IMG/VR virus record: IMGVR_UViG_3300017772_000061
Location: 1 to 33,042 of that record
Source: a virus
DNA: 33,042 nt
Direction: 5' to 3' (one strand)
In this document: positions 1 through 33,042 of the stretch, in pieces
Layout of the letters: each line of letters starts with the position of its first letter
Position numbering within the stretch: position 1 is the stretch's first letter
Translations under genes and position numbers: made by a program
Notes under the pieces: model-generated
Database searches by the model: none
What the model saw: the letters and a program-made list of their open reading frames with translations, nothing else
What the model was told of the DNA's origin: nothing

Positions 1-185
1 TCCTGCTTGCCAACCCTTACCCGGTAGCCGACGCCATCCTGCTCACTATCAATGAGCCATTTATCTAAGCCTGGAAAATTAACGCACAGCGCCTTTACTG
101 CCTGCGCTGGTGTCGCCACGTCAAGCTCAAACCGGCACTGCCCTAATCGCTTACGCAAAGCGCCGTAAACCTTAACGACTTTCAT
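1..185 (-). CDS. I: Lambda gpI-like tail-tip assembly protein (partial, 3' end beyond window)
   Basis: The reading frame opens at an ATG at 185-183 and runs off the left edge, giving about 61 residues. It starts MKVVKVYGALRKRLG and continues FELDVATPAQAVKALC followed by an NFPGL motif. This matches the beta-grasp (ubiquitin-like) N-terminus of the lambda tail assembly protein I family, which takes part in tail-tip assembly and is not always found in the mature virion. The start overlaps the stop of the preceding K-like gene (172-174), as in other K-I pairs. The position directly after K fits lambda order, and the next gene off the left edge should be the gpJ-like central fibre. The call rests on family pattern plus order, and the C-terminal part is not visible. 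Confidence 0.82.
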   Translation of the reverse strand, partial: MKVVKVYGALRKRLGQCRFELDVATPAQAVKALCVNFPGLDKWLIDSEQDGVGYRVRVGKQ

Positions 186-879
186 GGCGTATAGCGCGGT
201 CTGTGGCCTTCAAATAGTAGCCACCCAGTAAATCCCGAGAACTCAAGCGGCCCTGCACGTGGTGCAAAATTTGCTGTTCGCCTAAGTAGATCGCAGCATG
301 ATTAGGCACAGGCGATTGCAGGTTCATAAGCAACAGGTCGCCACGCTGCAGCTCTTGAGTCGGCACCCGCAAAAAATCTTCCTTAGCGAAGTTCTCCACA
401 TACATATTCTCGCCGTTGTGCCACCACTGATCACGACGGTGATAGTCACTCAACGTAATTCCGTACTCACGCTGAAAAAAGTCGCGCACCAAGGTGTAGC
501 AGTCCACAATCCCGTGAACAAACTCGCGCCCTACATACTGCAGCTCAAAGCCTTCAGGCTCGCAGTAGCCCCAACCCTCAGTGTTCGGGTTGACGATGAA
601 CCACGGCAAACCGGACTTTTCACAGGCAACACGATCAGCCTCTGATGGCCTGGGGTTCGTCACAGGGTGACTGTGGCAAACCGCCACTATCTCGCCTTTG
701 TCCTCTACCTCATGCCAGCCGTCAAGCACAAAATGCTCATCTGGGGTCTGTGCAATGTTGCGGCATGGGAAATAACGCCGCCTGCCCTTTACAACAGCAA
801 CCAGCCCGCAGCACTCCTTTGGAAACTCATCTTTGGCGTGTTGCAGGATGTCCGCCTGCATCGCATTAGTCAGCTTCAT
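172..879 (-). CDS. K: Lambda gpK-like tail-tip protein (JAMM peptidase + NlpC/P60)
   Basis: This 235-aa protein has two enzymatic domains. The N-terminal JAB/MPN (JAMM) domain carries EC-CG near residues 22-25, then the zinc motif HSHP (about 69-72) with PSEAD following. The C-terminal NlpC/P60 domain has a catalytic Cys in DCYTLVRDFF (about residue 126) and a His in NHAAIYLGE. In lambda, gpK acts at the tail tip, and the NlpC/P60 half is thought to open peptidoglycan during DNA entry. The gene overlaps L by 4 nt upstream and I by 14 nt downstream, the usual tightly coupled tail-tip operon. All expected catalytic residues appear present, so both activities could be functional. The full length agrees with the family. 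Confidence 0.93.
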   Translation of the reverse strand: MKLTNAMQADILQHAKDEFPKECCGLVAVVKGRRRYFPCRNIAQTPDEHFVLDGWHEVEDKGEIVAVCHSHPVTNPRPSEADRVACEKSGLPWFIVNPNTEGWGYCEPEGFELQYVGREFVHGIVDCYTLVRDFFQREYGITLSDYHRRDQWWHNGENMYVENFAKEDFLRVPTQELQRGDLLLMNLQSPVPNHAAIYLGEQQILHHVQGRLSSRDLLGGYYLKATDRAIRHESR

Positions 880-1772
880 CGCGTCAAACCAGCGCCAGGG
901 AATGAACCAAATGGCAACGTTCCGTTCTCACCGAACCGCAGCTTGCAGGACGCTAAACGCTTGCCGCAAACGTCCTGAGCCAGCGTGCTGACGCTGTTGC
1001 CGTTGACATCAAAGAAGTTGCTGCCGGTGTAGCTGCACTCACTGCTCCGATAGATCCATTGGCAGGTGTTGGCGACGACCTGCCGCTTTGGCAGCTTTTG
1101 CCCAGCGAGATCGAACTCACTGGCAAGTTCAAACGTAACAACGTCGCGGGTCTCTGTTGCCTTGCGGTTGATGCGCCAGATTTCTGTTGGGAACCTAGCG
1201 TTTGGATCTGCTGTCGATTCGCCGTCCAGATAACGCTTCAGGGTGCGGATCCGTTTAACCGTTGCACCCGTCAAATCATTGCCTGCTGTAGTTGCATTGA
1301 CCAACGCCAGCAACGTGGTCATCGTGCCATCAAGGTTGGCAATCGTCAGCGTTGGTTGCGGCAACGTTCCACCCGATCGCATCTCGAATCCGTCAGCTTG
1401 CAACGGAAAACGTGTATACGCGTTTCCGTCAAAAACAATGTTGCCTGTCACGTCAGCATTGCTGCCAGCGTGAAAGCGGTAAACGTCAGAACTACCGTGC
1501 AGCGTGCTGTTTAAATGCAGCTCAAACAGCTCAATAATCGCGCTGGGCGCAAGAACTGAAACATCCTCGTAGACGCTGCTGATCGCAGTCCAAACAGCTG
1601 TGTTGTCAGTAACCGTGCTGCCAATATCTGTCGGCCAACTCGGCTCACTGCTGGCAGAGGTGCCAGCCGTTGTGCAGCGAAACCACAAGCCACTCGCTTG
1701 GCTCGCAGTAGCCCTACGAACGTCACCAACAGAAAAAGCGGTGCTGGCTGCCCAGGCTGCGACTGCTGCCAT
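876..1772 (-). CDS. L: Lambda gpL-like minor tail protein, probable Fe-S protein
   Basis: This 298-aa tail-tip protein has two parts. Residues about 5-63 form a small W/G-rich module (AW-AST-FSVGDV ... EPSWP ... VWTAI) of the kind often attached to phage structural proteins as a carbohydrate-binding-like domain. The rest is the gpL family. The C-terminal domain has four cysteines at 237, 246, 269 and 276 (NTCQW, SECSY, DVCGK, ASCKL). The spacing of 9, 23 and 7 is what I recall for the lambda gpL cysteines shown to ligate an iron-sulfur cluster. The ATG at 1772 overlaps the M stop by 1 nt and the 3' end overlaps K by 4 nt. The extra N-terminal module is not in lambda gpL and could help bind the cell surface; that is inference. 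Confidence 0.9.
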   Translation of the reverse strand: MAAVAAWAASTAFSVGDVRRATASQASGLWFRCTTAGTSASSEPSWPTDIGSTVTDNTAVWTAISSVYEDVSVLAPSAIIELFELHLNSTLHGSSDVYRFHAGSNADVTGNIVFDGNAYTRFPLQADGFEMRSGGTLPQPTLTIANLDGTMTTLLALVNATTAGNDLTGATVKRIRTLKRYLDGESTADPNARFPTEIWRINRKATETRDVVTFELASEFDLAGQKLPKRQVVANTCQWIYRSSECSYTGSNFFDVNGNSVSTLAQDVCGKRLASCKLRFGENGTLPFGSFPGAGLTR

Positions 1773-2113
1773 TACGGTTCAAATACTTCGCGAAAGGTTG
1801 CGTTAATTGTGGCGCGGTTCAAAAATGGAATTGATTTGCTCCAACTCTCACAAACAAATTTTGATGCGCTGCCTTCACCTGGTGGTGTGAAATCAAACGA
1901 TGCTGAATCGTCAGCACGGGCATCTAAGAAAGTTTCGATTGTGTCTGAATCAGTTTCAGAAACCTCGAAGGTGAGCTGATAAATCTTCGGGTTTTGATTC
2001 AATCCGTACTTCAGGCGGAGTTCAAAACCATCACCGAAACGCACACTCCGCGTTGCAGGGCGGCTGCGTTTTTGGATGCCGTAGGTCGGCGTGATTGCAG
2101 GGAAATTAGCCAT
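1772..2113 (-). CDS. M: Lambda gpM-like minor tail protein
   Basis: This 113-aa protein has the typical gpM signature: an N-terminal PTYG-QKRSRPATRSVRFGDGFE segment, a middle LTFEVSETDSDTIETFLDA region and an FTPPGE motif, with an aromatic C-terminus. In lambda, gpM joins the tail initiator/tip complex between the tape measure and L. The gene overlaps H by 1 nt (ATG at 2113) and L by 1 nt, so translation is probably coupled through H-M-L-K-I. Length matches the family (about 110 aa). No catalytic residues are expected; the role is structural. Confidence 0.9.
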   Translation of the reverse strand: MANFPAITPTYGIQKRSRPATRSVRFGDGFELRLKYGLNQNPKIYQLTFEVSETDSDTIETFLDARADDSASFDFTPPGEGSASKFVCESWSKSIPFLNRATINATFREVFEP

Positions 2114-4344
2114 CAGATAGCAGCGATAAGGCCACCAGGCCGTTTTTGTTTAATCAGTTCCTGTTGTACTGCCAACCCAATTGCTTTGCCAAGTTGAGCA
2201 CCTTGGCCGCTGCTGGCATCAGCAGAAGTTTCAGAGGCATCAACGTTGACGGTGATTGTCGTGCCGCCACCCATGCCAACACCATTTGGCAGGATCGTGC
2301 CAGCGCGATCAGGGACAAACAGCTCAGGGCCACGTTCGCCAACAACAGAAGGGCGACCAACTGCTGGACGGCCGCCATTTGCAAAGCCTGGTAAAGCTGA
2401 GAACAAGCTGCTGGTAGGGAAAGCAACTTTCAGCAAAGAGTTAACGCCAAGCTGCAACAACTGTCTAGCAACGTTGTTTAGAACGCCTGACAACGCTTCT
2501 GATGCGCTCTTGGCTTGCATCAAACTATCAACAATACCGGTGCTGATTTGCTGGCCTATTGATTGATATAGTTTTTCGACTTCGGTTAATTTTTCCGTGA
2601 TTTTGTCCTCTTCATCGCCACGTTCTTTGCCGAGTCGTTTCAACATGCTTTGGAGTTGAACCTGCCCATAAGTGTGTTTAATTTGATCAATTAAATCATT
2701 TGTGATGTCGTCGCCAACAATCGCTCGATTAGCCTCTGCTTGCTCGATTTGCAGTTGAAAACCTAACATCTGCTCTTCCTGCTGTGTTATCGCAGTGGCA
2801 AGTCTGGCCCTCTCTTGTAGAGAGGCAATTTGTCTTGTTGCTGCCTCTTGAGCCAGCCGGGCGGTTCGCTCAGCGTCGGTTTCTTTTGGCGGATCTTTAG
2901 GTTCTTGTTTGTCTCTTGCTTCTCTTTCAATCCGTTGGCTTACTGTTTCAGGAGGATTAATCGGCACCATGTTGGCGTCATATTTGATGCCTCCGATGGT
3001 AAAAGTTTGGGACAGAACGTTCTTTCTAGCTTTAAGTTTATCTAGCTGATCAACTGCTTCACTAATCCTATCTCGCAAACCTGCGGCATCAGATGCTTGT
3101 CCTCTGTAATACGCTTGGCTTTGAATTACAGACAGCGTCTGTTCCATCTTTTTAAGATTGACGTCTGTTTTTTTGATTGCATCTTCTAGTTCATCAACTG
3201 TTCCCGTTTTGATTAAATCTGAGAACTCTTTGAATTTGCGTCGAGCATCTTCTAAGGCCAACGTTACGCCAAGAAACGGAGCGGCCAACAACGCAAATTT
3301 GCCAAACAAAAGAAAACCAGCTTTGATTTTTGCAGAAGTTAAACTGATACCAAGCAGGTTTGCAGATACAGCTACTCCAGCGAGTGCCCCGCCAACGCCA
3401 ACACCTAAGTTGAGCAGTCCTTGCAGCTCGGGCGGTAGTTTTTGAACAACATCAACCAAGCCCTCAAGAGCACCTGCAGCGCCCTCCGCTGCCGGCAAAA
3501 GCTGCTGTCCAATAGATACTTGCAACTCATCTACGCGGTTTTTAAGCGCTTTGAATTTCGCCGCTGGTGACTCTGCAAGCAGCTCCTTTATTTTGTCTTT
3601 GTTTAGCTCAAATCCTTTTGCCAAAGAGTTGATCAATATGTCGGCTGTGATCTTGCCGTCGCTGCCTAGCTGTTTAAGCTCTCCGACCGTAACGCCCATC
3701 TCCTGAGAGACGAGGGTCAAAATTCCTGGGATCTGTTCAGAGATCGATCGGAACTCATCGCCCTGTAAGCGACCAGATCCGAGGGCTTGGCTTAACTGCA
3801 GGAACGCAGAGGATGCAGCTTGAGCCGATGTGCCGCTGGCGAGCGCTACGGCGTTGAAGCCTTGGTAAACCGTTTGGATCTCAGACAGCGATTTGCCGAG
3901 CGGACGCAGGCGCGCAAAAATGTCCGCAAAATTGCTGGATGATTCACCCAGAGACTGGTTGAACGTAGTGGCGTTTTTCTTGACCAAGTTCTGGACCTGA
4001 TCAAACTCCCCATATTGACGAGACAGCAGTTCGAGGCGGACCTGCGTTTGCTCAAACGATGCCGCCTGCTCGATAAATGATTTCGTTGCTGCTCCTGCTC
4101 CGATTCCGATGGCAAGCCCGCGCAGGCCGCTCATTTTCTTTGCTAGGCCATCCGCGCCTTTACGAGCCCTATCGAAAGCGTTGCTCAACGAGTTGCCCAT
4201 CTGCTTCGCTTTTTGCTGCAGACGAACAGCTTGGTTTTGCACTTTGATGACAGCCCGCTCGAGGCGACTGCTGTCACGGCTGATTTTCTTGAGCTTGCCG
4301 CTGAGTTGATCTTCGAGCTTTAGAACTAGCTGGACGGATTCCAT
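2113..4344 (-). CDS. H: Tail tape measure protein (lambda gpH-like)
   Basis: This 743-aa protein sets tail length and is ejected ahead of the DNA. Residues about 1-50 are a basic coiled coil (SRLERAVIKVQNQAVRLQQKAKQ). Residues about 70-270 are the tape-measure N-terminal domain, with ALGSGRLQGDEFRSISEQIPG and LGSDGKITADILINSLAKGF. Residues about 305-365 hold Gly/Ala-rich hydrophobic helices that could insert in the inner membrane. A charged coiled-coil region follows, then a C-terminal GERGPELFVPDRAGTILPN motif common to these proteins. At about 1.5 angstrom per residue the tail would be roughly 110 nm; this is a family rule, not a measurement. It lies directly after the G/GT frameshift cassette and overlaps M. 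Confidence 0.95.
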   Translation of the reverse strand: MESVQLVLKLEDQLSGKLKKISRDSSRLERAVIKVQNQAVRLQQKAKQMGNSLSNAFDRARKGADGLAKKMSGLRGLAIGIGAGAATKSFIEQAASFEQTQVRLELLSRQYGEFDQVQNLVKKNATTFNQSLGESSSNFADIFARLRPLGKSLSEIQTVYQGFNAVALASGTSAQAASSAFLQLSQALGSGRLQGDEFRSISEQIPGILTLVSQEMGVTVGELKQLGSDGKITADILINSLAKGFELNKDKIKELLAESPAAKFKALKNRVDELQVSIGQQLLPAAEGAAGALEGLVDVVQKLPPELQGLLNLGVGVGGALAGVAVSANLLGISLTSAKIKAGFLLFGKFALLAAPFLGVTLALEDARRKFKEFSDLIKTGTVDELEDAIKKTDVNLKKMEQTLSVIQSQAYYRGQASDAAGLRDRISEAVDQLDKLKARKNVLSQTFTIGGIKYDANMVPINPPETVSQRIEREARDKQEPKDPPKETDAERTARLAQEAATRQIASLQERARLATAITQQEEQMLGFQLQIEQAEANRAIVGDDITNDLIDQIKHTYGQVQLQSMLKRLGKERGDEEDKITEKLTEVEKLYQSIGQQISTGIVDSLMQAKSASEALSGVLNNVARQLLQLGVNSLLKVAFPTSSLFSALPGFANGGRPAVGRPSVVGERGPELFVPDRAGTILPNGVGMGGGTTITVNVDASETSADASSGQGAQLGKAIGLAVQQELIKQKRPGGLIAAI

Positions 4345-4368
4345 CAGCCCTCAAGCAACTAGCTAATA

Positions 4369-4898
4369 CTACCGACGCATCTGTTTTGCGCGCTGTACTG
4401 CTTGCTCTTCAAACTCACCTTTGAGTTCAAAGTAAGCCGCGAAATGGATCAGCTCAGCATCGGTCAGCTCTGTGCGCAACCGACTCACTGTCATCCCCAA
4501 AGTGCAGGCCAAGTGAAACTCAAAAAAAGTCCACTTGTCCTGCCTTAGTCGTTTTTTGTTTCTTCCATATCAGCGGTATCGCTGAGGCCAAACAGGAACA
4601 GCTCAAGCTCGTTCAGAACAGATTCAGGCAGCCTTCGTTGCAGCTTTGCCGCATCAGCAGGGGCAAACGGTTTTGTTCCATCCTCTAGCTCTGCAAGCAG
4701 GCAAAGCATGTTGGTGCTGAGGTCCAGCGCTTCGTCTGTGCCGGCTAACTGCTGCGCTTTTTTTCGATCAGCGCGCGTGATCGGCTTGAAATAAAGATTC
4801 CTTGTGTCGCCTGATGGCAGCGTCAAAACAAATTTGCGGCGCTGGTTGAGATCAAATGCCTCAACCAGTTCATCCACAAATCGCTTGGAAACAGGCAT
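4369..4898 (-). CDS. Tail assembly chaperone GT, made by -1 ribosomal frameshift
   Basis: Joined CDS: frame 0 from the ATG at 4898 to the slippery heptamer A AAA AAC (4557-4551), then the -1 frame to TAG at 4371-4369. The product is about 176 aa, 116 from G plus a 60-residue T extension. The extension starts RLRQDKWTFFEFH, contains the CTLGMTVSRLRTELTDAELIHF pattern typical of T domains, and ends KQMRR. The heptamer is in the correct frame (ACA AAA AAC) only two codons before the frame-0 stop, the arrangement established for lambda and many long-tailed phages. In lambda, G coats the tape measure while T recruits tube subunits. The T frame has no start codon of its own, so ordinary gene calling misses it. 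Confidence 0.92.
4545..4898 (-). CDS. G: Tail assembly chaperone G (frame-0 product)
   Basis: This 117-aa protein is the unshifted product of the tail chaperone cassette, between the tail tube and tape measure genes. It starts MPVSKRFVDELVEAFDLNQ, has a charged, Leu-rich helical body (LCLLAELEDGTKP, RLPESVLNELELFLFGL) and ends METTKND-like with a stop at 4547-4545, just after the slippery sequence. Family knowledge: G is made in excess over GT and is absent from the virion. Sequence similarity to lambda G itself is low. The identification rests on position, size and the frameshift site into a recognisable T domain. Confidence 0.88.
   Translation of the reverse strand: MPVSKRFVDELVEAFDLNQRRKFVLTLPSGDTRNLYFKPITRADRKKAQQLAGTDEALDLSTNMLCLLAELEDGTKPFAPADAAKLQRRLPESVLNELELFLFGLSDTADMEETKND
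4551..4557 (-). promoter_or_regulatory. -1 frameshift slippery heptamer A AAA AAC
   Basis: Read on the minus strand the codons are GAA ACA AAA AAC GAC TAA, so A AAA AAC lies in the X XXY YYZ phase needed for simultaneous -1 slippage. The frame-0 stop is 4 nt further on. The -1 frame then stays open for 60 codons and encodes a T-domain-like sequence. No strong downstream stem-loop or upstream Shine-Dalgarno stimulator was evident by eye, so efficiency is unknown. Confidence 0.9.
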
Positions 4899-4935
4899 TT
4901 AATAGTTTGAACAATACATTCAAACTATAGCCTCA

Positions 4936-5358
4936 TCACTCAAGGTTAGATGTGATGGTGCTGCTGGTGATGAAGTTGCAGGTGGCAACAACTAGCTCAC
5001 CGACAGTTGAAGTGATCTCCATGTCAGTGATAATTCCGCCAAAAGAAACCGAATCAGTGCCGTTTGTGTTGCCGGTAGTGAACAACTCAAACGAAGCATC
5101 AGCAGTGTCAGGTGACTTGATGATGTCTTCGACAAACGCAGCTTGGCCCGTTGCATCTGGGTCGTAAACCAGTTCAACTGTTCCAGAGCCGGAAATCATG
5201 CTGCCAACAAATTGGCGGAAAGTGTTTCCATGGACTGAAGTGTCCAAGGTTTCTTTTGTGATTGACAGGCTCCAGCTGCGAGTACCGACAACAGTGGCAA
5301 GACTGCCGCCGCCGGTCTCAAATTCAACTGAACCAGATTCGCCTCGGATGGTTGCCAT
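4936..5358 (-). CDS. Major tail (tube) protein
   Basis: This 140-aa beta-rich protein begins ATIRGESGSVEFETGGG and carries RSWSLSITKETLDTSVHGN, a pattern typical of siphovirus tail-tube subunits (gpV/TP901-1 major tail type). A repeated SGSGTVELVYDP and SFGGIITDMEI strand pattern follows. It would assemble as hexameric rings around the tape measure. It sits between the tail terminator and the G/GT cassette, as expected. A GAGG Shine-Dalgarno lies about 10 nt before the ATG at 5358, consistent with high expression. It has no Ig-like extension, so the tube surface is probably smooth. Confidence 0.88.
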   Translation of the reverse strand: MATIRGESGSVEFETGGGSLATVVGTRSWSLSITKETLDTSVHGNTFRQFVGSMISGSGTVELVYDPDATGQAAFVEDIIKSPDTADASFELFTTGNTNGTDSVSFGGIITDMEITSTVGELVVATCNFITSSTITSNLE

Positions 5359-5360
5359 GG

Positions 5361-5786
5361 TCAGAGTTCCTCGATGAATTCAAAGGTCACAGAGACCCGT
5401 GTTTGGAAGTAACCCTCTGGAGCTGGTGAGGCCAGTACCTCGGGGCCGTTAGGAGCGTCGAAGAAAACCCCCGACACGATGACCCTATTGTAAAGGTCTC
5501 GAATGCGCTTTCCAACCACGTAGTTTCCCCCTGGGCCTTGTCCTAATGGCGTAAAAATATTAAACACCGCTAATCCAAGGATTCGATTCTGAGAGTTAGT
5601 TGTCAAACCTTGGCTGAGGTACTCGTTTGCGCCGAACGCTGTTTCGCACTGAACCCATGACGAGTTAGGCGTAGGCTCAAACGCCATGTTGTGGAAAACA
5701 ACAGGGATCGCTGGGCTGCTCGCCAGCTCCGTCGCGAGACGTGCCTCAATCGTTGCCCTCACAGAATTCAGATCTGCCGCAGCCAT
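5361..5786 (-). CDS. Tail terminator protein
   Basis: This 141-aa protein fits the tail terminator fold (lambda gpU role). It has a helical start (DLNSVRATIEARLATEL), a PVVFHNMAFEPTPNSSWVQC strand region, and a C-terminal beta strand YFQTRVSVTFEFIEEL. Phage terminators (DUF4128-like) show the same W-rich N-terminal half and a central GGNYVVGKRIRDLY helix. It stops tube growth and forms the interface with the head. The gene lies immediately before the tube gene with a 2-nt gap and overlaps the upstream gp10-like gene by 1 nt. Assignment is by pattern plus position. Confidence 0.78.
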   Translation of the reverse strand: MAAADLNSVRATIEARLATELASSPAIPVVFHNMAFEPTPNSSWVQCETAFGANEYLSQGLTTNSQNRILGLAVFNIFTPLGQGPGGNYVVGKRIRDLYNRVIVSGVFFDAPNGPEVLASPAPEGYFQTRVSVTFEFIEEL

Positions 5787-6184
5787 CAGCGCCCTCGGTT
5801 CTCGATCCTGATCAGTTTAGGAATGTCCTTCCGAGCCACTTCCTTGAGAATCAGATCGGGGTATCGCTTAACAACAGGTTTAGTCCCCGTCGATTTGTTG
5901 TTGCCTGCTGGTTTGTATTCATCGTTCCAGTTGCGCGGCATGTTCTCGCCATACATCACGGCGGGTGCGTATTTAACAATGGTGAACACCCTGGCTTCCC
6001 CTGGGGTGTCGATGTTTAGCTGCCAGCTATTGATCAGGTTGTGTGAAACAACAGGGGTGCCGATGGGCGGCTCAGCTGTTTTTAGCCTGCCATGCAGCCC
6101 GATCCCTGCCTTCTTAATGACCCGCTCGGCAACCTCCAAAATCATGGAGTCAATCTTGATTAGCCGAGTAGATCCCCTAGCCAT
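5786..6184 (-). CDS. HK97 gp10-like tail completion / neck protein
   Basis: This is a 132-aa protein with the ATG at 6184, chosen because it overlaps the upstream TGA (6186-6184). A GTG three bases upstream is the alternative. It contains the helix VAERVIKKAGIGLHGRLK, a TGTPVVSHNLINSW-like segment and an APAVMYGENMPR turn, which recall the HK97 gp10 / lambda gpZ tail-completion group (conserved TGxLxxSW and YAxxxEYG motifs). Such proteins act at the head-proximal end of the tail. It lies between a head-closure candidate and the tail terminator, which fits. The family motif is only partly preserved. Confidence 0.62.
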   Translation of the reverse strand: MARGSTRLIKIDSMILEVAERVIKKAGIGLHGRLKTAEPPIGTPVVSHNLINSWQLNIDTPGEARVFTIVKYAPAVMYGENMPRNWNDEYKPAGNNKSTGTKPVVKRYPDLILKEVARKDIPKLIRIENRGR

Positions 6185-6543
6185 CACGCCCTCAGAATTA
6201 GTTCATAGTGAGTCGCATCACCGGCCGTTTCCTGAAACGTCGTCTCGACCCGGATGATCTGGTAAACGATGCTGCTAATAACAACACGATCCTTTGTCTC
6301 TGGAGCCGTTGCCAGCTCCTTTGCTGCTACGAGCAGGCGTTTGTCGCCGGCTTGGATTAGCTCGTTGGCCTCGCTGACGTTGACGTTATAGGCGTGCCCT
6401 TTGATTGACGTATCCGAGGTGGTCTCCGTAATTACGCCCGTCGTCGTGTTGTAGCTGCCACCAGAAACGTAACGGATTGTCACATCTCCGCCGAGTTTAT
6501 CCACGATGGTCTGCGCAACTTTGTCGAGCCCTCGGAGTGCCAT
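6184..6543 (-). CDS. Putative head-closure / head-tail joining protein
   Basis: This 119-aa protein has a short N-terminal helix (LRGLDKVAQTIVDKLG) followed by beta strands rich in Thr and Val. It includes IKGHAYNVNVSEANELIQAGDKR and VVISSIVYQIIRVETTFQ, and it ends ATHYELILRA. This is the pattern of small beta-barrel stopper/joining proteins that sit below the connector ring. It is translationally coupled to the gp10-like gene (TGATG) and starts 1 nt inside the stop of the 79-aa gene. I cannot name a specific family, and the call is mainly from gene order (connector, closure, completion, terminator, tube). Confidence 0.55.
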   Translation of the reverse strand: MALRGLDKVAQTIVDKLGGDVTIRYVSGGSYNTTTGVITETTSDTSIKGHAYNVNVSEANELIQAGDKRLLVAAKELATAPETKDRVVISSIVYQIIRVETTFQETAGDATHYELILRA

Positions 6544-6782
6544 CAGGCTGCGTAGGCGATGACGGTGCCGCTGCCGAGCGTGATGCTGGTAATCACCAGC
6601 CCCTCGATCGCGCAGTTGGCGTTGAGGTTGATGCTGCTAACGGTTGACGATCCGTTCTCAGTGATGAAGTCAGAGACCAGCGTGATCACGCTGTCCTCAA
6701 GAGCAACAACTTTCACGAACTTGCCCGTTTGGGCTGCCGTGTTGCTGATGATGTTCGCCTTGGAAGGCTCGTAACCCATCAT
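6543..6782 (-). CDS. Small beta-strand virion-associated protein, unknown function
   Basis: This 79-aa acidic protein is made of short strands rich in Ile, Val, Ser and Thr. Characteristic segments are AAQTGKFVKVVALEDSVIT, SSINLNANCAIEGLVI and a final GSGTVIAYAA. I recall similar short proteins in many marine and enteric phage structural operons, where they are usually unnamed; some resemble spike or decoration subunits. Its place between the head-tail adaptor and head-closure genes suggests a neck or capsid-surface component. Translation is coupled to the downstream gene through a 1-nt overlap. No function is claimed. Confidence 0.6.
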   Translation of the reverse strand: MMGYEPSKANIISNTAAQTGKFVKVVALEDSVITLVSDFITENGSSTVSSINLNANCAIEGLVITSITLGSGTVIAYAA

Positions 6783-6784
6783 GA

Positions 6785-7345
6785 TTAACTCCGTTTGATA
6801 CCAATGTTGCCCGGTCCTGAGATTCTAAGGCCGGTCAAATACCTTTCAAACATAGGTGGCACCCGATCAGCGCCCACAGCGCCTGTTTTGTCAGGCTCAA
6901 CTTCAATGTTGCCCAGTTTGACTCGTTTGTAATCCTCAAGCCCACTAAGGCTGATTCCGTCTGCATTGTTTTTCAGGTAAACCGCTAACTCAACCTGAGC
7001 CCGCTGCACCTGATCTGGAACCTCGGTATCAGTGAAATAGTCCTCAGAGATGCGAAACGGGAATCCCGTGGAATACGTGTTTACGTAGGTGTCTGGTTTT
7101 CGGACGCCAGTTCTAGGCCACTGCAGGGCCTGCGTATCTGTCGCTCTAGCCCCTAGGAAGCGCTCTCGATCAAGACGTTGTGCAGCAGCTGCTAAAGCTC
7201 GATTACGGGTGTCATCCGTCCCCGTTGTCCATTTGCTCACGTCCGTGCTGCTGATCATCGCCTCCACGAACGCGTTCGCCTCCGTCAGAGTTATGTAGCT
7301 GTTGGCGTTTGCGCCGCCCGCTGTTGCGTCGATTGTTACTGCCAT
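6785..7345 (-). CDS. Head-tail adaptor (DnaT-like/gp6-like connector)
   Basis: This 186-aa protein starts TIDATAGGANANSYITLTEANAFVE. It then shows RALAAAAQRLDRERFLG, the LQWPRTGVR motif and VPDQVQRAQVELAVYL. This helical pattern, with the Q-L-WPR motif, marks the phage head-tail adaptor family that some databases label DnaT-like because of a remote match. The ring it forms binds the portal inside the neck. The C-terminal 45 residues end in a basic GIKRS. It directly precedes the neck genes, and a 76-aa ORF overlaps its 5' end. Confidence 0.75.
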   Translation of the reverse strand: MAVTIDATAGGANANSYITLTEANAFVEAMISSTDVSKWTTGTDDTRNRALAAAAQRLDRERFLGARATDTQALQWPRTGVRKPDTYVNTYSTGFPFRISEDYFTDTEVPDQVQRAQVELAVYLKNNADGISLSGLEDYKRVKLGNIEVEPDKTGAVGADRVPPMFERYLTGLRISGPGNIGIKRS

Positions 7346-7442
7346 CGGGCGTCACAGTAGAAGTCTTGCGTTTTGGGGCGGAGGCCGTTGCTTGCGCAAC
7401 AGCCTCACGATCCCGCATTCGCTTAAAAGCGAACATCCCCAT
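7212..7442 (-). CDS. Small basic protein overlapping the adaptor gene, unknown
   Basis: This 76-aa ORF starts with an ATG (7442-7440) that overlaps the TGA of the upstream decoration-like gene (TGATG), which suggests coupled translation. Residues 1-30 (FAFKRMRDREAVAQATASAPKRK) look like a genuine basic phage peptide and fill an otherwise empty 96-nt gap. The rest overlaps the adaptor gene by 134 nt and is low-complexity, rich in Arg, Gln and Gly, so it may be just the out-of-frame shadow of that gene. No family is recognised. The start looks real; whether the overlapping tail has a role is unclear. Confidence 0.45.
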   Translation of the reverse strand: MGMFAFKRMRDREAVAQATASAPKRKTSTVTPDGSNNRRNSGRRKRQQLHNSDGGERVRGGDDQQHGREQMDNGDG

Positions 7443-7807
7443 CAGGAGCTTGCGCCCTTAAGAGCCACGAAGTTCAGGACGATTGCCTCGCCCAAAGAAC
7501 CAGCGGACACATTGGCAACAGTGATCTTGAAAGATCCAGCGGCCAAAGTGTTCGCCTGCGCTAGGTAGGAACCAGCGGTTCCGGCTGAGGCATGGTTTAC
7601 CACCACTACATCAGTAGCGCTGATTTCGCTGTTAGTAACCACAAAGGAAACTTCAGCGGCAGCCGCTAGGGCTGCATCGTCCAGGGTGATTTGACCTGAA
7701 GCTGCGTTCAGAGTCACACCTGTTGCTTTGCTGGTGGCCTGGGTGACAGTACCGCCAGTTGTCGGGCCTATGAGTTTGCCCGCTGTTGCTTCAAACTTGG
7801 ATGCCAT
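7442..7807 (-). CDS. Capsid-associated / decoration-like protein
   Basis: This 121-aa Ala/Thr/Val-rich beta protein has a highly characteristic sequence. It reads GGTVTQATSKATGVTLN, GQITLDDAALAAAAEVSFVVTN, VVVVNHASAGTAGSYLAQAN and a C-terminal SLGEAIVLNFVALKG. This is a widespread family found immediately downstream of major capsid genes in many phages, generally unnamed. Its position and single-domain beta fold suggest a capsid decoration or capsid-bound adhesion protein. A strong GGAGG Shine-Dalgarno lies about 9 nt before the ATG, consistent with high copy number. The function is inferred from context only. Confidence 0.7.
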   Translation of the reverse strand: MASKFEATAGKLIGPTTGGTVTQATSKATGVTLNAASGQITLDDAALAAAAEVSFVVTNSEISATDVVVVNHASAGTAGSYLAQANTLAAGSFKITVANVSAGSLGEAIVLNFVALKGASS

Positions 7808-7822
7808 GGTTAGTTACCTCCG

Positions 7823-8848
7823 TTAATCCATGTTGGATACATTGGTGGCACGCACGATCCCGAGGTTCTTGGTTTCGTACACTTTGGTCCAGTTGCCAAC
7901 CGTCTCAAGCTGAGTGCGGTTTGGGTTAGTGACCGAAGTGCTGAACTTCGAGCCGACCGGGTGATAGCAATAGTGCAAATCAATCGACATCGCGTCGCTT
8001 TTCGCGAGGATGTCACGGTCAGTTTCAGTTTGCAGTGCCAGCTGTTCACCGGAGGCGACAGCGCCTTGGGTGAAGAAGAAGGTGCTGTATTCAGTAGAAG
8101 CACCGCTGTTGACGGTGGTCACGTCATCGCTGACGATCACCCTCAAACCCATGAAAGTTGGGACAGTCGGGTTGCCAAAAGCAGCAGCGATAGAACCGCC
8201 AGATGCAGTTGCAGCGCCACCATTTGCATCGCCCGCGACAACGAAGTCGACAGCGCGGCGCTCAACGAGGTCGTAGTAGACCTTGCTGTGCATACAAATT
8301 GCGGTCAGCTTTTCGCCTTGGTCACCCAGCTTGGCTTTAGCTTCCGCAACGTGGCGGGGAGCAAGCGCAGTCGGGGTGTCACCGGAGGCACCGTCGATGG
8401 TTAGATCAAAGAAAGCAGCGTTGCTGTCAGTCGTGTTGACAGAACCGAATACACCACCCAAGCAAGCCAGAAGATCTTTCTGACGCTGGTTGGCAACGTA
8501 GGCGGCGATTTTTTGACCAATCGCGGCCATGGGATCGGAACCAGCTGCAAGAGCAGCAAGGTCGCGAGCCTCAAATGCACGGCCACGGTGGAGCACAACG
8601 CCCACCTGTTTGTCAGCCGTGATCTTGCCCGGAGTCAATGAGGAGCTATCAGAGAGCACCTCAAAATCTCCGGTCAGGTTTGCCGCGTAAAACGGCACCT
8701 GAACGAAATCACCCCCTTCAGAAGCATTCAGCTCAGCCATTGGTTGAACAACACCAGATGCCAAAAAGGCGTCTAATTGTGTTGTTTGCTCAATGACATA
8801 CGGCGTGAAAATCTCGGGGATGATCAAGTCAGAGCGAAGAGTCGCCAT
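7823..8848 (-). CDS. Major capsid protein (HK97 fold)
   Basis: This 341-aa protein forms the icosahedral shell. It begins TLRSDLIIPEIFTPYVIEQTTQ. It then has the E-loop/N-arm-like VVQPMAELNASEGGDFVQVPFY, the helix GRAFEARDLAALAAGSDPMAAI, and the P-domain segment ICMHSKVYYDLVERRAVDF followed by FMGLRVIVSDDV. This organisation is typical of one family of coat proteins (major capsid protein 20 type) with no N-terminal protease-cleaved delta domain, consistent with the separate scaffold gene upstream. The RBS (GAGG, 8 nt before the ATG) and the location between scaffold and decoration gene fit. No maturation protease is visible in the window. Confidence 0.93.
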   Translation of the reverse strand: MATLRSDLIIPEIFTPYVIEQTTQLDAFLASGVVQPMAELNASEGGDFVQVPFYAANLTGDFEVLSDSSSLTPGKITADKQVGVVLHRGRAFEARDLAALAAGSDPMAAIGQKIAAYVANQRQKDLLACLGGVFGSVNTTDSNAAFFDLTIDGASGDTPTALAPRHVAEAKAKLGDQGEKLTAICMHSKVYYDLVERRAVDFVVAGDANGGAATASGGSIAAAFGNPTVPTFMGLRVIVSDDVTTVNSGASTEYSTFFFTQGAVASGEQLALQTETDRDILAKSDAMSIDLHYCYHPVGSKFSTSVTNPNRTQLETVGNWTKVYETKNLGIVRATNVSNMD

Positions 8849-8923
8849 GACAAATCCTCAGAAATGATGTTTACAGTCGGGCACGGCCCTTCAGCTCAGC
8901 ACGGCTTCGCCTTGCTACAGATA

Positions 8924-9652
8924 CTACCGCCCTTGTAAACGTCGAGCGGCCTCGGCGTTATATGAAATGCGGGCGTCACGTCCGAGCTTTGATTGAATCT
9001 CAGAAAGCACAGAAATGTTCAGCCCTGGGCGACCATTGCCATCTAGAACTAAACGGTTCATTAGTTGTTCATCAAAACGAACGTTGCCATCGCTTGCCCG
9101 GCCTGCAGGTGCTCCGCTGCCCTGAGGTTTTGCGGTGATTTGCATGTACGGCTGAACATTGCGCTCCACCCACTGCGGGAAAGAAATTCGTTCGTAGCCA
9201 TCAACAACGACTGGTTTGCCATCAGTTCCTGTTTCGATGTTTTTCGGATCGAGCATCCCCGCCTTGAAAATCACCGAGGGATCATGAACCAGTTGGGACA
9301 ACTCCTGCGTTGCCGGAGCGATCACTTCTAGCTCACGAACGCGGGCCTCTAGTTGAGCAATGCGCTGGTCCTTCTCCGCCGACGCCTCACGGAACTGCTG
9401 CTCCAAAGCCTGTCGAGCTTCTGAGTATTTGCCTTGTGATTCAAGCTCTGTTTGCTCTGTTTTGCGTTTGAACTCAAGCAGTTCTTGAACATCAACGCCA
9501 TCAGGTACAGGCGCCTGGTTTTGGGCTGACTCCTTGTAATCTTTGTATTCCTTGAGAAGCTCCGCGTTCTTCCGACGCATCGCATCCAAGTCGCTTTGCA
9601 TCTTTTGGTGGTCAACAGCCTGCTCCACGGGAGCATTTTGTTCTTCGGACAT
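8924..9652 (-). CDS. Head scaffolding protein
   Basis: This 242-aa acidic protein has a long central coiled coil, about residues 15-115 (AMRRKNAELLKEYKDYKESA ... EARQALEQQF ... QRIAQLEARVRELE). A globular C-terminal part follows with a PQWVERNVQPYM segment and a basic tail AARRLQGR. A helical coiled-coil protein with a basic end immediately before the capsid gene is the standard scaffold arrangement; it nucleates procapsid assembly and leaves before DNA fills the head. No protease signature (Ser-His) is present, so it is not a fused protease-scaffold. A 75-nt gap with a small GGC-GAA-GCC hairpin separates it from the capsid gene. Confidence 0.85.
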   Translation of the reverse strand: MSEEQNAPVEQAVDHQKMQSDLDAMRRKNAELLKEYKDYKESAQNQAPVPDGVDVQELLEFKRKTEQTELESQGKYSEARQALEQQFREASAEKDQRIAQLEARVRELEVIAPATQELSQLVHDPSVIFKAGMLDPKNIETGTDGKPVVVDGYERISFPQWVERNVQPYMQITAKPQGSGAPAGRASDGNVRFDEQLMNRLVLDGNGRPGLNISVLSEIQSKLGRDARISYNAEAARRLQGR

Positions 9653-9695
9653 AAATTAGCCACGGGCTAAATTGCTGCCCAAGACTAACAACAGT

Positions 9696-9980
9696 TCACC
9701 ATTTCACCTTTTTTGCCCACCAAGCTCCGCTCATTTTGCCTCTAGCAATGTTTTTTGCGTGACGCCGCAGAAAGGACAGACGCCGGGCTTTGGCTGCTTC
9801 AGATTCGCCAGGGCGTCTAGGAGATCCAGAAACGCCTTGCTGACCGAAACGAATCAGTTTCTTTTTGTCTTTTTCCTTTGCGAGAACAACGTGGCTTTTG
9901 GTCGCATGATTTGGCGTCCGCTTGGGTTTGTTGACGCCTTTCAGGCCATAGCGCTCGAGCCTCGGGTCTTTTTTTGCCAT
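9696..9980 (-). CDS. Small basic DUF6321-like phage protein
   Basis: This 94-aa, very basic protein starts AKKDPRLERYGLKGVNKPKR. It contains TPNHATKSHVVLAKE and IRFGQQGVSGSP, and ends in a RHAKNIARGKMSGAWWAKKVKW segment. The motif set (KPKRTP-H-TKSH, IRFGQQG, FKxRHxKNIxKGKxSAAYW) is a conserved family in T4-like, T7-like and other marine phages, which I recall as DUF6321. The function is unknown; the charge suggests nucleic-acid binding. It overlaps the next basic gene by 1 nt and lies in a run of small basic genes between the scaffold and the minor head protein. Confidence 0.8.
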   Translation of the reverse strand: MAKKDPRLERYGLKGVNKPKRTPNHATKSHVVLAKEKDKKKLIRFGQQGVSGSPRRPGESEAAKARRLSFLRRHAKNIARGKMSGAWWAKKVKW

Positions 9981-10252
9981 CAGGACTTTTTCCTCCGGCG
10001 GCGGCGGTGCTGATATTTGATCTTGGCCGGTCCTTTTTTCTCCCGTTTGAACTTGGCCTTTTCAGCAGCGGTCATTTCTGCCGCTGTTTTTGGCGTTTTG
10101 GATGACACCCGTTTAGATGGCCGACAGGCTGGATAACCGTCGCGCTTTTCGCCTTTCTGCCGACCGCAGGGTTTGCCCGTTTTCACGTCAACCCATTTCT
10201 CAGCGAACCAACGCCCGAGTCCGCCCCTAGGTTTTCTTTTTTTTGCGGCCAC
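9980..10252 (-). CDS. Small basic, Cys-containing conserved protein, unknown function
   Basis: A 90-aa product from a GTG at 10252 (MAAKKRKPRGG...). An ATG at 10309 would extend it but overlap the upstream gene by 82 nt with sequence that looks like the other frame. The core GGLGRWFAEKWVDVKTGKPCG, followed by YPACRPSKRVSSKTP, is a distinctive conserved pattern that I have seen in large phages and in giant viruses of eukaryotes. The C-terminus is a dense Lys/Arg tail (YQHRRRRRKKS). Two Cys in PCGR and ACRP could bind metal or form a disulfide. Function is unknown; nucleic-acid binding is likely. Confidence 0.7.
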   Translation of the reverse strand: MAAKKRKPRGGLGRWFAEKWVDVKTGKPCGRQKGEKRDGYPACRPSKRVSSKTPKTAAEMTAAEKAKFKREKKGPAKIKYQHRRRRRKKS

Positions 10253-10421
10253 GGCTTTTAGGTTTGGAGGATTGCGTCGTATAGGTTCCGCCGCGCTTTT
10301 TGTATTCACGAACGAGCCAGGCGTTCGCGTAAGCGCTCGGATAGACGTCGAACTTTCGCTTCGCTGCCGCTTTGACGCGGCTGTACAAAGCCTTGTCTGA
10401 AGGAACGTTGCGAGAGGCCAT
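10227..10421 (-). CDS. Small basic conserved protein (YPSAYAN family), unknown function
   Basis: A 64-aa protein: MASRNVPSDKALYSRVKAAA, then KRKFDVYPSAYANAW and LVREYKKRGGTY, with a Lys/Arg-rich tail. The KFDVYPSAYANAWxxxxYKxRGG motif is strongly conserved across unrelated phages and some giant viruses, often near the WFAEKWVDV protein found next to it here. Function is unknown. The start ATG (10421-10419) overlaps the TAA of the preceding 38-aa gene (TAATG), and the 3' end overlaps the next gene by about 26 nt. The compact helical motif plus basic tail suggests DNA or RNA binding, which is inference. Confidence 0.75.
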   Translation of the reverse strand: MASRNVPSDKALYSRVKAAAKRKFDVYPSAYANAWLVREYKKRGGTYTTQSSKPKSRGRKKKKT

Positions 10422-10537
10422 TACTTTTTCTTGTTGCCTTTTTTGCGCTTACCGGCGGGCTTCTGGGGTTTTTTAGGCCCTTTCATGTAACCAGGCATGG
10501 AACAAGCGCTGCTGTGCCGATCGTAGTAGGTCCTCAT
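10421..10537 (-). CDS. Tiny basic protein (38 aa), unknown
   Basis: This 38-residue ORF runs from the ATG at 10537 to the TAA at 10423-10421. It reads MRTYYDRHSSACSMPGYMKG, followed by an extremely Lys-rich tail. Its start overlaps the upstream TGA (ATGA) and its stop overlaps the downstream ATG (TAATG). These two coupling junctions are the best evidence that it is translated. The SACSMPGY core followed by a poly-basic tail resembles tiny proteins I have seen in marine phages. It would be missed by length cut-offs. The function is unknown; a role in DNA condensation or capsid interior is possible. Confidence 0.62.
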   Translation of the reverse strand: MRTYYDRHSSACSMPGYMKGPKKPQKPAGKRKKGNKKK

Positions 10538-10653
10538 TCCTCTGACGAGGTTTTGGCTTTAGTTTTTTTTGCCGCTGGTTTTTTTGGAGGACAGGCAGGA
10601 GCCTCCGTTGAATCAGAGGGTTTGAACTTGTATTTACTCGCTAGAGGAGCCAT
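10534..10653 (-). CDS. Tiny Lys/Pro/Ala-rich protein (39 aa), unknown
   Basis: This 39-residue ORF runs from the ATG at 10653 to the TGA at 10536-10534. It starts MAPLASKYKFKPSDSTEA and continues with a Pro/Lys/Ala-rich stretch ending KTSSEE. It overlaps the 3' end of the minor head gene by 20 nt and is joined to the next tiny gene by an ATGA overlap. Composition (KPAAKKTKAK) is like that of histone-H1-type tails. No family is recognised. Coupled junctions and the otherwise empty interval support it, but it is short and could be non-functional. Confidence 0.52.
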   Translation of the reverse strand: MAPLASKYKFKPSDSTEAPACPPKKPAAKKTKAKTSSEE

Positions 10654-11779
10654 AACCACGAGATTTGAGCTGATCCAAATTTAGCGTTGATCCATCCTGT
10701 GCAACAAACTTGCGGATCGCGTTCGTTGGGCCATATTTGCGCACCAAACCATTCCACATCTGCAGCCTTTCTGGTCCTAAAACATCGCGCTTGATGTCGT
10801 CATCCTGGTCGTTAAGCCACTCCCCATAAGTTTCCCTAATCTCTGAGAACTCCTTTTCAAGGCCACGCGGCACGTTGCGAATCCTCGAGCGACACTGATA
10901 GTGCTGGGGCGGAACAGGCCCTTGCTGATGCCGAAACATTTTGCCGTCTAAGGCCCTGCAGATGTCGCTGGTTTTTGTGTCCAAGGTTGCCGTGTAAATG
11001 TAATGCTTCGTTAACTCTGGGTTCTGAACCGCGATCAGCTGATCTGATGTGGAGGCCACCTGATTGACGCTGGTCCGAACGATCGCTCGGATTTGGTTGT
11101 TCGGAATAGCCGTTGCTTGCCCGCCACGGGCAATGATCGAGTCAATAGAACCAGCCTGATCTCTTTGAAGCCGCCCGCGCACTCTGCGCGTGATCGCATC
11201 AATCGACTCGCCCTGAATGATTCCGTTTCGAACGGTCAAGCTGAAAATGTCAACTTGTCGCTCTGACATGCTGCTGAACGCTTGTTTGATTGTTTGGCCG
11301 TTAGGGAGCGTTAGTTGCTGCCCAAGCGTCAACTGAAATGTCACCGGCTGAGTGCTCATTCGGACCAGGCTGTCGCTCAGATTGACAACGCCAGCGGCTG
11401 TAGGCTCTGCCGTGACGATCGCCTGAGCAAGAGTTGGGCTGATCTCAACTGTTCGCACGATGTCGGCCCGACCGGCTGGCAGCACTCGTTGTAGCTGCCT
11501 CGTTGCAAACTCCCCTTGCAGCACTGCTAGCCCCTGCAGCTCCTGCTGCATTGCCAGGGTGCTACTCCCTGCCCAGGTATCCAACGACTCTTTTAGCTGA
11601 GCCAAAACTGACCGCAGCCTCGTTGCCTTCGCCGATTGATCCAGAGCATCTAAAAGCTGCAGCTGCTCAACAACGTCGAGCACTGCATCATTCCAAGCGC
11701 GCACGAGCCGCAGAGAAACGCTGTTGCTGTAGCGATTCAGATCGATTGCGTTGCGAAACAGCTCTGTTAGCTCGCTCAT
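10634..11779 (-). CDS. Minor head protein (Mu gpF / SPP1 gp7-like head morphogenesis)
   Basis: This 381-aa protein has a helical N-terminal half and the conserved C-terminal Mu-F domain. That domain shows RTSVNQVASTSDQL (about 235-248), YTATLDTKTSDICRALDGK (262-280) and PPQHYQCRSRI (290-300). The Asp-x-x-T-x-x-x-C and H-x-x-CRS pairing is the family hallmark. The protein is thought to bind portal and DNA ends early in head assembly and may be ejected. It follows the portal gene with one small gene between, as usual, and its 5' end overlaps that gene by 4 nt. The His-Cys motif is intact. Confidence 0.9.
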   Translation of the reverse strand: MSELTELFRNAIDLNRYSNSVSLRLVRAWNDAVLDVVEQLQLLDALDQSAKATRLRSVLAQLKESLDTWAGSSTLAMQQELQGLAVLQGEFATRQLQRVLPAGRADIVRTVEISPTLAQAIVTAEPTAAGVVNLSDSLVRMSTQPVTFQLTLGQQLTLPNGQTIKQAFSSMSERQVDIFSLTVRNGIIQGESIDAITRRVRGRLQRDQAGSIDSIIARGGQATAIPNNQIRAIVRTSVNQVASTSDQLIAVQNPELTKHYIYTATLDTKTSDICRALDGKMFRHQQGPVPPQHYQCRSRIRNVPRGLEKEFSEIRETYGEWLNDQDDDIKRDVLGPERLQMWNGLVRKYGPTNAIRKFVAQDGSTLNLDQLKSRGYGSSSE

Positions 11780-12057
11780 TTGTCTTTTAGGCCCAACTCA
11801 TCCGCGCCAACGATGCAGCAAATAGAAACGTCCGCGCCTTTGACTAACAGATCTTTAAGAAGCCGGCGTAAGTCGCTGGGCGTCATCCCGTCGCAAAAGC
11901 TGTAGGCCGATTCCTCGACAGATTTGACCTGTTTACCCTCAAACCAGGTAGTTCGGATAACCGCGTAAAACTCGCTCTCGAGCTGTTGTTCAGCGAAATA
12001 CAGCAACTGTTTTGGCTGATCGCTGCCTCGTTTCTGACGCCGATTTATCCAGCTCAT
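11776..12057 (-). CDS. Hypothetical protein between portal and minor head protein
   Basis: This 93-aa protein has an N-terminal basic WINRRQKRG, a central FAEQQLESEFYAVIRTTWFEG beta-hairpin-like stretch and a helical SDLRRLLKDLLVKG part, ending ICCIVGADELGLKDK. No family is recognised. It overlaps the portal stop by 1 nt and the minor head start by 4 nt, so it is translated within the head operon. It could be a portal-associated accessory factor, but nothing in the sequence proves that. Codon use and composition are like its neighbours. Confidence 0.7.
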   Translation of the reverse strand: MSWINRRQKRGSDQPKQLLYFAEQQLESEFYAVIRTTWFEGKQVKSVEESAYSFCDGMTPSDLRRLLKDLLVKGADVSICCIVGADELGLKDK

Positions 12058-13502
12058 TAACTAGGAATCCTCTCGGTAGGCTCCTGCTCTGGCTCGGCGT
12101 CTGGTATCACTGCTTGCTCCTGCTGATCCGGTTGGTTCATCTCAATCAGCCCGCCGGTTTGTGTTGCCTCTATCTCCTCGTCAACATCGAAGCTGTCGCC
12201 CAATACTTCCCCGGCCTCGAGCTGATCCAGCAGCGTTTTCTGTGTAATCGTGCCGGTTGTATAAAGAGCGAGCAACGCTTGGATTTCTTGGGGATCGAGT
12301 CGAGTCGACAAGAAGTCGCGGTTTACAAAGCTGGTGCCTGCCTCCCGCTCCTGCAGATAATCAGCGTGGAACTGCAGACAGTTGTCGATTAAATCCTGCA
12401 TCTGCTGAGCGATCACCATCATGGTGCTGTCGCCTTGACTGCGGTCGATCCGTTTGGCCTCTGCTGTCTCAGCTCCGAGCTTTTGCCCGAGCACTGCAGC
12501 GAGGCCCAGGCTGTTGATCTGATCAGCGATACGGTCTAGCTGCTTGAACTGCGCGTCATAGCTACGCCCGCCAGGTTCTATGTACTCGGCTCGCCCATCA
12601 GCCGGAAATGCAATCGCTTCTCCTGGCCCAGCGCTGACCTCTTCCGCTGCTTGCGGGAAACCATAAAACGCCAGCATCGGTACGGCACTGATGTGCAGTT
12701 GGTTCCCAAGATCAGATTGAACCTGATAGTGCTGCAGGTTTAGCTCAGCAATGTCCGCCAGAGGCGGTGTGGACTCGAGAATGTTTGCACGGTTGGAGTA
12801 AGCAACAGCGAACGGAATCTCCGAAAGGCTGGTGGTTCCTTCCTCTACAACCCTGAAGTCGCCCGCCTCATCTTTGCGATGGATCTCGAACGTGCCGGGC
12901 GTCAGTACACGGATCTGTTCTACATGCTGTTCGCCATAGTCGCCGTCAGCGATAACGATCTTTTCCATTAGACGCAGCTGCGTCAGTTTTTGCTCGCCAT
13001 CCCTGATTTCAGTTCTCCATCCGAGGATGTCGCGTGGGGTATACGTCACCCAATAGGGCCGACCGTTCTGCCCTGCTGCAGGAGCATCAACTAGAACGCC
13101 GACGTGGCCGTAGCGGATGCATTTACGAGCTGTTTCGTAAGCCCAAACGTTGAGGTCGTTGCCCTGCAAATCAACATTGAACAGATGCTCGATCACCTGA
13201 TCTGAAACATCAGTTAGCCGAACAGGCTTTCGCGTCAACATGCCCGCCAGCATTCGCTCGAGTCGCACGTAGTAAGGCGACAGAACGCTGCGTAGGAGTC
13301 GATTGTCATACGCCTCGTCTAACTCGCGAGGCTCCTGTGGGAGATATGTACGGTGCTTTTTCCTGATGCCGTAAGTGCCCTGCAGCAGAACCTCAATCAG
13401 AAGCCAATGCGGCTCCATGTTGATCCAAGCAGTACTCGGATCGTTGACATTGGTGACAGTGCCTACGCGCTGGCGGCCAACATTTGTAAAGCCTGAATAC
13501 AC
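12057..13502 (-). CDS. Portal protein (DUF4055 type)
   Basis: This 481-aa portal would form the dodecameric DNA channel at one capsid vertex. Recognisable segments are the N-terminal LLQGTYGIRKKHRTYLPQEP and the LLRSVLSPYYVRLERMLAGMLTRKPV helix (about residues 70-95). Also present are YTPRDILGWR (about 165), the stem-like AELNLQHYQVQSDLGNQLH and the crown region TAEAKRIDRSQGDSTM. This set fits the DUF4055 portal family of siphophages. The C-terminal 60 residues are acidic and Gln/Pro rich. It follows terL with a 27-nt gap, and the next gene starts in its stop codon. Length is typical. Confidence 0.92.
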   Translation of the reverse strand: MYSGFTNVGRQRVGTVTNVNDPSTAWINMEPHWLLIEVLLQGTYGIRKKHRTYLPQEPRELDEAYDNRLLRSVLSPYYVRLERMLAGMLTRKPVRLTDVSDQVIEHLFNVDLQGNDLNVWAYETARKCIRYGHVGVLVDAPAAGQNGRPYWVTYTPRDILGWRTEIRDGEQKLTQLRLMEKIVIADGDYGEQHVEQIRVLTPGTFEIHRKDEAGDFRVVEEGTTSLSEIPFAVAYSNRANILESTPPLADIAELNLQHYQVQSDLGNQLHISAVPMLAFYGFPQAAEEVSAGPGEAIAFPADGRAEYIEPGGRSYDAQFKQLDRIADQINSLGLAAVLGQKLGAETAEAKRIDRSQGDSTMMVIAQQMQDLIDNCLQFHADYLQEREAGTSFVNRDFLSTRLDPQEIQALLALYTTGTITQKTLLDQLEAGEVLGDSFDVDEEIEATQTGGLIEMNQPDQQEQAVIPDAEPEQEPTERIPS

Positions 13503-13529
13503 AGCGCAACTCCGCCTGATGTCTGCAGT

Positions 13530-14879
13530 TTAGTAAAGCCTGATTCCTGTACCACGACCAGCACGAGCGTGCAAAGGATTGAACTCACGCCATACGAGGT
13601 ATCCCAAACTGTCATTCATGTGGTCATACCCGCCCTCTTTGTCTGGGTCGCCTTTTTCCGTATAGCTCTGCAACTCAAGGCACTCAATCGTTCGCTTACA
13701 GCGACTCGCTATTTGAACGCGGACCTCGCGTTTGCCGTTCTCCAGAACAGCTTGCACAGAAGCCACCCGATCACGGACGGGAGGATTTGCCTTTGGCGAT
13801 TGATTGCTAAACCCGTACGATTCGAGGATCTGGATGTCTGTGCGGGAAGCATTAGTAGAACGCGAGCCGCCTGATGCGTCAGGGTAGATGTATACGCGGC
13901 GGTCGGGAAATCGCCGTCGAATTTCTTGACCCAAAGCGTCCGTGTCATGAGCACCGCTGATCTCATCGATCAGCACGAGCTTGTTGCCAAGACGAACACC
14001 AATTACGGCCGACATGTTGCCAATGTTGAAGTCAACGCCGATGCGTAGAGGTTCGGAGCTGACGTCGGGGATGATGCTGGTTACGTGTTTCGATCGATCG
14101 AAACGGTCGTAAACCTGTCCGGTGTTGAGGTTGACGAACTCGCCGTGCAGGTACGCCTGCAACATGCTTGGGTCGTAGTTGGCCTCGAGCCGTTCGATGA
14201 AGTCTTGGGGTAGATGCGGATTATCCACCGTCCGCATTTTAATCAGCTTGCGATCGCTTCGCTGTAGGGCATCCTCTGAGCCGAACGTTTTCCACATCCA
14301 ACGGAAACCTTCAGGGGTTGATGCTGCAGCGAACTGACGCACGTTGCCAGCCCGCAGACGGCCGAGGATTTTTGGAAAGGCTCGTTGGCAGGTTGTTGGA
14401 TTAACAGTGTCGATTTCGTCCGCGAGAACGTACGCCAGGTTCAGACCGATAATCCGCGACCAGTTCTCAAAGCTCCGGCACAGAACTTTTGTGTCGGCCT
14501 GGGGTAAATGAAGGATGTACTCGGGAAGGGGCGAGGCTCGGAACGTATAAGGCACCTCGTACGCCTCGAGAAATTCCTCGAAGTCATTCATCCATATGTC
14601 ACGTATAAGAGGACCGGTGGGTTCCATGACACATCCGGTGAAGCCTTGGTTGGCCGCGGCCATGAATAGGGTTTTGGCGGCTAGCGCTCGCGTTTTGCCC
14701 GCCCCATAGCCAGCGGAAACGCCGATAATTTGCGTCGAGCAATCGTCTACAAAAGCGCGCTGTCCTGGGTGCAGATCCTCCCGCACGCGATTCAACAGCT
14801 CCTGCATGTCGAGGTCGCGGCCATGTTCGCCGGGCCGGTTTAGTACGTAGCCCGCTGGGATGGCGTCGAGGATGGTCAA
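13530..14879 (-). CDS. terL: Terminase large subunit
   Basis: This 449-aa ATPase-nuclease packages DNA. I chose the TTG at 14879, which overlaps the terS stop (TTGA), because longer frames only read through terS; an ATG at 14807 is the fallback. The ATPase domain has Walker A SAGYGAGKT (55-63), Walker B VLADEID (151-157) and a coupling AASTPEGF (about 187). The RNase H-like nuclease domain has GVDFNIG (Asp 283), PDASG (Asp 334) and HMNDSLGY (Asp 423), the three acidic positions expected. All catalytic residues look intact. The nuclease half is like that of other large terminases, but I cannot tell the packaging mode (cos or pac) from sequence alone. Confidence 0.95.
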   Translation of the reverse strand: MTILDAIPAGYVLNRPGEHGRDLDMQELLNRVREDLHPGQRAFVDDCSTQIIGVSAGYGAGKTRALAAKTLFMAAANQGFTGCVMEPTGPLIRDIWMNDFEEFLEAYEVPYTFRASPLPEYILHLPQADTKVLCRSFENWSRIIGLNLAYVLADEIDTVNPTTCQRAFPKILGRLRAGNVRQFAAASTPEGFRWMWKTFGSEDALQRSDRKLIKMRTVDNPHLPQDFIERLEANYDPSMLQAYLHGEFVNLNTGQVYDRFDRSKHVTSIIPDVSSEPLRIGVDFNIGNMSAVIGVRLGNKLVLIDEISGAHDTDALGQEIRRRFPDRRVYIYPDASGGSRSTNASRTDIQILESYGFSNQSPKANPPVRDRVASVQAVLENGKREVRVQIASRCKRTIECLELQSYTEKGDPDKEGGYDHMNDSLGYLVWREFNPLHARAGRGTGIRLY

Positions 14880-15199
14880 TCGAAAATCCTCGCGAGACGT
14901 GCGGCTGAGTTGATGCAGCCCAGTGCAGCGTTGAGGTTGCCCTGCTTGCGCGCCTCCTTTTGCAGCGTTGCGCATTGGCTCAACAGTTCGGCCACCATCG
15001 TTTGCCTATCCATCTCCCAGTCGGCTCTCAGCAGCTCTCGGGCACGGTGGATGTACTTGTCGATTTGCCGGGCGCCGATGCCCCACTCATTTGAACCGTA
15101 TTGCACGCATTCAGATCTGGTTGCGCCATTCGATAACAAACGAGCGATGCGGTTCACCCTCATCTCAACTTTGGCTTTGGTCGTGTTACTTGCCGGCAT
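14876..15199 (-). CDS. terS: Terminase small subunit
   Basis: This 107-aa protein has an N-terminal helix-turn-helix-like region (RVNRIARLLSNGATRSECVQYGSNEWGIGARQIDKYI, read in parts) and a helical C-terminal oligomerisation region (LLSQCATLQKEARKQGNLNAALGCINSAARL). The QIDKYIHRARELL segment is typical of small terminases that bind the packaging initiation site. It overlaps terL by 4 nt and follows the PLP-enzyme gene by 3 nt, so the modification genes and the packaging genes are probably one transcript. The start ATG at 15199 is the only good one. Confidence 0.85.
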   Translation of the reverse strand: MPASNTTKAKVEMRVNRIARLLSNGATRSECVQYGSNEWGIGARQIDKYIHRARELLRADWEMDRQTMVAELLSQCATLQKEARKQGNLNAALGCINSAARLARIFD

Positions 15200-15202
15200 G
15201 AT

Positions 15203-15928
15203 TTACCCCAAAACATTCCAAAACAGAACCGTTCCTTTCGACAGTTTGTGACATAGCTCCCATGCTTTCCGATCGTAGTTACCGCACGTAGGGAAAGGCG
15301 CGTCGTAGGAACAGGACCACGAGAACTGTTTGGGGTACTCGTGCAGCGTGACGTTGGACGGATATGGCTGTTTTGAGTTGCGGCTTGCTAGGCCGACAAC
15401 GACGCCATGAACAGGAGTTGGGTAGAACGCCTCGCCGAGACAGCGGGCCAACATCCCTGACCCAGTTGCTGCCCAAACCTGTTCCACATTCCCAACCATT
15501 GATCGGACGCGGCGCATCTGTTCGATAAAAGGGTTCGAAGCCTCTGGAACATCGAAGCCCAGCGGCAGGAACAAAGCGTCGTGTTCTCGGGCGTAACGTT
15601 TGGCCTTTGCCTGCACGTTTGTCATGTAGCCGTAGGGCACCTGATAAATCGTTGCGCCATTGAGCAGGGCTTTCTTCTGGCGGACGTGCAACTCTTTTCG
15701 TTTGGCGTAAAACAGCGTGACTTTGTTGTTGGTCCGCTGCCCCCATACAGACAGTGCATAGGGAGCCCCGCCGCAGAACGGGCCGCCGAACACAACCTCT
15801 TTGCTGTCCTGCACGAGATAGGGCAGGAACCGCATCTTTGATCCGCCAGGCACCTGGTCATCTCGGACGATCAGAAAACGATCGTGGCGATCGATGATTG
15901 GCGTGGGCTGCCACCAACGGTCAGGCAT
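15203..15928 (-). CDS. PLP-dependent fold-type-II-like enzyme, DNA-modification candidate
   Basis: This 241-aa protein resembles a shortened ACC-deaminase/D-cysteine-desulfhydrase-type enzyme. The candidate Schiff-base lysine is Lys31 in VPGGSKMRF, matching the GGNK-x-RK motif of that family. The phosphate-cup loop is AATGSGML (153-160). The C-terminus GTVLFWNVLG matches the LFxHTGG end that closes the active site. It is about 100 residues shorter than ACC deaminases, so a subdomain is reduced. I infer it supplies or rearranges an amino-acid-derived substrate. It overlaps the GNAT-oxygenase gene by 8 nt and precedes terS by 3 nt. Its neighbours point to nucleic-acid modification rather than host metabolism. 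It might be inactive, though both PLP motifs are kept. Confidence 0.72.
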   Translation of the reverse strand: MPDRWWQPTPIIDRHDRFLIVRDDQVPGGSKMRFLPYLVQDSKEVVFGGPFCGGAPYALSVWGQRTNNKVTLFYAKRKELHVRQKKALLNGATIYQVPYGYMTNVQAKAKRYAREHDALFLPLGFDVPEASNPFIEQMRRVRSMVGNVEQVWAATGSGMLARCLGEAFYPTPVHGVVVGLASRNSKQPYPSNVTLHEYPKQFSWSCSYDAPFPTCGNYDRKAWELCHKLSKGTVLFWNVLG

Positions 15929-17081
15929 CGATCAACCTCCTGGTTTGAGCGTTGCAGGCGACATCGACAACAAGGTGAATCCGATCGCAGTCGCTGGTGT
16001 TTTTGACCGCGTGAGGTTTTCGGATGTCGAGGTAAAACAATGCGCCGGCTGGGAAATGCAAACGAGTGCGATCACCTGACAACTCCCAGCTTGAAAACTC
16101 ACAGCCTTTCGCTGTTCGCAAGGGGATGTGCAGGCGGGCGATCCTGCCGTCTGCGGTGCCCGCATCTCGATCTGTGATGTCGGCATGACGAGTTAGCTCG
16201 CCATTCGATGCACGTAGGCGCATTAGCCGAACCCGCTCGAGTTTGCCTGGGATGGATTTAGCCAGGCGCCAAATCGTAGGTAGTGCCATTGCAGCGATGG
16301 TCGGAGCGCAGGCAGCCTTAAGCCGCTCAGGATTGTCCTGTTTCCAGCCTTTGCTCATCTCTCCCGGTTTGATGATGAACCCAGGGTCAGAGGGATCGAA
16401 ACCCTGTAGGGCGATAGCTGTCCAGCTTTTGCGTTTGTTGTACGAGCTGTAGTGCTGCTCCCATGCCGGGTTGAACGCAGAGATTTCTTCGAGGCACGCC
16501 TGAATCTCGCCAGGCATCGCCCCGCATCCCAGGAGTTTTAGTGCCGGAATGTCTGAGGAGTAAAGGCCACCCTGAACGCGAGCCGTTGGGTTGGCTACCC
16601 CATGGATGTAGAGCGTTTTGATGTCGGACGATGCAGTGACCTTGGTTGCCACTGATTTGAAGCCGAGGCTGATCGCGACATCTCTGATCTGTCGGTTTTC
16701 CTCGTGCAGCTCAATCCAGACGGGCCGTGGGCCGGCTTTGTCCATCAGTTTGGTGACGAGCCTGCTGAGATCTGCAGGGTTGCCAGCAAGGGCGCGGATC
16801 TGCAGATCACCTTTGTGGATGCTGATCGGCCGCTGAGCGAAGTCGCTCTGAGAGCTGGCAACCTTGGCGACGCGGAACATCGCTACAGCTGCAATCTCGT
16901 TGGTGTCAGGTGAACGAGTCCAGGCCAACTGACCCTCCTTCATCGCGGTAGCGATGTCGCGTTCTTTTGGCAGGCCGAACGCTCCGTAGCAGTGCGGCTT
17001 GAAATCGCGAGCAAAAACTACGGCGAGCTGTTTTAGGAACGCGAGGTCGTAACCAAGCGCCCAAACCGGTGCATCGCTCAA
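15921..17081 (-). CDS. GNAT acyltransferase fused to 2OG/Fe(II) hydroxylase (Asp/Asn hydroxylase-like)
   Basis: This 386-aa two-domain protein. Residues about 1-160 look like a GNAT fold: IAAVAMFRVAKV strand, a KGDLQIRALAG strand, then PVWIELHEENRQIRDVAISLGF, the usual C-terminal GNAT pattern. Residues about 175-380 resemble the aspartyl/asparaginyl beta-hydroxylase cupin family. The iron ligands are His299-x-Asp301 (TRHADI) and His357 (KPHAVKN), with 2-oxoglutarate-binding Arg316 or Arg367 (IARLHIPL, DRIHLVVDV). The intact triad suggests activity. It starts 4 nt inside the ParB-methyltransferase stop, so the two are coupled. I infer acyl transfer and hydroxylation in a base-modification pathway. 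The GNAT half is the less certain assignment; a Mom-like role is conceivable. Confidence 0.75.
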   Translation of the reverse strand: MSDAPVWALGYDLAFLKQLAVVFARDFKPHCYGAFGLPKERDIATAMKEGQLAWTRSPDTNEIAAVAMFRVAKVASSQSDFAQRPISIHKGDLQIRALAGNPADLSRLVTKLMDKAGPRPVWIELHEENRQIRDVAISLGFKSVATKVTASSDIKTLYIHGVANPTARVQGGLYSSDIPALKLLGCGAMPGEIQACLEEISAFNPAWEQHYSSYNKRKSWTAIALQGFDPSDPGFIIKPGEMSKGWKQDNPERLKAACAPTIAAMALPTIWRLAKSIPGKLERVRLMRLRASNGELTRHADITDRDAGTADGRIARLHIPLRTAKGCEFSSWELSGDRTRLHFPAGALFYLDIRKPHAVKNTSDCDRIHLVVDVACNAQTRRLIDA

Positions 17082-18646
17082 AGCTCACCTCCGATGGAAT
17101 CAGCGGTCAGTTTCTCGCCGTACTCAGTGCTCTCAGCTACAGGGCCGTGCTCTGCGGGCTGCTCCTCGACTTCTGCGAAATCGCATTCGCCGCAAGCGGC
17201 CACGGCTTTGCGGGCATCGCCTTTGAGGAACACGAGAACGTTCTGGTGGGTTTTGCCCAGCTTGCGGGTGCTGGCAAACGTGCGGCCGGCCCTGATCGGC
17301 AGGGTGCCGACGGGAGTGATGAGGATCGCCTCGTTGTAGTAGCTGAGCCCTGCATCGGTGAACGCTTTGATGGTGTCGCCGACGAAGTTGTAATAGTTAC
17401 CCTTTTTGTCGCGAACGTCGCCAACGATGAAACAGGCGAAGGCGTTGTCTTTCAGGAGGCTGCAGGATTTAGCGATGATTTCCCGGTAGCTCTGAACGAA
17501 CTCGTCATAGGGGAGGGTGGACAAATCCTTTGGATCGTCGCTGTAAACCTCGAGATCTGCGTAGGGAGGACAGGAGAAAATCATGTCGGCCTGCAGGCCC
17601 TCGCAAACCCGGTCGATGTTGCGGGAGTCGCTGCAGTACCAAATCGGCGGGTTGTCTGGGGTGATCTCTGCGCCCTGGGCGCGGTTGGCCTCGACCTGTT
17701 CAGCCCGAAGATCGCAGCCGATGTACTGCCGACCTGACTTCAGGGCAACGATGCCGCGGACTGATCCGCCAGCGAACGGATCGAGGATGACGCCATCTTG
17801 AGGAGAGAACCAGCGGTAGGCCAGCTCAGCTAGGACAGGATCGAAAATCGAGGTGCCTGCACCGATCTGAGAGCCAGAGTCAAGGAACTCGGCGACGATT
17901 TGCTCGTCGCTCATGCCTGCGTTTTTCTTTTGGTAGTAGCCGGGAATTTTGGCGTGGATGCTGCCGTTACCTGCGCCGCCTCCAGCCTGCAGGGCCTCCT
18001 TTAGCTGGCGCAGCTGTTCATCAGGCTGAAGCACTGTCTCGGACATGCCGAGGAGATTGCCCTCGCGACCGACCTCTGACTGGATGCCGAGATCCAGCCA
18101 CTGTCGTTTGCGCTCCTGCCACCAACCCTCACGAGCGTTGAGGATTGAGAACGGAGCAATGCCGAAACGATCTGCAAGCTTTGCGCCGGGCTGCGCTGTT
18201 TCTGCCTCAATCGAATCGTCAATAGCCTCATCAAACGCCGCGAGATCCTCCGCCTCTGCGAGGCCGGTTAGATCTGCATCGGAGAACCAAGGGCTGATGT
18301 CATGCTCATCAGAGAGCCGGTTCAACATCTCCTGATCCCAGGTAGAAAGATCAGACGTGCGGTTATCAGCGAGGGCAAGGCCGACCTTTTGCTCCTCGGA
18401 TAGGCCAGTGCGGCGCACCGCGATGATTTCGTCGCCCTCGGTCTCGATGACTCGAATGTTGCTGATGCCTGCAGCCTTAGCGCCCTCGACAGTGCCGTTG
18501 CCGGCAAGGATGCGATTTTCTTCGTCGATGACGATGGAGCGAGCGGCGCCGTAGCGCTGTAGGGACTCTTTGATTAGTTCAGATGATCGATCTGTGCGCT
18601 TTCGTGCATTTTTATGGTCAGACTTCAGGCTGTTGATTGAATCCAC
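17078..18646 (-). CDS. ParB-like domain fused to N4/N6-type DNA methyltransferase
   Basis: This 522-aa fusion. Residues about 5-110 are a ParB-N-like domain (SELIKESLQRYGAARSIVI, ILAGNGTVEGAKAAG). It has AGNGT instead of the ParB GERR motif, so it probably binds DNA rather than acting as a nuclease or CTPase. Residues about 160-195 are a Trp-rich linker (PFSILNAREGWWQERKRQW). The methyltransferase part has motif I DPFAGGS (289-295), an acidic CDL (311-313) and motif IV CPPY (359-362), where Asp, Asn or Ser is usual before PPY. ParB-MTase fusions are known in phages. The motif deviations leave open N6-A or N4-C methylation or another SAM-type chemistry. It is the first gene of the modification unit. 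Confidence 0.85.
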   Translation of the reverse strand: MDSINSLKSDHKNARKRTDRSSELIKESLQRYGAARSIVIDEENRILAGNGTVEGAKAAGISNIRVIETEGDEIIAVRRTGLSEEQKVGLALADNRTSDLSTWDQEMLNRLSDEHDISPWFSDADLTGLAEAEDLAAFDEAIDDSIEAETAQPGAKLADRFGIAPFSILNAREGWWQERKRQWLDLGIQSEVGREGNLLGMSETVLQPDEQLRQLKEALQAGGGAGNGSIHAKIPGYYQKKNAGMSDEQIVAEFLDSGSQIGAGTSIFDPVLAELAYRWFSPQDGVILDPFAGGSVRGIVALKSGRQYIGCDLRAEQVEANRAQGAEITPDNPPIWYCSDSRNIDRVCEGLQADMIFSCPPYADLEVYSDDPKDLSTLPYDEFVQSYREIIAKSCSLLKDNAFACFIVGDVRDKKGNYYNFVGDTIKAFTDAGLSYYNEAILITPVGTLPIRAGRTFASTRKLGKTHQNVLVFLKGDARKAVAACGECDFAEVEEQPAEHGPVAESTEYGEKLTADSIGGEL

Positions 18647-18732
18647 GCGGATTGTTTCGCTGACGCCACGCTACCTGCAGCTGCAAGATTTTTGGATCTA
18701 TCAGATGTTGGGAGTCAACAAAACCAACCAGA

Positions 18733-19059
18733 TCATCGATTTGAATGCGGATAACGCCGGTGTGCAGAACCCTGATTTTTGGATTTGGCGTAGGCGTCAC
18801 GAAGTCGGCGCTCATAGTCGAGGAAAGTTTTGTGATCGTTGGTGTTTTGTTGAACGAAGCTGACAACCTGCTCGTTCTCACGCTTGGCCTCATTCAAAGA
18901 TGTGTAGAACGCGTCGTAATCCGGGAGGATGCGACTTTGAGGTCCAACAACTTTTGCGTAGCCGCAGCGGAGAACAAGAGCAGCTTTTCGGAGCTTGGCT
19001 GACATTTTGACCTGAGCGATCAGGTCCGTGCCGTAGAGGCGCTTGTGATGGTTGTCCAT
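18733..19059 (-). CDS. Hypothetical protein (108 aa)
   Basis: This 108-aa basic protein begins MDNHHKRLYGTDLIAQVKMS and continues KLRKAALVLRCGYAKVVG, ILPDYDAFYTSLNEAKR. It has a charged, coiled-coil-like C-terminal half (FLDYERRLRDAYAKSKNQ) rich in Arg and Lys. I do not recognise a family. It precedes the modification cluster with an 86-nt gap that shows no obvious terminator, so it may share the transcript. A second, overlapping ORF at 18618-18893 in another frame looks like its shadow. Upstream lies a 121-nt intergenic stretch without a clear SD. Confidence 0.6.
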   Translation of the reverse strand: MDNHHKRLYGTDLIAQVKMSAKLRKAALVLRCGYAKVVGPQSRILPDYDAFYTSLNEAKRENEQVVSFVQQNTNDHKTFLDYERRLRDAYAKSKNQGSAHRRYPHSNR

Positions 19060-19180
19060 GAAATAGGGGTGTCGGGGGATAGATCGCGCTGTTTTAATCG
19101 CGCCCTGCTTTTCCCGTTCTGCACATTGGGTGTTGTATGGCTTTCAGCCCGAAGGCGTCAGGCTCCCCGACAGCTGCAGG

Positions 19181-19705
19181 TTAATCATCCGATTTAGGGG
19201 AAGGTTTGACATGGGCAATTTGCCCGTCAATCAAAAGATCGCGCTCTACGTTGGGAGTTGTAAACCATGCGGGATAACTTCCAGTTGCAATAGCCTCCTC
19301 ACGTTGGTGCTCTAACTCTTGTTGTCGATATTCCTCTTGTTTATCGAGGACAACCTTTGATTGACGTGCATCGTTGACTTGCAACTCCTCTAAGGACTCG
19401 ACCCACGGAGGATCTGCGCCCTCTTCTAAATCAACAAGCCAAGGGCTGTACATGTCCATATCGCCGGCAAAGGCTACTTGTCCATAGCCGTCAGGCACTA
19501 CTGAACCGTTGTAGTTATAACCCCAAGAAAACTCTTGCCAAGGGAGGTTGTTAAAGGCGTGGTAGCCAGACCAATAGTCTTCGTAGTTTTCTGTTTTAAG
19601 TGCCTTGAGGTTTTGGTTGATGGTTTCAAACTCCTCACGATCGATTACGACCTGTTGCAGCTCGAGCCGGTAGCGATAGAGGGTGACTTTTTCGTACGGT
19701 TTCAT
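19181..19705 (-). CDS. Hypothetical acidic protein (174 aa)
   Basis: The start is taken as the ATG at 19705 because it lies 1 nt after the stop of the upstream gene (TGAAATG). A longer frame from 19882 only reads through that gene. The protein opens MKPYEKVTLYRYRLELQQVV, then has a W/Y-rich region with DYWSGYHAFNNLPWQEFSW and GYNYNGSVVPDG, and a Gln/Glu-rich coiled coil (DKQEEYRQQELEHQREEAIA). It ends in a short GQIAHVKPSPKSDD. No family is recognised. Aromatic clusters in the middle could be a small binding domain. Its place in the minus-strand early block suggests a host-takeover or replication accessory role, which is only context. Confidence 0.65.
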   Translation of the reverse strand: MKPYEKVTLYRYRLELQQVVIDREEFETINQNLKALKTENYEDYWSGYHAFNNLPWQEFSWGYNYNGSVVPDGYGQVAFAGDMDMYSPWLVDLEEGADPPWVESLEELQVNDARQSKVVLDKQEEYRQQELEHQREEAIATGSYPAWFTTPNVERDLLIDGQIAHVKPSPKSDD

Positions 19706-19706
19706 T

Positions 19707-20045
19707 TCAGTCCCAAGTGTTGTGATACTGAGGGCGTCCATTCCAGATTGAGTAGGACTTGATGTTGTCAGAGATGAACTGACAGCCATCGCAACTGTGC
19801 TGGATCTTTTTACGAAAGACCATGCTGTCGGCTGCTTTGAAGTTGAGGCTGGGCTCAGCGGTGCCGTCTCCTTTGCCGTCATCGTTTTTGACGAGGCGGC
19901 CGATAGGGCGGAGCCAGACGTTTGATTTGGTCATCCGATCGACGAGGTAAAACTCGACGATGGTCATGTTGTAGCCGTAGCTCGAGCAAACGATCTGTCC
20001 GATCTCGAACTGTTTGGTCTGGAGGATGGAGGGGGAGGCGGTCAT
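19707..20045 (-). CDS. Hypothetical protein (112 aa)
   Basis: This 112-aa protein shows FEIGQIVCSSYGYNMTIVEFYLVDRMTKS, then VWLRPIGRLV and a second half with HSCDGCQFISDNIKSYS. The pattern GxIxxxSxGYxxTxVxFYxV followed by VxVRPIGxxx is a recurring small-phage family of unknown function. The Cys pair CDGC might bind metal or be structural. It overlaps the next gene upstream by 4 nt, so translation is probably coupled. Start ATG at 20045 gives no overlap problem. The function is unknown. Confidence 0.72.
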   Translation of the reverse strand: MTASPSILQTKQFEIGQIVCSSYGYNMTIVEFYLVDRMTKSNVWLRPIGRLVKNDDGKGDGTAEPSLNFKAADSMVFRKKIQHSCDGCQFISDNIKSYSIWNGRPQYHNTWD

Positions 20046-20227
20046 GAGCTGGATTCCGGCAGGTTTTCGTAGGTGGTCAGGATGAACTCGAGAGCAGGGA
20101 GGACGTCGTCTTCGATGCTGGCGAGGATGTCGAGGGGGATCTCGAGATATTCAGTGCGGGCGGCGCGCTCAAGGCGCTGCCGCATGAGTGAACAGAGCTG
20201 GATGGTGTCCATGCTGTCGATGTTCAT
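20042..20227 (-). CDS. Hypothetical small acidic protein (61 aa)
   Basis: This 61-aa acidic helical protein reads MNIDSMDTIQLCSLMRQRLE, with IEDDVLPALEFILTTYENL. No family is recognised. It overlaps its upstream neighbour (20224-20227) and its downstream neighbour (20042-20045) by 4 nt each, so it belongs to a coupled chain of small genes downstream of promoter P1. Within it, at about 20187-20198, is a 12-nt copy of part of the 23-bp leader repeat (CAGCTCTGTTCA). The length and tight coupling support a real gene. Confidence 0.7.
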   Translation of the reverse strand: MNIDSMDTIQLCSLMRQRLERAARTEYLEIPLDILASIEDDVLPALEFILTTYENLPESSS

Positions 20228-20457
20228 GCCCAGATCTCGTCGGGGGTTGCCTCGATGGTCAGGGTGAGTCCAGCAGCAGCAGCCTCTTCGAGGCGCTTGG
20301 TGCGCTGCTCATCGGTGTAGAGCAAGTCGTCCCAGATCACCTCGTTGGTAGCGGGGTTGATGGCTTCGCAGTAGTAGGCCAGCTCAGGCTGTTGGTCTTG
20401 GGGCTGTTGCTCCTCAAGCCATTCTTGGAGAGCAAGTGAAGCGTGGTGATAACACAT
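20224..20457 (-). CDS. Hypothetical protein (77 aa)
   Basis: I chose the ATG at 20457 (MCYHHASLALQEWLEEQQ). It is the exact end of the 23-bp leader repeat shared with the 77-aa gene at 20564-20797, and a sigma70-like promoter (P1) lies 56 nt upstream. A longer frame from 20541 would begin inside that promoter. The protein is acidic, with QDQQPELAYYCEAINPATNEVIWDDLL and a final LTLTIEATPDEIWA strand. No family is recognised. The context is the first gene of a transcript leading through the other small genes towards the modification and packaging genes. Confidence 0.68.
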   Translation of the reverse strand: MCYHHASLALQEWLEEQQPQDQQPELAYYCEAINPATNEVIWDDLLYTDEQRTKRLEEAAAAGLTLTIEATPDEIWA

Positions 20458-20477
20458 GAACAGAGCTGTCTCCAGCT
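20455..20477 (-). repeat. 23-bp direct repeat (leader copy 1) ending in ATG
   Basis: Identical to 20795-20817. On the minus strand it reads AGCTGGAGACAG...GTTCATG, so it contains a GGAG and ends with the start codon of the 77-aa gene. The two copies are 340 bp apart, both in the 5' leader of a gene driven by a GGCGCGCC promoter. Confidence 0.9.
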
Positions 20478-20482
20478 GTAGG

Positions 20483-20504
20483 GGAGGCGTCGGGGATCGC
20501 CTCC
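20483..20504 (-). promoter_or_regulatory. 5'-UTR hairpin downstream of P1
   Basis: A perfect 7-bp stem (GGAGGCG with CGCCTCC, 8-nt loop) lies just after the predicted P1 start site, so the transcript would begin with a hairpin. The sister leader at P2 lacks this insertion. It might protect the 5' end or act as an attenuator. There is no following U-run, so termination is unlikely. Confidence 0.45.
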
Positions 20505-20512
20505 GTGATTGA

Positions 20513-20541
20513 ATAATGGCATATGGCGCGCCATATAGCAA
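20513..20541 (-). promoter_or_regulatory. Promoter P1 with palindromic operator in the spacer
   Basis: On the minus strand -35 is TTGCTA (20541-20536), the spacer is exactly 17 bp, and -10 is CATTAT (20518-20513), 4/6 matches to each consensus box. The spacer is filled by the palindrome ATATGGCGCGCCATAT (20521-20536, overlapping the last -35 base). The predicted start of transcription is near 20506, with the ATG of the 77-aa gene at 20457. The same arrangement recurs at P2. Confidence 0.62.
20521..20536. repeat. TGGCGCGCCA palindrome copy 1 (in P1 spacer)
   Basis: A 16-bp perfect palindrome, ATATGGCGCGCCATAT, is the longest of the four copies. It occupies nearly the whole spacer between the P1 -35 and -10 boxes, where a bound protein would block or alter polymerase. 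Confidence 0.9.
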
Positions 20542-20543
20542 GG

Positions 20544-20561
20544 GCCCCGGAGGGCCCGATT
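20544..20561 (-). terminator. Possible weak terminator hairpin after the 20564-20797 gene
   Basis: Minus strand GGGCCC-TCCG-GGGCCC forms a 6-bp stem with a 4-nt loop directly after the gene stop at 20564. It is followed only by TTGC, not a U-run, so termination would be weak. It also lies 3 nt upstream of the P1 -35 box, a natural place to insulate P1. Confidence 0.4.
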
Positions 20562-20563
20562 TA

Positions 20564-20797
20564 TCAGAGTCCGTAGGCAGGGGCCGGGCTATAAACGGTC
20601 ACCGAGCCTGATTGCTCGATGTTGTGAATATCGCCTGGCTGCGTGCCCCAACAGGTGAATTCACGGATCCTCCAGCCGGGATAACGATTAGCGGCCTCCT
20701 CAGGCGAGGAGAAACTGGCGTCGTTGCAGCCATCGGCAAACGGGCCTCGGGGCAGCTCAGGCGCGTAAAACACGCCTGTTTTTTGAAATTTGATCAT
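20564..20797 (-). CDS. Hypothetical protein (77 aa)
   Basis: This 77-aa protein has an aromatic, Cys-containing sequence: MIKFQKTGVFYAPELPRGP, then FSSPEEAANRYPGWRIREF and CWGTQPGDIHNIEQSGSV. No family is recognised. The start ATG at 20797 coincides with the end of the second 23-bp leader repeat. It lies 33 nt downstream of the P2 -10 box, so it has its own promoter. A hairpin follows the stop. Being a single-gene unit with its own promoter and leader suggests a regulatory or early host-interaction role, which is inference. Confidence 0.7.
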   Translation of the reverse strand: MIKFQKTGVFYAPELPRGPFADGCNDASFSSPEEAANRYPGWRIREFTCWGTQPGDIHNIEQSGSVTVYSPAPAYGL

Positions 20798-20817
20798 GAA
20801 CAGAGCTGTCTCCAGCT
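20795..20817 (-). repeat. 23-bp direct repeat (leader copy 2) ending in ATG
   Basis: This is the second copy of the leader repeat at 20455-20477, identical over 23 bp, again ending at a start codon (of the 77-aa gene at 20564-20797). It includes GGAG 12 nt before the ATG as a possible ribosome-binding site. The spacing from the predicted start site is shorter than in copy 1 because the hairpin insertion is missing. Confidence 0.9.
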
Positions 20818-20829
20818 ATGGGCACCACG

Positions 20830-20858
20830 AATCTAAAGCATGGCGCGCCAGATGGCAA
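20830..20858 (-). promoter_or_regulatory. Promoter P2 with palindromic operator in the spacer
   Basis: On the minus strand -35 is TTGCCA (20858-20853, 5/6), the spacer is 17 bp, and -10 is TAGATT (20835-20830, 4/6). The spacer carries TGGCGCGCCA at the same distance (two bases) from the -35 as in P1. It lies directly after the helicase stop at 20862. The predicted transcript starts near 20823 and leads into the 23-bp leader. Confidence 0.66.
20841..20850. repeat. TGGCGCGCCA palindrome copy 2 (in P2 spacer)
   Basis: The perfect 10-bp palindrome lies in a CATGGCGCGCCAGATG context and is one of four copies of this rare motif between 20.5 and 25.5 kb. Copies 1 and 2 are followed on the plus strand by a similar AT-x-GCAAG, which is the reverse complement of the -35 box. 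Confidence 0.9.
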
Positions 20859-20861
20859 GCC

Positions 20862-22511
20862 CTAGAAATCGAACGGATCCTCCCGCTCGAGCTGAGCCGG
20901 AAATGCAGAGCCCCGGCAGGAACGGATGTCCAGATCAGGCCGCTGATTCCTGAACTGGATCGTGGGCGTGCCCAGTTTCGAGATCGTGATCGACAAAGGA
21001 TTGCTGGCGTCATGAACAACCCAACCGTTGCTCCACTGGCCGCCGGAAAAGCGCTCAACAGGGTCGCCATCAGACAGAGGTGATAAACCCTCAGAGGCAG
21101 GGTGATTAACCTCCCCTCCCTCGGAACCCCGATAAGAACGTGATAAAGGTGATAAACCTCTTTGTTCCTGGGTGCGCGCGTGCGTGAGCGTGGAAACATC
21201 GTCAGGGTTTTTCACCTTTATCACGTTTATCTGCCCTTCAGCGGGGAGGGGGTTGATTGGCGCAAACAGGGCCGCTGGGCGCCCACCCTCTGCTCCGGTA
21301 TCGGCATGACCGACCTGATGCACGAGCCCCTTTCTGTTGAGCGTTCTGAGGCATCGGTGCATTTTGTTTGCCTCGAGGTTGAAACGGCGCCCCAGCTCAG
21401 CAACGGTGCAGGGAAACTGACCGATCATCCACCGCTCGTTGATGTAGTCAAAAACATCAGCTGATCGGCCCTGCAGATCGTCCGCCGCCTCCTGCAGCGC
21501 CTCGCCCTGAAGCACAGCCTCACCATCGCCGTGATGAATCCAGCCATCATCGTGCAGCTCAATCAGCAGCGTCGAGCCTTTGGCCCGCCCCTGCGTTTTC
21601 AAGATGACGCGGTGATCCTGCTGGGTTTGGCCCTCGGCCGGCTGCCGGAACCAGTTCATCAGAATCGTCAGGCTCGCCGCGGCCGGGAGGGCGTTTGATC
21701 CTCGAGAGGCGTTGGTTGCGTTGCCGCCCGCCACTGATTTGTTGGTGTGATGGATCATCGCCAGCGTGGCGTGATGCGGCGCTAGGGCATGAGCAAGGTC
21801 GCGGGCCGGGCCATCAAATGCACTAGTGGCCTCATCAACTCCGAGCGGGCTGATGCAAGCGTGGTAGCTATCGACGAGGAACAGCGATCGGGGGTGCTGC
21901 TCAGCGATGGAGCCGAGGTGCGCGATGCCCTCGGCCGTCAGATGAAGCGGCGCGCCGGTATGCCAGAGCATCTCAACCGGACCGCCGAGCCCGCCATCTG
22001 CAGCCACGAGGCCCTCCCGCTCAAACAGCGTGTGCCAATCGTTCTCAGGTTGGTCAGTCCCAACGATAAAAACCTTGGGGCATGGACCATGTAGCGGTTG
22101 GCCTAGGTATGTCGCATCGCCTCGCCACCAAGCTCCGATCATGCCAACCATCAGCGCAGATTTACCAACCTTTGGCGGGGCCACCAGCAGGTTGAATGTG
22201 CCGGCCATGATCACGCCCTCCCATGCCCAAGGCGTGGGAGTGGTATCCATACGCTCGCCTTTCATGCGAGGAATGGTTACGCCGCTGATCTCGCCGCGTG
22301 CGCGGGCCAAGTAGATCGCCGCAGTTCGCTCACTGATCGGACAGCCCAGCTCCTCAGCCATGAGCCGGAGCCGCTGGCTTTGGAGGAACTGGTCAGGCTC
22401 GTCAGAGATAACCGCGGCGGCGGCCTGCTGAACGTCGCGGAGGAGCGCTTTGTGATCGTTGAGCGCCTCCGGGCGCACATAGCTCTTTGAGTCGTCGGGT
22501 GTAAAAACCAT
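20862..22511 (-). CDS. RepA-like AAA/RecA-fold replicative helicase with winged-helix domain
   Basis: This 549-aa protein has an N-terminal helical region and then a RecA-like ATPase. Walker A is VAPPKVGKSAL (110-120), Walker B is LFLVDSYH with the preceding RSL, and MIHHTNKS forms the following strand/sensor-like motif. This matches the RepA/AAA_25 hexameric helicase group often used by phages and plasmids. A winged helix follows (TVAELGRRFNLEANKMHRCLRTLNRKGLVHQ), and the tail is basic and Ser-rich. No primase zinc finger or TOPRIM was seen, so primer synthesis may rely on the host. The ATG at 22511 overlaps the upstream 124-aa gene by 110 nt, so the real start could be later. It is the replication motor of this phage, by inference. 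Confidence 0.82.
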   Translation of the reverse strand: MVFTPDDSKSYVRPEALNDHKALLRDVQQAAAAVISDEPDQFLQSQRLRLMAEELGCPISERTAAIYLARARGEISGVTIPRMKGERMDTTPTPWAWEGVIMAGTFNLLVAPPKVGKSALMVGMIGAWWRGDATYLGQPLHGPCPKVFIVGTDQPENDWHTLFEREGLVAADGGLGGPVEMLWHTGAPLHLTAEGIAHLGSIAEQHPRSLFLVDSYHACISPLGVDEATSAFDGPARDLAHALAPHHATLAMIHHTNKSVAGGNATNASRGSNALPAAASLTILMNWFRQPAEGQTQQDHRVILKTQGRAKGSTLLIELHDDGWIHHGDGEAVLQGEALQEAADDLQGRSADVFDYINERWMIGQFPCTVAELGRRFNLEANKMHRCLRTLNRKGLVHQVGHADTGAEGGRPAALFAPINPLPAEGQINVIKVKNPDDVSTLTHARTQEQRGLSPLSRSYRGSEGGEVNHPASEGLSPLSDGDPVERFSGGQWSNGWVVHDASNPLSITISKLGTPTIQFRNQRPDLDIRSCRGSAFPAQLEREDPFDF

Positions 22512-22776
22512 CCTTCGCTTTCGAGGGGGAGAACAGGGTTTGTTTGGAATAGATGCGAAGGCGCTCTAGCTCCCGAAACGCAGCCAGCTCGTCGCTTGAC
22601 CGGTAGGGATGGGCTGCATCAAACGCGTCGAGCGCTTCATTAGAGCGCTGCCGCTGCATTTTTGAGTAGTAGCCGGCCTGAGCTAGCTCGTCATCAAACT
22701 CGGCTTGGAGCCCGTAGGGCACCCACTGAAGCAGCTCGTAGGCTCGCCGCTCAATGTCATCTTTAGTCACGATCAA
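22402..22776 (-). CDS. Hypothetical protein overlapping helicase start
   Basis: This 124-aa ORF has a convincing N-terminal part (KDDIERRAYELLQWVPYGLQ, FDDELAQAGYYSKMQRQRS, SDELAAFRELERLR). The last 35 residues (APGGAQRSQSAPPRRSAGRRRG) are low complexity and overlap the helicase by 110 nt in another frame. Either the real protein ends in this overlap, or a frameshift joins its coding part to the helicase. It overlaps the 65-aa gene upstream by 14 nt. No family is recognised. Confidence 0.58.
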   Translation of the reverse strand: MIVTKDDIERRAYELLQWVPYGLQAEFDDELAQAGYYSKMQRQRSNEALDAFDAAHPYRSSDELAAFRELERLRIYSKQTLFSPSKAKDGFYTRRLKELCAPGGAQRSQSAPPRRSAGRRRGYL

Positions 22777-22960
22777 TCGGCTCGGGCTCCTGAGCGATAG
22801 CTCGTTGCAGCAGGAAGTTCACCCATGAAACCCTGGTTTGGCCGATTGGCTTTTTCCGATGCAGCTCCTGCAGAACGCGAGGGTCGATGACGACGCGATA
22901 TTCGCCGTGCGGGTCGATGATTTCTCCTGGCTGGGCATGAGCGGGGCCTGTGATGGGCAT
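22763..22960 (-). CDS. Small hypothetical protein, possible ribbon-helix-helix-like regulator
   Basis: This 65-aa protein begins MPITGPAHAQPGEIIDPHGEY, then RVVIDPRVLQELHRKKPIGQ and RVSWVNFLLQRAIAQE. A beta strand RVVIDP followed by two helices resembles the ribbon-helix-helix pattern, but the match is loose. It is the first minus-strand gene of the divergent early region, opposite the plus-strand nuclease, a typical place for a regulator. The ATG at 22960 leaves about 60 nt before the best nuclease start, enough for a promoter region. Confidence 0.55.
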   Translation of the reverse strand: MPITGPAHAQPGEIIDPHGEYRVVIDPRVLQELHRKKPIGQTRVSWVNFLLQRAIAQEPEPIDRD

Positions 22961-23019
22961 TGGCAGGGGTTGATTCAGGCCCTGACTCTGCCATTGTTAG
23001 CCGGACATGCAACCCCAAA

Positions 23020-23667
23020 TTGCTCGACCCGATCCCTGAACTGCACCTCGACGAGGTGCATCACCGCTACAGCCTCCGAGGTAATCTGCTCGCCCGTTCT
23101 GTTTCGGAGGTCGTTGGCTATCAGCTGACGGACATCCAGCGCGCAGGGATGGAGCGTTACAAAAACGGCCCCAAGGGCTGGGCAGCACGAGGCCAAGCCA
23201 TCCACAAAGTTCTTGAGCATCACCTTCGAGATGAACCATGCGTTCATGACGAAATGTGGGAGCCATGGATCACCCCATTATTGGAAGAGGCGCTGTTTAG
23301 CCGAATGTGGCTCCATGCCTGCGAGTACAGGCTGGTAGACGAGGATCGCTCGATGGGTGGCAGCTTTGATTTTTTAGTTGAACAGCAGGAGGAGGGAGTT
23401 TCGAGAGGCAAAGGACTGATGGTTTTAGGAGATCTCAAAACTGTTTCATCAGCCCAAGCGCTAAAAAGACGCAAGCCGGCCACTGCCCAACTCGGTGCGT
23501 ATCTAGGAATGCTGCAACAGCACCACCCTGATCTGCGCGTCGATCAATGCGTCACAGTGGTTTCCGGCCCGGATGGCTGCCGCGTGATCCGAGAGGATCC
23601 CACAGATTGCTTAGCCGCATGGGAGGACGTGTGGGCTCGCTATGAACTCGACCAACCTGATTTCTAA
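23020..23667 (+). CDS. RecB-type PD-(D/E)XK nuclease (Cas4/exonuclease-like)
   Basis: The start is uncertain. A TTG at 23020 (MLDPIPELHLDEVHHRYSLRG) gives 215 aa; a TTG at 22960 would add 20 residues and leave no room for a divergent promoter. The protein contains all the RecB-family nuclease motifs: ARGQAIH, an acidic CEYRLVD, GGSFDFL, GDLKTVS (D-x-K) and QLGAYLGML (Q-x-x-x-Y). It is likely a 5'-3' or ssDNA exonuclease that works with the ERF annealing protein in phage recombination. The stop overlaps the next ATG (TAATG). No Cys cluster for an Fe-S centre is obvious, so it is not a canonical Cas4. Confidence 0.87.
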   Translation: MLDPIPELHLDEVHHRYSLRGNLLARSVSEVVGYQLTDIQRAGMERYKNGPKGWAARGQAIHKVLEHHLRDEPCVHDEMWEPWITPLLEEALFSRMWLHACEYRLVDEDRSMGGSFDFLVEQQEEGVSRGKGLMVLGDLKTVSSAQALKRRKPATAQLGAYLGMLQQHHPDLRVDQCVTVVSGPDGCRVIREDPTDCLAAWEDVWARYELDQPDF

Positions 23668-23924
23668 TGAACTGCCCCAGCTGCAACGCCACGCTGATCT
23701 GCGTCCTCGAGTCGCGCCATACAGGGAAAAACGTCATTAGCCGCAAGCGTCAATGCAAAATATGCGGTCATAAATGGCCTACGGCTGAAATCACCTGTCC
23801 TCCCATCGCATCGGTGGCAGGCAGGCATTGGGGATCATTCAAGGTCCGAGACGAGCTAGTGGATGAGCTGGAGACAACGGCGGGAATGTACCGCCCTTCC
23901 TTCGCTTGCCATGGCGCGCCATAA
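23667..23924 (+). CDS. Zinc-ribbon protein (NrdR-type ribbon)
   Basis: This 85-aa protein has four Cys as a zinc ribbon: NCPSCNATLI near residue 3-6 and CKICGHKW near residue 31-34. A basic RHTGKNVISRKRQ, as in NrdR and related ribbons, lies between. It lacks the ATP-cone domain of NrdR, so it is not a nucleotide-reductase repressor. The C-terminal half has KVRDELVDELETT. Proteins like this commonly accompany phage recombination genes as DNA- or protein-binding modules. The ATG overlaps the nuclease stop, and its last codons are in the third TGGCGCGCCA palindrome. Confidence 0.75.
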   Translation: MNCPSCNATLICVLESRHTGKNVISRKRQCKICGHKWPTAEITCPPIASVAGRHWGSFKVRDELVDELETTAGMYRPSFACHGAP

Positions 23925-23934
23925 GGGCTAATGT
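23906..23934 (+). promoter_or_regulatory. Possible promoter P3 with the GGCGCGCC palindrome
   Basis: On the plus strand TTGCCA (23906-23911) is followed by a 17-bp spacer and TAATGT (23929-23934). The 12-bp palindrome ATGGCGCGCCAT (23911-23922) overlaps the -35 and the spacer. The -10 is poor (3/6), so this is weaker than P1 and P2. It would serve the 54-aa gene at 23971 and those downstream. The palindrome phase differs by two bases from P1 and P2. Confidence 0.42.
23911..23922. repeat. TGGCGCGCCA palindrome copy 3
   Basis: The 12-bp palindrome ATGGCGCGCCAT overlaps the last codons of the zinc-ribbon gene. Copies 3 and 4 share an 18-bp match, TGCCATGGCGCGCCATAA, which is longer than the palindrome itself. 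Confidence 0.9.
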
Positions 23935-23970
23935 CTGATTGCCGGCGACGGCACTGTTTGCTCAGATCAA

Positions 23971-24135
23971 ATGACTGCATCCGAAAGGCTGTATCAAGCC
24001 ATCCGCATCCGCAAGGCTCTACATGAGCTGATGACGGTTGAGGAGGCCGACAGCCACGGTGGAATCTACGAGCACCTCGATGATTTCATCCGCGACATCA
24101 CCCACGACATTGAGGACAACATCTCACCTTTGTAA
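23971..24135 (+). CDS. Small hypothetical acidic protein (54 aa)
   Basis: This 54-aa ORF runs from the ATG at 23971 to the TAA at 24133-24135. It begins MTASERLYQAIRIRKALHEL and continues TVEEADSHGGIYEHLDD, with an acidic helical end (IRDITHDIEDNISPL). No family is recognised. It fills the gap between the zinc-ribbon and winged-helix genes and is followed 3 nt later by the ATG of the latter. Good codon structure and position support it as real. It is shorter than many length cut-offs. Confidence 0.66.
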   Translation: MTASERLYQAIRIRKALHELMTVEEADSHGGIYEHLDDFIRDITHDIEDNISPL

Positions 24136-24138
24136 CTC

Positions 24139-24471
24139 ATGGATCACGCCGATCTGCCGTTGTTTAATCATCCAACGGCACCCCATAACGGCACCGACAC
24201 CAGTCGCGACGCTGCTGAAAGCATTCGCTTCCAGATCAACGGCATGTGCCGAGATGTTCTCGAAATAATCCGCGAGCGCCCTCTAGGGCTCACGTGCGAA
24301 CAAATCGAGCAACTGTTGGAAATGAAACATCAGACCGCGAGCGCTCGACTCCGCGATCTGATGGAGATGCACCCTTCTCCCCTCGAGTTCCGCCCAGATG
24401 AAAAAACTGGCAAGCCCCAGCGGCGCGTCAATTCATCCGGTCGAACTGCCCGTATCTACTTCGCCAAATGA
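24139..24471 (+). CDS. Winged-helix phage DNA-binding protein
   Basis: This 110-aa protein has TDTSRDAAESIRFQINGM, then CRDVLEIIRERPLGLTCEQIEQLLEM and HQTASARLRDLMEM, followed by RRVNSSGRTARIYFAK. This is a small winged-helix family widespread in phages (pattern TSxxAA, VLxxI, GLTxxEI, HQTxSARxRDL, then a wing SGRxAxVY). It may be a regulator or a replication accessory factor in the early operon, binding the GGCGCGCC sites or other DNA. Its 3' end overlaps the AT-hook gene by 4 nt. The call is of fold, not of target. Confidence 0.78.
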   Translation: MDHADLPLFNHPTAPHNGTDTSRDAAESIRFQINGMCRDVLEIIRERPLGLTCEQIEQLLEMKHQTASARLRDLMEMHPSPLEFRPDEKTGKPQRRVNSSGRTARIYFAK

Positions 24472-24962
24472 CACAGCCCATCGATCACGAACTGCAACGC
24501 GATTTCGTCGAAAACGACGACGGCTACAAGCTTGTCAAAGAGCGTCATAACAAAATGCACTCAGAGGCTTGGTCCGCAAAAATGGAGGTGCTGCATGAGC
24601 TGCGTAAAATCAACCACCTGCTTTTGGCTTTCGACTTATGCGTCGAAAAGGCATGGGAGCACGAAGATGTTGAAGAAGACGGAGAGCTGGACAAACAGCT
24701 AAAACGACTCACGCCTGACAGCAGCGACGTCTGGTTCGGCCAGTACAACCACGCTGCCGATTTAATAAAGAATCAGGGCGTTGAGCAGTGCAAGGCTGTT
24801 CTGATGCAAGTCCACCTCGCGGAAAAGCTGCAGAAGGAAGCCTCCTCTCATTGCAACAGTCTCACCGCTGCGCGAGAGGAAGCCGAAAAACGCTACCGCG
24901 CATCTCTGGAGCCAGTTAAACGCGGCCCCGGCCGCCCCAAAAAAAACACCTCTGATTCATGA
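24468..24962 (+). CDS. Hypothetical protein with C-terminal AT-hook
   Basis: This 164-aa, mainly helical protein has a charged coiled coil (EVLHELRKINHLLLAFDLCVE, DKQLKRLT, AREEAEKRYRASLE). Its C-terminus VKRGPGRPKKNTSD carries the core GRPK AT-hook, which binds the minor groove of AT-rich DNA. No other domain is recognised. It overlaps the upstream gene and the downstream gene by 4 nt each, so it is coupled. AT-hook proteins in phages can compact DNA or silence host promoters; which applies here is unknown. Confidence 0.7.
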   Translation: MTQPIDHELQRDFVENDDGYKLVKERHNKMHSEAWSAKMEVLHELRKINHLLLAFDLCVEKAWEHEDVEEDGELDKQLKRLTPDSSDVWFGQYNHAADLIKNQGVEQCKAVLMQVHLAEKLQKEASSHCNSLTAAREEAEKRYRASLEPVKRGPGRPKKNTSDS

Positions 24963-25255
24963 CCGCAACTAATCGCCAGCTCGTCGAGCTGGTCATATCG
25001 TTAGATCGTTTTTTAGGCAGCATTGATCTCTGCTTTAGAGATGACGAGGCTTACACCCAAATCCTTGTTTCAAAAAACGACAACGGCTGGGAGCTTCTGA
25101 AAAAAGCGCTTTATGGCGTTGATTTCGGATCTGATGGCTACGGATCCAATCTCCACTCCCTGATGTGTGACGCACAGCATCTGCGAAAGGATTTCCAGAG
25201 CTATTTAGCTGCCGTTGCACTGGAACAGCTCAAAAACGAGAGCCAGCCTGAATGA
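24959..25255 (+). CDS. Hypothetical protein (98 aa)
   Basis: This 98-aa, acidic and helical protein reads TATNRQLVELVISLDRFLGS, then DLCFRDDEAYTQILV and GYGSNLHSLMCDAQHLRKDF. No family is recognised. Both ends overlap neighbours by 4 nt (AT-hook gene upstream, RusA gene downstream), so it is part of the recombination operon and probably expressed with it. Nothing visible points to a specific function. Confidence 0.68.
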   Translation: MTATNRQLVELVISLDRFLGSIDLCFRDDEAYTQILVSKNDNGWELLKKALYGVDFGSDGYGSNLHSLMCDAQHLRKDFQSYLAAVALEQLKNESQPE

Positions 25256-25692
25256 ACAGCTTCACGTTTATCGTTCCCGGCGTTCCGGCTCCCCAAGGCA
25301 GCAAAACCTACAAGGGCCGCGGCGTCATGCTCGAGGCCAGCTCTCGGACAAAACCATGGCGATCAGACGTGAAGTTCGCCGCTGAGGAGGCATTGCATAC
25401 CCTGCCATGGCGCGCCATAATGCCAATGCAGGTGGAAGCCACATTTGTTTTCAGGCGCCCGAACAGCCATCACGTCGCAGGCGATCCCGCTCGCGAGCTG
25501 AAAGCAAACGCACCTAAATACTCGGTCAAGCGCATCGGAGACCTCGACAAACTTTGTCGAGCAATCTGCGACGCGCTGACTGGGGTGGCCTATGACGACG
25601 ACTCTCAGGTTGTCAGCCTTATCGCCCACCGCCGCTACTCAAACCCTGATGAACGACCCTGTGCAATTATCACCGTCACAGCCCTCGAGTGA
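25252..25692 (+). CDS. rusA: RusA-like Holliday junction resolvase
   Basis: This 146-aa protein has the RusA pattern: an N-terminal beta strand FTFIVPGVPAPQGSKTY, a central VEATFVFRRPN, and the catalytic region KRIGDLDKLCRAICDALTGVAYDDDSQVV. The acidic Asp pair in GDLDK and the Asp in YDDDSQV are the metal ligands that family members use to cleave four-way junctions before packaging. It follows a coupled gene (ATGA) and overlaps the ERF gene by 44 nt. Length is near the usual 120-140 aa. The fourth palindrome lies inside the coding sequence. Confidence 0.9.
   Translation: MNSFTFIVPGVPAPQGSKTYKGRGVMLEASSRTKPWRSDVKFAAEEALHTLPWRAIMPMQVEATFVFRRPNSHHVAGDPARELKANAPKYSVKRIGDLDKLCRAICDALTGVAYDDDSQVVSLIAHRRYSNPDERPCAIITVTALE
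25407..25418. repeat. TGGCGCGCCA palindrome copy 4 (within RusA gene)
   Basis: ATGGCGCGCCAT is flanked by TGCC and AA as in copy 3. A -35-like TTGCAT (25393-25398, 3/6), a 17-bp spacer and CATAAT (25416-25421, 5/6) could form an internal promoter for the ERF gene, but the -35 is poor. The palindrome would overlap the -10 rather than sit in the spacer. Confidence 0.85.
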
Positions 25693-26359
25693 TCTCGCTG
25701 CTGCTCTTATTGAGTTTCAGAAAGCTGTCCCGACCATCCACGACAACGACAACAGCTATCACGGCAGTTTCGCCAATCTGCCCGGCATCCTCTCCACTAT
25801 CGGCCCTGCTCTCCGGGCGAACGGCCTCGCTGTTTCGCAGCTGCCAGAGCAGATCGACGGCGACCCTGGGCTTCGCACCACGTTGATGCACGTCAGCGGT
25901 CAGCAGATCTCGTCTGTTACACCGCTCTCGATCAACGCTGGAAAAAACGGCACCCAAGAGTGGGGCAAAGCCATGACTTACACCCGGCGTTACGCCCTGC
26001 AGGCTGTGCTCGGTCTCTGCGTTGGCATCGAGGACAACGATGCTGATCTGGAGCCCTCCGCCCCGCCAGTTCGAGGTGGCAAATCTGAGCCGGCCGCGGC
26101 CAAAGCCTCAGAGGATCTCACCCAAAAAGAAAAGGATCTGTGCATCGGCATGATCGCGCAGATTGCAAAAGCCACCGCAGACGGCGGGATGGGCGACAAA
26201 GCTGCTCAGAAACAACTGTGCGAGTCTTTCCGCTCTCAGTTCAAGATTACCGCAGTCAAAGTTTCTGATGGCATTCAAAAGCAAAAGCACAAAGATTGGA
26301 TTGAGGAACAGGTGAAACTGATCGAAAACGAGTTCATCAAAAAACAAGCTAAGAAATGA
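25649..26359 (+). CDS. erf: ERF-family single-strand annealing protein
   Basis: The start is the ATG at 25649 (MNDPVQLSPSQPSSDLAAAL), 236 aa. A longer frame from 25592 is only read-through of RusA. The protein has the ERF signature: helical ALIEFQKAVPTIHDND, then LPGILSTIGPALRANGL, strand TTLMHVSGQQISS and the KAMTYTRRYALQAVLGL helix with the GIEDNDAD motif. ERF proteins anneal complementary ssDNA and act with an exonuclease in phage recombination. The C-terminal charged helical tail (KQKHKDWIEEQVKL) is common. The RecB-type nuclease upstream is its likely partner. Confidence 0.9.
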   Translation: MNDPVQLSPSQPSSDLAAALIEFQKAVPTIHDNDNSYHGSFANLPGILSTIGPALRANGLAVSQLPEQIDGDPGLRTTLMHVSGQQISSVTPLSINAGKNGTQEWGKAMTYTRRYALQAVLGLCVGIEDNDADLEPSAPPVRGGKSEPAAAKASEDLTQKEKDLCIGMIAQIAKATADGGMGDKAAQKQLCESFRSQFKITAVKVSDGIQKQKHKDWIEEQVKLIENEFIKKQAKK

Positions 26360-26541
26360 CCAGTGAGAAGACCCCGCAAGCGCTCTCCGACGACAAACGG
26401 CGGAACAACCAGTTCTCTGTGCGGCTGGATTCCGATACAGCCGCCATGCTCCATCACTTCATGGAGAGCAGAAGTTACAGCGCCAATGAGGCGCTAAAGA
26501 TCATCGTTACTCTCTTTTTCAAAGGACACACCAATGCCTGA
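26356..26541 (+). CDS. Ribbon-helix-helix-like small regulator
   Basis: This 61-aa protein has NNQFSVRLDSDTAAMLHHFM, then a second helix ANEALKIIVTLFF. The strand QFSVRLD followed by two helices is the ribbon-helix-helix pattern (Arc/MetJ type). The basic N-terminal DDKRR would flank the DNA-binding strand. It overlaps ERF by 4 nt and the SSB-like gene by 8 nt. Being small, basic and in the early operon, it is a candidate for binding the palindromic sites, but the pairing is inference. Confidence 0.72.
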   Translation: MTSEKTPQALSDDKRRNNQFSVRLDSDTAAMLHHFMESRSYSANEALKIIVTLFFKGHTNA

Positions 26542-26860
26542 TTTTTCGATTGGATTTGCTCAGTTCACTACTCTCGAGGAGGAAAAACGCACCGAAAAAA
26601 GCCCAGACGTCACCGGATCAATTGAAGTTTTGGAGGAGGATGTCGCGGCTCTAATCAGTCACCTGCAGACCGCAGACCGCGAGACCAACTACCGGGATGA
26701 AACTGTTGTTCGCCTGCGCCTCGCCGGCTGGAACGGCACGTTCAAAAACCGAAACGGCGAGTTTCGCCCGATGCTAAAAGGCAAGCTCAGCGGCCCTTAC
26801 AAGCCCGAGAACAAGCCGGCCGCTGTTGCTGCCCCAAGCAGCGTCGACATCGACTTCTGA
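26534..26860 (+). CDS. SSB-like protein (acidic tail), inferred
   Basis: This 108-aa protein has the central pattern DVTGSIEVLEEDVAALISHL, then NYRDETVVRLRLAGWNG and a MLKGKLSGPYK strand. It ends in an acidic SSVDIDF tail. A short beta-rich domain plus acidic C-terminal tail ending in Asp-Phe is like the SSB tail that recruits partners. Related marine phage proteins show the SIEVPADLLPEL and VVKLRIAAW pattern. It is the last gene of the plus-strand operon, after ERF, which fits ssDNA handling. The OB fold itself is not proven. Confidence 0.55.
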   Translation: MPDFSIGFAQFTTLEEEKRTEKSPDVTGSIEVLEEDVAALISHLQTADRETNYRDETVVRLRLAGWNGTFKNRNGEFRPMLKGKLSGPYKPENKPAAVAAPSSVDIDF

Positions 26861-26946
26861 TCAGCGGGGCATCAAGCGTGCAGGATCGGAAACGACTGCA
26901 GGGGTTGCCTTGGGCCAACCTTCTTACGACGCTTCGTGTAAGTCCC

Positions 26947-27171
26947 CTAAACCCGCTCAATGAACGCAATGTGCTCTACAGCCTGCTTCAGCAACTTGCC
27001 CTGATGCCACTGCTGTCGTGCCATGGCAACACATAACTGCGATAGCACGTCAATGTTTTCGCAATCCTCGATTTCTCTGATACTGCGCTCGAGGGTCAAC
27101 TCTTCTTCCAGACTTTGCTCAATAACCATCCACTGCATTGATGGATCGTAAGGCCCGTTTTTCGTAGGCAT
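26947..27171 (-). CDS. Small helical protein, unknown; NblA-like resemblance possible
   Basis: This 74-aa protein from the ATG at 27171 (TTG at 27207 is possible). The segment SLEEELTLERSIREIEDCEN, then VLSQLCVAMARQQWHQGKLL, forms two helices. Pattern and length recall NblA phycobilisome-degradation proteins (SLEQEFxL...LxxLYxQMM...LxKQ), and also a short helical family I think is common in picocyanobacteria. Neither is secure from sequence alone. It is the last gene of a minus-strand block, tail-to-tail with the plus-strand operon (86-nt gap with a GGTTG/CAACC hairpin only). Confidence 0.5.
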   Translation of the reverse strand: MPTKNGPYDPSMQWMVIEQSLEEELTLERSIREIEDCENIDVLSQLCVAMARQQWHQGKLLKQAVEHIAFIERV

Positions 27172-27200
27172 ACGGCTCCTCTGTCTTAAATCGTATGTAA

Positions 27201-27326
27201 TCACCAATAGCGGGAACTAACCAGTCCTGCACTGGTAAACAAGCTTGCCAATTCACGGGTTGAACACAGTTCATCACGACGGTCGTCCAAAACGCGCTGA
27301 CATAACTCCAGCTCATCGGTCGACAA
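27201..27326 (-). CDS. Possible overlapping small protein (41 aa)
   Basis: A 41-codon frame from the TTG at 27326 to the TGA at 27203-27201 reads MSTDELELCQRVLDDRRDEL, then CSTRELASLFTSAGLVSSRYW. It looks more protein-like than the overlapping 72-aa frame in another phase (27119-27337), which is Trp/Cys/Val-rich. It overlaps the C39 peptidase end by 14 nt. No family is recognised. A helix-turn-helix is conceivable (STRELASLFTSAGL). The non-ATG start and small size keep confidence low. Confidence 0.4.
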   Translation of the reverse strand: MSTDELELCQRVLDDRRDELCSTRELASLFTSAGLVSSRYW

Positions 27327-28053
27327 AAATGCCCCACCCAGACGCTTCACCCTCGATTAAAAATCGCTGATAGAAAGCAGGACGCGACATTTTCACTAAC
27401 TCTCCTGATTTTCGGATGTCATGTCCGCCACGGTGCATGTCGGGCTTGCCCATCGGATCCATCGCAATGAATTCGTCTTTGTTGTACCCGACAATTACGC
27501 TCCAGTGACCACACCCGTTACTGTCACAAACGGCAGGATTACCCTCGGTGAAATCACCGCGATGAAGCCAACCAACCATTAGCGGTCTACCGGCGTCAAT
27601 CTCAATCTCAATATCCTCAACCCTGATGTTTCTACGAAACTCAGCATCCAGACCAAGAGCCCTCAACGCAGAAACCTGAGCGTGAACTTCAGTTGTATCG
27701 CCATGCTTTCTACGAAGTTGACGATAAGCGCCTTGGCTCTCTACAGCTCGATGAAACGAAGCGACCATCGCAGCCGCTGCGTCAAAACACTCCCGGTAGC
27801 CATAGCCGGTCTGACTGTCTAACTGGCTGTAATACGGAACTCCGTAAACTTGCTGGCTTCGGCCTGTGGTTTTCCAGGTTTGAAACCACCCCGCTTCTTC
27901 GTCCAACAGGTTTTGATCTAGAAGCGAGTCCTCTAGTTCTTTGATCGCTGCCATCTGATGCGGTGTTTCCCGGAACCATCTGAAGAACGGCAGCAGACTT
28001 AACGGCACAACAACGCTCGACAACAAAACTACCGTGATAATGCCGGAGAACAT
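27313..28053 (-). CDS. Membrane-anchored C39-like cysteine peptidase
   Basis: This 246-aa protein has an N-terminal hydrophobic segment (SGIITVVLLSSVVVPLSLL, residues 3-21) that would anchor or export it. Residues about 70-205 match Peptidase_C39_2: YGVPYYSQLDS, then ECFDAAAAMV (Cys89), DSNGCGHWSVIVGYN (His183) and FIAMDPMG (Asp199). The catalytic triad seems intact. It has an extra CDSNGC loop. In phages such enzymes may cut peptidoglycan cross-links or precursor peptides, so it is the best endolysin candidate in the window, exported or activated by the membrane anchor. It is close to holin-like genes. Bacteriocin-like processing is the alternative. Confidence 0.8.
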   Translation of the reverse strand: MFSGIITVVLLSSVVVPLSLLPFFRWFRETPHQMAAIKELEDSLLDQNLLDEEAGWFQTWKTTGRSQQVYGVPYYSQLDSQTGYGYRECFDAAAAMVASFHRAVESQGAYRQLRRKHGDTTEVHAQVSALRALGLDAEFRRNIRVEDIEIEIDAGRPLMVGWLHRGDFTEGNPAVCDSNGCGHWSVIVGYNKDEFIAMDPMGKPDMHRGGHDIRKSGELVKMSRPAFYQRFLIEGEASGWGIFVDR

Positions 28054-28148
28054 GATGTGTGCCTAGCTGCAAAACCGGTCATAAACATTGCGCCGCTACC
28101 AAGGACGAAGATCGAGACGCTAATCACGACAGCTAGTACAGATGGCAT
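28029..28148 (-). CDS. Small membrane protein (39 aa), holin-like candidate
   Basis: A 39-residue ORF from the ATG at 28148 to the TAG at 28031-28029. It starts MPSVLAVVISVSIFVLGSGA and continues with a second hydrophobic part, MFMTGFAA, then a short polar end. Nearly the whole first half is a transmembrane helix. It overlaps the peptidase start by 25 nt. A short single-helix protein next to a muralytic enzyme is typical of holin or pinholin genes. The call relies on hydrophobicity and context. Confidence 0.55.
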   Translation of the reverse strand: MPSVLAVVISVSIFVLGSGAMFMTGFAARHTSCSPALSR

Positions 28149-28152
28149 AAAG

Positions 28153-28326
28153 CTATTTTTCTACCCTTTCGGTCGGGAACAACAAGTTCTTCAAATAGGT
28201 GCAGGCCACATCGTCTAGCTCGTTGTCAGTTTGCTCGCTGAGTTTTACCAGACAATCAAGCAGCAGCTGTTTTACGGCCTTTGATTTAATGAATCCGAAC
28301 AGGAGTGGCTTTAGCAGTAAAACCAT
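28153..28326 (-). CDS. Small conserved phage protein (57 aa)
   Basis: This 57-aa ORF runs from the ATG at 28326 to the TAG at 28155-28153. It starts MVLLLKPLLFGFIKSKAVKQ, then LLLDCLVKLSEQTDNELDDV and ends LFPTERVEK. The hydrophobic start followed by LLDxLxKLxxQTDNxLDD is a recurring pattern in marine and enteric phage lysis regions, with no known function. It probably associates with the membrane. It fills a gap that looks empty at longer ORF cut-offs. The TAG is 4 nt before the ATG of the 39-aa membrane gene. Confidence 0.7.
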   Translation of the reverse strand: MVLLLKPLLFGFIKSKAVKQLLLDCLVKLSEQTDNELDDVACTYLKNLLFPTERVEK

Positions 28327-28350
28327 GAGATCACTGTATGTCTAATTACT

Positions 28351-28614
28351 CTAATTCCTATTGGCGTGTCCCTCAAGTCTCGCCACATCTTGTTCGAGCG
28401 TTGATATGCGTTGGAATAACTCTTGGTCCCTAACCCTCAGATCAGCGTGAAGCACATCCATTCGGTTGGCTAAATTATCGACAGCACTCGTGAGGCGCAC
28501 CAAGGAATCCCTCCCATGCTGGGTTTCGCGGTTGGCTGTTTTGAAGCTGGATGCAACAACCCCCGCACTAGCACCCGCCACAGCGGCCCAAATTTCTACC
28601 ACCATTCGACCCAT
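28351..28614 (-). CDS. Membrane/coiled-coil protein (lysis accessory or holin-like)
   Basis: This 87-aa protein has an N-terminal hydrophobic segment (VEIWAAVAGASAGVVASSF) and a long heptad-rich coiled coil (TSAVDNLANRMDVLHADLRV, RISTLEQDVARLEGHA). This one-helix-plus-coiled-coil plan recalls XhlA-type or spanin-like phage lysis proteins. The start of this gene and the start of the plus-strand gene at 28629 are only 14 bp apart, so their promoters must lie in the coding sequence. An internal ATG (28605) may be used. The coiled coil would face the cytoplasm or periplasm depending on topology. Confidence 0.62.
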   Translation of the reverse strand: MGRMVVEIWAAVAGASAGVVASSFKTANRETQHGRDSLVRLTSAVDNLANRMDVLHADLRVRDQELFQRISTLEQDVARLEGHANRN

Positions 28615-28628
28615 AGCTTGACTTCATC

Positions 28629-28910
28629 ATGGCAGAAACACCGCAGGCCAAGTCAGAAGACCAAGAGGATCAAGGTCATTCTTGGCTGGGCGATGTTGTC
28701 CGCGTAACCATCCTTTTGTGGTCAATGGGGATTTTGACGGCGAATTATTTGGGCATCTTTTCCCAATCTGTCGATCCAACTTTCCCGGCGTCTTTGCTAA
28801 CGGGGACGGCCGCTTCTTATTCGCCAGCACTCGGCAAACTTGGCAAAAAAAAGAAGGAGGACAACGGCGTTATCGTTGATAACAGCAAAAACAATGCCGG
28901 CATCAAATGA
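28629..28910 (+). CDS. Small membrane protein, unknown
   Basis: This 93-aa protein has an acidic/polar N-terminus (AETPQAKSEDQEDQGHSW), a hydrophobic segment (VVRVTILLWSMGILTANYLGIF) and a weaker second segment (FPASLLTGTAASYSPAL). A Lys-rich stretch (GKKKKED) and polar tail follow. It starts divergently, 14 bp from the minus-strand coiled-coil gene, and overlaps the next gene by 4 nt. The short topology fits a holin or a membrane adaptor, but it is on the other strand from the lysis candidates. It is the first gene of a plus-strand unit with three exported proteins. Confidence 0.65.
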   Translation: MAETPQAKSEDQEDQGHSWLGDVVRVTILLWSMGILTANYLGIFSQSVDPTFPASLLTGTAASYSPALGKLGKKKKEDNGVIVDNSKNNAGIK

Positions 28911-29431
28911 CCCGCACACTTTTGGTATTGGGCATCACTTTGTTAGCTGCCCCTGCCCACGCTGACATCAATCATGTTTTGACGCAATCAGCCCAGATCA
29001 GTGTTGATCAGGCGTACAGCTCAGCCACTCGGGGTGGCACGACTTACAGCAGCCAGGGCACCAACGTCACCCCTTCAGTGACTGATGGAGGGATGACAAC
29101 CAGCGGTCGCATTGGTGGCTTGGATATGTCCACCATTACTAGCGGCGTACCAGACATCGTGAACACCGATTACGACGTAACCACTTCTGGTTCGGCCTAT
29201 TCGATGACTGAGAGCTTGATTCTGGGTGACTCAATCCCAAGCACCGGAACAACAGTGACCAACGGTGTCGTTCCAGCCTTGCCGTCGATGATGACCACAA
29301 TTACTGGAGCTGGCGGCGAAACTGGATCGCTAGCAGCAACCGTCACTAGCTCTGGTCAGGCAACCGTGGTTGCTGGTGATGCTGGCACGTCTGCAATCCT
29401 GTCCACAAAAGTGGAGCTACAAATTGATTAG
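28907..29431 (+). CDS. Exported Ser/Thr/Gly-rich protein, paralogue A
   Basis: This 174-aa protein has a clear signal peptide (TRTLLVLGITLLAAPAHADI, cleavage likely after AHA). The mature part is rich in Thr, Ser and Gly with almost no charge: SSATRGGTTYSSQGTNVTP, then TSGRIGGLDMSTITSGVPD and GSAYSMTESLI. The pattern YS-x2-G-x-NV ... GG(L/V)(D/N)xS ... YSMTESL also appears in the next gene, so the two look like diverged paralogues. It is beta-rich and possibly extracellular or outer-membrane associated. No function is known to me. Confidence 0.7.
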   Translation: MTRTLLVLGITLLAAPAHADINHVLTQSAQISVDQAYSSATRGGTTYSSQGTNVTPSVTDGGMTTSGRIGGLDMSTITSGVPDIVNTDYDVTTSGSAYSMTESLILGDSIPSTGTTVTNGVVPALPSMMTTITGAGGETGSLAATVTSSGQATVVAGDAGTSAILSTKVELQID

Positions 29432-29855
29432 AGCTTGGCTGCTGGTTTTGTTGTTGCCTAGCTCTGCTTTGGCAGCACCAATCGTGCCGCAGTTCACGCA
29501 AGGTCAGCTCAACTCAAGATCGGAATCCACCACGATCATCAACGAAACAATTACGTCCCACAATTATCGAACTGGTTACAGCTACTCAGCAGCAGGTCAT
29601 AATGTTGAAACTGTTGGAGATGTTCCCATCTCGCCTGACGCTACCGTCACAAATAATCAGACAGTTGGTGGAGTCAACTTTTCATGGACAAGTCCAAACC
29701 TTGAAACTAAACCCCAATGGCAAGTGATCACACCCGGCGCAAGCTGGAGCCTTACAGAATCATTCATGGCTCCGGGTTTAGATGCAGTGACTACAATCCA
29801 ACGCACTATTCAAACCGAAACCGTAACCGAGTCACAGTCAGTGTTCTCGCAGTAA
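29424..29855 (+). CDS. Exported protein, paralogue B
   Basis: The start is probably the TTG at 29424, overlapping the upstream TAG by 8 nt: MIRAWLLVLLLPSSALAAPI, a signal peptide with ALA-A cleavage. A frame from 29370 is longer but would put the signal peptide inside. The 143-aa product has SYSAAGHNVETVGDVPISPD, then VGGVNFSWTSPNLETKPQWQ and GASWSLTESFMAPGLDAVTT. It aligns with the neighbouring paralogue A around GHNV/GTNV, GGVNFS/GGLDMS and SWSLTESF/AYSMTESL. It is Thr/Ser rich and uncharged, as expected for a secreted beta protein. The function is unknown. Confidence 0.68.
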   Translation: MIRAWLLVLLLPSSALAAPIVPQFTQGQLNSRSESTTIINETITSHNYRTGYSYSAAGHNVETVGDVPISPDATVTNNQTVGGVNFSWTSPNLETKPQWQVITPGASWSLTESFMAPGLDAVTTIQRTIQTETVTESQSVFSQ

Positions 29856-30493
29856 TTACTGCACTAAGTGGGCCGGTGCAAGCCAACACAACAGTGGCAA
29901 ATCCATCGAGTACATCAAGCGGCTCAGTGGTAAATAACGCCTATCAAATGATGACTGGACCACATCCCATTTATCGGATGAGTCAAGGTATTCAGTGCCC
30001 TGGTCCTACGTTATCGCTCAGTCCATTTGTTACATCTAGTCGAAACTTTGATCTACCCCATCAGTCAGTAACCAGAACACCTGTCTACTCAACAGCTGAT
30101 GCAGACGATAACGGTGAGCCGGACTCCCCAGGTAAGGTGCTTTACTACTCAGAAATGCCGCGATTTGAGAAAGATCGTAGATCAGTTAACTACGGAATAA
30201 CAGCAACGTTTTCGATGCCATTAGATGGTGGCCTTACTGCCAGGTGTAAACGTGCCGTAGAAACAAACATCGAATTACAGCAGCAGTTGCTGGCAACAAA
30301 ACGGCTGGAGTACGAATTGTTTCGCGCCAAGCAATGTGGGGACTTGGCTGAATCAAGAATACAATTCAGACCAGGCAGTCGATACGCCCAGGTTTGCGAA
30401 GACATTGTGGTTCACGTTCCACCCCAAAAAGTGATCCCACATGTTCACTCTATTTCCGCGCCTTCCGCTGATTCTTCTGACGTTGAAAAGTAG
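29717..30493 (+). CDS. Exported Cys-containing protein of the secreted cluster
   Basis: This 258-aa protein has a long basic N-region (residues 1-38, RRK and RNRNR) and then VTVSVLAVITALSGPVQANT, a signal-like segment. The only good start is the ATG at 29717, overlapping paralogue B by 139 nt, so the signal is unusually long. The mature part has QGIQCPGPTLSLSPFV, then NYGITATFSMPLDGGLTARC and a helical ETNIELQQQLLATKRLEYEL followed by KQCGD and QVCED. A beta region plus a helical part with several Cys recalls a recurrent cyanophage and marine cyanobacterial secreted-protein pattern. Its last 44 nt overlap a convergent minus-strand gene. Confidence 0.65.
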   Translation: MASDHTRRKLEPYRIIHGSGFRCSDYNPTHYSNRNRNRVTVSVLAVITALSGPVQANTTVANPSSTSSGSVVNNAYQMMTGPHPIYRMSQGIQCPGPTLSLSPFVTSSRNFDLPHQSVTRTPVYSTADADDNGEPDSPGKVLYYSEMPRFEKDRRSVNYGITATFSMPLDGGLTARCKRAVETNIELQQQLLATKRLEYELFRAKQCGDLAESRIQFRPGSRYAQVCEDIVVHVPPQKVIPHVHSISAPSADSSDVEK

Positions 30494-31160
30494 ACGGGCG
30501 ATCTTCCTTCTTGCGGGTTACGACCTCTTTTAGTTTCGTAATTACCTTTTTGACCAGCGGCTTGACGATACGCAGCAGAAAAGGCGTACTCAGTGCAGCG
30601 GTAGTAGCAAGCACGGCGATGCTTGCAGTTTGCGCTGCTTCAAATGGTGATGGTACGGCTTTGATTAGCTGCTCCGTTACCGGCACGTTTCGATAGACCT
30701 CTTTACAAACGCCATCTACCAATTCGTAGGACTCAAGAATTTTGCGGCCATCAGGTGACAAAATGCCAATCTCTGCAGCGTCTGGAGCAGGGCAATCGAT
30801 TTCTGGCTTTTTATCCTCTGGCGGTGGGTTTGGCTTTTGTGGCTTGGTTTCTGCTGGTGGCTTTTCTTGCTCTTGATTCTGAACAGGAGCTGCTTCGATA
30901 ATTTTAAGATCCCGTGGATTCCAATCCATCGGGTTATAGCTTGGGATCTCGCCTTCAGGACACGCTAGTCCAACACCATTCGGATCATCACGAAGCAGCG
31001 ATGGGTTGAGTTGTGCATCCCTATGGACGTAGGCACAACCAGGCACCTGATAAATCGGAGCAGGTGGTAACTCTGCTGTTATCGGTGGAACGTAAACGTA
31101 TGGCTCAGGAATTATTCGCGGTTCAATTCTTCGGATCTGTATGTCCGGGATGTCAGGCAT
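30450..31160 (-). CDS. Pro-rich membrane protein of cyanophage type
   Basis: This 236-aa protein has an N-terminal region with Cys residues (VPGCAYVHRDAQLNPSLLRD, GLACPEGEIPSYNPMDWNPR), a Pro/Glu/Lys-rich spacer (about 92-123), and a middle GRKILESYELVDGVCKEVYR. A hydrophobic segment (about residues 177-198, ASIAVLATTAALSTPFLLR) and a strongly basic C-tail with LVKKVITKLKEVV follow. The VPGCxYVHxD ... IPSxNPxD(Y/W)NPR ... GYELxxxxC combination is one I know from uncharacterised marine cyanophage proteins. It probably spans the inner membrane with a basic cytoplasmic end. Function is unknown. The gene ends inside the convergent plus-strand gene. Confidence 0.75.
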   Translation of the reverse strand: MPDIPDIQIRRIEPRIIPEPYVYVPPITAELPPAPIYQVPGCAYVHRDAQLNPSLLRDDPNGVGLACPEGEIPSYNPMDWNPRDLKIIEAAPVQNQEQEKPPAETKPQKPNPPPEDKKPEIDCPAPDAAEIGILSPDGRKILESYELVDGVCKEVYRNVPVTEQLIKAVPSPFEAAQTASIAVLATTAALSTPFLLRIVKPLVKKVITKLKEVVTRKKEDRPSTFQRQKNQRKARK

Positions 31161-31164
31161 CTAG

Positions 31165-31404
31165 TCAGAGCGGTGACTTAGGAAGCTCGACAGCTGGCCC
31201 TGTTGTTGTCGGTAACTCAGGCAGTACGTCATCGATCTTGGCTGGCACCATGTCAGTCACAACCTTGGTTAGCTCTAGCTTTAGCTCGCTCATGTAGCGC
31301 TTGGTTAGCGATGGGATGCGGCTGTAAAGCATCGTTGATCCGATCAATACGCCTACTGACATCGTGAACGATGCCACGGATAAAGCGTTAAAAACCTTTT
31401 GCAT
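31165..31404 (-). CDS. Small cyanophage-type membrane protein (79 aa)
   Basis: This 79-aa protein has one transmembrane helix: MQKVFNALSVASFTMSVGVL, then IGSTMLYSRIPSLTKRYMS. A charged region DDVLPELPTTTGPAVELP follows. The MQKVFNALSVASF start and the MxxLPxLPxTTGPA end are a pattern I recall in marine cyanophages, always short and uncharacterised. It precedes the Pro-rich membrane gene by 4 nt and may be co-expressed with it. A strong terminator lies only 16 nt upstream of its ATG, so its transcription must come from readthrough or an undetected promoter. Confidence 0.78.
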   Translation of the reverse strand: MQKVFNALSVASFTMSVGVLIGSTMLYSRIPSLTKRYMSELKLELTKVVTDMVPAKIDDVLPELPTTTGPAVELPKSPL

Positions 31405-31419
31405 AATCAGATGTGCAAG

Positions 31420-31456
31420 AAAAAACCTCTTCCCTGGTGTGAGGACAGGAAAGAGG
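31420..31456 (-). terminator. Rho-independent terminator after the beta-barrel protein gene
   Basis: On the minus strand an 11-bp stem (CCTCTTTCCTG with CAGGGAAGAGG, one T-G wobble) and a 9-nt loop are followed by TTTTTT. It lies 28 nt after the stop of the outer-membrane-like gene and 16 nt before the ATG of the small membrane gene. It is the best terminator in the window. Confidence 0.9.
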
Positions 31457-31483
31457 CCGTGTGTCTCCCTTTTAGAGACTAGC

Positions 31484-31846
31484 TCAGAAGCTGTATTTGG
31501 CTCCCACTTTTAATCCATAACCCGCGTCAACATCTTGGTATTTAGCGAACGAAATTTCGCCGTACATATCAACGTTGTCAGCAACAGCACCTGACAAACC
31601 GGTTTTACCAGAGAAACCAGTCTCAGCATCAGCGCCATCAACCATCAGAATTGATGGTCCGATCTGCGCAAAAAATGCACCAGATTCATACCCCACGCCA
31701 AGATCTAAAACTCCAGCAGTAAAGTCAGAGCCAACCCAGCCAGCGTTGTACTCAGGGTTTACGAAGAAGTTACCTTCTGCTTGGACAGGAGATCCCAGCG
31801 CAACAGCGCCAACGACGGCAGAACTCACAATCAATAGTTTGATCAT
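31484..31846 (-). CDS. Small outer-membrane beta-barrel-like exported protein
   Basis: The start is the ATG at 31846 (MIKLLIVSSAVVGAVALGSP), giving 120 aa with a signal peptide cut after VQA. A frame from 31879 would add an unlikely 11 residues. The mature part has alternating strands: NFFVNPEYNAGWVGSDFTAG, VLDLGVGYESGAFFAQIGPS, GKTGLSGAVADNVDMYGEIS and KYQDVDAGYGLKVGAKYSF, ending in Phe as outer-membrane barrels do. It looks like a small porin-type or OmpW-like barrel, or a phage mimic of one. With its own strong terminator it is probably highly expressed. It may alter the host envelope, exclude other phages or act at lysis; all are inference. Confidence 0.72.
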   Translation of the reverse strand: MIKLLIVSSAVVGAVALGSPVQAEGNFFVNPEYNAGWVGSDFTAGVLDLGVGYESGAFFAQIGPSILMVDGADAETGFSGKTGLSGAVADNVDMYGEISFAKYQDVDAGYGLKVGAKYSF

Positions 31847-31923
31847 TTTTGGGAAGAGAAACGTTTTCCGTAGGTACATTAACCGCCCTAGTCAATGGAC
31901 GGTTTTGGATGTGATCTACAGGG

Positions 31924-32118
31924 TCAGTTTTCATCCATTCCAGGGAACGTTGAGTAGTGCTTTTTGTGCAGTCCCGTGTAAAGACCACGCTTTGGGTGAT
32001 CTGGCTTGTCCCGCCCTTCCAGCATAAAAAGCATCTCCATCCATTCCACACGATTCCGCATCGCAGTTAAATCTTCTGCCCCTGGCTTGCAGGGGATCAT
32101 TGGATCGGGTCTTTGCAT
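31924..32118 (-). CDS. Small conserved protein (64 aa), unknown
   Basis: The start is the ATG at 32118 (MQRPDPMIPCKPGAEDLTAM), 4 nt after the stop of the neighbouring gene. A frame from 32226 only reads through that gene. The sequence AEDLTAMRNRVEWMEMLFML, then GRDKPDHPKRGLYTGLHK, forms a helical core and a basic tail. I recall a related pattern in marine cyanophages (IPxxPGAEDLTAMRNR). It is coupled to the 110-aa gene. Function is unknown. Confidence 0.66.
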   Translation of the reverse strand: MQRPDPMIPCKPGAEDLTAMRNRVEWMEMLFMLEGRDKPDHPKRGLYTGLHKKHYSTFPGMDEN

Positions 32119-32122
32119 TAGA

Positions 32123-32455
32123 TCACCAGCCTGCAGGCTTGCCAGATGCTTGGGTCGGTGTGACCTGCTCTGTGATGCGTGCAGCAAGCTGCGTTTCGAT
32201 CTCAGTGACTTTCTCAGCACCACCAAGTTTGGCTTGAACAGCAGCCACGATGTCAGCCTCAGTTAGATCTTCAAAATCAGCCAAGGTGCTAGGGCGATCC
32301 AGGCCGATGCTGCCGTAAGCGCCAGAGTTGTAAGCGTTGCCCTCAGAGTCAACTTGATCGCTGATTCCGGTCACGGTGTAATGGGCCGTATGTGCAAAAT
32401 CGTCGCTCACATCACGGTTTAGATCGACAATTTTCCAAACGTAGGTGTTTGCCAT
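32123..32455 (-). CDS. Virion-associated-like small protein (110 aa)
   Basis: This 110-aa acidic protein begins MANTYVWKIVDLNRDVSDDF and has AHYTVTGISDQVDSEGNAYN and GAYGSIGLDRPS. A helical ADFEDLTEADIVAAVQAKLG region and a low-complexity Gln/Thr tail follow. The pattern YxWxIxxLxR ... VxGxD ... xYGSxGL ... YxDLTExxVxxWV is found in many marine phages near tail fibre genes, usually unnamed. It lies directly after the fibre gene on the same strand, separated by a hairpin. It may be a fibre-associated or capsid-surface protein, by context only. Confidence 0.72.
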   Translation of the reverse strand: MANTYVWKIVDLNRDVSDDFAHTAHYTVTGISDQVDSEGNAYNSGAYGSIGLDRPSTLADFEDLTEADIVAAVQAKLGGAEKVTEIETQLAARITEQVTPTQASGKPAGW

Positions 32456-32488
32456 GAAAAAAGAGCAATAAGGCCAGTGTAACTTGAG

Positions 32489-32510
32489 CGCCCCACGTTG
32501 CCATGGGGCG
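32489..32510 (-). terminator. Hairpin after the tail fibre gene
   Basis: A perfect 7-bp GC stem (CGCCCCA with TGGGGCG, 8-nt loop) begins 5 nt after the fibre stop. It is not followed by a clear U-run, so it may be a weak terminator or a stabilising 3' structure. The same hairpin can be read on either strand. Confidence 0.5.
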
Positions 32511-32515
32511 GTTTA

Positions 32516-33042
32516 CTATCCAGCCTCAAGGGCTGCAACTTTGGTTTCTAGGGTTTCAATTTTTGCAATTGCTTCTTGTAATGCTGCAGTTAGCAACGGA
32601 ACAAGTTTGGCTTGATCAATGCCTTGCATTTCTTCGCCATCCTTCTCACCTGTTACAGCTTCTGGCACGACAGCCTGGGCTTCGTGTGCAAGGAAGCCAT
32701 CAACTGTTTTATCAGCGTTGATTATAAAATTAAACCGCTTCGGTGATAACTGTTTGACGCGAGTAATTCCATCAGCAATGTCAACAACGTTTTCTTTTAA
32801 GCGATAGTCAGAGCTTGTGTTAAATGAAGTTGATGAGGCTGTGCTTTTGATGCTTCCAACTTCTGTAAGGGCGGCGTTTTGAATCGAAATTTGCGTTGCA
32901 GTTTGCCCTCCTGTCGCATAACTGTGCGACATTTGTATATTTGAGTGATTGGCATTAACCGTGCATCTAAAATATGCAACTTGACCATCATTCCCTACAG
33001 AAAATTTCTCAGCAGCAACTGCAGTGGTTCGGTTGATAAAAA
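32516..33042 (-). CDS. Tail fibre C-terminal part with S74 intramolecular chaperone (partial)
   Basis: The frame is open to the right edge, so the 5' part is missing. Visible is INRTTAVAAEKFSVGNDGQV, then SHSYATGGQTATQISIQN, then SSDYRLKENVVDIADGITRV and LSPKRFNFIINADKTVDGFL. AHEAQAVVPEAVTGEKDG and a C-terminal coiled coil (IAKIETLETKVAALEAG) follow. SSDYRLKENV carries the Ser-x4-Lys dyad of the S74 endosialidase-type chaperone that folds and then self-cleaves from the trimer. Its place on the same strand as the tail genes supports a fibre or spike. The receptor-binding part is off the window. Confidence 0.93.
   Translation of the reverse strand, partial: FINRTTAVAAEKFSVGNDGQVAYFRCTVNANHSNIQMSHSYATGGQTATQISIQNAALTEVGSIKSTASSTSFNTSSDYRLKENVVDIADGITRVKQLSPKRFNFIINADKTVDGFLAHEAQAVVPEAVTGEKDGEEMQGIDQAKLVPLLTAALQEAIAKIETLETKVAALEAG

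Follow-up and report, generated by a model that had tools for sequence, protein, structure and literature searches.

Lee et al. (2021/22) have reportedly described DNA bases bearing amino-acid-derived groups that are tailored on the DNA itself, and Iyer et al. are said to have predicted, in 2013, systems using modified SAM derivatives, which may be an earlier prediction of part of the scheme proposed here. Mom of phage Mu, the protein behind N6-carbamoylmethyladenine, has a GNAT fold. Thymidine hypermodification, as in phages M6, ViI and Tonitrus, involves TET/JBP or hmdU, an amino acid:DNA transferase (ADDT), a PLP decarboxylase and an acetyltransferase; Tonitrus carries ParB, TET-like and aGPT-Pplase2 genes (PMC11955845). 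In the CmoA-CmoX-CmoY carboxymethylcytosine hypermodification of phage S-B43, a relative of DNA methyltransferases (MTases) takes a modified SAM supplied by a partner enzyme and installs a handle for further building, often with ParB nearby (PMC12783734). Our literature search on aminocarboxypropyl or aminopropyl DNA modification returned nothing relevant.

A three-gene cassette lies directly before the terminase genes

The window analyzed here is the whole 33,042-nt viral record IMGVR_UViG_3300017772_000061. Directly before its terminase genes, ORF calling delimits three translationally coupled genes on the minus strand: MT (17078-18646, 522 aa, GTG start), OXY (15921-17081, 386 aa, TTG start) and PLP (15203-15928, 241 aa, ATG start). 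MT and OXY overlap by 4 nt and OXY and PLP by 8 nt, while 3 nt separate PLP from the gene at 14876-15199 (minus strand), exactly as the initial annotation had described. That annotation had also named this flanking gene, which lies outside the cassette, as terS. Its place before TerL fits and makes it a probable small terminase subunit, but its match, phrog_34910 (function unknown), gives no function. Among the ORFs scanned in the 33-kb record, we likewise saw none of the sugar, nucleotide or amino-acid pathway genes that had been noted as missing nearby, and no SAM decarboxylase was found in the record.

Like thymidine hypermodification, the locus has ParB and, by our proposal, an amino-acid-derived group; moreover, an OXY homologue lies 3' of ADDT in LilMcDreamy and other loci. 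In contrast, no ADDT (PF18724), kinase, TET/JBP or hmdU gene was seen among the window ORFs scanned in this record, which may be a fragment, and attachment here is apparently carried out by a DNA MTase relative.

MT is an altered ParB-methyltransferase

MT combines an N-terminal ParB-like domain with a DNA MTase domain of the N6/N4 amino-MTase superfamily, in motif order I to IV. Its profile matches are N6_N4_Mtase (PF01555, 2e-12, above cutoff), phrog_498 (4e-109) and ParB-like phrogs. However, both signatures of the superfamily are altered. Motif I, expected as DPFxGxG, reads DPFAGGSVRG (residues 289-298; 17753-17782, minus strand), and motif IV, expected as (D/N/S)PP(Y/F), reads SCPPY (residues 358-362; 17561-17575, minus strand), with Cys replacing the usual D/N/S in 128 of 129 family members. 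Judged from its sequence, MT is a homologue of this superfamily with altered signatures.

Its membership of the superfamily would fit an ordinary N6-adenine or N4-cytosine methyltransferase, with PLP and OXY working on free metabolites or on a separate DNA modification, and so would the solo MTs found in Listeria, Enterococcus and other phages. We consider this unlikely given the Cys in motif IV, the near-obligate pairing and domain insertion described below, and the active SAM decarboxylase that partners one clade. PLP-partnered MTs may nonetheless carry out plain methyl transfer.

OXY and PLP have the folds of amino-acid enzymes

The oxygenase domain of OXY (residues 179-386; 15924-16547, minus strand) carries, in a double-stranded beta helix, the previously recognized triad H299, D301 and H357 as well as the 2OG-binding R367, and these Fe(II)/2OG site residues are invariant or nearly so across 55 alignment rows. 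OXY matches Asp_Arg_Hydrox (6.8e-8, above cutoff), the closest solved relative of its oxygenase domain is L-proline cis-4-hydroxylase (1.1e-8), and its AF2 model compares with 4p7w at Z 16.6 over 178 residues. OXY is a predicted member of the Fe(II)/2OG amino-acid hydroxylase group (Asp_Arg_Hydrox/cis-proline hydroxylase).

AF2 modelling (pLDDT 96) and fold comparison (2pc1, Z 13.6, 143 residues) give the N-terminal domain (residues 12-164; 16590-17048, minus strand) a GNAT-type fold. The R/Q-x-x-G-x-G/A acetyl-CoA loop is absent from all 55 OXY rows, and the corresponding segment is shortened in ADDT-associated members. With this loop missing, the domain is probably no acetyltransferase; we ruled out an intact acetyltransferase and find no support for the acyl-transfer activity first assigned to it. 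A GNAT fold and phage DNA modification are shared with Mu Mom, but there is no sequence relation (profile comparison probability 0.6%), so that neither a Mom-like origin of the domain nor the analogy to Mom drawn initially is upheld. A pattern scan of genome contigs confirmed no OXY relatives.

PLP (15203-15928, minus strand) is a compact fold-type-II protein with the ACC-deaminase/D-cysteine-desulfhydrase fold. Its AF2 model (pLDDT 92) matches these two enzymes at Z ~22 over the whole chain (1j0a, Z 22.6, 241 residues). The lysine and phosphate-binding glycine loop expected of this fold are present, in agreement with the motifs pointed out earlier: GGSK contains K31, the predicted Schiff-base lysine (15836-15838, minus strand), and GSG 156-158 is the predicted phosphate-binding loop (15455-15463, minus strand), with K31 and S157-G158 invariant in alignment A6. 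A C-terminal signature of the PLP family, YDRKAW, occupies residues 218-223 (15260-15277, minus strand). PLP matches phrog_7093 (1e-28), but its PALP match falls below cutoff (2.1e-4, 21.2 bits versus 35) and NCBIfam (ACC deaminase) gave no match, so we class it as having the same fold only.

The genes travel together and exchange partners

Of 53 dereplicated viral loci, 47 have PLP beside MT, and these sit with several terminases that are unrelated to one another. OXY occurs with MT and/or PLP in 33 of 58 loci and with ADDT(+TET) in 19 of 58; its companions are MT(-PLP) or ParB-TET/JBP-ADDT genes. In three cultured phages, a PLP domain is inserted within the MTase: in the Erythrobacter phages ZS04 and R6L it sits between motifs II and IV, while in Pam4 a second PLP subfamily occupies the matching place. 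Whole records of 32-86 kb that carry MT and OXY but no PLP were also seen. These records, which may be fragments, suggest that MT alone makes the substrate of OXY. On bacterial contigs, most loci with PLP homologues likewise have MT as a neighbour; where MT is missing, the PLP matches are mostly partial or weak.

Dereplicated co-occurrence rules out a chance neighbourhood, and we found no instance in which the genes move through unrelated metabolic settings, the bacterial PLP homologues also lying mostly beside MT. The conserved MT-PLP and MT-OXY-PLP arrangements, the insertion of PLP in the MTase and the sharing of OXY with ParB-TET/JBP-ADDT cassettes bear out the initial proposal of one co-operating DNA-modification cassette, and a role in DNA modification is near certain. 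ParB-MTase fusions occur in other conflict settings too (PMC5512222), as would suit a defence or counter-defence system that leaves phage DNA unmodified. However, OXY is common to TET/JBP-ADDT cassettes and many phages carry the cassette before their terminase genes, which makes such a system very improbable.

A SAM decarboxylase replaces PLP in one MT clade

In another MT clade, S-adenosylmethionine decarboxylase (SAMDC) occupies the PLP slot, lying directly 3' of MT in 31 of 36 dereplicated SAMDC loci. Phage SAM decarboxylases are known from spermidine synthesis, and that of P2559S is active, as it enabled an E. coli speD mutant to make spermidine again (PMC9992855); here, in contrast, the gene adjoins MT, suggesting that decarboxylated SAM is used on DNA. 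PLP-partnered, OXY-partnered and solo MTs have a GGSVRG-type motif I with R297, whereas motif I is GD[ST]VFG in 39 SAMDC-partnered MTs (G294D in 100%, R297F in 97%). By our reasoning from the motif, R297 would contact the SAM carboxylate, and the switch is what one would expect if the donor loses its carboxylate. Because the SAMDC-partnered MTs form a single clade, the switch represents one evolutionary event; a convergent origin is unsupported. This clade and its altered motif I suggest that MT itself transfers a SAM-derived group, rather than merely selecting the base as first proposed.

A model for SAM side-arm transfer to DNA

We hypothesize that the cassette performs phage DNA hypermodification in which MT moves the 3-amino-3-carboxypropyl (acp) arm of SAM and PLP and OXY tailor it, a scheme to which we give an even chance; the odds for the proposed acp chemistry itself are about evenly balanced. 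The ParB-MTase would flip the base out and transfer the acp arm instead of methyl; in the SAMDC-partnered sister clade, MT would transfer aminopropyl from decarboxylated SAM. PLP, lying against or inserted in the MTase, would then act on the DNA-borne amino acid, by decarboxylation, epimerisation or elimination at the alpha carbon, and OXY would hydroxylate the side chain. The degenerate GNAT-like domain may be a binding module or have lost its CoA chemistry. The substrates of PLP and OXY are guesses from fold and context. An amino-acid-derived group, as first suggested, is favoured by the ADDT partner of OXY and by its cis-proline-hydroxylase-like oxygenase. Such decoration of the bases would stop host nucleases ahead of packaging.

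The proposed system resembles CmoA-CmoX-CmoY in its DNA MTase relative, SAM-derived handle and ParB. However, CmoX is a C5-cytosine MTase with carboxy-SAM, whereas MT is of the N6/N4 type and no CmoA was seen, and a ligase is used there where we propose PLP and 2OG tailoring.

PLP could itself attach the amino acid, by forming aminoacrylate or vinylglycine from serine, O-acetylserine or SAM, to which a base flipped by MT adds; MT would only select or methylate the base, and OXY would hydroxylate the adduct. Plant uracilyl-alanine synthases perform a comparable addition to a PLP-made intermediate, cysteine-synthase-type enzymes are among the PLP relatives, and PLP is almost always found with MT, or even in it. 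Since PLP is closest in fold to ACC deaminase and D-cysteine desulfhydrase, MT-OXY pairs without PLP are known, and SAMDC in the PLP slot points to a SAM-derived group, we judge this route improbable.

Extending side-arm transfer by MT to the whole group, we propose, with slightly less than even confidence, that a large phage 'methyltransferase' family moves an aminocarboxypropyl or aminopropyl arm onto DNA bases and that PLP and 2OG enzymes then modify the DNA-borne amino acid; the family members would be the first natural transferases of this kind. SAM side-arm transfer would then be a new route for attaching amino-acid-like groups to DNA, would account for the SAM decarboxylase genes overlapping MTase genes in many phages, and would offer new enzymes for DNA labelling. 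Partner exchange at one locus illustrates a way in which phages could vary their base modifications to counter host restriction. The question is testable in the cultured phages Vincenzo/AlanGrant, LilMcDreamy, P2559S, R6L, ZS04, Pam4, Mae-JY30 and ZRG1. Scanning viral contigs for the AlanGrant-type PLP yielded just one near-identical record.

An MT-OXY-PLP cassette and its neighbours

Three minus-strand genes form the cassette: MT, a ParB-like domain fused to a DNA methyltransferase (17078-18646; ParB-like and N6/N4 MTase matches), OXY, a GNAT-like domain joined to an Fe(II)/2OG oxygenase (15921-17081; PF05118 above cutoff), and PLP, a compact fold-type-II protein (15203-15928; PALP below cutoff, phrog_7093 match at 1e-28). 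The tight coupling proposed in the initial annotation was confirmed, with overlaps of 4 and 8 nt and 3 nt to the next gene. The rest of the 33-kb window carries siphovirus-type head and tail genes, recombination genes and an endolysin, and no SAM decarboxylase was found in this record. We are highly confident that the three genes constitute a DNA base-modification cassette.

Scanning viral genomes yielded 32 close PLP loci, 78 OXY loci, 80 PLP relatives (kept of 396) and 80 SAM decarboxylase (SAMDC) relatives (kept of 168). The expectation that the families travel together was borne out after dereplication: MT lay within 3 kb of PLP in 47 of 53 usable viral loci, and OXY alone was near PLP in a further 4. 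The 58 dereplicated OXY loci had as neighbours MT and PLP (24), PLP (4), MT (5), or an amino acid:DNA transferase (ADDT) with or without a TET/JBP-type oxygenase (19); the other 6 had none of these. In the MT tree, OXY was repeatedly gained or lost inside the PLP-partnered part (15 label changes). Since the terminases adjoining the cassette fall in several clusters, the cassette moves between phages.

The bacterial genome collection yielded no confirmed OXY relative. PLP relatives there were MT-adjacent in most loci, on mostly alphaproteobacterial contigs. The MT-PLP pairs in Rhodobacter, Paracoccus, Puniceibacterium, Sinorhizobium and Acidovorax sp. Leaf78, among alphaproteobacterial and other bacterial contigs (L249-L284), are probably prophages; some of these bacteria are in culture and would lend themselves to nucleoside analysis of their DNA.

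PLP is physically linked to the methyltransferase

Erythrobacter phages ZS04 and R6L encode the PLP domain within the MTase, between motifs II and IV. Pseudanabaena phage Pam4 carries a PLP-domain insertion at the matching site, by eye of the AlanGrant type. AlanGrant and Vincenzo themselves encode MT, a second PLP subfamily and the terminase genes in that order, and profile comparison relates this subfamily to that of the window (E 1.5e-5). A fold-II PLP protein, more weakly related to that of the window, is also encoded by Ackermannviridae such as ViI-like phages, in which the genomic DNA contains thymidine bearing an amine (PMC11721090).

The PLP model (AF2, pLDDT 92) is matched across its full length by ACC deaminase and D-cysteine desulfhydrase, and K31 and the GSG loop are conserved in the family. 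We tentatively propose, at somewhat less than even odds, that PLP works on the amino acid once this has been transferred to the DNA.

OXY resembles amino acid hydroxylases and accompanies ADDT

The closest structure to the C-terminal domain of the OXY model (AF2, pLDDT 96) is L-proline cis-4-hydroxylase (Z 16.6-16.7), which ties with a hydroxylase from a nucleoside-antibiotic pathway; AspH comes next. A profile search against PDB sequences concurs (4p7w, 1.1e-8), and H299, D301, H357 and R367 are conserved. The N-terminal domain has a GNAT fold (2pc1, Z 13.6), but no acetyl-CoA loop was seen in any of 55 alignment rows and the corresponding segment is shorter in ADDT-associated members; an active acetyltransferase is very unlikely. 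At L023:1109-2983, what looks like an intein (Intein_splicing 4e-4, below cutoff) splits OXY near the GNAT-like/oxygenase junction.

Mycobacterium phage LilMcDreamy encodes in a row ParB, a TET/JBP-like oxygenase (E 0.002, below cutoff, with a visible HxD..H motif), ADDT (PF18724, 2.7e-12), an OXY homologue and terS, an order found again in other viral loci. The TET/JBP-like gene, gp2 (L038:855-1787), is annotated as queuine tRNA-ribosyltransferase. According to Lee et al., ADDT enzymes reportedly join amino acids to DNA bases. As OXY stands in such rows, its substrate would, by analogy, most likely be an amino acid carried on a base, and MT, with or without PLP, should then make such a base. 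A comparable ParB-TET-aGPT-Pplase2 set has been described (PMC11955845). The group put on the base is probably of amino-acid type, and we consider it likely, with slightly less assurance, that OXY hydroxylates this side chain.

A SAMDC-associated clade points to a possible MT reaction

A sister MT clade carries a SAMDC gene at the MT 3' end (31 of 36 dereplicated SAMDC loci). SpeD-type loci are L158 (Croceibacter phage P2559S; example L158:3977-5618), L161 and L166-L245, and the P2559S and ZRG1 proteins match AdoMet_dc. The P2559S enzyme is active, complementing an E. coli speD mutant, and was assigned to spermidine synthesis (PMC9992855). The position of the SAMDC genes immediately downstream of an MT with altered motif I suggests DNA aminopropylation rather than spermidine synthesis. 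Motif I reads GD[ST]VFG in SAMDC-clade MTs but GGSVRG, or a near variant that retains the Arg, in MTs of the PLP, OXY and solo types; G294 is replaced by D in 39/39 and R297 by F in 97%. This Arg may bind the carboxylate of SAM, a group missing from decarboxylated SAM. Because SAMDC-partnered MTs form a single lineage (SH 99), the switch was one event. In motif IV, 128 of 129 MT members have CPPY instead of the usual D/N/S-PPY.

In our model, SAMDC-clade MTs would move aminopropyl from decarboxylated SAM; if so, homologues using intact SAM would move aminocarboxypropyl. We give even odds to MT being a transferase of the SAM arm. MT-OXY pairs lacking PLP occur in whole records of up to 86 kb, which may be incomplete, and fit MT alone making the amino-acid-bearing base.

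Phage DNA hypermodification with amino-acid tailoring is already known, as is that with modified SAM donors, such as CmoX (PMC12783734). The literature searched, with incomplete coverage of key papers, yielded no description of the MT-OXY-PLP combination, PLP insertion into an MTase, the association of OXY with ADDT systems or the SAMDC-linked motif I switch.

Other gene neighbourhoods

Just upstream of the P2559S MT-SAMDC pair, an ASCH-domain gene (L158:3166-3945; PF04266, 5.5e-7) may encode a reader of the modified base. At L068:7143-8605, where MT and OXY occur without PLP, a C5-cytosine MTase-like gene (PF00145) comes next and is followed, by eye, by a PAPS-reductase-like gene. Two OXY relatives (L090:2711-6379 and L100:764-4186) are flanked, by eye, by a peptide-deformylase-like gene and a small GNAT-like gene, with a different MTase-like gene beyond the latter. 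Finally, in a 196-kb virus record, an OXY relative adjoins a QueC-like gene (L102:5995-7928), hinting at a tie to 7-deazaguanine modification.
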